In this document: one piece after another, positions 1 through 64,000 of the stretch
How positions within the stretch are numbered: position 1 is the first letter of the stretch
How the letters are laid out: each line of letters begins with the position of its first letter
Source: Bryobacterales bacterium
GTDB lineage: Bacteria; Acidobacteriota; Terriglobia; Bryobacterales; Bryobacteraceae
Direction: 5' to 3'
DNA: 64,000 nucleotides
Assembly: GCA_003164035.1 (NCBI GenBank)
Contig: PLRS01000004.1
Location: 1-64,000, forward strand
Notes under the pieces: model-generated
What the model saw: the letters and a program-made list of their open reading frames with translations, nothing else
Databases searched by the model: none
Told to the model about the DNA's origin: nothing
Program-made: the position numbers and the translations under genes

Positions 1-1
1 G

Positions 2-601
2 ATGGACGGCATCAACCAGATCCACATCAATCCGCAGATCGGGCTTACCTTCGCCGCCGGATTACGGCACATCGTCCGCCAGGACCCGGACGTGATCATG
101 GTGGGCGAGATCCGCGACCGGGAAACCGCCGATATCGCCATTCGCGCGGCTCTCACCGGGCACCTGGTTTTTTCCACCCTGCACACCAACGACGCGCCCA
201 GCGCCATCACCCGGCTGGCCGACATGGGGGTGGAGAATTACCTGATCGTTTCGTCCCTGGTGGCGGTGCTGGCGCAGCGCCTGGTGCGCATGATTTGCGT
301 CCAGTGCAAGCAGCCAGCGGGAACCGCCATCTCACCGGCCGGCGAACGGCTGCAGATATACAAGGGAGCCGGCTGCGCCGCCTGCAACGGCACCGGCTAC
401 TCTTCCCGAGTGGGAGTCTTCGAGATGATGCAGGTGGACGACGAACTGCGCAAACTGGTGATGCAAGGCGCCGACGCCAGCCGCCTGACGGAGGTGGCGC
501 GCCGCAACGGCATGCGCAATTTGCGCGAAGACGGCTGGCTGAAAATTCGCGACGGCGTCACCACGGTGGAAGAAGTGATGCGCGTCACGCAGGAGCTTTA
601 G
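2..601 (+). CDS. gspE: Type II secretion ATPase GspE, C-terminal part (5' end outside window)
   Basis: Cytoplasmic traffic ATPase that powers pseudopilus assembly in type II secretion. The visible 199 residues are the C-terminal half of the GspE/PilB family. They contain the Walker B/Asp-Glu region ([12 protein letters not shown], about residues 28-39), the His box ([15 protein letters not shown], about 50-64) and a zinc-binding C4 module (CVQC at 99-102, CAAC at 125-128). The Walker A loop and N-terminal domains lie left of the window, so the first Met is internal and not a start. A palindromic repeat separates the gene from gspF. Family assignment is secure. GspE is preferred over PilB because gspF-M, C and D follow directly. 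Confidence 0.95.
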
Positions 602-630
602 GGTGCGCCCGCGATGGGTGGCATCCATCC

Positions 631-700
631 GCAACCGCTCCCTGACGGTCGCGGCTCGGACTCGCGCGTTTCCGAGCCGCGACCGTCAGGGAGCGGTTGC
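631..700. repeat. Perfect 30-bp-arm palindrome, copy 1 of the AACCGCTCC family
   Basis: Arms 631-660 and 671-700 are perfect reverse complements around a 10-base loop. The left arm begins GCAACCGCTCCCTGACGG. Related palindromes or single arms lie at 3451, 11306, 13681, 15417, 20335, 29530, 54731 and 61466. There is no T-tract, so although it could fold in RNA between gspE and gspF it does not look like a classical terminator. Confidence 0.95.
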
Positions 701-736
701 TGGCATTCAAACCTCTATTGACCGCGAGGGGCTCCC

Positions 737-1951
737 ATGACCACCTTCTTCTTTCGCGCGGTAGCTTCCGACGGCAAAATCCGCAACGGCAGCCTGGCCG
801 GCGCCAGCGAGAAACTGGTTGCCCGCGAACTGCGCAAGCAGGGGCTCACCCCGGTCTACGTGGGGGCGCAGCCCAACAAAGGGCTTCACACCGAGCTCAA
901 GCTGCCCTCGTTCGGCGGCGGCAAGCGCCGCGACGTGCTGTTCTTCACCCAGGAACTTTCCACCCTGCTGAACTCCAGCGTGCCGCTCGACCGCGCCCTG
1001 GCCATCACCACCGAACTCACCGAAAAAGCCTCCTTCCGCGCCATCGTTTCCGACGTGCTGCGCGTATTGAAGGGCGGACGTTCTCTGGCCGACAGCCTCG
1101 GCACCCATCCCGACTACTTTTCCGAGCTTTATCTCAACATGGTGCGGGCCGGCGAAGCCTCCGGCGCGCTGGCGGTGATTTTCGAGCGCCTGGCCGAATT
1201 CGAGCGCACCCGCGACGACCTGCGCAACTTCATCGTTTCGGCCATGATCTATCCCGCTTTGCTGGCCACGGTGGGCGCGGCCTCGGTCGGCATTCTACTC
1301 GGCTTCGTGGTGCCGCGTTTCGCCGTGATCTTTCAGGAAGGGCACATGGCGATGCCCACGCCCACGCGCCTGATGCTGGCGGCCAGCGACCTGGTACGCA
1401 CCTACGGCTGGATCGCGCTGAGTGCCGCGGTGGCCCTCGCCGTGGGCTGGCGCCTCTACACCAGAACCGCCGCCGGGCGCCTTTGGTGGGACCGGACGCG
1501 CCTCAAACTGCCTTTGCTGGGCGACGCGCTGCTCAAGGCCGAAACTTCGCGATTCGCGCGCGCCATGGCGACCCTGGTGGCTAACTCGGTTCCCCTGGTG
1601 CAGTCGCTTGGCATCGCCGCGGCCACGCTCAACAATAAGACCATCGCCAATGCTCTGGAGGGCGTGGCGATGGGAGTAAAACGCGGCGAAGGACTGGCGG
1701 TGCCTTTGCGCCGGGCGGCCGTCTTCCCGCCGCTGGCCGCGCACCTTCTGACCGTGGGCGAGGAAACCGGCCATCTGGATACGATGTTTGCCCGGATGGC
1801 CGACATTTACGAAAATGATACTCGGGCCGCCATCAAGCGCTTCACCGCTATCTTCGAACCGGTGGTGATTCTGGTGATGGGTATCCTGGTCGGCTCGCTG
1901 ATTTTGAGCATGCTGCTCGCGGTGACGAGCATCAACGACGTGGCGGTGTGA
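737..1951 (+). CDS. gspF: Type II secretion inner-membrane platform protein GspF
   Basis: Polytopic inner-membrane protein that couples the GspE ATPase to pseudopilin assembly. The 404 residues match the family's usual size. Two T2SSF repeats are visible: the first begins near residue 65 (FFTQELSTLLNSSVPLDRAL) and the second near 265 (SRFARAMATLVANSVPLVQSL). Hydrophobic segments lie at about 172-194, 225-243 and 372-396. The stop codon is followed one base later by the start of gspG. The ATG at 737 is preceded by GAGGGG. Confidence 0.96.
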   Translation: MTTFFFRAVASDGKIRNGSLAGASEKLVARELRKQGLTPVYVGAQPNKGLHTELKLPSFGGGKRRDVLFFTQELSTLLNSSVPLDRALAITTELTEKASFRAIVSDVLRVLKGGRSLADSLGTHPDYFSELYLNMVRAGEASGALAVIFERLAEFERTRDDLRNFIVSAMIYPALLATVGAASVGILLGFVVPRFAVIFQEGHMAMPTPTRLMLAASDLVRTYGWIALSAAVALAVGWRLYTRTAAGRLWWDRTRLKLPLLGDALLKAETSRFARAMATLVANSVPLVQSLGIAAATLNNKTIANALEGVAMGVKRGEGLAVPLRRAAVFPPLAAHLLTVGEETGHLDTMFARMADIYENDTRAAIKRFTAIFEPVVILVMGILVGSLILSMLLAVTSINDVAV

Positions 1952-1952
1952 A

Positions 1953-2390
1953 ATGACGAGACGGAAAAGCGAAAGAAAGCGTGGACAGGCGGGCGTCACG
2001 CTGATCGAAATGCTGGTGGTGGTGACCATCATCGGCCTGTTCGTGGCGTTGGTCGGCCCCAAGCTCTGGTCGAACGTCGATAAGGCCAAGATTACGGCCG
2101 CGCGCGCGCAGATCGAAAGCTTCATGGGCGCGCTGGGCACCTATAAGCTCGATAACGGGAGTTTTCCCAGCACCGAGCAGGGCTTGCAAGCGCTCCGCGT
2201 GAAACCGGGCGACGCCGATAATTGGAACGGTCCCTACATGCCCAAGGACGTTCCCAAGGACCCCTGGAATCATGACTACGTTTACAAATTTCCGGGCGAC
2301 CACGGCGACGAGCCGGACATCATCAGCTACGGCGCCGACGGGCAGCCTGGCGGCGATGGAATCAATGCCGATATCGGCAGTTGGAAGTGA
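1953..2390 (+). CDS. gspG: Major pseudopilin GspG
   Basis: Main subunit of the periplasmic pseudopilus. A 14-residue basic leader ends at Gly14 and is followed by VTLIEMLVVV, giving the prepilin peptidase site with Glu at +5 (residue 19). Length (145 aa) and the C-terminal region with WNGPYMPKDVPKDPW and SYGADGQPGGDG (the family's calcium-binding loop) are typical of GspG. It starts one base after gspF stops. It is the only one of the four genes gspG-H-J-K without a palindromic repeat in its leader. Confidence 0.96.
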   Translation: MTRRKSERKRGQAGVTLIEMLVVVTIIGLFVALVGPKLWSNVDKAKITAARAQIESFMGALGTYKLDNGSFPSTEQGLQALRVKPGDADNWNGPYMPKDVPKDPWNHDYVYKFPGDHGDEPDIISYGADGQPGGDGINADIGSWK

Positions 2391-2408
2391 CGCGCGCGGA
2401 AGAAATTG

Positions 2409-2486
2409 AGCCACAGATGAACACAGATGAACACAGATGAAGAAATCAAAGGATTTATCTGTGTTTATCTGTGTTCATCCGTGGCT
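2409..2486. repeat. Palindromic repeat (CACAGATGAACACAGAT type) at the start of gspH
   Basis: Left arm 2409-2438 and right arm 2457-2486 are 30 bases each with two mismatches. The left arm itself holds a tandem GAACACAGAT unit. The gspH ATG at 2437 overlaps the last bases of the left arm, so the loop and right arm are translated as part of the gspH leader. Repeats of this type recur in many unrelated bacteria. No second copy was seen in this window. Confidence 0.9.
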
Positions 2487-3000
2487 AAGATTTGTTTTTT
2501 CAAAGCTTCCCCGCAACCGCCGCGGCGTCACTTTGATCGAAATGTTGATCGTGGTGGGGTTGATCGGGCTGCTTGCCGGCATCTCTTATCCCACCGCCTC
2601 GGCGGGTCTCGATAATGTGCGCCTGGCTTCGGCCACCGAAGAGGTCGCCAGCTTCCTCAACGCCGCCGTGACGCGCGCCGAACGCCGCCAGCAAGCCGTG
2701 GAAGTGGAGATTTCCCTGCCGCGGAACCGGCTGGCAGCGCTGGCCGCCGACGGCACCGAGCGGCACTTCGATCTGCCCGACGGCATCGCGCTCGAAGCCG
2801 TGTTGCCGCCGCTGACCGGCGCCGAAACCGGCGTCTCCGCGGCCAGCGACGAAACCGGCAATCGCCATTTCCTGCTGCTCCCGGGCGCTACCGTTCCGGC
2901 CATCGGGGTGGAACTGGCCAACCGGCACGGCGGCCGCAGAATCGTGCATCTCGACCCGATGACCGGCTTTCCGAACGTGGAAAGCGTCGTAAAGAAATAG
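2437..3000 (+). CDS. gspH: Minor pseudopilin GspH with repeat-derived leader
   Basis: Minor pseudopilin of the type II secretion tip complex. The prepilin motif RRG|VTLIEMLIVVGLIGLLAG is clear, with cleavage after Gly30 and Glu35 at +5. The 187-residue length fits GspH. The leader is 30 residues, whereas 6-15 is usual, and residues 1-17 or so are read from the CACAGATGAAC palindrome. The ATG at 2437 has no obvious Shine-Dalgarno, being surrounded by repeat. An in-frame GTG (codon 9) is a possible alternative start, also inside the repeat. Its position between gspG and gspI supports the GspH call. Confidence 0.88.
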   Translation: MKKSKDLSVFICVHPWLRFVFSKLPRNRRGVTLIEMLIVVGLIGLLAGISYPTASAGLDNVRLASATEEVASFLNAAVTRAERRQQAVEVEISLPRNRLAALAADGTERHFDLPDGIALEAVLPPLTGAETGVSAASDETGNRHFLLLPGATVPAIGVELANRHGGRRIVHLDPMTGFPNVESVVKK

Positions 3001-3003
3001 CCG

Positions 3004-3444
3004 ATGCGGCAAACCCGAACCCGCGGTTTTACCCTCCTCGAAGTGTTGGTGGCGACGGTGATCATGGCGATCGCCGTGACGGCGCTGCTCACCGGCCTGT
3101 CCGGCGCGGTGCGAAACGCGTCCCGCCTGCGCGACCACGACCGCGTGGCGCAACTGGCCCGGCTGCGCATGAACGAACTGCTGGTAGATCCCACCCTACC
3201 GCGCAACGCCTCCCTGGGCGGGCGGTTCGACGGCGGGATTGCGGGCACGCTCGATGCCGGCTGGCAGGCCCTGGTGACACCCTTTTCCACCCCGCCGTCG
3301 CCCGGCCCCCAAATGCTGGCGCTGGACCGCGTCGTGCTGCAAGTCTGGTGGAACGACGGGGGCACCCGCCACACCTTCACCCTGGAAGGGTACAAGGAAC
3401 ACATCCTGGTGGCGGACGATATCGCGGCGGCGGCCGCGCCATGA
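3004..3444 (+). CDS. gspI: Minor pseudopilin GspI
   Basis: Minor pseudopilin of the tip complex. It has a short normal leader of 8 residues (MRQTRTRG) and then FTLLEVLVATVIMAIAVTALL, with Glu13 at +5 and one membrane helix. The body of 146 residues includes the conserved block QLARLRMNELLVD. It starts 3 bases after gspH stops, and its stop overlaps the gspJ start as ATGA. Confidence 0.92.
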   Translation: MRQTRTRGFTLLEVLVATVIMAIAVTALLTGLSGAVRNASRLRDHDRVAQLARLRMNELLVDPTLPRNASLGGRFDGGIAGTLDAGWQALVTPFSTPPSPGPQMLALDRVVLQVWWNDGGTRHTFTLEGYKEHILVADDIAAAAAP

Positions 3445-4271
3445 AATATTACCGAGCCGCGACCGTCAGGGAGCGGTCCCGGCGCGCGGAACCGAGGCAA
3501 CGGCGCTCGAAACGCCTGCCCGGCAATGCCGGCGTCACCCTTATCGAGATGCTGATCGCCGTCACCCTGGTGGGACTGCTCTCGGTGGGAATGGTTTTTG
3601 CGATGCGGATCGGGCTGATGATTTTCTCTAAAACCAATGCCAAGCTGATGGCCGACCGCAAGGTGGTGGGCGCGCAGCGCATCCTCGAGCAGGAACTGGA
3701 AGGAATGGTGCCGTTCACGGTCGGCTGCACCGCATCCCTGGACGGCCAGGCGCCGATTCCAACCAGCGCCGTGGCCGGCACCACGCCATACTTTCACGGC
3801 GACGGCGCGACCATGCGCCTGGTATCGGCATTTTCGTTGCAGCAAGCCTGGCGCGGCCAGCCGCAGTTGCTCGACCTCCTGGTGATTCCCGGCGACGCCG
3901 GCGGGGTGCGGCTGGTGGTGAACGAGCTGCCCTTTTCGCCGCTCCTGGCCGGCGCCAACTGCACCGGTGTCGCCATCAATCCGGAGAGCGGGCTTCCGGC
4001 TCCTAATTTTCTTCCCCTGGTTCTCGGACCGCAGCCTTTCGTGCTGGCCGACCAATTGGCTTTCTGCAAGTTTTCTTACCTGATGAAAGCGCCCCAGAGC
4101 CTCAAACCGGTCTGGGCATCGAGCGCCGACGGAATGGTTTGGCCCATGGCCATTCGGGTGGAAATGGCACCGCTCGCGCCCGACCCGTCGCGCCTCCAGC
4201 CGTTCACCATCATGGCTCCCATCCGCCTGCACCGCGCGCCGGAGGTAAAGTATGTCGATATCAACCCCTAA
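3441..4271 (+). CDS. gspJ: Minor pseudopilin GspJ with repeat-derived leader
   Basis: Minor pseudopilin GspJ, 276 residues. The start is ATG 3441, overlapping the gspI stop. The prepilin site is NAG|VTLIEMLIAVTLVGLL, with cleavage after Gly31 and Glu36 at +5. The 31-residue leader contains YRAATVRERSR, the direct translation of one arm of the AACCGCTCC palindrome (3451-3478). The mature part resembles GspJ in length and has two Cys (in VGCTAS and GANCTG) that could pair. The 3' end overlaps gspK by 20 bases. Confidence 0.9.
   Translation: MKYYRAATVRERSRRAEPRQRRSKRLPGNAGVTLIEMLIAVTLVGLLSVGMVFAMRIGLMIFSKTNAKLMADRKVVGAQRILEQELEGMVPFTVGCTASLDGQAPIPTSAVAGTTPYFHGDGATMRLVSAFSLQQAWRGQPQLLDLLVIPGDAGGVRLVVNELPFSPLLAGANCTGVAINPESGLPAPNFLPLVLGPQPFVLADQLAFCKFSYLMKAPQSLKPVWASSADGMVWPMAIRVEMAPLAPDPSRLQPFTIMAPIRLHRAPEVKYVDINP
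3451..3478. repeat. Single arm of the AACCGCTCC family inside the gspJ leader
   Basis: ACCGAGCCGCGACCGTCAGG followed by GAGCGG matches the right arm of the 631-700 palindrome. Only one arm is present, and it is translated in frame as RAATVRER. The same peptide ends the kinase at 12311-13726. Confidence 0.9.
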
Positions 4272-5400
4272 GCGACGATCGCCGTGGGGCAGACCATCGT
4301 TGTATGTGGTCTGCCCCGCACCTGACACTCGACCCTTCCCACTTGTCCCCTCCTTTGGCCATCCGGAGGAAGCCCGGGCGGCAGACCACAAGAAACGATG
4401 GTCTGCCCCACGGAACAGCCAATCCGGCTCCGCCCTGCTAGCGGTGCTTTGGCTGGCGGCGGGGCTGGCGGCGATCGGGATTTCGGTATCGGCCACGGTG
4501 CGCGGGGAAACGGAGCGGGTGGCCACCGCAGAGGATAGCATGCGGGCGTACTACCTGGCTTCGGGCGGCGTCGAGCGGGCGATGCTGGAATACCTGTGGT
4601 CGACGCAGCAGGCTCCCGATAAACGCACCATTCCCATCGGAGCCAACGCGGTGGTTTTTTCCTTCCCCAGCGGGGTGGTGCGGGTGGAAATCATCCCCGA
4701 ATCTTCGAAAATCGATGTCAACACGGCAGCGCCGGAATTGTTGTACCGGATCGCGCTGGCGGTGACTGGCAACGATGCACGGGCGCGGGAGATAGCCGCT
4801 GCCATCGTCGACTGGCGCACGGGGTCGGCCCAGCCCACCGCTTTCGATCAGTATTATTCCTCCTTGATGCCGTCTTTTCGAGCCTCCCACTCGTCTATTC
4901 GAGAGATTGAGGAACTGCTACTGGTGAAAGGCGTTACCCCCGATATTTTTTATGGTTCGTACGCTCCGGCGGGAGGGTCGGCTTCCCCCGGAGCGGCGCG
5001 CCTGGCCGCGCGGCCGGGGCTGATGGATTGCCTGTCGGTATTCGGCAGCAACGCGGTGGATATTAACACCGTCAGCCCGGCCCTGCTGGCCGCTCTAGGT
5101 TTGGATCCGGGCATGATCGAGACCATCGTAAACCGGCGCTGGCAGCAGCCGTTCACGGCCTCCGAGCTGTCGGTGGTGCAGGGGGTCAATGGGCAGCTCG
5201 GAGTCGGCTTCCGGGTCGGAGGGAATACCATTTTCACCATGCGCGCCACGGCGCGGCTGCGCCTGGCCGGCGGCCGATATTCGGATGTGCGGCGAACGGT
5301 GGCCGCGATGGTGAAATACATGCCGCAGGGCTACGACGCGCCCTTTCACGTCTTGCGCTGGTACGATACCGCCTGGAGCGATTTCGCCAATGCCCGCTGA
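4252..5400 (+). CDS. gspK: Minor pseudopilin GspK with a 59-residue, repeat-derived leader
   Basis: Large minor pseudopilin that caps the pseudopilus tip. The family signature SGSALLAVLWLAAGLAAIGISVSATV is present, with cleavage after about Gly59 and, as is normal for GspK, no Glu at +5. The body contains the GspK helix-hairpin blocks (SKIDVNTAAPELL and AVDINTVSPALLAALG). In other bacteria the ALLxVLW helix lies about 5-15 residues from the start. Here residues about 11-54 are encoded by a 132-bp nested palindrome (4282-4413) whose length is a multiple of three. No in-frame ATG lies between the repeat and the helix. The gene overlaps gspJ by 20 bases and gspL by 11. Confidence 0.9.
   Translation: MSISTPKRRSPWGRPSLYVVCPAPDTRPFPLVPSFGHPEEARAADHKKRWSAPRNSQSGSALLAVLWLAAGLAAIGISVSATVRGETERVATAEDSMRAYYLASGGVERAMLEYLWSTQQAPDKRTIPIGANAVVFSFPSGVVRVEIIPESSKIDVNTAAPELLYRIALAVTGNDARAREIAAAIVDWRTGSAQPTAFDQYYSSLMPSFRASHSSIREIEELLLVKGVTPDIFYGSYAPAGGSASPGAARLAARPGLMDCLSVFGSNAVDINTVSPALLAALGLDPGMIETIVNRRWQQPFTASELSVVQGVNGQLGVGFRVGGNTIFTMRATARLRLAGGRYSDVRRTVAAMVKYMPQGYDAPFHVLRWYDTAWSDFANAR
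4282..4413. repeat. Nested two-hairpin repeat (GGCAGACCATCGTT type), in-frame inside gspK
   Basis: The 20-base ends CCGTGGGGCAGACCATCGTT (4282-4301) and its exact reverse complement (4394-4413) bound a 132-bp unit. Each end is also a hairpin of its own (GGGGCAGACCA pairs with TGGTCTGCCCC). Related units lie at 16861, 43315 and 54846. This copy is translated as part of the gspK leader. Confidence 0.95.
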
Positions 5401-6763
5401 GACCCAACCGGAGACGCGGCCGGCGGTCGGCTCGGCGCGGGGAAGCAAGAGCACGCTGGGCAAGGATCTGCGGAAACTGCTGGCGTTCGGCTCGGGCGTG
5501 GGAATCCAGATTGGCGAGCGCAATCTGGAGGTGGTGGTAGTGCGGGCCCGGATGGCGCGGGTTCGGGTGCCGGGACGGTTGACCGTGGAAGATTTCGCCG
5601 CGCGGCCGGCGGCGGAATGGGGCGCCGAGTACGGGGCCTGGCTGAAATCGCTGGGCGTGAGCTACCTGAGCGCCACCGTGTTGCTGCCGCGGCGCGAGGT
5701 GATCGTGCGGCACCTGGCGTTGCCGGGGGTGGCGGCCAAGGACATGGAGGGCGCCATCCGTCTGCAACTGGACTCGCTGCATCCGTATGGCGAGGACGAC
5801 ATTTCGTGGGGATGGTCGGTGCTGGGGCCGGGCGCGGCGTTAGTGGGGATTGCGCGGCAATCGGTCATCGACCGCTACGTGACCCTGTTCGCCGAAGCCG
5901 GTATCGCGGTGGCCAGTTTTACCTTCTCCGCGGCGGCGGTGCATGCGGCCATCCGGATGAACGGGTTCGAAACCGGCGCCGGGTTTGTAGCCTTGAGCCG
6001 CGTCGGCGATCACGCGGTGGAAGTTTACGGCGAAAGCGACTGGCGGCCGGTGTATTCGGCCGAGTTCGAGATGCCCGGGGAGCGCGCCGCGCTGGTGGCC
6101 CTGGCCGAATTGCGCCTGTCGCCGGACACGGCGCCGGTCACGCTGGAACAGGTTCTGGTCAAGCCCACCGCGAACCCGGTGGAGAACGATCTTTCCCGCA
6201 ACGCACTGCCGTACGCCACGGCGCTGGCCGGGGCCTGTCCCTGGCTATCGCCCGTGGCGAACGTGCTGCCGGTGGAGCATCGTCGCTCCAGTTCGCGCGC
6301 CATGCTGGCGCCGACGGTGGTGCTGGGATCGCTGGCGGTGCTGCTCACCGCCGGCATGTGGGGCTACGCGCGCTACGCCGAGCACCAATACCTGGAAACC
6401 CTGCGGGCCGAGATCGCGCGAGTGCAGCCCCAGGCGCAGCGGGCCGTGGCGCTCGATCGCGCCATCGACCGCATCCGTGCCCGCACCCGTCTGCTGGACG
6501 AGTTTCGCACCCGTACCCGGACCGATCTGGACGCGCTCCACGAGCTGACGCGGCTCGTGGAACCTCCGGCATGGAGCATTGGTCTCGAGATCACGCGCGG
6601 CGGCGTGCGCATCAACGGGGAGGCGCCGCAGGCCGCGCCGCTGTTGAAGATTCTCGATTCTTCGCCCCTGTTTCAGGATTCCGGGATGGATATGGCGCAG
6701 CGCAGCCAGTCCGGCAAGGGCGAAGTATTTCAGATTCATTCCAGCCGCCGGGGACAGCCATGA
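5390..6763 (+). CDS. gspL: GspL-like assembly protein (PilM/PilN-type fusion)
   Basis: Inner-membrane platform component that links the cytoplasmic ATPase to periplasmic GspM. Residues about 40-290 form an actin-like PilM/GspL cytoplasmic domain (GIQIGERNLEVVVVRAR, then the LPRREVIVRHLALP block). One membrane segment lies at about 305-325. A PilN-like periplasmic part follows, with a coiled stretch (RAEIARVQPQAQRAVALDRA) and a ferredoxin-like end. The 457 residues exceed a simple PilM or PilN and suit GspL. It overlaps gspK by 11 bases and gspM as ATGA. Confidence 0.85.
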   Translation: MPAETQPETRPAVGSARGSKSTLGKDLRKLLAFGSGVGIQIGERNLEVVVVRARMARVRVPGRLTVEDFAARPAAEWGAEYGAWLKSLGVSYLSATVLLPRREVIVRHLALPGVAAKDMEGAIRLQLDSLHPYGEDDISWGWSVLGPGAALVGIARQSVIDRYVTLFAEAGIAVASFTFSAAAVHAAIRMNGFETGAGFVALSRVGDHAVEVYGESDWRPVYSAEFEMPGERAALVALAELRLSPDTAPVTLEQVLVKPTANPVENDLSRNALPYATALAGACPWLSPVANVLPVEHRRSSSRAMLAPTVVLGSLAVLLTAGMWGYARYAEHQYLETLRAEIARVQPQAQRAVALDRAIDRIRARTRLLDEFRTRTRTDLDALHELTRLVEPPAWSIGLEITRGGVRINGEAPQAAPLLKILDSSPLFQDSGMDMAQRSQSGKGEVFQIHSSRRGQP

Positions 6764-7347
6764 CCACGGGAACCATCGACCGCAAGAGCCTCCTGCTTCT
6801 GCTGGGCAGCGTGGCGGCGATCCTGATCCTGCGCTTCGGCGTATTTGCCGACCGCACCGCGCCGGTGGTGGAATCGGTGGATTCGATTCCGGTGGCGGAA
6901 CAGCGGCTGGCGCACCTGCGGGAAGTGGCCGCGACCCTGCCGGCCAGGCAGACCCTGCTCCAGGCCGCCCAGGCGGAGCTGGCCACCCGCGAAAAAACCA
7001 TGCTGAAGGCCGACACCATGCAGCAGGCCCAGGCGCAGCTCCTCGACATGTTGCAGGCGGTGGCTCGCGCCAACGGAATCGATTCGCACGGCGTCGAGCG
7101 CATGGACGGGCGCGCGATCGACGCCGACTATGGCGAGGTATCGGTGGAAGTGAGTTTCACCTGCGGCATCGAACAACTGGTGAACCTGCTGGCCGCGTTG
7201 GGCGATCAACCGCAACTGGTGGCCACCGAAGAGATTCGCGTGAATCATGGGAACGACAAGAAAAAGAACGTGCAGGTGCGGCTGATGGTGGCCGCGCCGG
7301 TGGTGGGCAAGCTGATTCCCAAAAAGAAAGGACTGGCGGCATTTTGA
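6760..7347 (+). CDS. gspM: GspM-like assembly protein (PilO-type)
   Basis: Bitopic inner-membrane partner of GspL. It has a short cytoplasmic start, one membrane helix (about residues 10-27, LLLLLGSVAAILILRFGVF), a coiled-coil (about 42-95, rich in Ala, Gln and Glu) and a PilO/GspM-like ferredoxin-fold domain ending near residue 185. It is 195 residues long. Primary sequence conservation in this family is low, so the call depends partly on position. ATGA overlaps gspL, and the stop overlaps the TTG start of the next gene. Confidence 0.78.
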   Translation: MTTGTIDRKSLLLLLGSVAAILILRFGVFADRTAPVVESVDSIPVAEQRLAHLREVAATLPARQTLLQAAQAELATREKTMLKADTMQQAQAQLLDMLQAVARANGIDSHGVERMDGRAIDADYGEVSVEVSFTCGIEQLVNLLAALGDQPQLVATEEIRVNHGNDKKKNVQVRLMVAAPVVGKLIPKKKGLAAF

Positions 7348-8063
7348 GCCGGAAGCTGATCGCTCTCAACCTGGTGCTGGCGGTGGCGGTGGCGTGGGCC
7401 GGCTGGCAGTTGCACAACGAATGGCTGGCGGCCAAGGCCCGGCAGGACGCGCTGCTTAAGGCGCACGCCGCCGCTTCGGCGCCCCCGCCAATGGCGCCGC
7501 TGGCGGCGCCCGGAGCGCTGCTGCCCACCACGTATACGAAGGTCGCCACGGAGGATCTGTTCGACCCTTCGCGCAACCCGGACGTTCCGGTCGAACCTCC
7601 TCCGGCGCCGCCCCCGCCGCCCCCCATGCCGCCGCTGCCGTTGTGCCACGGAGTGATGGACGTGGGGGAAGGGCCGCTGGCGGTTTTGAGCGTCAACAAA
7701 ACTTCGCCGCACCAGGCGCTGTCTCCCGGCGACACGATCGGCCAATTCAAGCTTTTGAGCGTCAATACTCAAGAGATCACACTCGAATGGAACGGGCAGG
7801 TGATTCACAAATCGGTGGACGAACTGCTGGATCGCAGCGATGCGCCGCTAGCGGCGGCTCAGGCGGCCAACGTGGCTGTTGCGCCTCCGCCTCCGCCACC
7901 GGTGATGTCCGACAAGGGACCGGGCACAGACACCCAGTTCGGCATCAAGACGTGCCAGCCCAACGACAGCACGCCGGAAGGCACGGTAGTGGACGGCTAT
8001 CGTAAGACCAGCAAGGCCACGCCGTTCGGGAGTGCCTGCTTCTGGGAGCAGGTCGGCCGCTGA
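7344..8063 (+). CDS. gspC: GspC-like inner-membrane/periplasmic linker
   Basis: Probable GspC (PilP-like) protein that couples the inner-membrane platform to the secretin. The start is TTG 7344, overlapping gspM. One N-terminal membrane helix (about 5-22) is followed by an Ala/Pro-rich spacer with a polyproline run near residues 80-95. A small beta domain (about 100-170, including GVMDVGEGPLAVLSVNKTSP and LSPGDTIGQFKLLSVNTQEI) reads like the homology-region domain. A second polyproline linker and a Cys-containing tail end the protein. 239 residues. The assignment rests on architecture and on its position beside gspD. Confidence 0.7.
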   Translation: MSRKLIALNLVLAVAVAWAGWQLHNEWLAAKARQDALLKAHAAASAPPPMAPLAAPGALLPTTYTKVATEDLFDPSRNPDVPVEPPPAPPPPPPMPPLPLCHGVMDVGEGPLAVLSVNKTSPHQALSPGDTIGQFKLLSVNTQEITLEWNGQVIHKSVDELLDRSDAPLAAAQAANVAVAPPPPPPVMSDKGPGTDTQFGIKTCQPNDSTPEGTVVDGYRKTSKATPFGSACFWEQVGR

Positions 8064-8095
8064 CGGCGGCGCAGTGATAGCGAGGATGGAAAAAA

Positions 8096-8488
8096 ATGAA
8101 ATCGATTCGACTGATGATTTTTGTTGCGGCGACTTTTGGCATGAGCCTGGCCGCCGCCGATGGGCCGGCTCCGGCTACGCCGGGCGTTCCGGCAGGCGCG
8201 GTGCTAACCGCCCCCTACACCTGGAGCTACGCGGATGCCCAGGGCCGCAAGTGGATCTACCGCCAGACCCCATTCGGGGTCGCCCGGCTGGAAGATAAGC
8301 CGGACCCCCACGCCGCCGCGGATATCTCCGCGCAAGCGCGGTACCTGAAGGCGGCGGATGCCGGCGACAGCGTGCGCTTCGAGCGTCCCGGGCCGTTCGG
8401 CATCTACCGCTGGGAGAGCAAGAAGACCGCGCTGAGCGCCGTGGAGCAGGCCGCCTGGGACCGCGATCGCCCGGCTGCCGGGAAGTAG
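8096..8488 (+). CDS. Small secreted protein of unknown function inside the secretion operon
   Basis: 130 residues with a clear signal peptide (MKSIRLMIFVAATFGMSLAAA). The mature part is rich in aromatic and basic residues (TWSYADAQGRKWIYRQTPFG, FGIYRWESKK). I do not recognise a family. It sits 32 bases after gspC and 4 bases before gspD, so it should be co-expressed. A periplasmic accessory or pilotin-like role is possible, but there is no lipobox and nothing in the sequence proves it. A GAGGATGGA stretch precedes the ATG. Confidence 0.7.
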   Translation: MKSIRLMIFVAATFGMSLAAADGPAPATPGVPAGAVLTAPYTWSYADAQGRKWIYRQTPFGVARLEDKPDPHAAADISAQARYLKAADAGDSVRFERPGPFGIYRWESKKTALSAVEQAAWDRDRPAAGK

Positions 8489-8492
8489 ACCC

Positions 8493-10700
8493 ATGCGCCT
8501 CCGGTTCAGTTTTCTGGCGCTGAGCGTGCTTGCCCCGCGGTTGCTCGTAGCACAGGGAGCGCCGGTTGTCTTCGTGCCCACCGAACCGCCGCCGCGGCAG
8601 CCGGCCCCCACTTCAGCCGCTCCCGCGCCTTCCACCCAGCCGGCCGAACCGGGCAAGCCGCTCGAGCCCGGCCTGTTTCAACTGGACAACACCTCCCTGA
8701 CCGACATGATCAACGTGCTGGCCAAGAGGCTCAAGATCAACATCATCGTCGATCCGAAAGTCACCGGAGCGGTCACTATCCACACCTACGGGGAAGTGAA
8801 GCAGGTGGATCTGATGCCGCTGCTCGAGACCGTCCTCCGCGTCAATCACGCCACCCTGGTCAAAGTGGGCGACCTGTACCACGTGGTTCCGGTGAATTCG
8901 ATTTCGCAACTGCCCATCGACCCGCTGGTCAACGCGGAAGCCAAGACGCTGCCCGACGACGAGCGCATGATTCTGGACCTGATTTTCCTCAAGTACGCCA
9001 CCGCGACGGAGATCGAAAAACTGATTAAGCCGTTTCTGGGCGAGGGCGCGAGCGATTCCGTTTATGAGCCGGCTAACCTGATCATCATTCAGGACAACAG
9101 CCGGAACATGAAGCGCACGCTCGACCTGCTGGCGCTGTTCGACAGCGACACCTTTGCCGGTCAGCGGGTACGGCTTTTCGAAATAGAGAACAGCCGCCCG
9201 ACCGATCTGGTGAAGGAACTCGACTCGGTTTTCAAGGCGTACTCGCTTTCCGAAAAAGGCGGCGCCGTGAAGTTCATTCCCGTCGACCGCATCAACACCG
9301 TGATCGCGGTGGCCCCGAACCCGGGCATCTTCGGTGAAGTACAGAAGTGGATCGATAAGCTGGACGTCGCGCCCAAGATACCGGCGGGTGCCACCGGGAT
9401 GTGGGTGTATCGGCTGAAATACGGGCGGGCGGAAACCATGGCCATGGCGATTATGGCGCTTTACAGCGGCAATCCCATGGCGCTGATTCAAATGGCGAGG
9501 CAGATGAATCAGGAGCGCATGTCGCAGGGCATGGGGTATGGTGGGAGCGGTTACGGCATGAACGGAATGGGAGGGTCGGGCTACGGGGCCGGCGGCTACG
9601 GCGGCGGGTATGGGGGTGGGGGTGGGTATGGGAGCGGCTACGGCGGCGGCTACGGCAATAGCATGTACGGGTCAAACTACGGCGGCAACGTCCCCCAGAG
9701 CGGCGTGCAGGCCGTGACCCCGTTCGGGACCACCCCCGCCGCCACCGACCAGACCGGGCAGTATCTCCGGCCTACAGGGCAGGCAGCCAGTAATCCGAAT
9801 GCGCCGCACGTAATTCCGAACCCCTTCGACAACACCATTCTGGTGCAGGGATCGTCGCAGGATTGGGAGCAGATTCGGCACGTGCTGGACCAGTTGGACG
9901 TACCGCCGCGGCAGGTCCTGATCGACGCCAAGATCTATGAAGTCGATTTGAACGATACTCTGAATCTGGGGTTGACTTCCACACTCAACAACCCGATCCA
10001 GACCGGCAACCAGCTTAACGGCGCGAGCAACACTTCCTCGATGTCCACTCCCGGGCTGCAGCTCACCGCGGGCTGGCTGGTGTCGAGAACCCGCCTGCTG
10101 CAGGCGCAGTTGAACGCATCCGAGTCCAGGGGAACGACCAAGCTGGTGTCGGCGCCGAGCGTGATTGCCACCGACAGCATTCCCGCCACCATGAACATCG
10201 GCAGCCAGATTCCGGTGGCGACTTCCACTTCCGCCAGCACCATCACCTCCGGCGGAACTTCGGTGCCGATCGAGAACATCAGCAGCCAGAGCACCGGCGT
10301 GACGCTGAACATCATGGCGCGAGTGAATTCGAGCGGCGTGGTGACCCTGGAGATCAACCAGCAGGTGAGTTCGCCGGAATCCACCACCACCTCGAGCATC
10401 GACTCGCCCTCGTTCACCAACCGTTCGGTCAGCACGCAGGTGACGGTGCAGGACGGCGATACCATAGCCGTCGGCGGCGGAATCACGGAAAGTTACCAGG
10501 TGACCAGCGGCGGTATTCCTTTCCTGGACCGCATTCCGGGGATTGGGTTTCTTTTCGGCACCAAGAGCGTGACCAAGTCGCGGTCGGAACTGATCATCTT
10601 CTTCACTCCGCGAGTGATCTACGACACCAACCAGGTGGTGGACGCGGGCGAAGAGATCAAGAAGAATCTCAAGCACGTGGGCAAATTGAACGACCAGTAG
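8493..10700 (+). CDS. gspD: Type II secretion secretin GspD with a Gly/Tyr-rich loop
   Basis: Outer-membrane secretin channel. It has a signal peptide and a Pro/Ala-rich linker to about residue 60. An N0 domain starts near LTDMINVLAKRLKINIIVDPKV, then N1-N3 repeats run to about 480, with NRIIxQD-like blocks such as NLIIIQDNSRNMKRTL. The C-terminal secretin domain includes QVTVQDGDTIAVGGGI and SRSELIIFFTPRVI. Inside the N-domain region, residues about 345-400 are almost pure Gly/Tyr/Ser/Met (coded by 9530-9690), an insertion larger than usual for GspD. 735 residues. It is the last gene of the operon. Confidence 0.95.
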   Translation: MRLRFSFLALSVLAPRLLVAQGAPVVFVPTEPPPRQPAPTSAAPAPSTQPAEPGKPLEPGLFQLDNTSLTDMINVLAKRLKINIIVDPKVTGAVTIHTYGEVKQVDLMPLLETVLRVNHATLVKVGDLYHVVPVNSISQLPIDPLVNAEAKTLPDDERMILDLIFLKYATATEIEKLIKPFLGEGASDSVYEPANLIIIQDNSRNMKRTLDLLALFDSDTFAGQRVRLFEIENSRPTDLVKELDSVFKAYSLSEKGGAVKFIPVDRINTVIAVAPNPGIFGEVQKWIDKLDVAPKIPAGATGMWVYRLKYGRAETMAMAIMALYSGNPMALIQMARQMNQERMSQGMGYGGSGYGMNGMGGSGYGAGGYGGGYGGGGGYGSGYGGGYGNSMYGSNYGGNVPQSGVQAVTPFGTTPAATDQTGQYLRPTGQAASNPNAPHVIPNPFDNTILVQGSSQDWEQIRHVLDQLDVPPRQVLIDAKIYEVDLNDTLNLGLTSTLNNPIQTGNQLNGASNTSSMSTPGLQLTAGWLVSRTRLLQAQLNASESRGTTKLVSAPSVIATDSIPATMNIGSQIPVATSTSASTITSGGTSVPIENISSQSTGVTLNIMARVNSSGVVTLEINQQVSSPESTTTSSIDSPSFTNRSVSTQVTVQDGDTIAVGGGITESYQVTSGGIPFLDRIPGIGFLFGTKSVTKSRSELIIFFTPRVIYDTNQVVDAGEEIKKNLKHVGKLNDQ

Positions 10701-10733
10701 TCCGGCTTTAAGCCGAGCGGTGGGAGAAAGGCG

Positions 10734-11102
10734 ATGGACGCGGAAGACTTTCGCCGGATTGCGCTGAGCCTCCAGGGTGCCGAGGAGAGGTCGCACATGG
10801 GTGCGCCCGATTTCCGCGTGGGCGGCAGGATCTTCGCCACCCTTGCCTCCCAACGCCAGGGTTACGGGAACCTGATGTTGACGCTGGAGCAGCAGGCCGC
10901 GTTCGTGGCAGAGGCTCCGGAAGTGTTTCTACCGATTGCCGGCGGGTGGGGAAGAATGGGCATGACCCACATCCGGCTGGCCGTCGCGAACCAGGACGTA
11001 CTTGCCGGCGCACTGCGCGCGGCATGGAAGCTACGGGTGGACAAGAACGCCAAGGCAGGCGCGGCGAAGGCATCGACCGGGAAGAAAACCAGGCGGGCAT
11101 GA
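10734..11102 (+). CDS. MmcQ/YjbR family protein
   Basis: 122 residues with the YjbR (CyaY-like fold) pattern: DFRRIALSLQGAEERSHMGAPDFRVGGRIFATL, then a hydrophobic strand and LRAAWKLRV near the end, followed by a basic Lys-rich tail. The biochemical role of the family is poorly defined, with DNA binding proposed from structures. A GGGAGAAAGG ribosome site precedes the ATG. It follows gspD by 33 bases but is unrelated to secretion. Confidence 0.8.
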   Translation: MDAEDFRRIALSLQGAEERSHMGAPDFRVGGRIFATLASQRQGYGNLMLTLEQQAAFVAEAPEVFLPIAGGWGRMGMTHIRLAVANQDVLAGALRAAWKLRVDKNAKAGAAKASTGKKTRRA

Positions 11103-11305
11103 CCGGGGTGCTTAACCAATTTAGGGAGGTTGGTCGCCGTTCGACCGCAAGGGAGTGCCATATGGCCCGCTCCGGGCCACTAAAGGGAATGAAGACGTAC
11201 GTGGCGCGGACCTCCGGTCTGCCGCGCCGGCTTTCCAGCCGACGTTCTTTGCTTGCGTAGCGCCGGCGATCTTGTCGCCGGTGTTTTTGACTGGGCGCGT
11301 CTTCA

Positions 11306-11353
11306 AGGGAGCGGTTGCCGCGCCTAAACGGCGAACCGTCAGTTTGGTTAGGC
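11306..11353. repeat. Half-copy of the ~160-bp MITE-like element, within intergenic 11103-11393
   Basis: GGGAGCGGTTGCCGCGCCTA and the following ~28 bases match the right half of the element at 29497-29654 (same GAGCGG, CGCG.CTAAAC.G.GAA and GGTTAxG blocks). The rest of 11103-11393 holds an unrelated hairpin (CGCCGGCGATCTTGTCGCCG, near 11261-11283) and no convincing gene. Confidence 0.7.
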
Positions 11354-11393
11354 GCGCGCGCCGAAATCGCAATAGAATAAGGTCTGATCCCCC

Positions 11394-12314
11394 ATGCCCG
11401 CGATTTCTCCCACCAACGCCCGGCTGCTGCTGGAGAAGCTGGCCGGTGTATTCGTCCCGATCTCCACGCCGTTTTCGGGTGACGAGGCGGTCGACTACGA
11501 CGCTCTCCTATTCAACCTGGCCCGCTACGCCGAAAGCGGCGTGCTCGGCTACCTCGCCCTGGGATCGAACGGGGAGAACCGCAGCCTGACGGAAGAAGAA
11601 AAGCTGCGCGTGCTTTCGACCATCGTGCGGCATAAGGGCTCCGGCCAGGTGGCGATGGCCTGCGCCACTTACGACGCGCAACGGGACACGGAGCTGTTTC
11701 TGAAACAGGCCGCGGATTTGGGAGCGGATTTCGGACTGGTGCTCTCACCCGGCTATTTCCGCAAGCAGATGACCGACGACGTTCTGTTCCGCTACTTCTC
11801 CACGCTGGCGGACACTTCGCCCATCCCGCTGCTGATCTACAATGCGCCTGCCTTCTGCGGCGTCACCGTATCTCCGGCGCTGGCCGGGCGGCTGGCGGCA
11901 CACCCCGGAATCGTGGGGATGAAGGACAGCGCCGCGAGCGGCATCGAGCAGTTTCTCGGGTTCGAGAGCGATACCTTCCACGTGCTGGCCGGTTCGGCCA
12001 ACTTTCTGTTTCCAGCTATGAGGGGTGGCTCGGTGGGCGGAACGGTTTCGCTGGCCAATTCGTTCCCGAGCATTGTCATGGAACTGTTCCGCTACGGACA
12101 GGCGGGCGATGAGGCGCGCGGCGTTCCCCTGCAGGCGCGGGTCACCCGGATCAATAAGACGATATCGGGCCCGTACGGACCGGCGGGGGTGAAGGCGGCG
12201 ATGAACCTGGGCGGATACAACGGCGGCATTCCGCGCCGTCCGCTGCTGCCGCTCACGGCGGCGCAGGTGGAAGAGATGCGCCGGGTCCTCGTCGAGGAGG
12301 GGATTCTCGAGTGA
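11394..12314 (+). CDS. Dihydrodipicolinate synthase-family lyase/aldolase
   Basis: Class I Schiff-base aldolase of the DapA/NanA/KDG-aldolase superfamily, 306 residues. Visible features are the substrate-binding GSNGEN loop (58-62), the catalytic Tyr149 in LLIYNAPA and the Schiff-base Lys177 in GMKDSA. The context (a sugar kinase overlapping by four bases, then a class II aldolase and a HAD phosphatase) points to keto-sugar-acid cleavage rather than lysine synthesis. The exact substrate cannot be read from sequence. It probably starts the operon 11394-15415. Confidence 0.9.
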   Translation: MPAISPTNARLLLEKLAGVFVPISTPFSGDEAVDYDALLFNLARYAESGVLGYLALGSNGENRSLTEEEKLRVLSTIVRHKGSGQVAMACATYDAQRDTELFLKQAADLGADFGLVLSPGYFRKQMTDDVLFRYFSTLADTSPIPLLIYNAPAFCGVTVSPALAGRLAAHPGIVGMKDSAASGIEQFLGFESDTFHVLAGSANFLFPAMRGGSVGGTVSLANSFPSIVMELFRYGQAGDEARGVPLQARVTRINKTISGPYGPAGVKAAMNLGGYNGGIPRRPLLPLTAAQVEEMRRVLVEEGILE

Positions 12315-13726
12315 CGGGCGATATTCTGAGCATGGACGTCGGCACGACTTCCTTCAAGCTGGGAATTTTCAGCCCCGCGCTGGAGAAGAAGGCCGAAGCT
12401 TCGCGTGCTTACGACGTCAATGTGTACGCCGGCGGCAGCGCCGATATCGAGCCGGAAAAATGGTGGCGGGCGCTACGCGAGTGCTGCGCCGAGGTGCGCG
12501 AGTTCCTTCCCTCGGTGGGAGTCATCGCGCTTTCGGTGACTACCCCTGGGCTGACGCCCATGGCGGAGGACGGCGCGGCGCTGGGGCCGGCGATTCTGTT
12601 CTTCGACGGACGTTCGCATGCGCAGGCGCGGGCCATCCGCGCGGTGGTGGGGGAAGATTACTTTCTGAAGGAAACCTGCAACCTGCCGGTATCGGGCGGT
12701 TCGTCGCTGTGTTCGATTCTATGGATTCGGGAGAACCAGCCGGACGTCTGGGCCGCCGCGGCCAAGTTCGGCCATTCGAACACTTACATGGTGAAGCGGA
12801 TGACGGGGAACTGGGCGATCGACCCTTCGACTGTCTCCATTACCGGGCTTTACAACACCGCCGCCAACGATCTGACCTGGAACCGGCGCGTGCTCGATTT
12901 GGCCGGCATTGCCGAAACCAAGCTGCCGCCTTTGATGCACTCCTACGAGCCGGCCGGCGAATTGTTGCCGCGGGTCGCCGATGAATTGGGCCTGCCCGCC
13001 GGCTGCACCGTGCTGTGCGGCGGCAACGACGCGATGCTGGCGGCGCTATCGGGCGGTTTGACGGAACCCGGCGGCATCAACAACATTTGCGGCACGTGTG
13101 AGATCACCAGCGTGTGCGTGGACCAGCCGGTGGCTTCGCCTAATTTCAACGTGCGGTGCCATGTTGTCCCCGGGCGCTGGGTGACGTTTTTCGTGCTGAA
13201 CACGGGCGGCAAGGCGCTCGAATGGTTCCACTCGGTTTTTTGCGCGGAGATGGCGGAGAACGATTTCTACGAAGAGTACATTCCGCGGGTGCTGGCGGCT
13301 TTCTTCGACAACCCGGACCGGGACCGGGCGGAGGCCGATCTGCCGGTGTACGTTCCGTTCCTGAGCGGGTCTCGATACGCGCTGGAGCAGAAAAAGGCGG
13401 CGTTCGACGGCATCACGCTCGAAACCGATCGCGACGCTATGTTATTGAGTCTGATCCGCGGCAACGCGGTTTACCATGGCCGGCACCTGGGCGAAGTGGG
13501 CGAGATGGTGAAACTGGGGCGCCGGGTGATCGCCACCGGCGGCGGCGCCAGGATCCGCGGGTACGTGGAAGCCAAGCGGCGCTGGACGGGGGATTTCGAG
13601 TACGAGTATCAGGACCAATCGTCGCTGCTGGGAGCGGCCATGCTGGGCCGCATCCACCAGCAGGGGTGGTTGGAGCTTTTCCGAGCCGCGACCGTGAGGG
13701 AGCGGTTGCCGGATACGCGATTGTGA
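12311..13726 (+). CDS. FGGY-family carbohydrate kinase
   Basis: Sugar kinase of the FGGY (xylulokinase/gluconokinase/glycerol kinase) family, 471 residues, GTG start overlapping the previous stop (GTGA). The N-terminal ATPase loop MDVGTTSFKLGIF, the middle CGGNDAMLAALSGG phosphate/sugar motif and the C-terminal RRVIATGGGARIRGY adenosine motif are all present. The last residues, FRAATVRERLPDTRL, are encoded by an arm of the AACCGCTCC palindrome (13681-13709), so the natural C-terminus has been replaced or extended by repeat. The substrate is unknown. Operon partners suggest a C5-C6 keto-sugar or its acid. Confidence 0.9.
   Translation: MTGDILSMDVGTTSFKLGIFSPALEKKAEASRAYDVNVYAGGSADIEPEKWWRALRECCAEVREFLPSVGVIALSVTTPGLTPMAEDGAALGPAILFFDGRSHAQARAIRAVVGEDYFLKETCNLPVSGGSSLCSILWIRENQPDVWAAAAKFGHSNTYMVKRMTGNWAIDPSTVSITGLYNTAANDLTWNRRVLDLAGIAETKLPPLMHSYEPAGELLPRVADELGLPAGCTVLCGGNDAMLAALSGGLTEPGGINNICGTCEITSVCVDQPVASPNFNVRCHVVPGRWVTFFVLNTGGKALEWFHSVFCAEMAENDFYEEYIPRVLAAFFDNPDRDRAEADLPVYVPFLSGSRYALEQKKAAFDGITLETDRDAMLLSLIRGNAVYHGRHLGEVGEMVKLGRRVIATGGGARIRGYVEAKRRWTGDFEYEYQDQSSLLGAAMLGRIHQQGWLELFRAATVRERLPDTRL
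13681..13709. repeat. Single arm of the AACCGCTCC family at the 3' end of the kinase gene
   Basis: CCGAGCCGCGACCGTGAGGG then AGCGGTTGC. One arm only, in the same orientation as the gspJ arm, and read in the same frame as RAATVRER. Confidence 0.9.
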
Positions 13727-13763
13727 TTACGATAAGCGAATACGAAGCGAAAGGAAACCGATT

Positions 13764-14618
13764 ATGCCTGTTGTGCCGATGCAGCAGATTTTGAAACACG
13801 CCTTCGACCACCGCTACGGAGTCGGAGCGTTCAACATCGTCGATTGGGTCACTATGGACGCGGTGCTTTTCGCCGCCGCCGAAACGAAGTCGCCAGTGAT
13901 CGTGCAGGTTTCCGTCAAGACGGTGAAAGTGATGGGAGCCAAGTTGATCCGGGTGATGTTCGAAGAGATGGCCGGCCGCGTGCCGGTGCCCACAACCTTG
14001 CACCTGGACCATTGCCCCGACCGGAAAGTCATAGAGGATTGTGTGGCGGCGGGATGGAATTCGGTGCTGTTCGACGCCTCCAAGCTCACCTACGAAGACA
14101 ACCTGGCGCAGACCAGGCAAGTGGTGGAGTTTGCGCACCAGTACGGCGTGGCGGTGGAAGGGGAACTCGAAGGCATCAAGGGCGTGGAAGATGGAGTGGG
14201 AGACGAATACGGCGGCCCCATCGTAGCGCTGGATAAGGCCGTGGCGTTCATCCGCCAGACCGGCATCGACAGTTTCGCGCCGGCCATCGGCACCGCGCAC
14301 GGGCTGTACAAGGGAACGCCCAAGATCAATTTCCAGCGCGTCGCGGAGATCATGGAAGCCGAGCCGATCCCCCTGGTGATCCACGGCGGCACGGGCCTTT
14401 CGGAGGAGACCTTCCATAAGCTGATCGCCTACGGCATGCCCAAGATCAACATATCGACCCAGTTGAAGATCACGCTGGCCGACAGTTACCGCGCTTACCT
14501 GGAAGAGCATCCCACCGAATACGATCCGCTGAAGCTGCTGGGCGCGGTGAAGAAGAAGCTGGTGGCGCAGATCGAATCCTTCATGCACACCTTCGGCAGC
14601 GAGGGCAAGGCGGCATGA
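13764..14618 (+). CDS. Class II (zinc) ketose-bisphosphate aldolase
   Basis: Class II fructose/tagatose-bisphosphate aldolase family, 284 residues. Zinc ligands are visible in TLHLDHCPD (His), in AIGTAHGLYKG (His) and in LVIHGGTGLSEE (His). The catalytic Asp is in LDHC. KINISTQLKI near the C-terminus binds phosphate in the family. It follows the kinase by 37 bases and overlaps the HAD gene as ATGA, so it probably cleaves the product made by the kinase. It could be FBP, tagatose-BP or a related activity. Confidence 0.9.
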   Translation: MPVVPMQQILKHAFDHRYGVGAFNIVDWVTMDAVLFAAAETKSPVIVQVSVKTVKVMGAKLIRVMFEEMAGRVPVPTTLHLDHCPDRKVIEDCVAAGWNSVLFDASKLTYEDNLAQTRQVVEFAHQYGVAVEGELEGIKGVEDGVGDEYGGPIVALDKAVAFIRQTGIDSFAPAIGTAHGLYKGTPKINFQRVAEIMEAEPIPLVIHGGTGLSEETFHKLIAYGMPKINISTQLKITLADSYRAYLEEHPTEYDPLKLLGAVKKKLVAQIESFMHTFGSEGKAA

Positions 14619-15415
14619 AGAAGGCCTTGATTTTCGACTGCGACGGCGTGCTGGGCGACACCGAGCAGTTCGGCCACCTGGTGGCATTCAATCGGATGTG
14701 GATGGACCTGGGTGTGCCGTGGCAATGGTCGGTGGAAGAGTACGGGCGCAAGCTGAAGATCGGCGGCGGCAAGGAACGCATGGCGAGCCTGTTTGCGGAA
14801 CCGGCGTTCCGGAAGGCCTGGCCGGAGGCTCCCACGGACGAAACCAGGCGGAAGGAAACGGTGGCCGCCTGGCACAAGCGAAAGACGGAGATCTATAAGG
14901 AGATCATCGGCTCCGGCCGCGTCCCGGCGCGTTCCGGCGTGAAGCGCATTTCCGAGGAAGCCCTGGCCAACGGCTGGTTGCTGGCGGTGGCATCCACCTC
15001 CGCTCCGGAAGCGGTAAACGCGGTGCTTCGCCACGCCATGGGGGAGGCCACGGCGGCGCGTTTTTCGGCGGTGCTGGCGGGGGACGTGGTGAAGGCCAAG
15101 AAGCCGGCGCCGGATATCTACCTGATGGCCGCCGCCGAACTCGGCGTGGCGCCGGAGGCGTGCGTGGTGGTGGAAGACTCCAATAACGGCGTGGAGTCCG
15201 CCTACGGCGCCAAAATGAAGTGCGTGGTGACGGTCAGCGGCTATACCCGGGATGAAGATTTCTCACACGCATCGATTGTGCTGACCTCGCTCGGCGACCC
15301 CGGCGGGGAGCAATGCGAAGTGCTGCAGAACCGCTCCCAGGCGCGGCCGAAGGGCTATTTCCGGGCTTCGGATTTGGAAGCGGTGCTATCGGGAGAAAGA
15401 GCCGCGGCTGGCTGA
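14615..15415 (+). CDS. HAD-superfamily phosphatase/phosphatase-like hydrolase
   Basis: Haloacid-dehalogenase-type phosphohydrolase of the beta-phosphoglucomutase/CbbY group, 266 residues. Motif I is FDCDGVLGDTE (nucleophile Asp9), motif II is the VASTSAPEA region, motif III Lys lies in VVKAKKPAPDIYL, and motif IV is VVVEDSNNGVESA. The long cap (residues about 20-100) suggests a CbbY-like sugar phosphatase. Last gene of the aldolase operon, with its stop one base before a palindromic repeat. Confidence 0.88.
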   Translation: MKKALIFDCDGVLGDTEQFGHLVAFNRMWMDLGVPWQWSVEEYGRKLKIGGGKERMASLFAEPAFRKAWPEAPTDETRRKETVAAWHKRKTEIYKEIIGSGRVPARSGVKRISEEALANGWLLAVASTSAPEAVNAVLRHAMGEATAARFSAVLAGDVVKAKKPAPDIYLMAAAELGVAPEACVVVEDSNNGVESAYGAKMKCVVTVSGYTRDEDFSHASIVLTSLGDPGGEQCEVLQNRSQARPKGYFRASDLEAVLSGERAAAG

Positions 15416-15416
15416 G

Positions 15417-15496
15417 GCAACCGCTCCCTCACGGTCGCGGCTCCGACCGGGGGCGTCACGCTCGAGTCCGAGCCGCGACCGCCAGGGAGCGGTTGC
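15417..15496. repeat. AACCGCTCC-family palindrome between convergent genes
   Basis: Left arm 15417-15446, right arm 15467-15496, three mismatches between arms, loop of about 20 bases. It lies between the convergent HAD gene and the enolase-superfamily gene, a place where a hairpin could act in transcription termination. No T-run is present. Confidence 0.9.
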
Positions 15497-15533
15497 TCAA
15501 TATGTCAGCAAAACTCCGAATGGGACTACTACC

Positions 15534-16802
15534 TCAGCCCCACCAGCTTTCGCCCGTTGCCAGATGGGCTTTGGCCACATCGGGATTCACCTCCGCGCCG
15601 AGGCCGGGTTTGTCGGTCGCCTCGATGAAGCCGTCCTTTATATAAGGACCGTCGAGCAGCAGCAACTGGTCCATCCAGCCGCCGGCGCCGGTGATGGTTT
15701 CGCACGTCAGATAGTCGCGAATCGACGCCGCCCACTGGCAAGTGGCCCAGGTATGAAGCTGGCTGCCGGTGTTGTGGTTGGCCATGGGCAGGCCGAAGGC
15801 ATCGGCCATATCGGCGATGCGCCTGGTTTCGAGGAAGCCGCCCGAATTGCGCAGATCCGGATGCAGGATATCGCACCCATGGTGAATGATAAAATCCCGG
15901 AAACCCTGGCGGCGCGCCAGGTTCTCGCCGGTGCAAATCGGGACGTGGGCGCTCTGGCATAGCTTCGACCACTCCTCGGAATACTCCACCTGCAGCGGGT
16001 CCTCGAACCAGAGCGGCTTGATCGGCGCGACTGCTTCGGCAATCTCGATGGCGGTGCGCAGATCGTACTCCCAATGGCAGTGGACCATGATGTCGTGGTC
16101 CCAGCCGAGCGCCTCGCGGCAATTCTCGAAGCCCCGCTGGACGTCGATGAGTTCCCTGGTGGTGAGCACGCGGTTGGCGGCGTCGCGGGCCAGGTCGGTG
16201 GCGGGATCGGTATGAGGGAAGCCGAATTTGTGGGCGGTGAAACCGGCCGGGTCGGCCTTGACTTTTTGCGCCCATTCGCGGCACGAAGCTTTGTCCAGCA
16301 TGTTGCGCGGCGCGGCATGGTCGTACACCCGCACTCTCCGGCGGAAGCGGCCGCCCAACAACGTCCCCGTGGGCACGCCGAGCGCCTTTCCGGCCAGGTC
16401 CCACAACGCCATCTCGATGCCGCTGGCGGCGCGCATCAGGTTGTGGGCCGAGCCATCGGTGCGGGTCCCGCTGAGGTCCCTCACGTGCTCGTCAAGCAGG
16501 GTGTAGATGGTGTCGATTTCGAGCGGATCGGTGCCAACCAGCCCTGGCTTCATCGACAGGATCTGTTCTTTGACGCCGACGCCCGGCGTTCCGTAAGCTT
16601 CCCCGATGCCATAGAGGCCATCATCGGCGAGCACCTTCACCAGCAGATAGGTGCGGGAGGGTCCCTGCAGCGTCATGGTGCGGACGTCGCGAATTTTGAA
16701 GCGCTTCCTTTCGGCGGCGATCAGCCGTTGGTAACGGCTCAGGAACGGTGCGGCGGCAGCGGCGGTCAGGAACAACCGGCGGGATAAACTGCGTGAGGTC
16801 AT
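15534..16802 (-). CDS. Tat-exported enolase-superfamily (mandelate racemase/muconate lactonizing type) enzyme
   Basis: Sugar-acid dehydratase or racemase-like enzyme, 422 residues. The N-terminus SRRLFLTAAAAAPF is a twin-arginine signal. The barrel carries the metal ligands Asp/His in MVHCHWEYDL, Glu in LWFEDPL and Glu in CTGENLAR, and the general base His in ANHNTGSQLHT. This pattern resembles galactonate/mannonate dehydratase-like members. The substrate is undetermined. Export of such an enzyme is unusual outside Acidobacteriota and Planctomycetes. It faces the aldolase operon and may feed it. Confidence 0.88.
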   Translation of the reverse strand: MTSRSLSRRLFLTAAAAAPFLSRYQRLIAAERKRFKIRDVRTMTLQGPSRTYLLVKVLADDGLYGIGEAYGTPGVGVKEQILSMKPGLVGTDPLEIDTIYTLLDEHVRDLSGTRTDGSAHNLMRAASGIEMALWDLAGKALGVPTGTLLGGRFRRRVRVYDHAAPRNMLDKASCREWAQKVKADPAGFTAHKFGFPHTDPATDLARDAANRVLTTRELIDVQRGFENCREALGWDHDIMVHCHWEYDLRTAIEIAEAVAPIKPLWFEDPLQVEYSEEWSKLCQSAHVPICTGENLARRQGFRDFIIHHGCDILHPDLRNSGGFLETRRIADMADAFGLPMANHNTGSQLHTWATCQWAASIRDYLTCETITGAGGWMDQLLLLDGPYIKDGFIEATDKPGLGAEVNPDVAKAHLATGESWWG

Positions 16803-16860
16803 CGAATCCCCCTTGCCCGCTGATTTTACCCGGATTCCGTGCTGTGGGGTGGGCCGGGGC

Positions 16861-16952
16861 CGTGGGACAGACGATCGTTTTTTGTCGTCTGTCAGGCTGT
16901 GGCGACTTGGCGAGGGCCTGACAGACCACGAACAACGATGGTCTGTCCCACC
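16861..16952. repeat. Nested two-hairpin repeat, copy 2, in a divergent intergenic region
   Basis: Outer ends GTGGGACAGACGATCGTT and AACGATGGTCTGTCCCAC pair with one mismatch. Each end also folds alone (GACAGACGA/TCGTCTGTC and GACAGACCA/TGGTCTGTC). Same architecture as 4282-4413 but with TGTC instead of TGCC. It lies upstream of both the enolase-superfamily gene and the GH36 gene. Confidence 0.93.
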
Positions 16953-17076
16953 TCTCGATCACCGAGGCTGGTAGGCTGGACTCGACACTGCACCGGCGGG
17001 CGCGTGCGCTGCAGTGGGCCCGCCCTCGCCCCCACCGCAACTCGTTACACTGATAATCCGGAAGGGACACAAAAAG

Positions 17077-19530
17077 ATGGTGCGGATTCTTCTATTGCTG
17101 GCGGCGGCGTGCGGCGGCGCGTTGGCGCAATCGCACGAATTCGTGCGGGCGAGACTACTGGGCGAGCCGGTGGCGGTGCCGGTGCGCGCGCACATGCTGA
17201 CTTACCTGAAGCGTGGCGGGATCGAGAAGAACCGGATTCACGGCCGCTTGTTCCGTATCAAGGACCGGGAATTCGACGGCGGCATAGCGATGCCGAGCCC
17301 GGGCGAGATCCGCGTGATTCTGAGCGCGCCGGCGGCATGGTTCGAAGCCGTGGTGGGCGTGGACAGCAACGATCTGGGTTACTACGCGAACCAAGGCCGC
17401 GGCGGAGTGGAAGCCGCGGTGGAGGTGGAGAGCCGGGAGGTGTTTCGCTCGCCCAGTCTGAAGGAGGGCATGGCCGGAATCCCGGTTCGAGTGAACCTGG
17501 GCGGCGCGCGCGAGTTCCGGCTGAGACTGGATGCTGTGGGCGAGAAATCCCGTTTCTACCAGGCCGAGTGGGACCAGGCCGATTGGGCGCTGGCAAAAGT
17601 AAAACTGGCCGATGGCAGCGAAATCCGGCTGGCCGATCTGCCGGTGGGTCCGCTGGCGGAGCCGCCGGCGATCGGGTTGCCGTTTTCGTACCGCTACGAA
17701 GGGCGCCCCTCGCGGGAGCTGTTGCGCGAGTGGATGGTGTCGCGCCAGACCCGGCCAATCGACCAGAACCGGACCGAATATACGCTCGCCTATTCGCATC
17801 CCTCGGCGAACGTAACGGTGCGCGCCGTGGCGGTGGAATACCACGACTTTCCGGCCGTGGAATGGACGCTCTATTTCAAGAACACGGGTAACACCCGCAG
17901 CGGAGTGATCGAGGACATCCAGGCGCTCGATACATCGTTTGCGCGCGGCGGCGGCGGCGAGTTTTTGCTTCACCATGGATTGGGCAGCCGCACGAAGCCG
18001 GACGATTACATGCCGCTCGAAACGCCGTTGGGGCCGAAGGAGGAGAAGCGGCTGGCCAGCGTGGGCGGCCGGGGGAGCGACGGCGTATTGCCGTATTTCA
18101 ACCTGCAGGAACCCGAAGGCGGCGTCATCATTGCGGTGGGTTGGCCGGGACAATGGGCGGCGCGGTTCACCCGCGACGAAGGCCGGTCGGTGGAGGTGCG
18201 CGCCGGTCAGGAGCTCACTCGCTTCCGGCTGGAGGCGGGTGAAGAGGTTCGGTCGCCGCTGATCGCGCTGGTGTTCTACCAGGGAGACTGGATCGCGGGC
18301 CAGAATCTCTGGCGGCGCTGGATGGTGGCGCACAACCTGCCGCGCCCCGGTGGCCAGCTTCATCCCGCACAATTGGCGGGAGGCAATGGGCGCCATACCA
18401 TCGAAATGCAGGAGGCCAACGAGGCAAACCAGATCGGCGACCTGACTCGCGAGCTGGATCAGGGGGTACCGCTCGACTACTGGTGGATGGATGCCGGCTG
18501 GTATCCATTTACCAACGGCTGGCCGGACACAGGCACGTGGGAACCGGACCCGCAGCGCTTCCCGAGAGGCTTCGCTCCGATTGCCGAAGCCGCTCACCGG
18601 CGCGGGGTGAAGATCCTGGTGTGGTTCGAGCCGGAACGCGTGCGCGCCGGTACGTGGCTGGACCTGAATCATCCGGAGTGGCTGCTGAAGAACAACTCTC
18701 CGGACCGGCTGCTCGACCTGGGCAACCCGCAGGCGCGAGAGTGGCTCACCGAACACGTGAGCCGGTTGATTCGGGAGCAGGGGATCGATCTCTATCGCCA
18801 GGACTTCAATTTCGAGCCCCTTCCCTACTGGCGCGCCAACGATGCGCCGGACCGGCAGGGGATCACCGAGATCAAACACGTGACCGGGTACCTGGCCTAT
18901 TGGGACGAACTGCGCCGGCGCTTCCCCCAGATGACGATCGATACCTGCGCCTCGGGCGGGCGGCGCAACGATCTGGAAACGCTGCGCCGCGCGGTGCCCC
19001 TCTGGCGGAGCGACGAGGCCTACGATCCGGTCGCGATGCAGGCCATCAGCTACGGTATTGCGCTGTGGATACCCTATTACGGCACCGGCGTGAATTCGGT
19101 CGAACCGTACATCTTTCGCAGCCAGATGACCCCCGCCGTCGGGATTGGCCTCGATGCCGGCAACTATCCCAACGGCTACGAGCGGCTGAAAAAGCTGGTT
19201 GCCGAGTGGCGCCAAGTGGCTGGTAACTACTACGGCGACTATTACCCGCTGACTCCTTACAATCTCGACCTTACCGCCTGGATAGGTTGGCAGTTCGATT
19301 TGCCCGAAAAGGGGGAAGGCATGGTGCAGGCATTTCGGCGGCCCGACAGCCCCTTCGAAGTGGCCCGCTTTCAGTTACACGGCCTGGATGCCAAGGCGAG
19401 CTACGTGGTGAAAGACACGGATGACGCGGCCGAAATCACCATGAGCGGCGCGGAACTGATGGAGCGCGGGCTGCCGGTTACGGTGAAAGAACGCCCGGGC
19501 GCGGCGGTGGTAACGTACCGGCGGCGCTGA
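17077..19530 (+). CDS. Secreted GH36 alpha-galactosidase with N-terminal NPCBM domain
   Basis: Retaining glycosidase releasing alpha-linked galactose, 817 residues. The start is ATG 17077, because it follows GAAGGGACA and begins a signal peptide (MVRILLLLAAACGGALAQ). Upstream in-frame codons give an unlikely extension. Residues about 50-190 look like an NPCBM carbohydrate-binding module (WFEAVVGVDSND, FRLRLDAVGEK). The GH36 barrel shows LDYWWMDAGWYP, the nucleophile Asp576 in YRQDFNFEP and the acid/base Asp646 in WRSDEAYDP, plus CASGGRRNDLE. Related GH families share the fold, but the motif set fits GH36/GH27-like best. Confidence 0.92.
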   Translation: MVRILLLLAAACGGALAQSHEFVRARLLGEPVAVPVRAHMLTYLKRGGIEKNRIHGRLFRIKDREFDGGIAMPSPGEIRVILSAPAAWFEAVVGVDSNDLGYYANQGRGGVEAAVEVESREVFRSPSLKEGMAGIPVRVNLGGAREFRLRLDAVGEKSRFYQAEWDQADWALAKVKLADGSEIRLADLPVGPLAEPPAIGLPFSYRYEGRPSRELLREWMVSRQTRPIDQNRTEYTLAYSHPSANVTVRAVAVEYHDFPAVEWTLYFKNTGNTRSGVIEDIQALDTSFARGGGGEFLLHHGLGSRTKPDDYMPLETPLGPKEEKRLASVGGRGSDGVLPYFNLQEPEGGVIIAVGWPGQWAARFTRDEGRSVEVRAGQELTRFRLEAGEEVRSPLIALVFYQGDWIAGQNLWRRWMVAHNLPRPGGQLHPAQLAGGNGRHTIEMQEANEANQIGDLTRELDQGVPLDYWWMDAGWYPFTNGWPDTGTWEPDPQRFPRGFAPIAEAAHRRGVKILVWFEPERVRAGTWLDLNHPEWLLKNNSPDRLLDLGNPQAREWLTEHVSRLIREQGIDLYRQDFNFEPLPYWRANDAPDRQGITEIKHVTGYLAYWDELRRRFPQMTIDTCASGGRRNDLETLRRAVPLWRSDEAYDPVAMQAISYGIALWIPYYGTGVNSVEPYIFRSQMTPAVGIGLDAGNYPNGYERLKKLVAEWRQVAGNYYGDYYPLTPYNLDLTAWIGWQFDLPEKGEGMVQAFRRPDSPFEVARFQLHGLDAKASYVVKDTDDAAEITMSGAELMERGLPVTVKERPGAAVVTYRRR

Positions 19531-19636
19531 CTGTAACTCGCGCAGACGAATAAGCGCCGGAACCTGGTCGAGCTAACCGGGAGCTACCCCTGCGTTGGCT
19601 CCTCTATAGTCATCGAACTGATAACCCGGCCCATCC

Positions 19637-20209
19637 TCACTTCGCTGCGGCCATCGCCTGATCGCCGACCAGTTCCTCGAAGAGCGTCCGGTAATGAACC
19701 ATTGCCTGACGCAGTTGTTCCGTACTGGCCTGCCCCCGCGTCTGCTGAAGGGCGATTTCGTGGGCCGTTCGGTAGTTTTCGAGGACCAGTGGATGATCCA
19801 CGGAGATATCTGCCGCCCGCTGTTCAAAGTTACCTACCGGATAGCCACGGGTGGACATCACGTCGCCCAGGAGTTGGTCCGCTTCGGCGACTGCACCGGC
19901 GGGACCGTCGACAAAGCGCGCCTGGACTCCGCGCCATGACTCTATGAAACGCGCGCGATCCGCCGCCGCGAGCGGGCGAACGTGCAACGCCTCGACTCGT
20001 TCGGTGCGCTCATCGAGTCCGGCTTCCGCATGGCGCCTGCCGCCGTCTTTCTCCACGGCGCGAGCATATTCAGCGCCGCCGAACTGAGCGCGCAGCCTTT
20101 GAGTCTTGCGCCTGCGATGCAAGAGCAACGCGGCGACGCCCGCGGCGAAAACCACGACGAGAGCGACGATTAAGGCTATGTCTGTTGTACTTAACGTTGT
20201 GATACTCAT
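19637..20209 (-). CDS. Membrane-anchored protein of a conserved acidobacterial family, function unknown
   Basis: 190 residues from the start MSITTLSTTDIALIVALVVV. An upstream Met 12 codons earlier would place charged residues before the helix and is less likely. One N-terminal membrane helix (about 9-31) is followed by basic RRRKTQRLRAQFG and a helical domain with FIESWRGVQARFVDGPAGAV and NFEQRAADISVDHP. I recall similar sequences as uncharacterised proteins but cannot name a role. It stands alone, on the opposite strand to both neighbours. Confidence 0.7.
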   Translation of the reverse strand: MSITTLSTTDIALIVALVVVFAAGVAALLLHRRRKTQRLRAQFGGAEYARAVEKDGGRRHAEAGLDERTERVEALHVRPLAAADRARFIESWRGVQARFVDGPAGAVAEADQLLGDVMSTRGYPVGNFEQRAADISVDHPLVLENYRTAHEIALQQTRGQASTEQLRQAMVHYRTLFEELVGDQAMAAAK

Positions 20210-20334
20210 GATCTCCCTCAACTTATATATCCACCCAGACCCCATGAGGGCGTCCCGCCCGCCCTGCGTTGTGGGTCACGTCACTGACTAAGTACCCTAT
20301 TTCGGAATTACGGTCACATATGAAGCAACCGCTC

Positions 20335-20393
20335 CCTAACGGTCGCGGCTCGGTTTCGCGCGTTTCCGAGCCGCGACCGTTAGGGGCGGTTGC
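20335..20393. repeat. AACCGCTCC-family palindrome with TAA/TTA arm variant
   Basis: The left arm GCAACCGCTCCCTAACGG and the right-arm complement agree except for a one-base deletion near the right end. The loop TTTCGCGCGTTT resembles that of copy 1. Flanks also recur: TTCCGGGCAACCGC-type DNA adjoins 54731, and a CCGTAATTCCGAAAT flank recurs near 26588. Confidence 0.92.
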
Positions 20394-20452
20394 CCGGAAA
20401 TAACTTAGCGAACTAACGAAGTTGTGTACAAGTCGAACGGCCGGGGCGGGCG

Positions 20453-20533
20453 CTACCCGCGAAAGCGGGAATATCCCCATCCCCCGCCGCCGAGCAGAAA
20501 TAACGCTACCAGAACAATCAAAATGATCGTCAT
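20453..20533 (-). CDS. Very small hydrophobic peptide (26 aa)
   Basis: ATG 20533 reads MTIILIVLVALFLLGGGGWG then YSRFRG and stops. An AAGGTGAC sequence lies just upstream. The composition (one membrane helix, Gly run, aromatic/basic end) is like the short membrane proteins annotated as DUF3309-like in many soil bacteria, which are usually 45-60 residues. This could be a shortened relative or a chance frame. Confidence 0.45.
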   Translation of the reverse strand: MTIILIVLVALFLLGGGGWGYSRFRG

Positions 20534-20696
20534 TTGTCACCTTTTCTACATGGCAGTGCAATGCAAATTGGGGGCCAAAGCGGAACGGGTGACAACACAA
20601 GGCAGAATATTTATGCGACCGCAAAGTGTTTAGTGCAAGTATTGCCGATAGCGCAAGAAGCGCTGCATGTGGTTGCCTCTCGATCCGCCGGGCGGC

Positions 20697-22010
20697 ATGG
20701 ATCCAGGGGACGGGCCGGCGCATCTAATTCGGCTGGTGAGCCGACATCGCGTAGTGATCGTAGGCGGCGGTTTTGGCGGGCTGTACGCGGCCAAAGCGTT
20801 GCGGAAGGCGCCGGTGGAGCTGACCCTGGTGGACCGGCGGAATTTCCACCTGTTCCAGCCTTTGCTGTACCAGGTGGCCACGGGCGGGCTTTCGCCGGGT
20901 GAGATTGCCTCCCCGCTGCGCGCCGTGCTGAGCCGGCAACGCAATGCCGAAGTGTTGCTGGCCGAGGTGGTGGATTTCGATGTCTCCGGCCGGCAGGTGA
21001 TCCTCAAAGATGGTGCGGTTCCATACGACGACCTGATCGTCGCGGCCGGCGCCACCGACTATTACTTTGGCCATGACGAATGGGCTCCGCTGGCGCCGGG
21101 ATTGAAAACCGTCGAGGATGCTACCGAAATTCGCGGGCGCGTACTCGAAGCCTTCGAGCGGGCGGAACGGGAGCCCGACGCGGCGCGGCGCCAGGCGTGG
21201 CTGACCTTCGTGATCGTGGGCGGCGGCGCCACCGGCGTGGAACTGGCGGGGGCGCTGGGCGAGATCGCCAACGACACCCTGCGTCACGATTTCCGCCACA
21301 TAGACCCCTCCGAATCGCGCATTTTGCTGGTGGAGGGGGAGGACCGGGTGCTGCCGTCGTTTCCCGCGGACCTGTCGCGCAAGGCGGCCAGGCAACTGGA
21401 GGATTTGAAGGTCACGCTCCGGCTGAGCGCGCGGGTGACGGCGATCGACTCCGAGAGCGTCACAATACAGAATCACAGCCGGGACAGCGAGCGATTGCCG
21501 GCGCGGACCGTGCTTTGGGCCGCCGGCGTGCGAGCTTCCAGCCTGGGGCAGAAGCTGGCCGAGCGCACCGGCGCACCGCTGGACCGCGCCGGACGAGTGA
21601 TGGTGGCGCCGGACCTGAGCCTTTCCGGCCATGCAGAGATCCACGTGATTGGCGACCTGGCCGGCTTCACCCATCAGGGCGGCAAACCGCTGCCCGGTGT
21701 GGCGCCCGTGGCCATGCAACAGGGCCGTTACGTGGCCAACCTGATCCGCCGGAAGTTGCGCGGCGGCAGCGTGGGGCCGTTCCACTACTTCAATAAGGGT
21801 AACCTGGCGACGGTGGGCCGCAATCGAGCCGTGGCCGATTTCGGCGTTATCCACGTGGCCGGCTTTCCGGCGTGGTTCCTGTGGGTGTTCGTACACCTGA
21901 TGTATATTGTGGAGTTCGAAAACCGGCTGCTGATTTTCGTCGAGTGGGTGTACAACTACGTCACACGGAACCGGGGCGCACGGCTGATCACGGGGGACGA
22001 GAGACGGTAG
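20697..22010 (+). CDS. ndh: Type II NADH dehydrogenase (NDH-2)
   Basis: Single-subunit, non-proton-pumping NADH:quinone oxidoreductase. FAD-binding VVIVGGGFGGLYAAKAL lies near residue 20, the second nucleotide-binding loop VIVGGGATGVELAGAL near 175, and the C-terminal FAD contact HVIGDLAGFTHQGGKPLPGVAP near 315. The C-terminus FPAWFLWVFVHLMYIVEF plus a second amphipathic stretch anchors the protein to the membrane. About 437 residues from ATG 20697. An upstream in-frame ATG at 20667 adds ten residues and cannot be excluded. Monocistronic. Confidence 0.9.
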   Translation: MDPGDGPAHLIRLVSRHRVVIVGGGFGGLYAAKALRKAPVELTLVDRRNFHLFQPLLYQVATGGLSPGEIASPLRAVLSRQRNAEVLLAEVVDFDVSGRQVILKDGAVPYDDLIVAAGATDYYFGHDEWAPLAPGLKTVEDATEIRGRVLEAFERAEREPDAARRQAWLTFVIVGGGATGVELAGALGEIANDTLRHDFRHIDPSESRILLVEGEDRVLPSFPADLSRKAARQLEDLKVTLRLSARVTAIDSESVTIQNHSRDSERLPARTVLWAAGVRASSLGQKLAERTGAPLDRAGRVMVAPDLSLSGHAEIHVIGDLAGFTHQGGKPLPGVAPVAMQQGRYVANLIRRKLRGGSVGPFHYFNKGNLATVGRNRAVADFGVIHVAGFPAWFLWVFVHLMYIVEFENRLLIFVEWVYNYVTRNRGARLITGDERR

Positions 22011-22127
22011 AGGTCCTGAACTGCTCCATCCTGTTTGCTGCCCCGCGAGAGGGCCAAGGAGTTTCGCGAATCGGAGGGCGGTTGAATGGAATCTACTATC
22101 CGTGTTGCTGTGAGAGGAGAAAGCTCT

Positions 22128-23048
22128 ATGCCGCGTGCGGTGCGATTCGATAAATATGGTGGGCTCGAAGTTCTGCAAGTGATAGAAGTCGACCGCCCAA
22201 CCCCGGGGCCTGGGAAGGTTCTTGTCCGGGTGAAAGCTGCGGGCATTAATCCGGGTGAGGCCTCGATTCGGAAAGGCGTGTTTGCCGATCGCTGGCCTTC
22301 AACGTTCCCTTCAGGGCAGGGTAGTGATCTCGCTGGCATCGTGGAGGAGGTCGGCCCGGGGGGCGCAAATGTTGCAGTGGGTGATGAGGTCATTGGATTT
22401 ACCAACGACAGATCAAGTCAAGCCGAGTTCGTGCTCGTCGAGTCCGGCCATCTCGTGCCGCGTCCAGCGAACGTGTCGTGGGAACAAGCCGGTGCCCTGT
22501 TCGTGGCCGGCACGACGGCATACGCTGCGGTGCGGAGCGTCGCTTTGAGCGCGGGTGACACGGTCGTTGTCTCCGGTGCTGCGGGGGGCGTAGGGTCGAT
22601 CGCCGTGCAGTTGGCCAGGAATGCCGGGGCCAAGGTTATCGGCTTGTCCAGCGACGCGAATCGCAAATGGCTCACCGATCACGGCGTAATTCCTGTTACC
22701 TATGGTGATGGAGTTGAGGATCGGATCCGCGCTGCATCCGGAGGGAAAGTCGATGCCTTCATTGACACATTCGGGGGCGGGTACGTCGAGTTAGCGGTCA
22801 AGTTGGGCATCGCTCCGAATCGAATCGACACGATCATCGACTTCGCCGCGGCGGCTCAGTATGGTGTGAAGACGGAAGGTAACCACGAAGGCGCGACGGC
22901 AGACGTGCTCGCTCAACTCGCTGGGCTACTGGCCGCCGGCCGCCTCGAGATCCCGATCGCTAAAGTCTATCCTCTCGCCGACGTTCGCGACGCCTATCGA
23001 GAACTCGAACACCGTCATACACATGGCAAGATCGTTCTTGAACCGTAA
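22128..23048 (+). CDS. NADPH:quinone reductase-like MDR oxidoreductase
   Basis: Medium-chain dehydrogenase/reductase of the zinc-free quinone oxidoreductase group, 306 residues. GroES-like half with KAAGINPGEASIRKGVF, then the Rossmann loop SGAAGGVGSIAVQLARNAGAKVIG, and the family ending HTHGKIVLEP. ATG 22128 follows GAGAGGAGAAAG, an excellent ribosome site. Third-position base use is visibly less GC-rich than in the neighbouring genes (many GTT, CGT and GAT codons), which suggests recent acquisition. No operon partner. Confidence 0.88.
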   Translation: MPRAVRFDKYGGLEVLQVIEVDRPTPGPGKVLVRVKAAGINPGEASIRKGVFADRWPSTFPSGQGSDLAGIVEEVGPGGANVAVGDEVIGFTNDRSSQAEFVLVESGHLVPRPANVSWEQAGALFVAGTTAYAAVRSVALSAGDTVVVSGAAGGVGSIAVQLARNAGAKVIGLSSDANRKWLTDHGVIPVTYGDGVEDRIRAASGGKVDAFIDTFGGGYVELAVKLGIAPNRIDTIIDFAAAAQYGVKTEGNHEGATADVLAQLAGLLAAGRLEIPIAKVYPLADVRDAYRELEHRHTHGKIVLEP

Positions 23049-23310
23049 TTTATCAGGGGCGGAGCAATAATGGCCACAAACCGGTGGCTTTCTGTACTCC
23101 GGACTTCGAACGCGACTACCCGCGCCACGCCCTTCCCCCGCAATTTGATTTTTCAAAACCTGGAATCGCCTGCCTGGCAGTCCATCACAGCCGCCTTGCC
23201 GAAGCGAAAAAGCTGTTCCTCGCGCCCCCAAAGCCGCTCAGAAAGGCAGCCTGACTTCGGCGCGGTGATGGTCGCGCACTCACCTGTCCGCTCTTGTGCG
23301 GGACCCAACG

Positions 23311-23946
23311 CTAGTGGCCCGTCGTGCCGTCGTCCTTTTTTTCGCCGGGGCGATAGAGGGTCGGCGCCTTCGGTTGATCCTGGACGGTCTGGGATCCGTC
23401 GGCGGCTTTTTGGGCGTCGGACTTAGTGGCCTGGATCTCTTTCTTCTCTTCCTTCTGCCGCTGTTCCAGGTCCAGGGCGCGGTCGCCGAAATCTTCGCGG
23501 GCCATGGCAATGCTGTCTTCGGTGCCGGAGATGGCGTCGCGGAGGACAAAATCGTAGCGGTCCAGGTCCTTGGGCTGGCTGGTCTGGATCTTGCGCAGCA
23601 TGCCGCTGATGGCGATTTCCTGGTTGGAAACGGCGTTGAGGCCGGGGGCGACGTCTCGCTTGTGCATGAGCGCGTCGTCGACCACGTTGTCGACGGCATC
23701 GAGGATTCGGCCGTAGTCTTCGAGGGCGTTATGGATCAGGATGGAGCGTCCGGGCTTATCGTGCGACAACAGGCTCTTCACCAAGTCGATGCGTGCGCGC
23801 GCGAAGCGGGCATAGAGTTCCAGGCGGGCGTTGGGCTCCTGGGCCTCGCGGATCTGATCGGCTTCGTCGACGCTGAGGTAATCGCGGGACTGCTGCGCGA
23901 ACATCGCGGCGGCGGCCAGCGAGAAGAAAACCGCGAGGGTCTTCAT
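23311..23946 (-). CDS. Secreted helical protein of unknown function
   Basis: 211 residues with a signal peptide ([19 protein letters not shown]) and a mostly helical, Asp/Glu-rich mature part ([39 protein letters not shown]) ending in a disordered Lys/Asp/Gln tail. No family recognised. It overlaps the upstream gene by four bases (ATGA) in a three-gene minus-strand operon with another secreted helical protein and a TPR protein. Confidence 0.75.
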
Positions 23947-24395
23947 TTCGGTTTGCCCTCCATCAGGCCCTGGAGGAGATGGTCGTGCACCTCCAGCACC
24001 GTCTCTTTCACTTTACCCAACAATGAGCGGTCGGTGGCGTTCATATCGAGGTTGAAGGTTTCCAGGCGGCGGAGCAGGTCGCGGGTTTGGATTTCGGCGT
24101 ACTTGAACCAGCGCGGGCTTTTGCGCGGGTTCTTGCCGGTGGATACCAGCGAGTCGTAAGCCAGCGCGACCGATTCGCCGATTTCGGCGGACAGCGCACC
24201 GGCGGTTTGAACGTCGCCATTCTCGTAGGAATGGCGAGCGGCGGTGAGAGCGGCGGCGGCATTGTCGAGCGCCAGCTTGGCGCGCCGCTCGGGGTTCGTT
24301 TCGGCGCGGGCGCGCGCCAGATCGGCCCACGCGGGAGCGGCGCACCACGCCAGCAGGATCGAACTCAGGCAAGCCGCTACCGCCGTTCGGATCAT
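23943..24395 (-). CDS. Secreted helical protein of unknown function
   Basis: 150 residues with a signal peptide ([24 protein letters not shown]). The mature part is helical ([40 protein letters not shown]). Overlaps both neighbours by four bases. In organisation it resembles its downstream partner and the pair may work together. No recognised domain. Confidence 0.75.
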
Positions 24396-25603
24396 TTCTT
24401 TTCGAGCTCCAGGCGAATGATGCGGGCGCGCTGGCGGGCCTGAAATTCCTGGTCGGGGTGCTGGCCCTGGCTCATGGAAAGAAAGCGGGTGTAAGCTTCG
24501 AGGGCGGGCTTTAACTGGCGGAGCTTGTCGAGAATGATGGCGCGCATGAAACAGACGCCAGCGGTATCCTCGCCCAACTGGCGGGCCTTGTCGAAATCCT
24601 CCAGCGCGACAGGGAGGTTGCCGGCCATGTACTGCATATCGGCGAGTTCGCGCCAGGCCGCGGCATCGGCGGGCTTGAGTTTGACGGCTTCGGAGAACTG
24701 ATCGGCGGCGGCGGGAAACTGGCGCGCGTCGCGCAACGCGCGGGCGTACATGATGCGGGTTTGGAAATTGGAAGGGTCGGCCCGGACGGCGTCGGCCATG
24801 AGGGGAAGCGCCTTGGGAAGTTGGCCGGCAAAGAGGTAGGCCATGGCCAGGGCCACGCGGTTCGCCTGGCTGGGCTCGGCGGCAAAGGCGGCTTCGAGGC
24901 GCGGAATCGCGTCGGCGTACTGATGGCTATCGAGCATGAGCTGGCCGGCGTGGGCCTGGGCTTGGGGATCTTGCGGAAACTCCTGGTAAATGGCCAGCGC
25001 CCGGCTCGGCTGGTGGCTGTTTTGATAGAGCTCGGCGAGCTCCAGCAGCCAGTCGCGGTCGCGCGCATCGATTTCGCCGGCGCGGCGGTAATGGGGTTCG
25101 GCTTCGTCCGGTTTGCCTTGCCGGGCAAGGGCCCGTCCCAGCCCCAGTTCCGCGCCGCCCGATTTGGGATTGGCGGCCACGGCTTGGCGGTACAGGGCTT
25201 CGGCCTTCTCCCAGGCACCCAGCCCGAACTGCGCCTCGGCCAGGTAGTAGCGCGGGCGAAATTCGGCGGGCTTCTGGCGAGCCGCGTCCTCCAGCAGGGC
25301 CGCGGCGTCGGCGGGGTTCCTCTGCCGCAGCAGCAGCATGCCGCAATTCAATTCAGCTTCGTAGAGATTGGGTTTCAGCTCGAGGGTCATTCGATATTGC
25401 GCGATGGCGTCGGCATCGCGATTGAGAAACCCGTAGGCCAGGGCGAGATTGAAGTGGGCGCTGAAGTCGGCGGCGTCGGCCGCGATGACTTTTTCGAAAG
25501 CCGCCGCGGCATCGGAATACCGGGCCGCGTCCAGGGCTTTCAGACCGTCGGCACCAGGATCGGCTGCCTGTAAAAAGAACAGCGCCGGCAGTAAGGCCCA
25601 CAT
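24392..25603 (-). CDS. TPR-repeat protein (exported)
   Basis: 403 residues made of about ten tetratricopeptide repeats after a short hydrophobic N-terminus (MWALLPALFFLQAADPGADG). Consensus units such as AAAFEKVIAADAADFSAHFNLALAYG are easy to see. TPR domains hold protein partners, so this is probably a periplasmic scaffold. The two small secreted helical proteins encoded immediately downstream with overlapping starts are candidate partners. Confidence 0.88.
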   Translation of the reverse strand: MWALLPALFFLQAADPGADGLKALDAARYSDAAAAFEKVIAADAADFSAHFNLALAYGFLNRDADAIAQYRMTLELKPNLYEAELNCGMLLLRQRNPADAAALLEDAARQKPAEFRPRYYLAEAQFGLGAWEKAEALYRQAVAANPKSGGAELGLGRALARQGKPDEAEPHYRRAGEIDARDRDWLLELAELYQNSHQPSRALAIYQEFPQDPQAQAHAGQLMLDSHQYADAIPRLEAAFAAEPSQANRVALAMAYLFAGQLPKALPLMADAVRADPSNFQTRIMYARALRDARQFPAAADQFSEAVKLKPADAAAWRELADMQYMAGNLPVALEDFDKARQLGEDTAGVCFMRAIILDKLRQLKPALEAYTRFLSMSQGQHPDQEFQARQRARIIRLELEKK

Positions 25604-25661
25604 GCTCCCATCTTAAAGCACGGCGGGGAGCGGAGTGCCGAAGCGGTCCGGACGCGGAGGG

Positions 25662-26180
25662 TCACAGGAGCAGCGAATCGATCGCCTGGGTGAGCTTGGC
25701 ATCGGTCCAATCGGCGCCTTCGGCGATCTTGAGAACCACTTTGCCCTTGGCGTCGATCACATAGGTTTCCGGATACATGAAGGTGCCGAACTGTTCGTGC
25801 AGGGACAAGTCGCGGGCGGTGAGGAAAGCGGGCTTGTACTTGTCGAGGAAGGCGCGGTAGGTATTGGCGTTGTGATCGACGCTGACCGCCAGCACCACCA
25901 CGCCGCGCGCCGCGTACTCGCTGGCGAAGCGGCTAAGGGAAGGGGTTTCCTCGACGCAGGGAGGGCACCAGGAGGCCCAGAAATTCAAGACCAGTAATTT
26001 GCCGCCGAAATCCGGGAGGGTGAGGGTGCGGCCGTTGTCGGTGGTGATGCGGAACCCCGGAGCCTGGTCGCCCTGAGCGACGACGCGCTGCTCAATGCCC
26101 GCGTAGATGCTGTAAACAAAAGCGCCCAGAAGCAGGAGAATGCCCACCTGCAGGGACCGGTCCACACGCGTCTTATTCAT
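25662..26180 (-). CDS. TlpA/ResA-type membrane-anchored thioredoxin-like protein
   Basis: 172 residues from ATG 26180 (MNKTRVDRSLQVGILLLLGA), with an N-terminal membrane anchor and a periplasmic thioredoxin fold carrying the active site FWASWCPPCVEE. DVIDAKG-type beta hairpin (TYVIDAKGKVVLKI) follows, as in TlpA/ResA. Reduces disulfides, often for cytochrome c maturation. A multihaem cytochrome gene lies nearby at 28926-29408. Longer upstream reading is not supported. It lies 58 bases upstream of the TPR operon on the same strand. Confidence 0.88.
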   Translation of the reverse strand: MNKTRVDRSLQVGILLLLGAFVYSIYAGIEQRVVAQGDQAPGFRITTDNGRTLTLPDFGGKLLVLNFWASWCPPCVEETPSLSRFASEYAARGVVVLAVSVDHNANTYRAFLDKYKPAFLTARDLSLHEQFGTFMYPETYVIDAKGKVVLKIAEGADWTDAKLTQAIDSLLL

Positions 26181-26284
26181 ATGGAGCTTTTCTGTCCCGA
26201 TTGTAACGTGATGCCAGACGGGAGCGCTACTCACTCCGCCAAGCCAGCCAAGCCAAAGCAGGGGGCCCGGCACAATGGGCGGGA

Positions 26285-26570
26285 GCCAAACTGGTGCGAT
26301 ATGCCGACGATTTTGTGGTGATGTCGCGCTATCCGGGCAAACGTCTGTATGGCTGGATCGAAGCGAAGCTGGATTACCAGCACTTCCGGCGACTGGGGCT
26401 CAAACCCCTGGAGATCTAATGCGTGAGCCTGTGACCAAGGTTTTCAGGAGAGCCGGATGCGGGAAATCCGCATGTCCGGTTCGACGAGGGGACGGAGGGT
26501 CGCGGATTCATTCCGTTGCCCCCCGTCCAACTCTACCGGCTATGGATTTGTTTTTTCACGGCTCCCCAGG
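26285..26570 (+). mobile_element. Group II intron fossil: reverse transcriptase with internal deletion plus domain V
   Basis: 26291-26419 reads [20 protein letters not shown], then [20 protein letters not shown] and a stop. The YADD catalytic box is joined in frame directly to the usual RT C-terminal end (YQHFRRLGL), so a large middle part (thumb and X/maturase domains) is missing. After the stop, 26450-26482 matches a bacterial group II intron domain V: GAGCCGGATGCGG, GAAA, then a pairing CCGCATGTCCGGTTC arm. The GACGAGGGGACGGAGGGTC trail is typical of the intron 3' end. The 5' part of the intron is absent, so it cannot splice by itself. Confidence 0.85.
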
Positions 26571-26711
26571 AAGTGGTTCCTTAATACGTGGCCGTAATTC
26601 CGAAATCAGGTGCTTGGGCCTGGGCCACATCGTCAGTGGACCCTCCTCACCGCATTTTGGAGCTTGAGTGTCCGAGTAGTATAATTCTGCAAGCCGCACT
26701 CAAGAGGACTC

Positions 26712-27344
26712 ATGAAACGCAGACGTTTTCTCCAGGCTATCGCCGCTGCGCCCGCCGCTCCGTTGGCGGCACAACAGGCTGCACCCCCGGCCGCACCGCC
26801 CTCCCAGTTCCGCGGCGGCCAGGCCGCTCCGCCATTACAGACCACGGCCGCCGATCTTACGGCCGCGGCTACCGCGCCCGCTTTCTTCACCCCGGACCAG
26901 TTCGCCGCCCTGCGACGTCTCGGCAGTCTTCTCCAACCTCCCATGAACGGCCATCCGGGGGCGCCCGAAGCCGGTGCGCCTGAGTTCCTCGATTTTCTCC
27001 TCGGCGTCTCCCCGCCCGACCGTCAACTGCTCTACAGCAACGGTCTCCATGCGCTGAATGCCCAGGCCGGGAAGCAGTTTGAAAAATCCTTCGCCGACCT
27101 GGACGACCGCCAGGCGGACGCCATCCTCCGCCCTCTACTGGTGACGATTCCCTGGCCGGAAGACCTGCCGCGCGACCCGCTCCGCCACTTCCTGGCGCAG
27201 GCGCAGCGGGATTTTCGCACCGCCACGGAGAACTCGCGCGAGTGGGCCGCCTCCGACGCCGCCTCAGGCCGGCGCCGCGGCAGAGGGTTTGGCGGCGGCA
27301 GCGGGCTCTATTGGCTTCCCATCGATCCGGTAGTGAAGGGGTGA
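26712..27344 (+). CDS. Gluconate 2-dehydrogenase subunit 3-like protein (Tat signal)
   Basis: 210 residues. [20 protein letters not shown] is a twin-arginine-type signal. After a Pro/Ala linker, [20 protein letters not shown] begins the gluconate-dehydrogenase subunit-3 fold. In this family the small subunit carries the Tat signal and helps export the flavoprotein subunit, which has none. That fits the next gene, which starts at 27349 without a signal peptide. A Gly/Arg-rich tail ends the protein. Confidence 0.85.
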
Positions 27345-27348
27345 ACGC

Positions 27349-28929
27349 GTGGCCGCAAAAGAAAAAGAATACGACGTGCTGATCGTCGGCTCCGGCCATT
27401 CCGGTGGCATGGCCGCCAATATCCTGACCCAGAAAGGCATCTCCTGCCTGATGCTCAACGCCGGGCCGCAGGCGGATTTCGCCCGCGACCGCGTGGTCAA
27501 ACCCGTCTACGAGCTCCCCTACCGCGGCTTCGGCCAGCCGGGGCGCCATCCTCACATCTACCAGGCCAACGAGTTCAACGCCAACCAATGGGTGGATGAA
27601 CGGGAAGTCCCTTACACGTACGATCCCGATAAACCGTATAACTGGGTGCGGGTGCGCCTTCTGGGCGGCCGCTCGCTATTCTGGGCGCGCGAGAGCTTCC
27701 GCCTGAGCGACTACGAATTCAAGGCCGCCGAAATCGATGGCACCGGCGACAGTTGGCCCATCGCGCTGGCCGACCTCGATCCCTACTACTCGCGCGTCGA
27801 GGCGATTTTTCGCGTCACCGGGCGGAAAGAGGCCTGGCCGCAATTCCCCGACGGCAATTTCGTCGAGAACACCTACCCGGCCGATAGCGAGACCATCCGG
27901 AAGGTGATCGATCTGGCCACGGCGCGCGGCATCGGCTGCTCCAAGGGACGTTCCTCGATGGGCCAGAACGGCCTGGCAAGCTCCGTGAACCTCTTGCTGC
28001 CCGATGCGCTCGCGACCGGCAAGCTTGATATCGTTCCCAACGCCATTGTGCGCGAAATCTCCATCGACAGGAATACGGGCCTCGCCAGCGGGGCCCACTT
28101 CGTCGACCGGCACACGGGCCGCGAGATGCACGTCAAGGCGCGCGTGGTGGTTCTCGCCGCCGGGTGCCTCGAAAGCACGCGCCTGCTGCTCAATTCGGGG
28201 ATCGCCAACTCCAGCGGCGTGATGGGGCATTACCTGATCGACCAGATCTACGGCATCAACGTCGTCGCTTCGGTTCCCGAGGCGCGCGACGGCAAAGCGC
28301 CGCAGGGCCTGATGGGCGGCAACACGTTTATGCCGCGCTTCCGCAACCTCAAGAAAGGCGAAAAACGCAATTTCATCAAAGGCTATTGCGTGCGCATCTC
28401 GAGCGGCCAAGACGCTAATCCCGAGTACTTCGCCGCTTACGGCGAAGAGTTGCGGAAGAAGCTCGCCAGCTACGCCGGCTCCTGCGTCTCCGGCGGCATC
28501 TATGGCGAACGCGTGGCGCGCTTCGAAAACCACGTCCGCATTAATAGAGATGTGAAGGACGCCTGGGGCATCCCGGTGCTGCACATCGTTGCCCAGGATT
28601 CCGATAACGAGCGCAACCTGGCCAAGGACGCCGCCGATACCATCGACGAGCTGTTCCATGCCGCCGGCTGGGAGCCCGTGTCGCGGACCGAGCGCTACAA
28701 TCCGCCCGGCTACAGCATTCACGAGCTCGGCACCTGCCGCATGGGCGACAATCCCAAAACCAGCGTGCTGAACAAGTACAACCAGAGCCACGATATCAAG
28801 AACCTGTTCGTGGTGGACGGCGCGGCCTTCGTCACCTGCGGCTGGCAGAATCCGACCATGACCATCCTGGCGCTGTCCATGCGAGCATCCGAGTATTGCG
28901 CCGAGCAGATGCGCACCGGCAGCATATGA
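27349..28929 (+). CDS. GMC-family FAD-dependent sugar/alcohol dehydrogenase
   Basis: Flavoprotein of the glucose-methanol-choline group, 526 residues, GTG start four bases after the subunit-3 gene. The FAD-binding loop [16 protein letters not shown] is near residue 10. [39 protein letters not shown] and the C-terminal [20 protein letters not shown] block (with [10 protein letters not shown] before it) are family motifs. No signal peptide, so hitchhiker export with the Tat subunit is expected. Probably a periplasmic dehydrogenase passing electrons to the cytochrome encoded next. Confidence 0.92.
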
Positions 28930-29408
28930 AAGTCCGCAGGGCTCTACTGGCGCCGCTATGCGTCGTGCTATTGCACGCGGCCGACCCTCCAGCCCAGCCC
29001 ATCCCGTTCAGCCACAAAACCCACGCCGGCGCCATGAAGCTGGCGTGCAAAATGTGCCATCCCAATCCCGACCCCGGCGAGACCATGACCATCGCGCCGC
29101 CCGCCAAGTGCATGGACTGCCATTCCGCGATTAAGGCCGACAGCCCTGCCATCAAGCGCCTCGCTGGGTTTGCCAAGGACGGCCGCGACGTCCCATGGAT
29201 ACGCGTCTACCAGATTCCTTCTTTCGTGGATTTCAGCCACCGCGCACATCTCGAAAAGGGCAACACTTGCCAGGATTGCCACGGCCCGGTGGCCCAGAGA
29301 GACCAGCTTTCCAGGGAAACCGACATCTCCATGGGCGGATGCATGAATTGTCACCGCGCCAAGAAAGCGAGCCTGGAATGCGACTTCTGCCATGAGCTAC
29401 AACACTGA
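28926..29408 (+). CDS. Secreted pentahaem cytochrome c
   Basis: 160 residues from ATG 28926, which overlaps the GMC stop (ATGA). Signal peptide ([19 protein letters not shown]) and five CXXCH haem sites: CKMCH, CMDCH, CQDCH, CMNCH and CDFCH. Additional His in FSHKTHAG and [10 protein letters not shown] can be distal ligands, a cytochrome c7/c3-type pattern. Expected electron acceptor of the GMC dehydrogenase in the periplasm. The gluconate dehydrogenase complex normally uses a cytochrome with three CXXCH of a different family, so this pairing is atypical. Confidence 0.92.
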
Positions 29409-29416
29409 CTTCTTCG

Positions 29417-29460
29417 TGGAGCAGACTCTCGAGTCTGCCACGCCGGGACTAATCCCGGCG
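29417..29460 (+). terminator. Two consecutive hairpins after the cytochrome operon
   Basis: GTGGAGCAGACTC pairs with GAGTCTGCCAC (29417-29440), then CGCCGGGA/TCCCGGCG (29441-29460). No T-tract follows, so it may be a repeat used as a terminator rather than a standard intrinsic terminator. Confidence 0.5.
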
Positions 29461-29496
29461 CTTGTTTCGCATAGCCTGCCCCTCTTCCCATTGGGG

Positions 29497-29654
29497 TGTT
29501 TAACGGATCTGGGGGAAATCCGTTCCGGGAAACCGCTCCCTCGCGGTCGCGGCTCGGTAACTGACTGAAAACAGGTGGCGCTCGTAACCGAGCCGCGACC
29601 GCGAGGGAGCGGTTTCCGCGACTAAACCGTGAAATCCCCAGATCGGTTAAGCAC
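29497..29654. repeat. Full ~158-bp MITE-like element, copy A
   Basis: Imperfect terminal inverted repeats (GTGTTTAACGGATCTGGGGG and CCCCAGATCGGTTAAGCAC) enclose a long palindrome whose arms start AAACCGCTCCCTCGCGG (29530-29560 and 29584-29615). The reverse-complement element at 61419-61579 matches across its whole length, including the loop around TGTTTTCAGTCA. No coding capacity. It fills most of intergenic 29409-29740. Confidence 0.92.
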
Positions 29655-29740
29655 TCTTCGCGTCGTGACACCCTCTGCCGCCTTAATATTAGACGTGGCA
29701 GTCCCAAATAGTGCATTCTGAAGCCATGGCGGAGGACACA

Positions 29741-31576
29741 ATGGTTCGATCTTCGTGTGTATGGACGATCGCTTTTCTCTGTTGGGCAGGCAGCGCCAGC
29801 GGAGAGATACGGCAGGTGGTCTTCGACGGCACCGTGTCGGAACACAAATGGACGTTGAAGGACCTGAACGCGGAGTTGCCGTCCGACTGGAGCGGTTACA
29901 ACTACCTCGATCTGGAAATCAGGGCTTCGTCGCCGCAGCGATTCAACCTGAATCTCTACAGCCAGGGTCTGGTGCAATCGAGGCGCATGCACCCCCTTGC
30001 CAACGCCTGGATTCGTGCCGCCGTGCCGCTTACCTATTACAGGCAGCCGAACCGGCAGGGGTTCGATCTGGCCTCGGTGGGCAAGGTTCCGCGAAACTCC
30101 TTCTGGATTACTACCGGAGGCGCATACGGCGCCTTGAACGCGGTCGAGGCGATCGGAGTGGCGATGGAATATCCGCTCGGCAAGCCCACGCTGGAGATCC
30201 GCTCCGTCAAGCTCTCGAAAGAGGACCCGGGATCGGAGGTGCTGGAGCCGAAGCCGCTGGTGGACGAATTCGGCCAGTGGATTCCGGTCGACTGGCCGGG
30301 AAAGATCAAGAGCCTCGATCAGTTGAAAAAAGAGTGGGCCGAGGAGGAATCGGCTCTCGGGACTGGCAGCTTCAACTACTGCTCCTATGGAGGCTATCGC
30401 AATACGCGGGCGAAGGCGACGGGCTTCTTCCGCGTCGAACAAGCCGATGGGAAATGGTGGTTCGTCGATCCGGATGGGCACTTTTTCTTCTCCACCAGCG
30501 CCAACGGCATGGGAGTGACCGGCGATGCGCGCGTGGAGGGCCGCGAAAGCTACTATGCGGCGCTCCCGCCCGCGGGGCAGCATGGTTTCTACGCCTGGAA
30601 CCAGTCCCGGCGGTTCGGTCCGGACTGGAATACAAAATGGATGGAGTTAGCGCTCCGGCGGCTGGACGACTGGGGCATCAACACCATCGGCAATTGGAGC
30701 GATTCGCGGCTTTGGGACAGCCACAAAAAGGCTTACTTCGTTTTTCTTCGCGGCTGGGGCATGGAGACCGGCTACCTGGGCATGCCTGACGTGTACGCGC
30801 CGGATTGGCCGGCGATGGTCGACCGGGCGGCGGCGGAGCAATGCGAGCCGCGCAAGAACGATCCGTACCTGTTGGGATACTTCATTGGAAACGAGCCGCC
30901 GTGGCCGGGCAGAGAGTCGCTGGTGGTCGATACCATTCTCGATCGGCCGCCCAGTGCGATTCAGCGCGAGGCGCGGGCGTTTCTGGCTCAGGGAGACACG
31001 CCGGAGCGCCGCAAGGAATTCGTTTACCGGGCGTTTGCCCGCTACATCGAAGTGATCGACGCGGCCATCCGCAAGTACGATCCCAATCATTTGAATCTGG
31101 GCCTCCGCTTCGGCGGCGAGGTGCCGCCGGAGGCCATGGTGCGCGGCTCGCGCGGTTTCGATGTGTACAGCATGAATGTGTACAGCACGGCGGTGGACCC
31201 GAGAGTGCTGGCGAAGGTGTACGCGCTCGCCGGCCGGCCGATCCTGGTGGGAGAATTTCACTTTGGCGTGCCCGGCAGGGGGCTCGCTGCCGGCCTGGTT
31301 CAAACCCGCGACCAGGAGGAACGCGGCGTGGCCTATCGCTACTTTGTGGAGCAGGCGGCGGCGTTCCCCGCCTTCATCGGCACAAGCTGGTTCCAGTGGG
31401 TGGACCAGCCGGCGCTGGGGCGCATGGACGGCGAGAATTACAATATCGGGCTGGTAGATGTCACCGACCGGCCGTACCGAAGCCTGGTGGACGCAATTAA
31501 AGCCACCAATATGCGATTGTTCGACGTACACTCCGGCAAGATACCGCCCTTCGGCCGGATGGCCAAAACGAACTGA
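29741..31576 (+). CDS. Secreted clan-A glycoside hydrolase (GH50/agarase-like)
   Basis: 611 residues from ATG 29741, chosen because GGAGG lies six bases before it and it opens the signal peptide MVRSSCVWTIAFLCWAGSAS. Earlier in-frame starts exist at 29711 (GTG) and 29726. An N-terminal jelly-roll-like part (to about 200) precedes a TIM barrel with FFFSTSANGMGVTG, the acid/base Glu385 in YFIGNEPPW and the nucleophile candidate Glu505 in ILVGEFHFGVPG. This pattern recalls GH50 beta-agarases, but soil Acidobacteriota carry relatives of unknown polysaccharide specificity. Confidence 0.82.
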   Translation: MVRSSCVWTIAFLCWAGSASGEIRQVVFDGTVSEHKWTLKDLNAELPSDWSGYNYLDLEIRASSPQRFNLNLYSQGLVQSRRMHPLANAWIRAAVPLTYYRQPNRQGFDLASVGKVPRNSFWITTGGAYGALNAVEAIGVAMEYPLGKPTLEIRSVKLSKEDPGSEVLEPKPLVDEFGQWIPVDWPGKIKSLDQLKKEWAEEESALGTGSFNYCSYGGYRNTRAKATGFFRVEQADGKWWFVDPDGHFFFSTSANGMGVTGDARVEGRESYYAALPPAGQHGFYAWNQSRRFGPDWNTKWMELALRRLDDWGINTIGNWSDSRLWDSHKKAYFVFLRGWGMETGYLGMPDVYAPDWPAMVDRAAAEQCEPRKNDPYLLGYFIGNEPPWPGRESLVVDTILDRPPSAIQREARAFLAQGDTPERRKEFVYRAFARYIEVIDAAIRKYDPNHLNLGLRFGGEVPPEAMVRGSRGFDVYSMNVYSTAVDPRVLAKVYALAGRPILVGEFHFGVPGRGLAAGLVQTRDQEERGVAYRYFVEQAAAFPAFIGTSWFQWVDQPALGRMDGENYNIGLVDVTDRPYRSLVDAIKATNMRLFDVHSGKIPPFGRMAKTN

Positions 31577-31588
31577 GCGAGTCAGTTT

Positions 31589-32872
31589 TCAGGCAGCGCG
31601 TTGCAGGGCCGGCTCGGGCCGGAACCAGCGGACGTACGCATAGTGGAGAGCATATACCGCGCAACCCACCGCGACCGCCAGCACGGCGTTCACGGCCATG
31701 ACGGAAATGGCGGTCGAAAGGAACGCCACCGCGTCGACGCGGCTCATGCGCGGCAGGCGGCGCCATGCGCTCCAATCGAGCAGGCAGATGCCCATCCAGG
31801 CGGTTACTCCGGCCAGGGCAGCGATGGGGATGCGCGAAATCAAGCCGCTGCCCAGGCGCATGATGCCGAACAGAATCGCGGCGTGCAACAGGTTGGCCAG
31901 CCGGGTGGAGCCGCCGCAGCGAACCACGGCCAGGCTGCGGGCGGGAATGCCTACGCTGAGCGGCGCTCCGAACATGCCGCCGCAGATGTTGGCGATCCCG
32001 TAGGCGCCCAGTTCGGCATCGGCGTCGGCCAGCTTCATCGGTTTGTGGCGCCCGCGGAAATGCTCCACCACGCGAGAGGTAATCAGAATATTGACCGAGG
32101 AAACGAAGGCTAGCGCGATGGCCGACGGGAGGACGGTGAAGACGTCGCGCGGCGCCCAGTTGAAGGCGGCGAATGGGGGCAGGGAAGTGGGCACATCGCC
32201 GATATCCTTTACGCGCATGCCCAGGATGCGAGCCAGGATCGCCGCCAGCAGCACCCCGGCCAGCGGCGCCGGCACGCGGTGGGACCAGCGCGAGGAAGCC
32301 GTGGCGCCGGCGATCACCGCGGCCGACAGAATCAAAGGGAAAATCGAAATGTTGCCAAGGTTCGAAATCACCGCGGCCAATTGGCCCACGGCGGTGGAGG
32401 AAGCACGGGTGAGCGGCGAAGCCACGCCCAGCATGATGTCCATTTGCGAAATCAGCATCATGCCGCCGATACCGCAGGAAAAGCCGGTGACCACCGCTTG
32501 GGGGACGCGCATGATGTGGCGGCCCAGGCGCATGACGCAGAACGCCATCATGACGATGGCGGCAACGAGCGAAACCTTGGCCGCGCCGCCCACTCCCTGG
32601 CTCCGCACGGCGGCGGCGATGAACGGCACGGTGGCGCTGGCGGTGCCGCCGATCAGCACCGGATTGCGGCCCAGCAGGGCGATGACCGGAGCGGTGAGAA
32701 TCGAAGTGTAAACCCCCAATTCCGGAGGCAGGCCCATGAGCGACGCCATGGCCAAACCGTAGGGGAGGGCGATCAGGGCGGCGACGACGCTCCCCGAGAG
32801 GTCGCCGACCAATTGCGGCCAGCGATAGCGCTGCGCGCGGCGGAGCGCTATCGCCGAAGGGCCAGCATTCAA
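31589..32872 (-). CDS. SulP-family anion transporter without STAS domain
   Basis: Inorganic anion (sulfate/bicarbonate-type) transporter, 427 residues, with about 11-12 hydrophobic segments. Family motifs include LSGSVVAALIALPYGLAMAS near residue 25, GLPPELGVYTSI, then GGTASATVPFIAA and the later ICGGMFGAPLSVGIPARS. The STAS domain normally present at the C-terminus is missing, the chain ending 20 residues after the last helix. TTG start overlapping the aminotransferase stop by four bases, so the two are translationally coupled. Confidence 0.85.
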   Translation of the reverse strand: MNAGPSAIALRRAQRYRWPQLVGDLSGSVVAALIALPYGLAMASLMGLPPELGVYTSILTAPVIALLGRNPVLIGGTASATVPFIAAAVRSQGVGGAAKVSLVAAIVMMAFCVMRLGRHIMRVPQAVVTGFSCGIGGMMLISQMDIMLGVASPLTRASSTAVGQLAAVISNLGNISIFPLILSAAVIAGATASSRWSHRVPAPLAGVLLAAILARILGMRVKDIGDVPTSLPPFAAFNWAPRDVFTVLPSAIALAFVSSVNILITSRVVEHFRGRHKPMKLADADAELGAYGIANICGGMFGAPLSVGIPARSLAVVRCGGSTRLANLLHAAILFGIMRLGSGLISRIPIAALAGVTAWMGICLLDWSAWRRLPRMSRVDAVAFLSTAISVMAVNAVLAVAVGCAVYALHYAYVRWFRPEPALQRAA

Positions 32873-34020
32873 GCCATCACCTTAAGGAACGCGGTCTTGA
32901 ACTTGTCCATTTCCTCCTGGGTGCCGATAGACACGCGTACATAGGTGGGCCAACTCGGCCAGACGCGGCCGATATAGATCTTTTCCTTCTGCATGGCGAC
33001 GATGATTTCCCGGCCCGGCCGGCCAACGTCCACCATGAACTTGTTCGAAACCGAAGGCGTGTGCTTGAAATTGTGCTGGTCCAGGAAACCGAGCACGTCG
33101 GCGCGAACGTCGGCAATTTTCTTGCGCCGCTCGGGCACCAGGTACTTCTGTTTCAGGCTGACGTTGGCGCCGAGCATGCCGGTGATCGGCAGGGCGCCGG
33201 CGCTCCACGGGCGAATCTTGTTCAACAGGTCCGGACGCGCCAGGGCAGCGCCCGCCCGTAATCCGGCCATGCCGTAGATCTTCGAGAAGGTGCGCAGAAT
33301 GATGACGTCCTTATCCTGCGCCACCAGGTACGACATGAAAGGCGCGCCGGCAATGTGGGTGTAGGCTTCGTCGATCATTACCACCGAGCCGGCCGGTTTA
33401 TTCCGCACCAGCCATTCGATGTCCTCTTTCGGCGTGAGCGTGCCGCTGGGGTTATTCGGATTGCAGATGTAGTACAGGCCGGGGTTGGGGTCGGCCGCGA
33501 CCATGGCCCGCACGTCGTGGGCGTAGGTCTCGGTGAGCGGCACCCGGACCACTTTAGCCTTGATAAATTCGGCGGCGCGCTCGCCGGATTCATAGCCCGG
33601 GTCGGCCGTAACGAAAGCACGGGTGGGAGAAGTGAAGCCCAGCACCGCCTGGTGCAAGGGAGCGCTGGAACCGGCGAAGGGCATCACGTAGCTGGTCTTC
33701 AGGCCCTCCTGTTCGGCCAGCGTATCGGTAAACGAAAAGGTTTCCTGGTACAGGTAGCGGCCGCCTCTGTCGACAATCGCCTTCACCGCGGCCCGCGCCT
33801 CCTCGCATGGGCCTAGCGGATTCTCGTTGGCATTGATCATTACCGCGTCGGGCGGGATAGGCTCGCGGATGGCCGACAACTGGGCCAGGGCGGGTTCATT
33901 GAAGAACGGCAGCGCGGCGGCCCCGCCGGAGAGCAGGGCGGCAATGCGCCCGAAACTCCGCCGCGAAAACCCGCGCCGCAAAAATTCGTCTTGTCGCTGT
34001 TCACTCAAGCACGCGTTCAT
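32869..34020 (-). CDS. Tat-exported class I/II aminotransferase (HisC-like)
   Basis: PLP-dependent aminotransferase of the histidinol-phosphate family, 383 residues. ATG 34020 follows AAAGGGG and opens a twin-arginine leader (GFSRRSFGRIAALLSGGAAA). Catalytic Lys is in LRTFSKIYGMAGLRAG. INANENPLGP, YYICNPNNPSG and MIDEAYTHIAG are family motifs. Export makes a role in histidine synthesis unlikely. A periplasmic amino-acid or amino-sugar role coupled to the overlapping SulP transporter is possible but unproven. Confidence 0.87.
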   Translation of the reverse strand: MNACLSEQRQDEFLRRGFSRRSFGRIAALLSGGAAALPFFNEPALAQLSAIREPIPPDAVMINANENPLGPCEEARAAVKAIVDRGGRYLYQETFSFTDTLAEQEGLKTSYVMPFAGSSAPLHQAVLGFTSPTRAFVTADPGYESGERAAEFIKAKVVRVPLTETYAHDVRAMVAADPNPGLYYICNPNNPSGTLTPKEDIEWLVRNKPAGSVVMIDEAYTHIAGAPFMSYLVAQDKDVIILRTFSKIYGMAGLRAGAALARPDLLNKIRPWSAGALPITGMLGANVSLKQKYLVPERRKKIADVRADVLGFLDQHNFKHTPSVSNKFMVDVGRPGREIIVAMQKEKIYIGRVWPSWPTYVRVSIGTQEEMDKFKTAFLKVMA

Positions 34021-34287
34021 AATTCCCCTTTCGTGCGGTGGAATTGAGGTTTGTGCCGAGCGGTACGGAGAGCAAAGCGAGGAGGATCGACGTTGCCAAC
34101 CCACTGCGCAAGTCCCGGCCCAGGCACGAACCAGGCGCTCGCTAACGCAGGAGCTACTACACGCCAAGCACTGGCGTGATCCACCTGTTAGGGAGAGCGT
34201 ATCAGCTTTTTGTAAGAGGGTCGAATAAATTTAATTTATACTTCGGATCGGGGGCCGGGGCGCCGGCTTCTGCGACACTGAGATTCG

Positions 34288-34938
34288 ATGCACGAAGTAT
34301 TCGAACGAAATGGTATCCGGGGAGTCCTGCATCGTCCGGCGGAGCCTACCGGCGACGGGCTGGTGCTGACCCATGGCGCCGGGTCGGATCACCGTGCCCC
34401 GCTGCTGGCGGCCCTCGCCGCGGCCTTCGCCGAGGCCGGTTATCTGGTGCTACGCTACGATCTGCCGTTCCGGCGCGAGCGGCCCACCGGACCGCCGCAC
34501 CCCGCCCGCGCGGCGCGCGACCGTGCCGGCGTGGTGGAAGCGGCGTCGCTCGTGCGGACGCTCGGCTGTGTTCGCGTGTTCGCCGGCGGCCATTCCTACG
34601 GCGGCCGCCAAACCGCCATGGCCGCCGCCGAATCGCCGGCATTGGCCGAGGCCCTGCTGCTTGTTTCCTATCCTCTCCACCCTCCCGGCAAGCCCCAGCA
34701 GCCGCGCACAGGTTTCTTCCCGCAGTGGCGCACGCCGGCTCTATTCATTCACGGCACCGCCGACCCTTTCGGCACGATCGAGGAACTGCGCGCCGCCCTG
34801 AACCTGATTCCCGCCAGAACCGAGCTGCTGGCGATCCCCTCCGCGGGTCACGACCTGAAAGCGATTGTCCGCCACCCCGGCACCGCCGCCGATGCGTTTC
34901 GCCGCTTTTTTCCGCCCCGCGAGGGCAGTGCCATGTAG
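34288..34938 (+). CDS. Alpha/beta hydrolase (TEX30/KANL3-like)
   Basis: 216 residues. LVLTHGAGSDHRAPL (oxyanion region), the nucleophile elbow FAGGHSYGGRQTAM (Ser), Asp in FIHGTADPFGT and His in IPSAGHDLK form a triad. The size and the GGHSYGG elbow fit the dienelactone-hydrolase-like KANL3/TEX30 group found in bacteria. Substrate unknown. Stands alone before the tRNA. Confidence 0.85.
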   Translation: MHEVFERNGIRGVLHRPAEPTGDGLVLTHGAGSDHRAPLLAALAAAFAEAGYLVLRYDLPFRRERPTGPPHPARAARDRAGVVEAASLVRTLGCVRVFAGGHSYGGRQTAMAAAESPALAEALLLVSYPLHPPGKPQQPRTGFFPQWRTPALFIHGTADPFGTIEELRAALNLIPARTELLAIPSAGHDLKAIVRHPGTAADAFRRFFPPREGSAM

Positions 34939-34986
34939 TACACTGGAAAAAAGTTCGGTCCGGCCTCGTCGGACACTAAGTCTATT

Positions 34987-35063
34987 GCGCCCGTAGCTCA
35001 GTTGGATAGAGCGTCTGGCTACGAACCAGAAGGTCAGGTGTTCGAATCACCTCGGGCGCACCA
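34987..35063 (+). tRNA. tRNA-Arg (anticodon ACG)
   Basis: Seven-base acceptor GCGCCCG pairs with CGGGCGC, D-arm AGCTCAGTTGGATAGAGCG, anticodon loop CTACGAA, T-arm with GTTCGAATC, and encoded CCA. It opens the decayed accessory region; an integrase fragment lies 70 bases downstream. Confidence 0.97.
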
Positions 35064-35132
35064 TAGAATCAATAACTTAGCTGGTCCGGGCGAACAGACC
35101 TTTCATCAATTAGCAATTTGCTTCCCGTGTGG

Positions 35133-35405
35133 TCAAAGTATCAGGCCGCTCGGGAGTGAAACTTGAGCAAGCCCCCCCAGGCGATCACGACGGTAAACGA
35201 TCTGGCATTTCGGCGATACGTCCATCGGAGGGAAGAGGAGAAGATTGCCTTTGCCCTGGTGGTTCTGTTCAAAATGATGATGTTCGATATACTCAGTCAA
35301 CGCGCGGCGCAACGAAGCGTCTCCAAAGAGGATGAGCTTGGATAGGCATTCCTGACGCACGGAGCCCACCCAGCGTTCGGCAAAAGCGTTCAGATTCGGA
35401 CTCCC
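35133..35405 (-). pseudogene. C-terminal fragment of a DDE/rve integrase-type transposase
   Basis: The minus strand reads SPNLNAFAERWVGSVRQECL, then SKLILFGDASLRRALTEYIE, HHHFEQNHQGKGN and RRDRLGGLAQV. This is the end of the integrase core that carries the last catalytic Glu region and the usual C-terminal block. The first two acidic catalytic motifs are absent upstream, where the frame breaks near 35405. No terminal inverted repeats were recognised. Confidence 0.8.
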
Positions 35406-35777
35406 CGCGGAAGAACCAGTGGGCGTATGCCACTGGATCGTAGGACACGGCCACAAGCGCGGTCATTAGGAACAATCCAAACACCGAGCCGATCGCACGA
35501 AACCACCTAAAACTAGCCTCGACCCATCGTTCGGACGCCCGCGTTACATCCCCGGCTGCAGAATCCGTCATAATGCCGACAGTCATGCCTTCGTCGTCGC
35601 GCAATGATACAACGATGGCCTTCTCCATCTTGGCTGACTTCGGCTTTTCGTCGTTCCCTTGGGGCTTCAGTCTATGCGCCATCGCGAATTCGGACACACC
35701 TCCGGCCCGTGGGTCATACAGCATGGATTTCAGATTGTTCTCGAGGCGATGGCCGCTCTGGAGGGAACAGCAGCGGC

Positions 35778-35975
35778 TCAAAGAATGGCTATCAGAGTGC
35801 GGAAAGGAAGGCCCAAGAGGGTGCCGCAACTCACGCCGATACCGTTCGCGATCACATCCCCGAGTTCCACGGAGCGCCCGGGGGAGAAGTGTTGGCCGCC
35901 TTCGAGGAGAACCCCGAGGACGAACATCGAGAGGCCGGCCATGATTCCCCGGCGCCTGTCCTGGAACCCCATCAC
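35778..35975 (-). pseudogene. VanZ-like protein, C-terminal fragment (copy 1)
   Basis: Reads GLSMFVLGVLLEGGQHFSPG, then RSVELGDVIANGIGVSCGTL and LGLPFRTLIAIL and stop. The EGxQxFxPxRxxExxDVxANxxGxxxG pattern is VanZ-like. The N-terminal half is missing. Its last ~60 bases plus about 130 bases beyond the stop (to about 35655) are repeated at 46180-46370. Confidence 0.65.
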
Positions 35976-35977
35976 GG

Positions 35978-36400
35978 GCAGAAACCTCCCGCAATCTCGA
36001 AGAGGCTGCGCGTGAGAGCGGCGTCAACGAAAGGACCCTGCGGCGATGGATGAAGCTGCCAGAATTCCAGACCGCGCATCTGCTGGCCCGCCGGGACATG
36101 ATGAAACAGGTCCACGCCCGCATGCAGCAAAGCTGCCGAGCCGCCCTTTCGGTACAGTTGATGCTGATGGCCGACGCCAAGACATCGGCCTCCATCAGGG
36201 CGCGCGTCTCCCAGTACATCCTGGAGAGCGGCAACAAGTCGCTCGATCAGGACATCACTGAAGGGCTGGAATCGGGCCTCCTGGACTACCAGGATAATGG
36301 GGACGAAGAATATGAGGAGTACGAGGTGGATGGAGCCGACGAGGTAGACATAGTGCCTGAGCTTGACGAAACGGCACGAAAAAAACTGATCGGCGCTTGA
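35978..36400 (+). pseudogene. HTH-containing phage/mobile-type protein, start lost
   Basis: The frame reads LEEAARESGVNERTLRRWMK then LPEFQTAHLLARRDMMKQVH and ends in a very acidic tail (DNGDEEYEEYEVDG). The AARESGVxERTLRRWxxxPxF unit is the helix-turn-helix start of a family common near mobile elements in Acidobacteriota and Planctomycetes. Its own N-terminus is not in frame upstream. An internal ATG at 36050 gives a 116-residue open frame that could still be made. Confidence 0.5.
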
Positions 36401-36573
36401 CCGTGGTCGGGACACAGTTTCCGCGTGATCCGCTCCTTCCGCTGCAGGGTCACCGGGTAGCTACTCGAATCGCCGAGGCAATCGGAGGTTCGGAAACATC
36501 GCCGCGGAATGTCCGGCGGGCACGACTCGAGGGCAGCGCCAGTGCAGCGGGTGTCGCATGGGAAGTGAAACGC

Positions 36574-36876
36574 TCAGGCCGCCTCGGTGCGGGGTCGCAC
36601 GGCGCGTTCGATCTCTTTCAGCTTTGTTTGTCTGGCCATACGCAGGTCATACTCTAACTGGAGGCCAAGCCAGAATTCGGCGGATGTCCCCAGATACCGA
36701 GCCAGGCGCAGGGCCGTGTCGGCGGTGACGCCGCGCCGGCCGCGAACGATGTCGTTGAGGCGGGTTGCCGTAACGCCCAGGTTGGTCGCAAGCTGGTTCA
36801 CGCTCATGTCGAGGGGCTTCAAGACGTCCTCCAGGAGCGTTTCGCCGGGATGTGGCGGGGGAATCAGTTTAGGCAT
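36574..36876 (-). CDS. higA: HigA-family antitoxin (module 1)
   Basis: 100 residues, XRE-type helix-turn-helix antitoxin: HPGETLLEDVLKPLDMSVNQ, ATRLNDIVRGRRGVTADTAL and RLARYLGTSAEFWLGLQ are all HigA/VapI signatures. It follows the toxin gene by 17 bases, the toxin-first order typical of higBA. It should autorepress the pair. Its partner toxin is frameshifted (36894-37172), so it may now be an orphan antitoxin. Confidence 0.92.
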   Translation of the reverse strand: MPKLIPPPHPGETLLEDVLKPLDMSVNQLATNLGVTATRLNDIVRGRRGVTADTALRLARYLGTSAEFWLGLQLEYDLRMARQTKLKEIERAVRPRTEAA

Positions 36877-36893
36877 TTAGGGTTTCCTTCATT

Positions 36894-37172
36894 TAATGGT
36901 AGTCGGTAATCTCGACGTCGAAAGCATCCCCCTCATTCCAGCCGAAGCGGATGCGGTATTGGTCGTTGATCCGAATGCTGTACAGCCCTTTGCGATTTCC
37001 TTCTAGCGTTTCCAGCCGGTTTCCGGGAAGCAAGGCCAAGTCGCGGAGCGTGGTTGCCCGATTCAGGTGGAAGAGCTTGCGCAGCCGCGATTTTTTCTAC
37101 GCCATGAAGCTTTTTCGAGAATTGTTGCCGAAAGATCTTTTCCGTCTCGGTATCTCGAAAAGAGCGAATCAT
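36894..37172 (-). pseudogene. higB: HigB-family toxin, frameshifted (module 1)
   Basis: ATG 37172 reads MIRSFRDTETEKIFRQQFSK then loses homology after a run of six A (37091-37096 as T on the plus strand). Shifting the frame there restores [40 protein letters not shown] and FDVEITDYH with stop at 36894. Compare the intact HigB at 38678. A homopolymer shift could be real decay or a sequencing error. Confidence 0.85.
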
Positions 37173-37564
37173 AATATATCGTATATCGGCAAACGGCAAA
37201 ACATCAAGGAGAAACTACCTAAGGTGCCTAAGGGATTATGGGCGACGACGGTTTCAAGCCGCCATGCAGCAACCGGGATACCCGCCTGGGCCGCGAGCGT
37301 CAGTGCCACGGCTTCCCACAAGACGGTGTTCACCTCGTCTCCCAGGTTCGAAAACTTGGCAATCGCCAGATGGCCGTCGCGGTCCCGGACCGAGGCTTTC
37401 GGACGGGCACCACCGAGCGATGAGCCGGGTGCGAGGAGTAAGCGCAAATCCTCGTCGCTCTCCGTATCGCTCAAGACATGCTCCGCGGCTAAGAGAAGTC
37501 GAGGCAGTTCGATCAGCGGCGGAATCTTCGCGGGCTCCAATGTGTGACCAAAGGCGATTCTCAA
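37173..37564 (-). pseudogene. HipA-like kinase toxin, internal fragment
   Basis: Reads PPLIELPRLLLAAEHVLSD, then LLLAPGSSLGGARPKASVRD and GHLAIAKFSNLGDEVNTVLW EAVALTLAAQAGIPV, the N-lobe with the GGARPKA ATP loop and the AIAKF lysine of HipA-family Ser/Thr kinases. The N-terminal subdomain and the whole catalytic C-lobe are missing. The fragment runs directly into the HigB start region. Confidence 0.75.
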
Positions 37565-37663
37565 GGACAGGGATTACGGCGTGAACCCTGCGGAGAACTG
37601 GACGATGGCTAGACATAGGAATCCGGCAACGGTGGGCGCTGGGCCGCAAGGTTCTCGAAAGGC

Positions 37664-38461
37664 TCAAGCCCAGCCGCGGAGGCGATACACCCACAGGCCC
37701 AACCACTCGTGCAGGGCTTTTTCGGAAAGCTCCATGCTCTCTGCCTTTGGCAGCCAGAGAAGCAGTGGATTGGACCCCTCCCATCCGGTCCGGAAATCGG
37801 CAGGGGCCGGAACCACCTCGAATCCAACCTTGCGAAACGCCGCTGCGGCGCGCGGCATATGCATCGCGGAGGTGACCAGAATGATCTTCCGGGTACCGCG
37901 CGCCGAGAGGATCCGATAACTGAACAGGGCGTTCCCTCGCGTGTCGATAGAGTTTTCTTCCACCTCAATGGCGGCGGCCGGAATGCCCCACTCCTCAAGT
38001 AGGCCGCTCATGGAGCGAGCCTCGGAGCCGTGGTGTGGGTCCCCCAGCCAGGGATTGTTACCGCCGCTGCAGATCACCAGCGGTGCTTTCCCAGCGCGGA
38101 AGAGGCGATAGGCGACAAGCAGGCGGTCGCTGGAATCGGCGAGAGCACTCGCATGGTGCACCTGGTTGGGCGTGTGAACTGTGCCGCCGAGCACGACGAT
38201 CGCCGGCGCCTCGGGCATTTGGGCGACACCGGAATCGCGATACTGTGCCTCCAGCGGTCGTGTGAGCGTCAGCGAGACTTCTGGACACGAGAACACTGCC
38301 AGGACGAGTATCGATGTGGCCAGCAATCGCAGAGCCAGAGACCGTCTTCTCCAGCTAATGATGCCGCCCACGGCAAGCAACAGAGCCCAGTGGAATGGAT
38401 CGAAGAACAAGGCGAGGAATTTACTGGCGTAGTTGTACACGAGGGACCCGTAGGCAATCAT
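37664..38461 (-). CDS. YdcF/ElyC-type DUF218 membrane protein
   Basis: 265 residues from ATG 38461 (MIAYGSLVYNYASKFLALFF). Two N-terminal membrane helices are followed by a DUF218 domain: AIVVLGGTVHTPN, RLLVAYRLFRAGKAPLVICS GG, EENSIDTRGNALFS and LVTSAMHMPRAAAAF. The ElyC/SanA-like family is linked to cell-envelope polysaccharide metabolism. Its 3' end is duplicated as a short remnant at 47780-47845. Further upstream in-frame codons contain no domain and are not used. Confidence 0.87.
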   Translation of the reverse strand: MIAYGSLVYNYASKFLALFFDPFHWALLLAVGGIISWRRRSLALRLLATSILVLAVFSCPEVSLTLTRPLEAQYRDSGVAQMPEAPAIVVLGGTVHTPNQVHHASALADSSDRLLVAYRLFRAGKAPLVICSGGNNPWLGDPHHGSEARSMSGLLEEWGIPAAAIEVEENSIDTRGNALFSYRILSARGTRKIILVTSAMHMPRAAAAFRKVGFEVVPAPADFRTGWEGSNPLLLWLPKAESMELSEKALHEWLGLWVYRLRGWA

Positions 38462-38677
38462 AATCCGTGGCGCGGGTCGTGCGCCACACTTTCCAATTGC
38501 TGCCCAGTGGGGAGAGCAGTGAACCACTCGTCTCCAACGCTCCTGGTTCGCGCAGTACGTGGAGCCCGAAGAGAGGAAGGAATGCAACAACCGGCCCTGC
38601 TCATTCCGGTGAAGATGGGGTGGAATGGGGCCCGTGTAATGAGCGTCATTTAACTGGTGTCGTGATATACTTTCGGT

Positions 38678-38956
38678 GTGATCCGCTCCTTCCGCTGCAG
38701 GGACACCGAGGAGTTGTTCCATCGCCAGCGGAACCGGAAGTTCGGCAATATCGGCAAGATCGCGCGCCGAGAACTGCGCCTGCTCGACGACGCAGAAACC
38801 CTGGCAGACGTTGCGGCCGTTCCGGGAAACCGGCTCGAAGCTCTGAGCGGCGGCAGAGAGGGGCAGCACAGCATCCGAATCGACGATCAGTGGCGAATCT
38901 GCTTCGTCTGGAGAAAGGGCGCTGCGGAGAATGTCGAGATTGTCGATTACCATTAG
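38678..38956 (+). CDS. higB: HigB-family toxin (module 2, intact)
   Basis: 92 residues, GTG start. RelE-fold mRNA interferase-like toxin with IRSFRCRDTEELFHRQRNRK, VPGNRLEALSGGREGQHSIR and DDQWRICFVW...VEIVDYH, all typical of HigB. Followed 15 bases later by higA. The first ~25 bases of this gene recur at 36424-36450, a remnant of a further copy. Confidence 0.93.
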   Translation: MIRSFRCRDTEELFHRQRNRKFGNIGKIARRELRLLDDAETLADVAAVPGNRLEALSGGREGQHSIRIDDQWRICFVWRKGAAENVEIVDYH

Positions 38957-38971
38957 CGAGGTGATTAGCGC

Positions 38972-39277
38972 ATGGCAAACAAAGATCGGCTTCCACCCAT
39001 TCATCCCGGCGAAATTCTCCGCGAAGAGTTCCTGTGCCCTCTTGGCATGTCTTCCCATGGGCTGGCGATGGCACTTCGCGTGCCAGCGACGCGGATCAAC
39101 GACATTGTGAATGAAAAGCGCGGCATCACGGCGGATACCGCCCTGCGGCTGGCCCGCTACTTCGGCACGACGTCCAGATTCTGGATGAACATGCAGGCTT
39201 CCTGGGAGTTGGAGGTGGCAGAGGATCAGTCGGGCAAAGCGGTAGAGCGTGAGGTGCTGCCCAGAACGGCCGCGTGA
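38972..39277 (+). CDS. higA: HigA-family antitoxin (module 2)
   Basis: 101 residues: PPIHPGEILREEFLCPLGMS, VPATRINDIVNEKRGITADT, RYFGTTSRFWMNMQASWELE. XRE-type DNA-binding antitoxin that neutralises HigB and autorepresses. Clearly related to, but diverged from, the module 1 antitoxin, so the two modules are not a recent tandem copy. Confidence 0.93.
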   Translation: MANKDRLPPIHPGEILREEFLCPLGMSSHGLAMALRVPATRINDIVNEKRGITADTALRLARYFGTTSRFWMNMQASWELEVAEDQSGKAVEREVLPRTAA

Positions 39278-39612
39278 GGCCCCTGGAGTCCGAAGTCCGG
39301 ACACGCCACGGGCCGGGGCGGCTCACACGATGGAAGGAATAATAACTCCGCAGCGGACGATTCCAGGCGCGAGTACCGAAGTGTCGATCACCCCTCTGCG
39401 CCGATCTTTTTGGTCCACCGACAGTGATTGCCGGCGATCCCTTTTGGTCGGCTCGGCAGCCGCGAATCGCCTCCACTATTGGGGGTTTCCTGACGCCGGA
39501 TAAATCGCGCGCTGCTGCCTCCAAACTGGGACTTTCGGAGCTTAGATTGGAGGTACAATTCACGAATGGTAGTACCTCCCCGTGAAAGATTGACGACGAA
39601 AATTGCTTATTT
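39278..39612. other. Gene-free stretch before the subtilase
   Basis: 335 bases with no frame that resembles a protein on either strand and no copy of the dispersed repeats. The promoter of the subtilase gene presumably lies in its AT-richer right end (about 39540-39612), but I cannot point to convincing boxes. Confidence 0.5.
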
Positions 39613-42600
39613 ATGTCATGTAAATTGAGCATGTCTTATCCGACTGTTGCGGTTGCCCGTTGCCACACCTTGCTTGCGCTGTCGCTGGTGGCGGGACTCT
39701 TGGTCCTGCCGGCCTTTGGGCAACACCCCGCGCCCAGGCGTAAAGCTGCCGTGGCCAGACGGACCACCGGCCTGGGCAAACACACCGCTGTGCGTCAAAT
39801 GACCATGCCGGGCCGTTACGTAATGGTGCTGCCGGATGCGCCGGTTTTGGCCCAGTATCACACGCCGGAGGAGGCTGCAACACCCGATGCGAAGGCCTAC
39901 CGTGCCCGGATTGAAAGCCGCCAGCAGGCCATGATACAGGTCTTGCAGGCGCGCAATATTCGGGTCACCAGCCGGGTTTCGAACGTGCTCAACGCGCTGT
40001 TCGTCGTTGCCCCTGGGCAGGCCATCGAAGAACTGCGGAGCATCCCAGGAGTGTCTTCAGTTACCCCCATGCGCCGGTTTGAAGCCAGTCTGGACCGCGC
40101 TGTGCAACTGGTCAACGCACCGGCGGCGTGGGCGGCGCTGGGCGGATCTACCAACGCGGGGGCGGGCGTCAAGATCGGCATTCTCGATTCGGGGCTCGAA
40201 CTTACCAACCCGATGTTTCAGGATCCCAGCCTGAGCGTACCGGCCGGCTTCCCCAAATGCACCCCGACTGCCGGCGAGTATCCGGCGGGCTGGACATACA
40301 ACTCCAGTTCGACCGCCGACTGTGCTTTCACCAATAGCAAGGTCATCGCGGCGCGGAGTTATGTGAGGCTGCTGGCGGTGGGCTCGAATCCAGCCGATTA
40401 TGCCGCCGATTCCGAACCGGACGATTACACGCCGCGCGACCGCTACGGGCACGGCACTGCGGTAGCGTCGGTAGCCGCCGGCAACGCCGTCACTGCGCCG
40501 GCGGTTTCGTCCACCGGTGGCACGATCAGGCTGCAGGGGATGGCGCCCAAGGCGTGGATTGGCAATTACAAGATCGCGGGCTCGTTCGGCTTCGCCAGTG
40601 ACGAGTCCATGATCAACGCCGTGGATGACGCGGTGACGGACGGCATGGACGTGATTACCACCTCGTGGGGTTCCCCCTCGATTGGCTCCCCGGCTATCAC
40701 CGCGGCCTCCAGCGATCCGGTAGCGGCGGCGTTCGAAACCGCGGTGATGGCCGGCAAGGTGGTGCTGGCGGCGGCTGGCGATAGCGGCGACGATGGTCTT
40801 TTCTCATACCCGACCTTCAACACGATTTCGTCTCCATCCAACGCTCCCGACGTGATCTCGGTCGGCGCCACCCTCAACTCGCACGGCATGATGCCCGCGG
40901 TTTCGGTGAATGCTTCGGGCGCGCCTTTTAATTTGCAGCACATTCAGGCCATGATGAGCGACTCGTATTTTTATCCCTCGGCGGATGGCGCCAACGTTGC
41001 GCCGCTCGTCGATGTGGATTTGCTCGATGGTACCGGCCTCGCCTGCGTGCCGCTTGCGGCCGGCTCCCTCAACGGCGCGTTTGCCCTGATTAGAGTGACC
41101 GCCAGTTGCCCGGTTGCCGGCACCAGCGCGAACGGCGTCTACGACCAGCAGGCGTTGAATGCGCAGAACGCGGGTGCCATCGGATTTATCTGGTATCAAT
41201 CCAATTCGACATCGATTTACCGTTCCCCCTACGCCAGAGGCATCAACGAGTACGGCCCTGGCGTGGTGATCTCAAATTCCGACGGACTGAATCTCAAAGC
41301 CTACATCGATGCCAATCCGGGCGGATCTGTGACCATCGACACGGCCGGCGCCGAAATGGACTTGACCACTTAGGGCAGCTACTTCGGTTTTGGCACTACC
41401 AGTAACCCGATCCCGTCCCTTGCCGCCAATACGGTGGCCAGCTATTCCTCCTTCGGTCCCACTCCGGACGGGCAGTTGAAGCCCGACCTGGTAGCCACTG
41501 GCGGTGATGATGTGCATCTCTTCCCCGATCCGAACGACTATTCCTTGCCCTCCACGGTGGGAATGTATATGGCCGGCGAAACGTTCGACGCCGGGGATGC
41601 GATCCTTTATACAACCAACGGCTTCGCGGCCGCTGATGGCACCAGTTTCTCCACTCCTTTGACCGCCGGAGCGGCCGCGCTCCTGAAACAGGCCCACCCC
41701 TCGCTCAACGGCCGGCAGATCAAGTCTCTGCTGGTGAACAACGCGGCACAGACGGTTACCGTGGAGGACTACTACGGGGCGCCGGTGGACGCCGAATGGA
41801 TCGGCGCCGGCCTGCTAGATGCGGGAGCGGCCATCACCGCGAACGTGACGGCGGTGCCTTCTTCGGCTTCTTTCGGCATCGTCAGCTCGGCTCCGGCGCC
41901 GATCGATATCACCCTGACAAATATTGGCTCCGGTTCGGTGACGCTGGCCGCCAGCGTGAGTTGCTGCTCGGTTGATTCGGGCGAGGGAACCGTGACTACC
42001 GGCGTAAATCTGGGTTCGACCAAAATCATGCCCAGCTTGTCGAGCTCCACGCTGGCCGCGGGCGGCACAGCAACTCTCACCGTGACCTTTTCGGGACCGC
42101 TGCCCGCGGCGGGTGAATACTCCGGCGCGGTGATCCTCACCGGTTCGGCTACCACACTGCGAATTCCGTTCATGTTCATTGTCAAGAGCAATGTGGGCTA
42201 CAACGTGGTTATGTTCCTGTCCTGCTGCGACAGCAACGGCACCTATTCCTTCGCAGGGGCACCTGGCTCGGATATGAATCCGAGTGGATATCCGATCCTG
42301 CAGGTTACCGACACCACCGGCGCGCCCATCGCCAACGCCTCCGCGCCGATTACCGCCTCAGGCGGCCTGACGTTGAAGAGCGCTCCTGGCGGGCCGGCGT
42401 GCTCTCCGGCCAGCAGCACAACTTCCATCACCTGCTCCACGGACCCTTACGGGTTCCTTTACTTCGACGCCGTGCTGCCGGCCAGCATCGCAACGTCGTT
42501 TCTCACCATCAACATGAATTCGCTTGTGGGGCAGTCGGTCGAAGTCTATGCCTACCTGGTCACCACCACCCCAAGGCTGAACAGCGAAACGAGCGCCCAG

Positions 42601-43293
42601 CCCGGAGTCGTGGACGGAGCCGCCTTCTTGCCAACCATCGCTCCCGGGTCGTACGTCTCGCTATTTGGCTCGAACTTGATCAACTACACCGCTTCCAATA
42701 CCTTCACCAACCTGGCACTGCAGCTCGATACGGTGACGGTGAGTTTCGACGTAGGCTCTGGCGTGACCTATCCCGGCTACCCTATCTATATCAGTCCCAC
42801 GCAAATCAATGTCTTTGCTCCATGGGAGCTGCAAAATTATTCCTCGGCGCAAGTAAAGGTGACGAGCGATACCGGACTCTCATCCAATGTCGTGACTGTG
42901 AACATCTCGAATGCCGCGCCGCAGTTTTTCAACTACAACAGTGGCACGGCTATTGCCACGGATTTGTCCTACAACCTGATCACCAACAGCTCTGCGGCCA
43001 AGCGCGGCAGCACGATCCTGCTCTGGGCCGACGGGCTGGGACCGGTGACGAACCAGCCTTATAGTGGAGTGCCGGCGGTCGCGGCTCCTCTGTCGTACAC
43101 CACCACTACACCCACCGTAACCATCGGCGGCCAGAGCGCAACGGTAGTGTATGCGGTCCTGGCGCCCGACTACCCCGGGCTGTATCAGGTCGCCGTGACC
43201 GTGCCGTCCAACGCCACGACCGGTTCGGCGGTGCCCATCTCGCTCACCGTCGGCGGCCAAACTACGGCAGCAGCGACGCTGCCGGTGCAGTAG
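39613..43293 (+). pseudogene. Secreted subtilase (S8) with Solibacter C-terminal domain, split by one in-frame TAG
   Basis: One reading frame of 1226 codons interrupted only by TAG at 41371 (codon 587). Signal region MSYPTVAVARCHTLLALSLV (from an alternative ATG at 39631), an inhibitor-like propeptide to about 150, catalytic Asp192 (IGILDSG) and His280 (YGHGTAVASVAAGN), then a protease-associated-type insert. After the TAG come SSFGPTPDGQLKPDLVATGG and the catalytic Ser678 (GTSFSTPLTAGAAALL), Ig-like repeats, and the C-terminal domain found in Solibacter proteins (IAPGSYVSLFGSNL, ISPTQINVFAPWEL, LLWADGLGPVTNQPY). The stop therefore separates Ser from Asp/His. Either a recent pseudogene, a base-call error, or readthrough. 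Confidence 0.88.
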
Positions 43294-43314
43294 GTGGGGA
43301 GCCTAAGCCCCGCG

Positions 43315-43404
43315 ATGGCGCGGACGCTCGTTTATTGTCGTCTGTTGGGAGCCGCGCTACGGCGGAGGGCTAAAAGACCACGAAAAGCAATGGTCTGTCC
43401 CACC
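43315..43404. repeat. Nested two-hairpin repeat, copy 3 (decayed)
   Basis: CGGACGCTCGTTTATTGTCG begins and AAGCAATGGTCTGTCCCACC ends a unit aligned with 16861-16952 and 54846-54939; several arm mismatches. It lies 22 bases after the subtilase stop. The remainder of 43405-43587 shows nothing. Confidence 0.8.
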
Positions 43405-43587
43405 GTCCCACTCGGCGATTTGTGCGGATCGATAAAGCCGCTACCAAGTTCCAGGTAGGCTGCCTTCGGGCGAGCCCCGGAACGCCTCAGTGTCATTCGG
43501 AAACAGGTGCTACTACAGATCGCCAGTTCCCTCGGCTCCCGCTCAGAAAAGTACGTTTTCAGATGATCGTTGACACATCGGGACTGA

Positions 43588-43899
43588 TCACTGCGGCGGC
43601 CGCTGGCGGGTTTCCAACATCAGGAGCCGTTCTTCGATTGCGGCGAGGCGCTGGGTAGTGGAGGAGTCGGCGGTTTCGAGGCGGACCATGCGGGCGAAGT
43701 TGCCGCGGGCAAAGGCTTCGATGCCGCGCAGGATTTCGGTCTGCATGTCGCGCATGGCTTCGATGGTGCGGTGCTCGGCGGCGGTCGTGCGCTGCTCCGC
43801 AGTCGCCACCCGCGTTTCGACGCGATTGATTCCGTCCTTTACTTCACCGATTTCTCGGGAGAGCGAGTCGAACCGGTCCATCAGGATCTTGTCATCCAT
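43588..43899 (-). CDS. Small coiled-coil protein of unknown function
   Basis: 103 residues, almost entirely helical with heptad-like spacing (DGINRVETRVATAEQRTTAA, TQRLAAIEERLLMLETRQ). No membrane segment or signal. No recognised family. A 13-base palindrome ATAAGCGGCTTAT lies 14 bases before the start codon and recurs before the next small gene. Confidence 0.65.
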   Translation of the reverse strand: MDDKILMDRFDSLSREIGEVKDGINRVETRVATAEQRTTAAEHRTIEAMRDMQTEILRGIEAFARGNFARMVRLETADSSTTQRLAAIEERLLMLETRQRPPQ

Positions 43900-43913
43900 A
43901 TACTCAGTGTACC

Positions 43914-43929
43914 ATAAGCGGCTTATTAT
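43914..43929. promoter_or_regulatory. Palindromic operator-like site 1
   Basis: ATAAGCGGCTTATTAT. The inner ATAAGC-G-GCTTAT is a perfect palindrome. Positioned 14 bases upstream of the minus-strand start at 43899, where a repressor could block transcription or the 5' leader. Confidence 0.5.
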
Positions 43930-44115
43930 GGAGGACTATCTCCCGGGTTTCTTTCTCTTCGCCGCCGCCGCCCGCCGCCCAGCCGCCGCCTTCCTCGCAA
44001 TTGCCTGCCGCTCCTCATCGGTCAGGGAAGCAAAGCCTTTTTTCGTGCCCGTTACCTTACCGCCCTTGCTCCCGATATCGGCGAGGTACCGGCTGATCGC
44101 ACTCTTCGCTGCCAT
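43927..44115 (-). CDS. Small basic Lys/Arg-rich protein
   Basis: 62 residues: MAAKSAISRYLADIGSKGGK then VTGTKKGFASLTDEERQAIA and an Arg-rich tail. The SKGGK...LTDEERQAIARKAA pattern recalls short basic proteins of the KGG/histone H1-like sort seen near mobile DNA. A relative of the same pattern ends at 44260. A second ATAAGCGGCTT site lies 12 bases upstream of its ATG. Confidence 0.6.
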
Positions 44116-44127
44116 GCAACTACTACC

Positions 44128-44138
44128 ATAAGCGGCTT
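44128..44138. promoter_or_regulatory. Palindromic operator-like site 2 (partial)
   Basis: ATAAGCGGCTT followed by CTG, so the right arm is one base short of the full palindrome. It is 12 bases before the minus-strand start at 44115, matching the spacing of site 1. On the minus strand both sites read CCGCTTATGGTA just ahead of the gene. Confidence 0.45.
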
Positions 44139-44169
44139 CTGAGTTCTTCGCAACCTTCCGCGTGGCATC

Positions 44170-44185
44170 ATAAGCGGCTTATTAT
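44170..44185. promoter_or_regulatory. Palindromic operator-like site 3
   Basis: ATAAGCGGCTTATTAT, identical to site 1 over 16 bases. It lies 42 bases from site 2, about four helical turns, as in a paired operator. Confidence 0.45.
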
Positions 44186-44259
44186 AACGTAGCTTTCGTA
44201 GACCGGACCAGCCGCGAGGCCTAAGAGGCAGGCGGTACAGGGCGAAAGCCGCCGAGGAT

Positions 44260-44400
44260 TTAGTCCTTCTTCCGTCCGCGCCCGCCAGCCTTGCCCGCCC
44301 GTCGCGCAATCTCGCTGCGTTGTTCGGGCGTCAACTTCGTTAGCCGGGCCTTGCCGGCCTTACTCCGGGTTGGCTCGGGCGATTGGCAGGATGAGCCAAC
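44260..44400 (-). pseudogene. Fragment of a small basic SKAGKA-type protein
   Basis: The minus-strand end reads TRSKAGKARLTKLTPEQRSE then IARRAGKAGGRGRKKD and stops at 44260. It resembles the 43927-44115 protein in pattern. No credible start lies close by: the frame continues upstream through low-complexity and repeat DNA, so the start has probably been lost. Confidence 0.45.
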
Positions 44401-44474
44401 TTCGGCGGGAGATGGAGGCTGAGGCGGCCTGAGGCTGGGAGTTGAGGCAATAGGGGGAAAAGGAAATGCCGACG

Positions 44475-44572
44475 CGGCGTGGCTGGATAGCGGATACGCG
44501 GGCGTCCGCCAGCCACGCACGCCTTGGCGCCGGGCAGGACTCATTGGGGCACGCCGACCCGTATAATGCTGC
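44475..44572. repeat. ~95-bp repeat, first of a pair with 45355-45450
   Basis: CGTGGCTGGATAGCGGATAC ... CAGCCACGCACGCCTTGGCG ... CACGCCGACCC aligns with 45355-45450 (CGTGGCTGGATACCGGAGAC ... CAGTCACGCACGCCTCGCCG ... CCCGCCGACCC). Each unit contains an internal inverted repeat, CGTGGCTGG/CCAGCCACG. The two copies bracket the RelE-type module. Confidence 0.75.
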
Positions 44573-44802
44573 GCTTTGCCTAAGTGGTGAGATAGCGAAA
44601 GGACTTTGGCAATTCCGGTCAAGGTGGAAAAAGTCGGGTAAGAATAAGCTCTGCTTGCGTGAGTCACCACAGAAAGAGTCAGGCTGTCTTTTGGGGGATC
44701 ATGATCCGCAGGAAGAAATAGTGCGTGCGGTCCAGGAGTTGCTTTGGCCGCACCGATCCGCGGATGCCGGCAGAGAGAGTAAACTCGAAAAGAGGAGGTG
44801 TT

Positions 44803-45039
44803 ATGGCCGATATCGACCGCCACGAGTTGCACACCTTGGTAGACCAGATTCCCGAGAGCGATGTGCCGGCGGCGCGCAAGATCCTGCGCGCGTTGGCGGA
44901 TCCAGTGGAACTGGCGATGCTGACCGCGCCGCTTGACGATGAGCCGGAGACGGAAGAAGAGCGAGCCTCGGTGGCGTCATCTCTGGCCGACGCCTCTCCT
45001 GATATCCCATTTGAACAGCTCCGACGCAAACGGGCATGA
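44803..45039 (+). CDS. Antitoxin of a RelE/ParE-type module
   Basis: 78 residues, ATG 44803 preceded by GAGGAGGTG. MADIDRHELHTLVDQIPESD and DVPAARKILRALADPVELAM, then an acidic end. The pattern is that of short antitoxin-like proteins encoded ahead of RelE toxins, with a helical N-terminus and partner-binding tail. It overlaps the downstream toxin frame by about 29 bases. Confidence 0.75.
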   Translation: MADIDRHELHTLVDQIPESDVPAARKILRALADPVELAMLTAPLDDEPETEEERASVASSLADASPDIPFEQLRRKRA

Positions 45040-45283
45040 ACGAGTCCTGTTTCGCCCGCAGGCGGTCAGGGATCTGGAACGATTACCGAACCGCAACCGG
45101 GACCAGGTGGAGGGGGCCATCGAACGGTTTGCCCAAACCGGTTTTGGCGACATAAAGATGCTGGCGGGGGAGGGGCGCCAATTCAGGTTGCGCGTGGGAG
45201 ACTGGCGAGTTCGTTTCGTGTATGAGAAGCCAGACATCATCCGGATTCTGCACATTCGCAACCGCCGCGAAGCGTACCGTTGA
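45011..45283 (+). CDS. RelE/ParE-family toxin
   Basis: About 90 residues: VLFRPQAVRDLERLPNRNRD, then VEGAIERFAQTGFGDIKML, GRQFRLRVGDWRVRFVYE and IIRILHIRNRREAYR, the complete RelE fold with the basic C-terminal RNA-cleavage region. No ATG lies in frame at the right place. TTG 45011 inside the antitoxin end is the best start, implying translational coupling. ATG 45036 is in another frame. Confidence 0.87.
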   Translation: MNSSDANGHERVLFRPQAVRDLERLPNRNRDQVEGAIERFAQTGFGDIKMLAGEGRQFRLRVGDWRVRFVYEKPDIIRILHIRNRREAYR

Positions 45284-45354
45284 GAGAAGAGCCCGGCCCA
45301 CTACCGGTCATCCGGTGAAGGCGGATAAAGCGGCCTGAGGCCGTGGGCAAGAGC

Positions 45355-45450
45355 GTGGCTGGATACCGGAGACGATGCGCACTCCAGTCACGCACGCCTC
45401 GCCGCCGTGCCGGACTTGGTGGAGCCCGCCGACCCGCGCATGGCGGCGAA
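45355..45450. repeat. ~95-bp repeat, second of the pair with 44475-44572
   Basis: See the first copy for the aligned blocks. The copies flank the antitoxin/RelE genes in direct orientation, about 880 bases apart, so recombination between them would delete the toxin module. Confidence 0.75.
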
Positions 45451-45562
45451 TTAGTTACGGCTACGTGGTAGCCATGGCCAAAAAGAATCGGGCGGTGTCA
45501 TTACGGTGAAGGTGGGTGAGCGATTCCGTCCACTTGTGGCAAACTGATGAGGGTTGTTGGAT

Positions 45563-46034
<472 letters not shown>

Positions 46035-46179
46035 GAGCCTAGCCTATTCAAGCATGCGGCAGCGGACTCTTGCTTGACTTCCACGGAGGCAGAAGCGACA
46101 CGACCAAAGAAGAAGCTGCATTTTGGGCGTCACTGGCAGCTAAGGGAAGAAAAGGTTCAAGGGAAAGAAACCGCAGGTT

Positions 46180-46370
46180 GCGTTCCCTTGGGGCTTCAGT
46201 GTATGCTCCATCGCGAATGCGGATACGCCTCCGGCCAGTGGGTCACACAGCATGGATCTCAGATTGTCGGTGAGGCGACGGCTGCGGACGAGGGAACAGG
46301 CGCGGCTCAGAGAATGGCGATCAGGGCGCGGAACGGAAGGCCCAACGGGTAACGGGGCATCGCAACTGAC
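46180..46370 (-). pseudogene. VanZ-end segment, copy 2 (frameshifted)
   Basis: About 180 bases aligning with 35655-35840. On the minus strand ANGGVSC, then after a one-base shift LGLPFRALIAIL stop, as in copy 1. Sequence downstream of the stop codon is also conserved (CTTGGGGCTTCAG near 46191 and 35658), so a DNA segment rather than just a gene was duplicated. Confidence 0.7.
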
Positions 46371-46447
46371 ACCACCGTTGGCTTCACCATAGAGAAGCGG
46401 GTGGGCGACAATCATAGCCACATTCTTGGCCATCGGCGCCGGCAATG

Positions 46448-47416
46448 TCATCCGGCCGCTCCGAGCGCTCGCTCGTTCGGGAAACTCACCAATTTGGCTT
46501 CCATGGTGCGACGGACCGTGTCCGCATAGGGTACGACGACGCTGTGCTCGGCCGGCGTGTCGAACTCGCGGGTAAGTTCCACGAAATCAACAGAAGAAAG
46601 CGGGATGCGAACGACCCACGAGCGTTCGGGACAACCGCCATTCCGGTACTGGTAGGCGCGGCCGGCCAGAGACATCTCAACCGTGTGGAAGCCAAAGTCC
46701 TTTGCGCTGTCCTGAATCACCGTCCAGCAATCGTCGGGAGTTGCAGCCTTCGAGAGTCGCTCCTGTAATACCTTGAGGGCGACATTCGTGTTCAGGTGAC
46801 GGCGGAAGGCGCCTTCCACGAACATGCGTCCGGCAACGCCGAATTCGACATAACCGAGATGCTGGATGCCGATCCACGCGGCGACGCAGAACAGGAGGAT
46901 GACGAGCCCTTCGAATCCGTTGTTCATCATGAGGACCGCCAGGCTCGCACACAGGCCGCAACTCCCGTAGATGATCAGCGCGACTCGGCGAGGCGTCAGA
47001 CCTTGATCGAGGAGCCGATGGTGAATATGGCCGTGATCGGCGGTGAAGATCGGCTTGCCGCGAAAGCTTCGAATGATGGCGAGCGCCGTGTCGAGCAGGG
47101 GAATCGCGAGGGCCAGAAGCGGCGCGGTCATGCCGAGGATCGTGGCCGATTTCTGGCTCCCGATAATCGAGCAGCAGCCGAGCATGAAGCCGACCACCAG
47201 ATCCTGGGGCTTCGCCGCAGAACGATTTCGCCGCCATATCTGGCAGTACTCTCCCCGCGCGAAACTCGGTACCGCAGCTTCGCCAGGCCATTTCTTTTGG
47301 ATCCCCCAGATAAATAGAAACTCTTCCATGGTTACAAGGCCGGTGTTCGATTCGGGCATCGATTCGGGCCAATACGCCCGTTCCAGACGTTGAATTCGCT
47401 TTTCGATTGGTTTCAT
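46448..47416 (-). pseudogene. Chimeric WecA/MraY-like glycosyl-1-phosphate transferase, N-terminal half replaced
   Basis: From about residue 68 the frame is the C-terminal half of a polyprenyl-phosphate HexNAc-1-P transferase: LVVGFMLGCCSIIGSQKSAT, PLLDTALAIIRSFRGKPIFT and ADHGHIHHRLLDQGLTPRRV (the HIHH motif), four helices, then a cytosolic extension. The first ~65 residues (MKPIEKRIQRLERAYWPESM) are unrelated and soluble, and the catalytic DDxxD region is missing. Thus a fusion created by deletion or insertion near 47225. Activity is unlikely. Confidence 0.75.
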
Positions 47417-47684
47417 CGGCTTGTACCTTCCGGGCTTTCTGCGACTTTCTCCGGTTTGCCATTCTTCAGGTTCTTCAGGTACTCGCGCAATTCACGCCGG
47501 CCCGATTCCACGTCTTTCGCAAGGGTTGCCGCTGGTGCCTTTCGTCCAAGAGCCGTTTTTGGTTGAAGATTTCATTTGATTCCCGTCTGCGTGAGGTATC
47601 GCCAACGGCCAGTTGCAGATTGCGGTCAATTTCGGTAAACGAAGGGGCAATTGCGCCCGATTTTTTGTAAGTTGCTGATTTCAA
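47413..47684 (-). pseudogene. Small orphan gene with frameshift
   Basis: ATG 47684 reads MKSATYKKSGAIAPSFTEID, RNLQLAVGDTSRRRESNEIF. After a one-base shift near 47535 the frame continues SAATLAKDVESGRRELREYL, KNLKNGKPEKVAESPEGTSR and stops at 47413, overlapping the next ATG as ATGA. The two halves make one hydrophilic protein of about 90 residues. Family not recognised. Confidence 0.5.
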
Positions 47685-47779
47685 ATAAACATTAAGATTA
47701 ATTAATTATTTAAATCTGGCATCCGCGCCTTGAACTACGGCGCATTCGCCGCTCTGGTATTGTGGACACCGCCGATTCG

Positions 47780-47845
47780 CGCATTACGGCCTGCTCGTGC
47801 AGTGCTTTTTCCGAAAGCGGCATGCTCTCTGCATTTGGCAGCCGC
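47780..47845 (-). pseudogene. YdcF C-terminal remnant
   Basis: Minus strand LPNAESMPLSEKALHEQ matches LPKAESMELSEKALHEW at the end of the YdcF protein (37664-38461). Only about 20 codons remain. The rest of the gene-free stretch 47685-48344 shows no gene that I can support. Confidence 0.7.
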
Positions 47846-48344
47846 CCCCAACCTGAACCCTTCCCTTATACAAGATCACGGGCCATACTTCGTGGCGGCA
47901 TCGGTGAGCGGCCTCTCCGATTTAGGATTGCCGGGGCGGTGCCAGGAGAGCGCTGATTTCCCCGAACACGCGCCCGGCAACCTCTAGCGCCACGGTCGCC
48001 TCACCCATCCGGTGGCACGCGATGTCCGGCGACCGCCGTAGCGCTTTCCAGGCACCATACGCACTCCACCCAACGGGCCAGCGCGGCGGTTGGAGGCTGT
48101 TCGCGATAGACCGGCATCCCTGGGAGAAGCTTACCACCACCGCGGCGCGTTGCGGGTTGTCACGGTCTGCCGGATGCTCTCATCGTTGCCAATGCGCCAG
48201 CCCGCGGCGAACTTGAGCCAGCGAATGAGCTGAAAGCCGAGCGCTGATTGCTGACAGCTTGTTAGCAGAGCGGGATAAGCCGAAATCGGCATGAAAACAT
48301 ATCCGAAACCTAATCTTTACCTGTGATCTGCCGATAAATCTTAC

Positions 48345-50384
48345 ATGAGACCGTTCTCGCTCATGATCCTGTTGGCTTTTGCCCTGGGGATCTGCTCCGC
48401 TCAGCGGGTTGGAGTCCCAACCGACGATCTCGATAAGCTTGGCGTCGATGAGCTGTTCAACGTCCAGGTGACTTCGGTGGGCCGTAAGGCGCAAGAACTG
48501 TCCAAAGCCCCGGCGGCGGTATTCGTCCTGACCGCCGAAGACATCCGGCGGTCCGGCGCCACCTGCATTCCCGAGGCGCTCCAATGGGTCCCTGGCCTTA
48601 CCGTGCTCCACCTGGACGGCCGCTCGTGGGTGGTTTCGGCTCGGGGGTCCGCCACCCTTTACTCCAATAAAATTCTGGTGATGATCGACGGGCGATCCCT
48701 CTACACCCCGCTCTTCGCGGGCGTGATCTGGGACGCGGTCGACGTAGACCTGGAAGATGTCGAACAAATCGAGGTGGTGCGCGGACCCGGCGCTGTGATG
48801 TGGGGGCCGAATGCCGTCAACGGCGTGATCAATATCATCACCAAACACGCACAGGCGGCCAAAGGAGGAACCGCCAGTATCGCCACCGGCAACCAACTGC
48901 GCGGCGATGCACAGGTTCGTTGGGATGCCGCTCCCAGCGAAGAATTCGCCTACCGCGTCTGGGGCAAACTCGAAGAGAGCACTCCCGCCTACGGCTCCCC
49001 CGGCTATTTCTTCATGGGCAGGGGCTATACCTATCGGGACCCTTCCGTGAACGACCTGGATGCAGCCAGCGGCAGAATGGGTTTTCGCTTCGACGGCAAA
49101 CCGGACGGAAAGGACCAATGGATGGTCGAGGGCGATCTGTACCGGATGGGGCGGCACGATGTGAACGCCTATCCGCTCTTGGCGCCGGTCAAGGTGGACC
49201 TGGAGAACGGCCACACCGGTTACGCCGGCGGCTACCTGCACGGCAGTTGGACCCACACCAGCTCGGCGGCCACCGAAAGCGTCCTGAACTTCTCGTGGAA
49301 CCGCGACAACCTCGACTACCCCTATGTCGGCGGGGCTATCAACAACCTGACGGTCGATTTTCAGCAACGCCAGAAGATCGGAGAGCGGAACGAATTCTAC
49401 TGGGGGGCCGGTTATCAACAATACTGGGACCAAACCTACTCGAACCGCTTTGCCGCCTTTAACCCGAGGAGGTCCGCCTATCGCGTGGGCGACGTGGTGC
49501 TGCGCGATGAATGGCAATTCGTGCCGGACCGGCTGATGGCGTCGGCCGGTATTCGTCTCGATTCCAACTCCTATTCGCATCTCGAGTACCAACCCAGCTT
49601 CCGCCTCCTCTACACTCCCAGTTCGAGACAGTCCGTCTGGTTTGCCGCTTCGCGCGCCGTGCGTGTGCCGAGCCGCTTCGACCGCGACCTGCGCCTCGAC
49701 GATGGCCAGGTGCTTGCCGATGGCTTCCCCGTCACCGTTTCGGGTTCCGGGTCCGAGTCGTTAGCTTCGGAAACGGAGAGGGGCCTGGAAGTGGGCTACC
49801 GGCTCCAGTCCGGCCAGCGGTGGTCCGTGGATGCCTCCACTTTTTGGAGTTATTACGGCAGGCTCCAGGCGATCCAGTCCCCCTTGGTGCCCACCATCGC
49901 CATCGACGGGGGTACGCTAACTCTGTCGGAACAGGTGGTAGCCGATAACGCGGGTACCGGCCGCTCATACGGCGGCGAAGTCTGGGGGATGTGGCAGGTA
50001 CTTTCCGGTTGGCGGCTGATCCCGTCCTACTCGTATCTGAATGAGACCGATTGGCTGCCTGCCTCGACCAACGTAAACTACCAGTGGAACTTCCGGCCCT
50101 TGACGGTGCCCCATCAGGGATTGCTGCGCTCGCAGCACGACCTCTCGCGCACCTTGCGGCTGGACTTAACGGCCAAAGCCAGATCGAGAGACTTGAATTA
50201 TGCCGCGCCGGGAACGTTTCTGGTTGGCGCGCGGCTGGCCTGGCACCCGACTCGTTGGGGAGAACTGAGCTTTTCGGTAGACAACCTGACGGACCGAAAG
50301 GTGCTCGAGGCATACTCGCAGATGCCGAACGTCGCCATTCCCATACGGAGAACCTTTGTGCTCAAGTGGACCCAGCGTTTCTAA
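48345..50384 (+). CDS. TonB-dependent outer-membrane receptor
   Basis: 679 residues with a signal peptide (MRPFSLMILLAFALGICSAQ). A plug domain (about 55-165) holds VFVLTAEDIRRSGATCIPEA, VRGPGAVMWGPNAVNGVINI ITK, and a beta-barrel ends in IRRTFVLKWTQRF with terminal Phe. DELFNVQVTSVGRKAQ before the plug is the colicin-I/FepA-like start. It is 17 bases from the YfiR gene and heads a signalling operon, so the ligand may be a signal as well as a nutrient. No carboxypeptidase-like N-terminal domain, unlike many acidobacterial receptors. Confidence 0.93.
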   Translation: MRPFSLMILLAFALGICSAQRVGVPTDDLDKLGVDELFNVQVTSVGRKAQELSKAPAAVFVLTAEDIRRSGATCIPEALQWVPGLTVLHLDGRSWVVSARGSATLYSNKILVMIDGRSLYTPLFAGVIWDAVDVDLEDVEQIEVVRGPGAVMWGPNAVNGVINIITKHAQAAKGGTASIATGNQLRGDAQVRWDAAPSEEFAYRVWGKLEESTPAYGSPGYFFMGRGYTYRDPSVNDLDAASGRMGFRFDGKPDGKDQWMVEGDLYRMGRHDVNAYPLLAPVKVDLENGHTGYAGGYLHGSWTHTSSAATESVLNFSWNRDNLDYPYVGGAINNLTVDFQQRQKIGERNEFYWGAGYQQYWDQTYSNRFAAFNPRRSAYRVGDVVLRDEWQFVPDRLMASAGIRLDSNSYSHLEYQPSFRLLYTPSSRQSVWFAASRAVRVPSRFDRDLRLDDGQVLADGFPVTVSGSGSESLASETERGLEVGYRLQSGQRWSVDASTFWSYYGRLQAIQSPLVPTIAIDGGTLTLSEQVVADNAGTGRSYGGEVWGMWQVLSGWRLIPSYSYLNETDWLPASTNVNYQWNFRPLTVPHQGLLRSQHDLSRTLRLDLTAKARSRDLNYAAPGTFLVGARLAWHPTRWGELSFSVDNLTDRKVLEAYSQMPNVAIPIRRTFVLKWTQRF

Positions 50385-50401
50385 TGGAGAGCGGACAAAC
50401 T

Positions 50402-50950
50402 ATGAGGCTGCGCCCCGGACGGGCGCCGGCTCTTGCCAGCCTGGCTTTGTTCGGACTGCTGGTGAGTTCCCGCGCCACGCCTTCCGAGCCCGAAGATGAA
50501 CTCAAGTCGGCCATCGTGTTGAGCTTCCTGCGGTACACGGAATGGCCCGCCACGGCTTCCGCCGATGACTCTCTTACCGTGGCGGTCATGGGCCGGCCGT
50601 CCCTCGCGCAGGTTCTGCATCGGGTCCTCGATGGCAAAGTCGTCAACGATCGGCCCATTCGGGTAATCGAAATCAAATCCGCCGCCGAACCGCAACCCGT
50701 CCAGGTGCTCTATGTGGCCACCGATCAGGGGGCCGAGATCAAGCGGGCGCTGGCCGACGTGCGTTCCACGCATACGCTCACCATCGGCGAGTCGGGCCGG
50801 TTCCTGAATTACGGGGGCGCCGTCAATCTGCTGGAAGTCGATGGCCACATGAGCTTCGAAGTCGACTTGCAGGTGCTCGCCGCCACTGGCGTCGAGATCA
50901 GTTCCAAGCTGTTGCGGTACGGCCAAATCAAGGGGAAGCTGCCGCGATGA
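50402..50950 (+). CDS. YfiR/DUF4154 periplasmic protein
   Basis: 182 residues from ATG 50402, with a signal peptide. LKSAIVLSFLRYTEWPA, LTVAVMGRPSLAQVLHRVL, VQVLYVATDQ, LTIGESGRFLNYGGAVNLLE and FEVDLQVLAATGVEISSKLL are the standard DUF4154 blocks. In Pseudomonas, YfiR represses the periplasmic domain of the diguanylate cyclase YfiN. Here the partner overlapping by four bases is a histidine kinase, suggesting the same inhibition logic on a different output. Confidence 0.92.
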   Translation: MRLRPGRAPALASLALFGLLVSSRATPSEPEDELKSAIVLSFLRYTEWPATASADDSLTVAVMGRPSLAQVLHRVLDGKVVNDRPIRVIEIKSAAEPQPVQVLYVATDQGAEIKRALADVRSTHTLTIGESGRFLNYGGAVNLLEVDGHMSFEVDLQVLAATGVEISSKLLRYGQIKGKLPR

Positions 50951-52572
50951 AAAAGTATGCATCCCTGCGCTGGAGGTTAACCGCCCTGATTGCCGGCGGC
51001 GGCGCGGTCGCGGCGGTCATCGCGGCGGCCGGCTTTTCCTGGCTCGATCTGCACCGGTTCTGGGACCACACCGGCGCGGAGGTAGCGGCCATCGGCAACA
51101 TTGTCGCCGACCAGGTGGGGCCGGCCATCACCCTCAGCGATCAAAAGGCCGCCAACGAGCTTTTGGGTTCGTTACGCGCCGATAACCTGGTACGCGACGC
51201 CGTGCTGTACAGCGCGCGGGGCGATTGTTTCGCCGAATTCCATCGGAGCGGCGCCAACGGGTGTCCGGCCCGCCCGCCGGATGGGACCCGCCGGGAAGCC
51301 GACGCCCTGGTTCTGGTGCGCTCCGTCAGCGCGGGGGGCGACCGGCTGGGAACACTTGTTCTGGCCGGCGGCGTTCCATCGATGACCGCCGTACTGCGCC
51401 AATACCTCGGCGGAGCGGCGCTGATCTTCGCGCTCAGCCTGGTGGTGGCGGCGGTGGTGGCCGTGGTCCTGCAATCCCGTGTCTCCAGTCCCATCCTGGC
51501 GATGGCCCGCGTGGCGGAGCGAATCGCCGAAACCCACCAGTTCGCGGATCGCGTGACGGTGGCTTCGTCCGACGAACTGGGAGTGCTGGCCGATTCCTTC
51601 AACACCATGCTCGAGGAGATCGGGCGGCGCGACGCCGAACTGGCGGACCGGACCCGGCAGCTTCAAGACCAGGTCTGCGCCAAAGAGCGCGCTCGCGCCG
51701 AGTTGGCCGAAGCCCAACAGCGCCTCATCGATCTCTCCCGCCAGTCCGGAATGGCGGAGATCGCCACCAGCGTTCTCCATAACGTCGGCAACGTACTCAA
51801 CAGCGTGAACGTGTCCGCCACGCTGGTCGCGGACAAGGTTAAGGCCTCTCGTGTCGATAAACTGATCGATGTGGTCGACCTGTTGCAGCGGCATGCCGGC
51901 GGTATCGACGAGTTTCTCCTTCAAGACCCCAAGGGGCAGCGGGTCCTCCCTTACCTCGCTAAGCTCGGCAGCCACCTTCAGGAGGAGCACCTGGTGCTGA
52001 TCGGAGAACTGGAACTTCTGACCAGCCACGTGGGCCACATCAAGCGGATCGTGGCCGCCCAGCAAAGTTACGCCAAGGTCTCCGGGTTGATCGAAAGCCT
52101 CTCGCTCAGCGAGCTTACCGAGGACGCCGTCCGCATACTGCAGTCCGGACTCGAGCGTCAGAAGATTCATCTCACGCGCGACTTTGAGGACGTTCCGCCC
52201 GTTCATTCGGATAAACATCAAATCCTGCAGATTCTTCTGAACCTTCTGCGCAATGCCAAACAGTCGATTGGCGAGGCCGGGAAGCCGGAGAAAACGATCC
52301 GGGTGCGGATCCGCCGGCATGGCGACGACCGCGTCCGCCTGGACGTGCGCGACAGCGGCGTGGGTTTGGCGGCGGAAAACCTGACCCGGATTTTCGCCCA
52401 CGGATTCACCACAAAACCGGACGGACACGGCTTCGGATTGCATTCCGGGGCGCTGGCCGCAAAGAGGCTGGGGGGCTCGTTGTGGGCCGAAAGCGAGGGC
52501 CCGGGCCTGGGCGCCACCTTCACGCTGGAACTTCCCCTGACCAACGCGCTCACGCACACGGGTTGCTCATGA
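50947..52572 (+). CDS. Membrane sensor histidine kinase (HAMP) partnered with YfiR
   Basis: 541 residues. Two membrane helices (about 8-30 and 155-178) enclose a periplasmic CHASE8-like sensor region. HAMP follows (QSRVSSPILAMARVAERIAE), then a coiled-coil. The phospho-acceptor is His278 in SVLHNVGNVLNSVN, a His box typical of this YfiR-linked kinase type rather than the common HExxTPL. HATPase: LLNLLRNAKQSIGEAG, VRDSGVGLAAENL and GHGFGLHSGALAA. ATG overlaps the YfiR stop; TGA overlaps the next ATG. Confidence 0.92.
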   Translation: MKKYASLRWRLTALIAGGGAVAAVIAAAGFSWLDLHRFWDHTGAEVAAIGNIVADQVGPAITLSDQKAANELLGSLRADNLVRDAVLYSARGDCFAEFHRSGANGCPARPPDGTRREADALVLVRSVSAGGDRLGTLVLAGGVPSMTAVLRQYLGGAALIFALSLVVAAVVAVVLQSRVSSPILAMARVAERIAETHQFADRVTVASSDELGVLADSFNTMLEEIGRRDAELADRTRQLQDQVCAKERARAELAEAQQRLIDLSRQSGMAEIATSVLHNVGNVLNSVNVSATLVADKVKASRVDKLIDVVDLLQRHAGGIDEFLLQDPKGQRVLPYLAKLGSHLQEEHLVLIGELELLTSHVGHIKRIVAAQQSYAKVSGLIESLSLSELTEDAVRILQSGLERQKIHLTRDFEDVPPVHSDKHQILQILLNLLRNAKQSIGEAGKPEKTIRVRIRRHGDDRVRLDVRDSGVGLAAENLTRIFAHGFTTKPDGHGFGLHSGALAAKRLGGSLWAESEGPGLGATFTLELPLTNALTHTGCS

Positions 52573-54689
52573 AACCTCCAACCGAAACAGAGCCGAATCG
52601 CCGAATCCTCGTCATCGACGACAATCGGGCGATCCACGCCGACGTACGGAGAATCCTCGTTGGCGACCAGGTGGATCGGTCGGATCTCGAATCGGACGAG
52701 GAGTTTCTGTTCGACGATGCGCCGGCCGCCGCCACTCGGTTCGAAATCGATTCCGCCTACCAGGGACAAGAAGGACTTGCCTTGCTCGAGAAGTCGATTG
52801 CCGAGAATCGTCCCTATGCGATGGCACTGGTGGACGTGCGGATGCCGCCGGGTTGGGACGGAGTGGAGACGATCGGGAGGCTCTGGCGGGTTGATCCGCA
52901 CTTACAGGCGGTAATTTGCACGGCTTACTCGGACTATTCCTGGACGGACATCGTGCGCCGTCTGGGCAATTCCGATAACCTGCTGATCCTAAAGAAGCCT
53001 TTCGACAATATCGAAGTCATCCAGTTGGCGCATGCGCTCACCAACAAATGGCGCGTCGGCCGCCAGGCGTCCGCCCGGATGGAGGATCTGGACCGCATGG
53101 TAGCCCGCCGCACCGAGCAATTGCGGAAGGCGGAAGAGGCATTTCGCGGTGTTTTCGAGGCCAGCCCGATCGCCATTACCCTATGCGACATGGCGGGACG
53201 TTATCTGGATGTCAACCGCGCCTTCGAGGAGATGGTCGGCCTCGCCAAAGACCGGATGATCGGCAAAGACGCGGTGGAGCTTGGCTGGCTCGACAGCCGG
53301 GAGTCCCTGCATGAGCTCGGCCGGAGGCTGGCCAGCTTCGGATGCGTGGACGCGCACGAATGGGCCTATACCAATCCCACGTTGGGGCGGCGCAACGGCT
53401 TGCTGTGGCTGCGGGAAGTCACGATAGACCGCTCGCCGCACGTACTCGGGTTTTATCTGGACATCACCGATCGCAAACGGATGGAAGAGGATCTGCGGCT
53501 AGCCCGCATCGGGGCGGAGGCCGCGGCCAGGGCTAAGAGCGAGTTCCTTTCCAATATGAGCCATGAGATTCATACCCCGCTCAATGGCGTCCTCGGCCTC
53601 AGCGCGCTCCTTGCCGATAGCAACATGCCGGAAGACGCCCGTTCCATGCTCCGGCTGGTCCGCTCATCGGGAGAGACGCTGGCAAAGATCCTGGACGACG
53701 TTCTGGATTTCAGCAGGATCGAATCCGGGAAGCTCGAGTTGGAGCAGGCGCCGTTTTCGTTTCGCGACGCCATGGAGTGGGGTGTCGAACTATTCCGCGC
53801 CATGGCTGGTAACAAGCATCTCCGCTTGAACCTTAGCGTGGAAAGTGGCGTTCCGGAACGTCTGGACGGCGACGCCACGCGAATCAGGCAGGTACTGGCG
53901 AACCTGATCGGCAACGCCATCAAATTCACCGAACAGGGAACCATCGATGTCGAAGCCGGGCTTGCGCGGGAACCCGCGCCGGCCGGCCAATACCGCATCC
54001 GCGTCTCGGTACGGGACTCGGGGATTGGGATACCTCCCGACAAACTCAGCCGTCTCTTCCAGCCCTTCAGCCAGGTGGACGCCTCCAGCAACCGTCGCTT
54101 TGGAGGCTCGGGTTTGGGGTTGGCGATCAGCCGGCGCCTGGTGGAAGCCATGGGCGGCCCCATCCGCGTCGAAAGCCGTCCCGGCGAAGGATCCGTGTTC
54201 GAATTCGACTTTGTGGCCGGCTCTTCCGCCGGTCGATCTCCCGCGCCGGAGCCGGTGGGCCAGCCGGAACTGGGCCAGATGCGGATTCTGGTGGCCGAGG
54301 ACAACCCCGTGAATCAGACCGTCGTCAAGCTCGTACTGCAGAGACTTGGCTGCAACGTCGACGTGGTGGCCGATGGCATGGCCACGCTGTCCCGGGTTCA
54401 GGCGGCGTCTTATGACGCCATATTGATGGATATACAAATGCCAGGCTTAGGCGGGCTGGAAGCGGCGCGCCGCATTCGGTCTCTGTCCGCGCCCTGCTCG
54501 CGGACCCCCATTGTGGGCTTGACGGCATCGGTCACCGTGGAAAACCGCGAGGCCTGCTTTGCGGCGGGAATGAACGACTACCTGAGTAAACCACTGTCGA
54601 TCGATGCTTTGCGGAAGGCTCTCGGGCGCTACAGTCCAGCCAACCGGCTAAAAGATGAGGCACCGGAGCCATCCCATAACGCCGGATGA
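52569..54689 (+). CDS. Hybrid histidine kinase: REC-PAS-HisKA-HATPase-REC
   Basis: 706 residues, no membrane segment, ATG 52569 overlapping the kinase stop. REC1 (1-155) has Asp17/Asp18, acceptor Asp89 in ALVDVRMPP and Lys143 in LKKPF, with an insert rich in acidic residues (about 33-60). PAS about 190-305. HisKA with His332 in NMSHEIHTPLNG (His replaces the usual Arg). HATPase NLIGNAIKFTE and SGLGLAISR. REC2 with Asp621 in ILMDIQMPGLGG. It probably receives phosphate at REC1 from the upstream kinase. No DNA-binding or GGDEF output is present, so the final target is elsewhere. Confidence 0.93.
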   Translation: MKPPTETEPNRRILVIDDNRAIHADVRRILVGDQVDRSDLESDEEFLFDDAPAAATRFEIDSAYQGQEGLALLEKSIAENRPYAMALVDVRMPPGWDGVETIGRLWRVDPHLQAVICTAYSDYSWTDIVRRLGNSDNLLILKKPFDNIEVIQLAHALTNKWRVGRQASARMEDLDRMVARRTEQLRKAEEAFRGVFEASPIAITLCDMAGRYLDVNRAFEEMVGLAKDRMIGKDAVELGWLDSRESLHELGRRLASFGCVDAHEWAYTNPTLGRRNGLLWLREVTIDRSPHVLGFYLDITDRKRMEEDLRLARIGAEAAARAKSEFLSNMSHEIHTPLNGVLGLSALLADSNMPEDARSMLRLVRSSGETLAKILDDVLDFSRIESGKLELEQAPFSFRDAMEWGVELFRAMAGNKHLRLNLSVESGVPERLDGDATRIRQVLANLIGNAIKFTEQGTIDVEAGLAREPAPAGQYRIRVSVRDSGIGIPPDKLSRLFQPFSQVDASSNRRFGGSGLGLAISRRLVEAMGGPIRVESRPGEGSVFEFDFVAGSSAGRSPAPEPVGQPELGQMRILVAEDNPVNQTVVKLVLQRLGCNVDVVADGMATLSRVQAASYDAILMDIQMPGLGGLEAARRIRSLSAPCSRTPIVGLTASVTVENREACFAAGMNDYLSKPLSIDALRKALGRYSPANRLKDEAPEPSHNAG

Positions 54690-54703
54690 GTACACGGCTT
54701 CAT

Positions 54704-54740
54704 AAGTTCGCTAACTAACGTATTTCCGGGCAACCGCTCC
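54704..54740. repeat. Half-copy of the AACCGCTCC family with flank
   Basis: AAGTTCGCTAACTAACGTAT then TTCCGGGCAACCGCTCC. Matches the reverse complement of 20393-20435, that is, one flank and the arm edge of the 20335 copy. Confidence 0.7.
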
Positions 54741-54845
54741 GTTGAAGACGCGCTCGGCGTGCCTTTACGCAAGCGGGTGTCGAGAAGAGTCTCCGAACTC
54801 TCCTGAAGTCGTGGAATTTGAGTTGAGCCAGTTTCGGCGACCCGG

Positions 54846-54939
54846 AGGTGGGACAGACGGTCGTTTTTCGTCGTCTGTCAGGCCTCGACACGCCGCCCGC
54901 GCCTGACAGACGACAAAAAAACGATCGTCTGTCCCACCT
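54846..54939. repeat. Nested two-hairpin repeat, copy 4
   Basis: AGGTGGGACAGACGGTCGTT and AACGATCGTCTGTCCCACCT form the outer pair (one mismatch). Each end is also a hairpin (GACAGACG/CGTCTGTC). Located between convergent operons ending at 54689 and 55082. The rest of 54690-55081 shows no gene. Confidence 0.93.
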
Positions 54940-55081
54940 GGCTCCCCGCGCCGGTCCCCGTCAGTTGGGTCAGCCTGTTTTCCTCAGCACCAGAAAACCG
55001 CCGGGGCGGCGTCAGGAGTTCGAAGTCTCGACACGGCACGCACGAAAGCGTGCGCCACGCTTATCAGGGTCGCGGCTCGGC

Positions 55082-57058
55082 CTACCGCCCCGCGAGTTGC
55101 CGGAACAGCGCCGCGTCGGCCTTAGCTTCGGCGGCGTGGCCTTGTTGCGCCGCCAGGCGGGCGCGCAGATCGAGCACGGTTGGGAAGTAGAAAGCCGCGA
55201 ACGGCGACAGGCCGTGGACCGGCGGGACCGGGGTACGCGCCAACAGGGCGGCGGCCTCGGCGAGGCGTCCGGTTTCGAGGTCGCACTCGGCCAGCAGCAC
55301 CGGCAGCCCTTCGTCGCTCGATCCCTCCCCGTTGGTGTACATCCGCTCGAACACTTCGCCCGCGCCGGCGAAATCGCGAGCCAGCAGCAGGGCGTGCGCC
55401 AGCGCGTAATCGCGGATTTCGGTTTCCGCGGCGAGAGGGGCGAATTTACCAGCGCGGACCTTCCATTCGGCGGCCGCGGCGGGCGGCTGCGCCAGGAAGG
55501 CGGCGATGGCGGCGGCAGTGGAAGTGGCTCGGTCGCCGGTTTCGCGGGCCTTTCGGGCCATGGCTTCGGCGCGCGGCCGGTCGCCCGCGACCAGGCTCCA
55601 GACCGCCAGACGCACGTAAGCCCGGGAGGCGAGAGAACGCTGCGGCCCTGCTTCCGCCTTTTGCGCCATGGCTTCGAGGCGGGCGAAAGCGGCCTTGGGC
55701 TGGCCCACGGCCCACTGCCATTCGGCGTCGAAGAAATCGGCCGCCGGGTCGTGCGCTGCCGCGCGGGCGTCGCGATACTGCCGGGCGAGGGCGTTGGCGC
55801 CGGCCAGGTCGCCGGCCAGCAACTGGGCGAATGCGGCCTTGAAATAGTCGCCGGAGCCGAGAAAGCCGGGGGTCTTACGCACGGCTTCCAGATACAGACC
55901 GGCAGCCTGCCGGAAGCGCCCGCCGATCAGGTTGATGTCGCCCAGCGAATCGATGGGGTTGGGGTCGGCCGGCTGCAATTGCCGGTATTTTTCGAGCGCG
56001 CCGGTGGCGCCTTCCAAATCGCCGGACCAGGCGAGGGCGTAGGCCAGTTGGTTGAGCAGATTGGTATCGTCCGGCTCGACTTCGAGAGCATGGCGGTAGG
56101 CCTGCGCGGCGGGGCGATGATCGTGCCGGTTTAACGCCATTTCGCCCACCGAACGCCAGAGATCGGGATCGTGCGGGGTGAGACGGGCAACGGCCGACAG
56201 GGCTTGATAGCGCCCAGAGGCATCGCCGCGCAGGGCGGCCAATTCCACCGCGATGCGCGCCCGTTCCAGCGCCGGGATGGCCGGCCGGTTCAGCGCCTTT
56301 TCGAGCGTAGAACGGGCCTCGTCGGTGCCGTGCCGGGTTTCGGCGAGGAGCCGATAGGCGGGCGCAAAATCGGAATCGGCGGCGATGGCGCGCTCGGCGG
56401 CTTTAGCCATGGAAACGCTGTCCGGCGCTTCCAGAGCCTGGCTGTAGGCTTCGAGCGCGGCGGGGCTGTGGGTGCCGAAGCCCTCCGGATGGGGCGCGAG
56501 CTGGCGGGCCAGTTCCGCGGCGGCCGCCAGCACATCCGTTCCGGCAGCGGAAGCTTCCAGGCACGCCATATCGCGGCCGGTCCGCACATCGCGCAAGAAA
56601 AGCCGGGCATGGAGCCGCCCGCCCGCGGTCCAGTACGATCCGTACGCGACCCGGGTAGCGCCGACCGCCGCAGCCGCCGCGGTTTCGGTGGAGACGCCGG
56701 GACCCGATACCGGGCGCACACCCAAACCGCGCTCCGCCGCGCTCAACCGCGCCGCCGGGATGGCATAGATACCGGGCGCGCCGCGCAGTTCCTCGCCGAG
56801 AACCTGGGTGAAGGCGCGGCCGATCCAATCCTGGGCGGGGTCGGCCCCCAGGTTCTCGAATCGAACGATGGCCAGACGGGTCCATGGGGGTGAGGCGGAG
56901 TGCCGCGAACAGGCCGCGGCCACGAGGCAAAGCGCGGCCAGGATGATCCCTAATGTGGGACAGGCCTCCTGGCCTGTCGTTTTCAGGCGAAAGCGCCTGC
57001 CAGGTGTAAACGCCCCGAAGACAGGCCGGGAGGCCTGTCCCGCTTGCTTACAGGACAC
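55082..57058 (-). CDS. TPR lipoprotein-like protein with repeat-derived N-terminus
   Basis: 658 residues. The hydrophobic export region IILAALCLVAAACSRHS ends in a plausible lipobox (VAAAC). It is preceded by about 36 residues read from a palindromic repeat (56956-57044). Residues about 60-170 are a FlgO/TolB-like nucleotide-less domain (TRLAIVRFENLGADPAQDWIG, YGSYWTAGGRLHARLFLRD) as often found before TPRs. The rest is about ten TPR units. No ATG lies between the repeat and the hydrophobic segment, so ATG 57058, inside the upstream gene's end, is the likely start. It overlaps that gene by 11 bases. Confidence 0.82.
   Translation of the reverse strand: MSCKQAGQASRPVFGAFTPGRRFRLKTTGQEACPTLGIILAALCLVAAACSRHSASPPWTRLAIVRFENLGADPAQDWIGRAFTQVLGEELRGAPGIYAIPAARLSAAERGLGVRPVSGPGVSTETAAAAAVGATRVAYGSYWTAGGRLHARLFLRDVRTGRDMACLEASAAGTDVLAAAAELARQLAPHPEGFGTHSPAALEAYSQALEAPDSVSMAKAAERAIAADSDFAPAYRLLAETRHGTDEARSTLEKALNRPAIPALERARIAVELAALRGDASGRYQALSAVARLTPHDPDLWRSVGEMALNRHDHRPAAQAYRHALEVEPDDTNLLNQLAYALAWSGDLEGATGALEKYRQLQPADPNPIDSLGDINLIGGRFRQAAGLYLEAVRKTPGFLGSGDYFKAAFAQLLAGDLAGANALARQYRDARAAAHDPAADFFDAEWQWAVGQPKAAFARLEAMAQKAEAGPQRSLASRAYVRLAVWSLVAGDRPRAEAMARKARETGDRATSTAAAIAAFLAQPPAAAAEWKVRAGKFAPLAAETEIRDYALAHALLLARDFAGAGEVFERMYTNGEGSSDEGLPVLLAECDLETGRLAEAAALLARTPVPPVHGLSPFAAFYFPTVLDLRARLAAQQGHAAEAKADAALFRQLAGR
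56956..57044. repeat. Palindromic repeat (GGGACAGGCCTCC type) in the 5' end of the TPR gene
   Basis: GTGGGACAGGCCTCCTGGCC and the right-hand GGCCGGGAGGCCTGTCCCGC form the outer arms, and inner hairpins exist at each end (ACAGGCC...GGCCTGT). A fifth family, distinct from GGGACAGACGATC by sequence but built the same way. Translated as QAGQASRPVF...TGQEACPT. Confidence 0.9.
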
Positions 57059-57827
57059 GCGGCTCCAGGGTCAGCAGTTCCTTGAATTCCGGCAAGTCGC
57101 GCATGGCGGCGAAATCCGGCTCCTTGGCCAGCTCTTTTTTGTCCTTGTAGCCCTCTTCCAGGGCTTTGCGCAGGTACTGCAGGGCCAGCTCGTTTCGGCC
57201 CTGTTTGGCGTACAACCGGGCGATATGGTAATGATAGGAGGCCCGCTCGGCGATGCTGCGCTCCTCCAGGATCTGGCCGAAGCTGCCGTGATGCTCCAGC
57301 ACCTCCGGATCGAGCTTGACGGCAATCTGGTAATTCTCCATGCCCTTGGCAAAGTTCTTGCGCGCGAACCAGGCCGTGCCGAGGTTCATGTAATAGGATG
57401 CGGCGCGGGTCGAATCGGCGTCCTGTTTCAAAGCCTTCTCGTACCAGGAAATGGCGCGGCGGTAGCTCTTGCGGGCATAGTAGACCGCACCCATGTTGTT
57501 CATCGCCTCGGCGTAGCCGGGCCTGATCTTGAGGGCCTGTTGATAGGCCTTGCGGGCGCTTTCCAGATCGTTCATCTGGTGGTAGGCGATGCCGACTTTG
57601 TTGCGAACGACGGCATCGGTGGATGGCGCCAGACCATAGGCGTCGATGGCCGCGCGATAGTCCCTTCGGGCCATGAAAATATCGCCCCGAAGCTCCGGAG
57701 ATAAGGGCGGAGATATGGCGGCGGATTGGGCCGTGGCCTTATCCAGCATGGCATTGCCGGATTGAGCGGCCGCGGTTGCGTAGAGGAAAGCTGCCAACAG
57801 TGCCAAGGCAAAGTGACGTGCAACCAT
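57048..57827 (-). CDS. Secreted TPR protein
   Basis: 259 residues with a signal peptide (MVARHFALALLAAFLYATAA) and about five TPR units (VGIAYHQMNDLESARKAYQQ, AMNNMGAVYYARKSYRRAIS). The end (EEGYKDKKELAKEPDFAAMRDLPEF) is the common cap of bacterial TPR proteins. First of two overlapping TPR genes. Probably a periplasmic scaffold, perhaps for the envelope enzymes encoded beside it. Confidence 0.88.
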   Translation of the reverse strand: MVARHFALALLAAFLYATAAAQSGNAMLDKATAQSAAISPPLSPELRGDIFMARRDYRAAIDAYGLAPSTDAVVRNKVGIAYHQMNDLESARKAYQQALKIRPGYAEAMNNMGAVYYARKSYRRAISWYEKALKQDADSTRAASYYMNLGTAWFARKNFAKGMENYQIAVKLDPEVLEHHGSFGQILEERSIAERASYHYHIARLYAKQGRNELALQYLRKALEEGYKDKKELAKEPDFAAMRDLPEFKELLTLEPRVL

Positions 57828-57863
57828 GCGGGCCTCCTACAGTGCTACCGAATCACCCTGTGA

Positions 57864-60422
57864 TTATTTAATCACATCCAGCAGGCGGCGTAACAACCCC
57901 TTCTTCTCCGGCGGCGCTTTTTTCGGGTTCGGCGGAGCGCTTGCCGTTTCCGCGGCGGTATCGGGCGGGGTCTGGCGCGCGGCCCGGCGGGCAACTTCGC
58001 CCGCGCCGATATGGCTGGCGCCGGAGTCCCCCGCCCGCGCCGGCGCTTCCGAATCCCACCCCGCCACGTTGGTCACGCCGGTGCGGCCGCCATGCAGCGG
58101 GCAACTCCCCACCGGTTCGGTTCCGGCGATGTAGACTTCGGTTTGCGTCTTGGGGCAATTGGGCGTGGCGGGCATGCCGGAAGCGGGATCGATTTCGACG
58201 GTGACGATGCCGTTGGGAACGCGGAATTCCTGGGCGTCGCGGTACTCGCGATAACTGAGCGCGCGCCGCATGAATTCGGCCCAGATGGGCGCGGCCGAGA
58301 AGGCGCCTTGCAGGCCCAGGTCGCTATTGTCGTCGAACCCGACCCACACCACGCACAGCAACTGGGAGGTGTAGCCGGCGAACCAGCCGTCGCGCGAAGT
58401 GCCGGTCTTGCCCGCCGCCGGAACCAGGAATCCGTAAGTAGAGCGAACTCCAGCGGCGGTCCCGCTGCGCAGCACTTCCTCCATCAGATTGGTCATCAGG
58501 TAGGCTACCCGCGGATCGAGCGCACTCCGCTTCTCCGCGGTTCCCTTATACAACACGTGCCCGTCCTGGGAGCGCACCAGGGTGAGAAAATTCGGCTTCA
58601 CGTACACACCCTGGTTGGCGAATAAGGTGTAGGCGCCCACCGCTTCGAGCGGCGTGATTTCGTATGCGCCCAGCGCCACGGCGGGGGTGGGCTGGATATG
58701 GTAATTCATGCCGGCGCGATTGGCCATTTCGACCACCGACTGATAGCCCACCGTTTCCGCCACTTTCACCGTGGCCACGTTGAGCGAGTGGGCCAGCGCC
58801 GTGCGCAGCGTAACGTGGCCCATGAATTCGTGCTCGAAATTGGAAGGCTCGTAGGCCCGGTTATCGAACCAGAAAGTGGTGGGCTCGTCGTCGACCATGC
58901 TGCTGGCCGTCAGCACCTGGGCGGCGCCATCCACCCCCGTATCCATGGCGGCGGCGTAGACGAACGGCTTGAAAATGGAGCCGGGCTGGCGCTTGGCGAG
59001 CACATGATTGAGCTGGCTGGCGCCGTAGCTGCGGCCTCCCACCAGGGCGCGCACCTCGCCGGTGTGCGGGTCGATCGCCACCAGCGCCACCTGCGGTTCG
59101 GGCACGGTCTTGCCTTTGAAGCGGCGCTGCCTGCGGATCTGCTCGTCCACATTCTGCATGCCCATGCGAACGGCTTCGCCGGCGTCGCGCTGCAAGCGCA
59201 TATCGAGGGTGGTGTAGATGCGGTAGGCGTTGGCCTGCAGATCGGTGTCCTGAAACCTGGATTGCAGGGTATCGCTGACCAGGTCCACGAAGTACGGCGC
59301 CTCGATCGACTGGGCCGCGGCCTTGGGCACGTTGATGGGCGCATCGGCGGCTTTGGCGTAATCGCGGTCGCCGATGTAGCCGTTCTGGCGCATCAGGTTC
59401 AAGACCACGTTGCGCCGTTCGCGCACACGGTCGGGGTGATGGTAGGGGTCGTAGGCGGCCGGATGCTGAATCATGCCGGCCAGTTCGGCCGCATCGGAAA
59501 CGTCGATCTGGCTGAGATCCTTGCCCAGGTAAGCCTCCGCCGCCTCACCGAAGCCGTGAATGCGGAACGAGCCGCGGGAGCCCAGGTAGACGTCGTTGGC
59601 GTAGTCCTCGAAGATTTCCTCCTTGGACATGCGCTGCTCGATCTGGATGGTGATCATCACCTGGGCCAGCTTGCGCGTCCAGCGTTTCTGCTGGTCCAGC
59701 CAGAACATCTTGGCCAACTGCATGCTGAGGGTGGAAGCGCCCTGGTCCTTGCGCCCTTCGCGGACATCCACATAGGCGGCTTTCACGATGCGCACCGGGT
59801 CGAAACCCGAGTGCTGGAAAAAGCGCTTATCTTCGGCCGAGGTCACCGCCTCCACCAGCACCTTGGGGATGTCGGCGAACCGGACGGTGCGCCGTTTCTC
59901 GCGGTTGGGGCCGGAGAAATTGGTGATCAGTTGGGGTTCCAACTGGTACTCGTTACGGGCGGTGTTGTCCTGCAGCGAGACGATGGAGGAGATTTTGCCG
60001 CCGGAAAAGCGGATCAGACCGGCCTCCTGGTCGAAATAAGAGTCCGGTCCGGGGTAGACTTCGATGGCGGCGGGGTAGAGCTGGTAGTAGCCGGTCGGAT
60101 TGCTGCGGGATTCGGTATAGCCGCTGCGGCGGAGATCGGCGGCGACAGTCTCCGGAGTCGAAGTATTGCCCACCGATACGGCTTCCGGCGCGGCAAAGAT
60201 TTTGGCCGTGTTGGCGATCGGGCCTTCACCCAGTTTCTTATCGATCAGCGGAGCATATACAAGGTAGAAGTAGGTAAAGACGCCGAAGCAGAGGATGGTG
60301 GCGACGGCGCCCGCGATGAGCAGGGTACGGCCGACCGGGCCCAAGACAAAGCGGGCCAGACCGGAATTGGTCGGGACCCGCACTTTCATTCCTTTTTTCG
60401 CCACTACCTTTGATTTTCGCAT
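57864..60422 (-). CDS. Class A penicillin-binding protein (PBP1-type)
   Basis: Bifunctional peptidoglycan synthase, 852 residues. One N-terminal membrane helix (about 28-52), then a UB2H-like region. The GT51 glycosyltransferase shows the catalytic Glu in VTSAEDKRFFQHSGFD plus QGASTLSMQLAKMFWLD and RKLAQVMITIQIEQRMSKEE. The transpeptidase has SxxK in RQPGSIFKPFVYAAAM, SxN in AHSLNVATVKVAE and KTG in AAGKTGTSRDGWFAGYT. The C-terminal ~70 residues are Ala/Pro-rich and disordered. Confidence 0.95.
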   Translation of the reverse strand: MRKSKVVAKKGMKVRVPTNSGLARFVLGPVGRTLLIAGAVATILCFGVFTYFYLVYAPLIDKKLGEGPIANTAKIFAAPEAVSVGNTSTPETVAADLRRSGYTESRSNPTGYYQLYPAAIEVYPGPDSYFDQEAGLIRFSGGKISSIVSLQDNTARNEYQLEPQLITNFSGPNREKRRTVRFADIPKVLVEAVTSAEDKRFFQHSGFDPVRIVKAAYVDVREGRKDQGASTLSMQLAKMFWLDQQKRWTRKLAQVMITIQIEQRMSKEEIFEDYANDVYLGSRGSFRIHGFGEAAEAYLGKDLSQIDVSDAAELAGMIQHPAAYDPYHHPDRVRERRNVVLNLMRQNGYIGDRDYAKAADAPINVPKAAAQSIEAPYFVDLVSDTLQSRFQDTDLQANAYRIYTTLDMRLQRDAGEAVRMGMQNVDEQIRRQRRFKGKTVPEPQVALVAIDPHTGEVRALVGGRSYGASQLNHVLAKRQPGSIFKPFVYAAAMDTGVDGAAQVLTASSMVDDEPTTFWFDNRAYEPSNFEHEFMGHVTLRTALAHSLNVATVKVAETVGYQSVVEMANRAGMNYHIQPTPAVALGAYEITPLEAVGAYTLFANQGVYVKPNFLTLVRSQDGHVLYKGTAEKRSALDPRVAYLMTNLMEEVLRSGTAAGVRSTYGFLVPAAGKTGTSRDGWFAGYTSQLLCVVWVGFDDNSDLGLQGAFSAAPIWAEFMRRALSYREYRDAQEFRVPNGIVTVEIDPASGMPATPNCPKTQTEVYIAGTEPVGSCPLHGGRTGVTNVAGWDSEAPARAGDSGASHIGAGEVARRAARQTPPDTAAETASAPPNPKKAPPEKKGLLRRLLDVIK

Positions 60423-60616
60423 GCCTGGTGAAAAGCCGCTCGATAGCGAAACCGCCGCGGGCTGCCAGTTACTTCAGGCACGCAGCGGGCCGAAGGGAGC
60501 GGGAGTCGGGCCGCCCGGTGGCTCTAAGCGGGTTAACCGGTTGCAAATAAACCAAAAGCTCCCAGGCTGCCGGTTGATTGCCAGGCGTCCGGTTCGGCAC
60601 CACGCATGCTTCGGCG

Positions 60617-61201
60617 TCACCGCTTAGTAGAGGAATCTTTACCCGAGCCGCACAATTCCTGCCAGAAATCGCCGGAGTTGGGCGTCCATTCCGGCTGTTC
60701 CCGGCCGGAAATCTGCAACTCTTCGGCACGCAGCGTGCCGTGGCCGTAGACGCAGATATATTCGATACGGGGCCGGCCGAACTGCAGCATTTGTCCCCAC
60801 GATCCGGTTTCCACCGGCATACGCAGACGCCGCAGGCAGGTGCGGCAGCGGTAGCGCTGGTCCCAAACGATGAGGTACCCCACGCCGACCGCGAGCAGGA
60901 ACCACGCCATTAGCCCAAGGTTGCACAGTAGCCGGTCGGTGCCGTTCGAAAGCGGAGCCAGCAGTTTGGCTTCCTCGGCGGGCGTCGCGACGGCTCCGGG
61001 AACCAGCCAGATAACGTCCCGCTGGTTACTGGCTTCCGCGCCGGGCAAAGTCGGCACGCGAGGGGCGGCATGGATTTTTGCGGCGGGTTTGACGACCATG
61101 CCGTGCGGCAGATACCCGTCCATCAGGATGAGGAGCCCGTACAACGCCACCGACGCCACAGCTATTTTGGCTGCGAGAAACGACCAGTAACGCATATTCA
61201 T
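60617..61201 (-). CDS. Membrane protein with a zinc-ribbon-like CxxC motif, unknown function
   Basis: 194 residues. Two membrane helices (about 8-27, then LLCNLGLMAWFLLAVGVGYLIV near 95-115) flank a periplasmic loop. A cytosolic CRTCLRRLRMP follows, and CVYGHGTL could complete a metal site. Similar proteins occur in Acidobacteriota without assigned function. It lies upstream of the PBP gene on the same strand, about 195 bases away, with no operon overlap. Confidence 0.7.
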   Translation of the reverse strand: MNMRYWSFLAAKIAVASVALYGLLILMDGYLPHGMVVKPAAKIHAAPRVPTLPGAEASNQRDVIWLVPGAVATPAEEAKLLAPLSNGTDRLLCNLGLMAWFLLAVGVGYLIVWDQRYRCRTCLRRLRMPVETGSWGQMLQFGRPRIEYICVYGHGTLRAEELQISGREQPEWTPNSGDFWQELCGSGKDSSTKR

Positions 61202-61418
61202 TAGACTCCTTACGGGCCAATAAGTTTCTTAATCGACACAAGCATTGGGGCGGGACCCGAGGCCGGGGGCGCGGCTGTTGGGGTTTGGGTCGGAGCGCCG
61301 GTTCGAAAGCAGGCGCTGCAGGGCAGCGGTCCGCGCCACGAAGAAGGGGCGAATTGGGTTCGCGTTTGTGCATTTTTGTGCAATGCCGGCGGACTTCGAA
61401 TCCCCGGCGCGCGGCGGC

Positions 61419-61579
61419 GTGCTTAACCGATCTGGGGGGATTTCGCGGTTTAGGCGCGGCAATCGCTCCTATGCGGTCGCGGCTCGGTTACGAGTGCCGC
61501 TTGTTTTCAGTCACTTACCGAGCCGCGACCGTCAGGGAGCGGTTGCCCGGAACGGACTTCCCCCAGATCGGTTACGTAC
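61419..61579. repeat. Full ~160-bp MITE-like element, copy B (inverted relative to copy A)
   Basis: GTGCTTAACCGATCTGGGGG and CCCCCAGATCGGTTACGTAC form the ends. The inner palindrome arms are 61465-61499 and 61516-61548, with left-arm changes (AATCGCTCCTATGCGG) that are not matched on the right. The element occupies the space before tRNA-Glu. 61202-61418 shows no supported gene. Confidence 0.92.
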
Positions 61580-61655
61580 CCGGCGAGCAGGGGGGATTTG
61601 ACGCTCGGCGTGCGGGCAGGTACATTAGAAGAGTAGCCCTTCTTTCCGGCAGCAA

Positions 61656-61733
61656 GTCCCCATCGTCTAGCCCGGCCTAGGACATCGCCCTTTCACGGCG
61701 GTAACGGGGGTTCGAATCCCCCTGGGGACGCCA
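61656..61733 (+). tRNA. tRNA-Glu (anticodon TTC)
   Basis: Acceptor GTCCCCA pairs with TGGGGAC, anticodon loop CTTTCAC, T-arm GGGTTCGAATCCCC, CCA encoded. Preceded by the MITE copy and followed by a hairpin. Confidence 0.96.
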
Positions 61734-61734
61734 A

Positions 61735-61760
61735 ACCCGATTCTTCAATCCGAATCGGGT
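61735..61760 (+). terminator. Hairpin after tRNA-Glu
   Basis: ACCCGATTC and GAATCGGGT form a perfect 9-bp stem with an 8-base loop two bases after the CCA end. A good candidate for tRNA transcription end, though without a T-run. From here to 62143 (about 380 bases) I see no gene or repeat. Confidence 0.6.
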
Positions 61761-62143
61761 CGAACTCCTTGAAGAACATAGCACTTGGGGGTGGCTCGCT
61801 CAGGCCTCCCATGAAGCGCGGATCCCTCCGCCATCCTCTACCCCGCCAGCACATCGATCCGTCAGCGGTATTTCTTGGTCGCCAAGGCATTGTTCATGCC
61901 CTTTTGCCAGATCGCAAAAAATTGTTAGCTGCTGTAGTGAAATCGCCTCTTGGCGGGTCTTTGAAGGTAGGCAGCGCGACTATGCGAGTGCCCGTTCTGC
62001 CGGGGGCGCGGCTGGGTTCGCCACTGCGTAGGATCATGCGGCTCCGGATTGCATGCCTAATTGTGGCAGCACTCGGAACGAGCCGCCCACGCGTCCGTGC
62101 TTGATAGCTCCCGGCGCGAGTCTTATGGTGAGGTAAGGCCTCT

Positions 62144-64000
62144 ATGTCAACCGTCGGCCCGACGATCCGCGCAACGCCTTGGTTTCGCGGCGCCGGAAGT
62201 CGGAGGATTCTTCTGTCGATCGCGCTCTGTGCGATGCCGGACGCGCTCAACGCGGCTGTTCCGCAATTGCCGTTGGCTGTCGTTGTGTCTGCGCCCAGCG
62301 TACCTGCCGGCGCCCTGGCTCAAATTCGAGTGACGCTTGCCGCGCCGCACCGCACTGGATCAGTTCCTGCGTCGTCTCCATGGACCTCGACCCGGCCGTC
62401 ATCGGTACTCCCGCTCAGGTTGACGTGTTCAGCGCAACCGGAGACCAGGTAGGCACAGCCGTCTTTACCGGGAATCGAATCGACCTGCGATTCGGTTCCG
62501 ACACCGGGGGAATCGGCAGAATCCCCAGAGCGCCGATGCTGGTTGTCAACGTTCCCGTGCTTGCCGGCGGCTCAACGGCAACCAGTGTGAATTTCCCTTC
62601 CGCCCAGGCTCCGTATGGAAATCAATGCACCGACGCTTTCGGTTATCAATACACGGTATCGGCAACGTCGGCTCCGTTCCAGGCTGGCAGTGCGCTCGCG
62701 ATCGACAGCGTCACCCCGGGCGGTGGCCTGCTCCCGTCGGCTACCAAAGTTCAGATCGCCGGGACAGGATTTGCCCCTTCGGCCACGGTCCAGATCGATG
62801 GTGTGCCCCTGGCCTCGGTGGCGTTTGTCGCAGCTCAGGAAATCGATGTCACCGTGGCCACTCCCGCGGACTTAACCGGACGCCGGGTGGTGGTAACCAA
62901 TCCGGATGGTTCGTCTGCAGATTTCTATCCCGCTTTGACCGGAAAGGAGACCTGTAGCGGCTGCAACTATTCCGGTGCCGTGCAGCCGATTTTGCCCCAG
63001 CAGACATACTCCTACGTCGACCTCGGCACCACGAACGGCCCCGGTTTTGCCATCCAGAATCCTACCCTGGAACAAGTCAACTTCGAGATCGACTACAGTG
63101 CCACCCTCCACACTCCGAGCCACAGCGCCGCGGGCACCGTCGAACCCGGAGAGACATTTCTCTCTCTTCCTATCCCGCAGGAGGACACCGGCTTCATTTG
63201 GCTGAGATCCGACGCTCCGATCCGCGTGATGATACTGAGCCCGTCGGTGCCGGACTCCGACGATCAAGTGGGGCTGGCGGTCACCTGGGACGGTCCCAAC
63301 CCGAGCTGCAACGGCGCCTATCAGTTTCCTTTGCCCTCGCCGCCGTGCTGGCTCGGAGCGGCCGGAGCAGCTCCCCTGGTAAGCCATGCGACTGTCACCT
63401 GGAATCATGCCCTATCGTTCACGGCTTCGGCCACTACCGATGCGGGGCAATGGTTGACCATGGCAGTCGCAAGCAACCAGGCTTGCTTCAGGTATTCCAG
63501 CACCCCTTGCGGCTCACCAATCACCCTTACCGCCGATCCCTCCGTGCCCGCGGGAGATTACCACGCGACCGTAACCATTACCGGCGACGATCCTACCCTC
63601 CTGCCCGCGTCGTTCTCCTTTGTCTTTCGAGTCGCGCCGTCGGCGATCTCGATCGTCGCGCCGGGCTATCTCTGGTTCTCTGTAACCGATTCGGTCTATT
63701 CGCGCGGCCCGGCGCCGATCACCGTGAATAGTCCGTCAGTTGGAACGCCGTTCTCGGTGAACATTCGCGAAGAGGGCGGCTGGCTCTCGGTGACGCCGAT
63801 CGAAGGAGTGACGCCGGCCGTGCTGGGTGTTTACGTGAACCCATCTCCTTCGCAAACCGCCGGTATCGGCTACATCGACATCTCCGGCCCCTCTAACACC
63901 GTATCCGAGCCCGTGAACATGATCGTGCCCAACCCGCCACAGCCGGCGACTTACGCGCTAACGTCCGAGCCGTCATCGCTCGCCTTCTGGGCGAAGGCCG
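62144..64000 (+). pseudogene. Large secreted IPT/BACON-type protein, frameshifted near its start and cut by the window edge
   Basis: ATG 62144 reads a basic start, a signal helix (RILLSIALCAMPDALNAAVP) and AVVVSAPSVPAGALAQIRVT. Near 62340-62356 the homologous frame moves by one base and then stays open without a stop to position 64000 (from WISSCVVSMDLDPAVIGTPA). It encodes an Ig-like start with DVFSATGDQVGTAVF, an IPT/TIG domain (IDSVTPGGGLLPSATKVQIA), and BACON-like repeats (GEGGW-type: IREEGGWLSVTPIEGV). This is the architecture of long extracellular proteins of Solibacter. It may be a pseudogene or contain a sequencing indel. Confidence 0.75.

Follow-up and report, generated by a model that had tools for sequence, protein, structure and literature searches.

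Dispersed palindromes in the predicted leaders of three type II secretion pseudopilins from a Bryobacterales genome

At three gene boundaries (gspG/H, gspI/J, and gspJ/K) of a Bryobacterales type II secretion operon, palindromic elements found throughout the genome lie in frame ahead of the prepilin cleavage site, and the best reading is that they are mobile insertions that are probably translated as leader extensions and tolerated. The anatomy of the elements, their dispersal, the lack of an alternative ATG, GTG, or TTG start, the recurrence of the pattern in relatives, and the lack of strong hairpins in mature pseudopilin coding sequence are direct observations. Because prepilin peptidase removes everything ahead of the cleavage site, such extensions could persist.

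Anatomy of the operon and its long leaders

The window, the whole 64,000-nt stretch of DNA that was analyzed, opens with the end of gspE, followed by gspF (737 to 1951; PF00482, which served to find the operon in relatives), gspG, -H, -I, -J, and -K, and three further genes; this operon and all elements described in it are on the plus strand. The first two of the three further genes are probably gspL and gspM: the gspL candidate has PilM/PilN Pfam matches below or near the cutoff, and we take the next gene to be gspM by gene order, from its position after gspL. PF07963 (N_methyl) in GspG, -H, -I, and -J, the T2SSG and T2SSK_1st domains, and a gene order common to relatives identify a type II pseudopilin set, and each of the five pseudopilin genes has an open frame with its cleavage motif. 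When the frames were re-read, the leader lengths, frames, coordinates, and cleavage motifs of gspG to gspK agreed with the original prediction, including ordinary leaders of 14 amino acids (aa) in gspG (1953 to 2390; PF08334 and PF07963) and 8 aa in gspI (3004 to 3444; PF07963). Long, repeat-read leaders were likewise found in gspH (2437 to 3000; PF07963; 30 aa), gspJ (3441 to 4271; PF07963; 31 aa, with a start overlapping the gspI stop), and gspK (4252 to 5400; PF21687 [T2SSK_1st] and PF12836 [HHH_3]; 59 aa), with the reservation that the gspH leader may be only 22 aa from GTG 2461. Enumeration of all starts found no ATG, GTG, or TTG between the element and the prepilin cleavage site in gspH, gspJ, or gspK, so these leaders must be read from the repeats.

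The gspH element belongs to family A (CACAGATGAAC). An inverted repeat at 2409 to 2486 (33-nt arms, 91%) follows the gspG stop and precedes the cleavage site of GspH; the palindrome claimed for this gene is present, but it is only the core of an element extending from about 2399 to 2504, with outer ends set by eye from flanks common to other dispersed copies, which also share its loop. Both possible gspH starts, ATG 2437 (30 aa) and GTG 2461 (22 aa), are within the element. GTG 2461 sits in the loop, 7 nt behind AAAGGA, and this AAAGGA is part of the element, since the loop GAAATCAAAGGATTTATC is found again in other family A copies. The element supplies either ATG 2437 or AAAGGA and GTG 2461, plus most of the leader. 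GspH of relatives (e.g., L178, L189, and L190) starts MPISSVGR or MRTSSVGN. The window still has this ATG (2365), which falls within the 3' end of gspG and is in frame with ATG 2437. From this old start (2365 to 2409) the window reads MPISAVGSDARGRN and then stops within the element (translation MPISAVGSDARGRN*ATDEHR*TQMKK), the frame being closed by TGA 2407 to 2409 and again by TGA 2428 to 2430, both of which are in the element. Judged from these sequences, the gspH element appears to have done more than land in a leader: it ended the old frame and brings a new start. No frame of the family A core is free of stops (at least one in each of the six), which leaves an inner start as the only way in.

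The gspJ leader contains a single arm of family B (3449 to 3477, with an exact 20-mer at 3457 to 3476), detected by repeat search and 97% identical to one arm of a full, dispersed palindrome in the untranslated gspE/gspF spacer (629 to 702; 35-nt arms, 94%). The predicted repeat arm is thus inside the leader, but it is not a palindrome pair, and it makes no hairpin with itself because only one arm is there. Translation of gspJ could begin at ATG 3441 or at a GTG further upstream, within gspI; L176, the closest of the named loci, reads MRRAEARCRRAG in gspJ where the window reads MKYYRAATVRERSRRAEPRQRRSKRLPGNAG.

In gspK, whose ATG 4252 is preceded by GGAGG at 4241 to 4245 (by eye), the leader contains a nested hairpin of family K (4282 to 4413), a dispersed 132-bp inverted repeat of two inverted REP-like units with 34-nt arms (91%) and 64 nt between the arms. 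Starts at ATG, TTG, and GTG would give leaders of 59, 43, and 41 aa, the last two from inside the element. By eye, family K has GTGG at 4284 to 4287 and its complement at 4408 to 4411, and no GT[AG]G foot was seen in family B. Four of six frames are open in family B and five of six in family K, so both families can be read through from a host start.

These features suggest a sequence of events in which palindromes would have inserted at the G/H, I/J, and J/K boundaries of an intact-looking operon. Families B and K may have been moved by RAYT enzymes and would be translated through from the start codon of the host gene. Family A would have closed the old gspH frame, its loop or arm providing a new start. 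The leaders would be translated and then cleaved, leaving the mature pseudopilins unchanged, and the pattern would have been made by selection against insertion in mature parts and not by site preference.

Dispersal of the repeat families and links to Y1 transposase genes

All three families are dispersed in their own genome, by BLAST and by a 20-mer count against a reversed control, which supports the view that the repeats did not arise by chance. The BLAST matches listed number 105 for the gspK element, 82 for the gspJ family, and 56 for the gspH element, figures that count overlapping and two-strand matches with 40 candidates scored for each and are neither copy numbers nor upper limits. 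Of 61 genomes searched, 26 have the family B 20-mer, which occurs 363 times in the window's own genome at one mismatch or fewer (0 for the reversed control), and 9 have the family A 18-mer, which occurs 31 times there. Copies were sampled from each family (24 of A, 29 of B, and 26 of K), and most of those from B (26/29) and K (18/26) are intergenic.

Twelve Y1_Tnp loci in the same genome were checked for flanking copies. Family K copies lie on both sides of the Y1 (RAYT-like) transposase gene in L390 (1173 to 1883), family B copies on both sides of that in L396 (1277 to 1859), and copies of a fourth family, D, on both sides of that in L391 (1376 to 2080). Families B and K therefore have the traits of REP/BIME elements, being many short dispersed palindromes, mostly intergenic, with a family-flanked Y1 gene, and the flanking on both sides marks them as REP-type families with their own RAYT. 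Family A (CACAGATG) was beside none of the 12 Y1_Tnp loci, and it classifies as an orphan palindrome by this flank test.

Leaders in related operons and competing explanations

To place these leaders in context, 106 operons were compared: the window, 80 loci, and the 25 of 40 further loci that were not already among the 80. Median leader lengths in relatives are 13 (GspG), 11 (GspH), 6 (GspI), 8 (GspJ), and 11 (GspK) aa. Leaders of at least 25 aa occur in 0/106 gspG, 14/106 gspH, 3/102 gspI, 4/101 gspJ, and 11/94 gspK genes, with lengths taken from the nearest possible start, by which gspH of the window measures 22 aa and is outside the 14. Removing the L075 gspH (its gspG again) and the L210 gspK (its motif sits 102 nt off the expected place) leaves 14/105 and 11/93.

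Leaders were scored for dispersed DNA, meaning sequence within the 75 nt ahead of the cleavage site that recurs in at least two other places. It is present in 20 of 40 leaders of at least 22 aa, 9 of 78 of 15 to 21 aa, and 29 of 389 shorter than 15 aa; sequences with N (e.g., L184 gspG) or under 75 nt were omitted. The difference between long and short leaders (Fisher P = 8e-11, from related operons that are not independent samples) holds without the three leaders of the window (17/37 long leaders; P = 7e-9). The original prediction would have failed if relatives had the same long leaders without repeats; instead, most leaders in relatives are short, and dispersed DNA is more frequent in the long ones. 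The idea of the leader as a safe harbor gains from both facts, but only in part, as the other 20 of the 40 long leaders had no dispersed DNA in a search base limited, for most relatives, to a single locus no longer than 13 kb. This base held 1.66 Mb of the window's own genome and only the operon loci of other genomes, so misses are expected in the latter.

Elements vary from species to species, and most operons have none. On a GspF tree built by a quick method, in which losses count as changes alongside gains, the long state (at least 22 aa) requires at least 14 changes for gspH (20/106 long), at least 12 for gspK (12/93), and at least 21 for a long leader in any gene (31/106). L209 and L211 have common long leaders and so were counted twice outside the tree. 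Among the relatives, L180 (genome G036, another genus) is the clearest parallel to the window: its gspJ leader, MNTDKTLVLDPCSSVFICGHG.., is a family A element, again with the ATG of the element, and the family A 18-mer has 62 matches in G036.

Strong inverted repeats (arms of at least 18 nt, 85%) were counted in the gspG-to-gspK stretch, excluding the F/G spacer and gspG leader, of 102 of the 106 operons (L191, L214, L069, and L075, with fewer than three genes, were dropped). All 18 found are at the G/H or J/K junction, within 20.7 kb of leader plus spacer, and none is centered in mature pseudopilin coding sequence in 286 kb. Eleven of the 18 reach the forced leader, but seven touch spacer only, and a more accurate account of the target is that it comprises the leader together with the G/H and J/K junctions.

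Those seven hairpins also bear on the strongest competing explanation, that elements simply land in the scarce noncoding DNA of a tight operon and longer leaders are a by-product, with no special tolerance of leaders. It draws further weight from 1.66 Mb of this genome, in which 249 of 316 repeated elements are intergenic (50 are in 5' regions, 12 are interior, and 5 are at 3' ends). A survey of 864 kb, with 80 to 89% of each stretch called coding, gave 67 strong inverted repeats, of which 62 are dispersed: 42 are intergenic, 14 lie in 5' regions, 4 are interior, and 2 lie at 3' ends. (The 1.66-Mb survey omits elements under 26 nt; the gspH element, below its copy threshold, comes from the 864-kb survey.) However, the 11 hairpins that reach forced leaders do not fit plain spacer insertion, nor do the gspJ and gspK elements, which stand behind the host start and are read through, and we consider this explanation unlikely, though the most serious of the alternatives.

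A role in regulation, in which elements are kept because a hairpin at each start sets the ratio of pseudopilins, is improbable. The fold predicts a hairpin over the start of gspH (−51.4 kcal/mol in 91 nt) and one of 34 bp in the gspK leader, but gspJ has no partner arm, the predicted start regions of gspJ (0.56 unpaired) and gspK (0.46) are no less open than that of gspG (0.36), and the elements are not conserved among species. This proposal, part of the original prediction, found no support, and a conserved regulatory hairpin at these starts was rejected; the fold leaves an effect on gspH in this species possible. Misjoined repeats in a draft of 169 contigs could mislead assembly, or the genes could be a decayed pseudogene array, but with dispersed families, five open frames with motifs, a gene order as in relatives, and the same pattern in other assemblies, chance was rejected and error or decay is extremely improbable.

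Elements in other presequences and relation to known systems

Translated insertion in prepilin leaders, the reading preferred above, may be one case of a wider phenomenon, in which cleaved presequences (prepilin leaders, signal peptides, and lipoprotein signals) are a general safe harbor for mobile palindromes and some elements bring a start codon that resets the gene start. We advance this extension tentatively, as somewhat short of an even bet. That every N-terminal overlap is translated was rejected, as translation could in many cases plausibly begin downstream of the element. By eye, 13 overlaps were judged translated: gspH, gspJ, and gspK, seven signal peptides or lipoprotein signals (C75:56957, C49:117026, where TTG starts lie just behind the element, C49:118502, with only one other copy in the sample, C125:116236, C43:33185, C74:172943, and C6:12158), and three others (C140:95814, C43:34915, with a GTG further on, and C49:139865, three codons only). 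The five 3' cases of the 1.66-Mb survey were outside the overlaps read by eye.

Sampled copies outside the surveyed stretches added two presequence cases in the same genome. In L156, a peptidase S13-like protein takes its start and signal peptide from a family A element, and in L101, a family K unit lies in the n-region of an SCO1-like protein. Within the window itself, a TPR-containing putative lipoprotein (55082 to 57058, minus strand) has a family D palindrome as the n-region of its signal (element at 56957 to 57041), and translation could begin ahead of the lipobox only at a GTG that lies upstream of this palindrome. Pfam assigned five of nine proteins to export-type families (OEP, Peripla_BP_2, M14 carboxypeptidase, SCO1-SenC, and Peptidase_S13); the other four were a TPR protein, a caspase-like C14 protein, and two without a match.

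An excess of elements in signal peptides over a loose baseline (390 of 1,140 genes signal-like) is suggestive only, as reading by eye favors signal peptides: any start within a hydrophobic stretch was discounted, whereas those in other proteins were allowed. Translated and untranslated N-terminal cases were not told apart by a codon-score test. In-frame elements also occur inside mature proteins, as counterexamples, at C158:155721-155820 (L343), C74:107007, and C45:12964. The first is a dispersed palindrome read in frame inside what we take, by motif, to be a P-type ATPase; the second host is presumably a membrane protein, and the third element is presumably a linker behind a possible signal peptide.

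Coding palindromes have hitherto been taken as near-neutral inserts in mature proteins, and a cut-off leader seems to be a spot within a gene where mobile DNA is tolerated. If cleaved presequences were a main refuge, this would show how repeats can multiply in tightly packed genomes while function is kept, and how start codons and leaders turn over; it would also caution gene callers against dismissing an unusually long and strange leader. The refuge idea can be tested in Bryobacterales, where some operons have a given insertion and others lack it.

Palindromes that code for protein are already known, and translated leader palindromes extend that phenomenon; no paper on repeats in prepilin leaders was found among the open-licence papers searched. 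Many short repeats are noted for the Solibacter genome in PMC3174227. Rickettsia palindromic elements (RPE) occur in protein-coding genes (Ogata and others 2000, as described in PMC2229807). As in that account, dispersed palindromes are here read in frame within open genes, namely gspH, gspJ, and gspK, a likeness of trait; the account has RPE inserts remaining in the mature protein, whereas here three families lie in cut-off leaders of one operon. GTAG/CGTC REPs and REPtrons, in the passages of PMC3733652 and PMC6006769 drawn on here, are likewise many-copy short palindromes in inverted pairs that flank Y1 transposase genes, and some lie inside open reading frames, a number of them at the N terminus. 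Those passages do not link REPs to prepilin leaders, and PMC3733652 suggests that many N-terminal REPs are possibly extragenic because translation may start downstream; gspH, gspJ, and gspK differ from many such cases in having no downstream start. YPAL/RU-2 is a small mobile element that, according to PMC2759123 and PMC2229807, is part of a cleaved N-terminal sequence, the predicted signal peptide of YPO1552. That is one predicted gene, whereas the pattern described here recurs in orthologous prepilin leaders.
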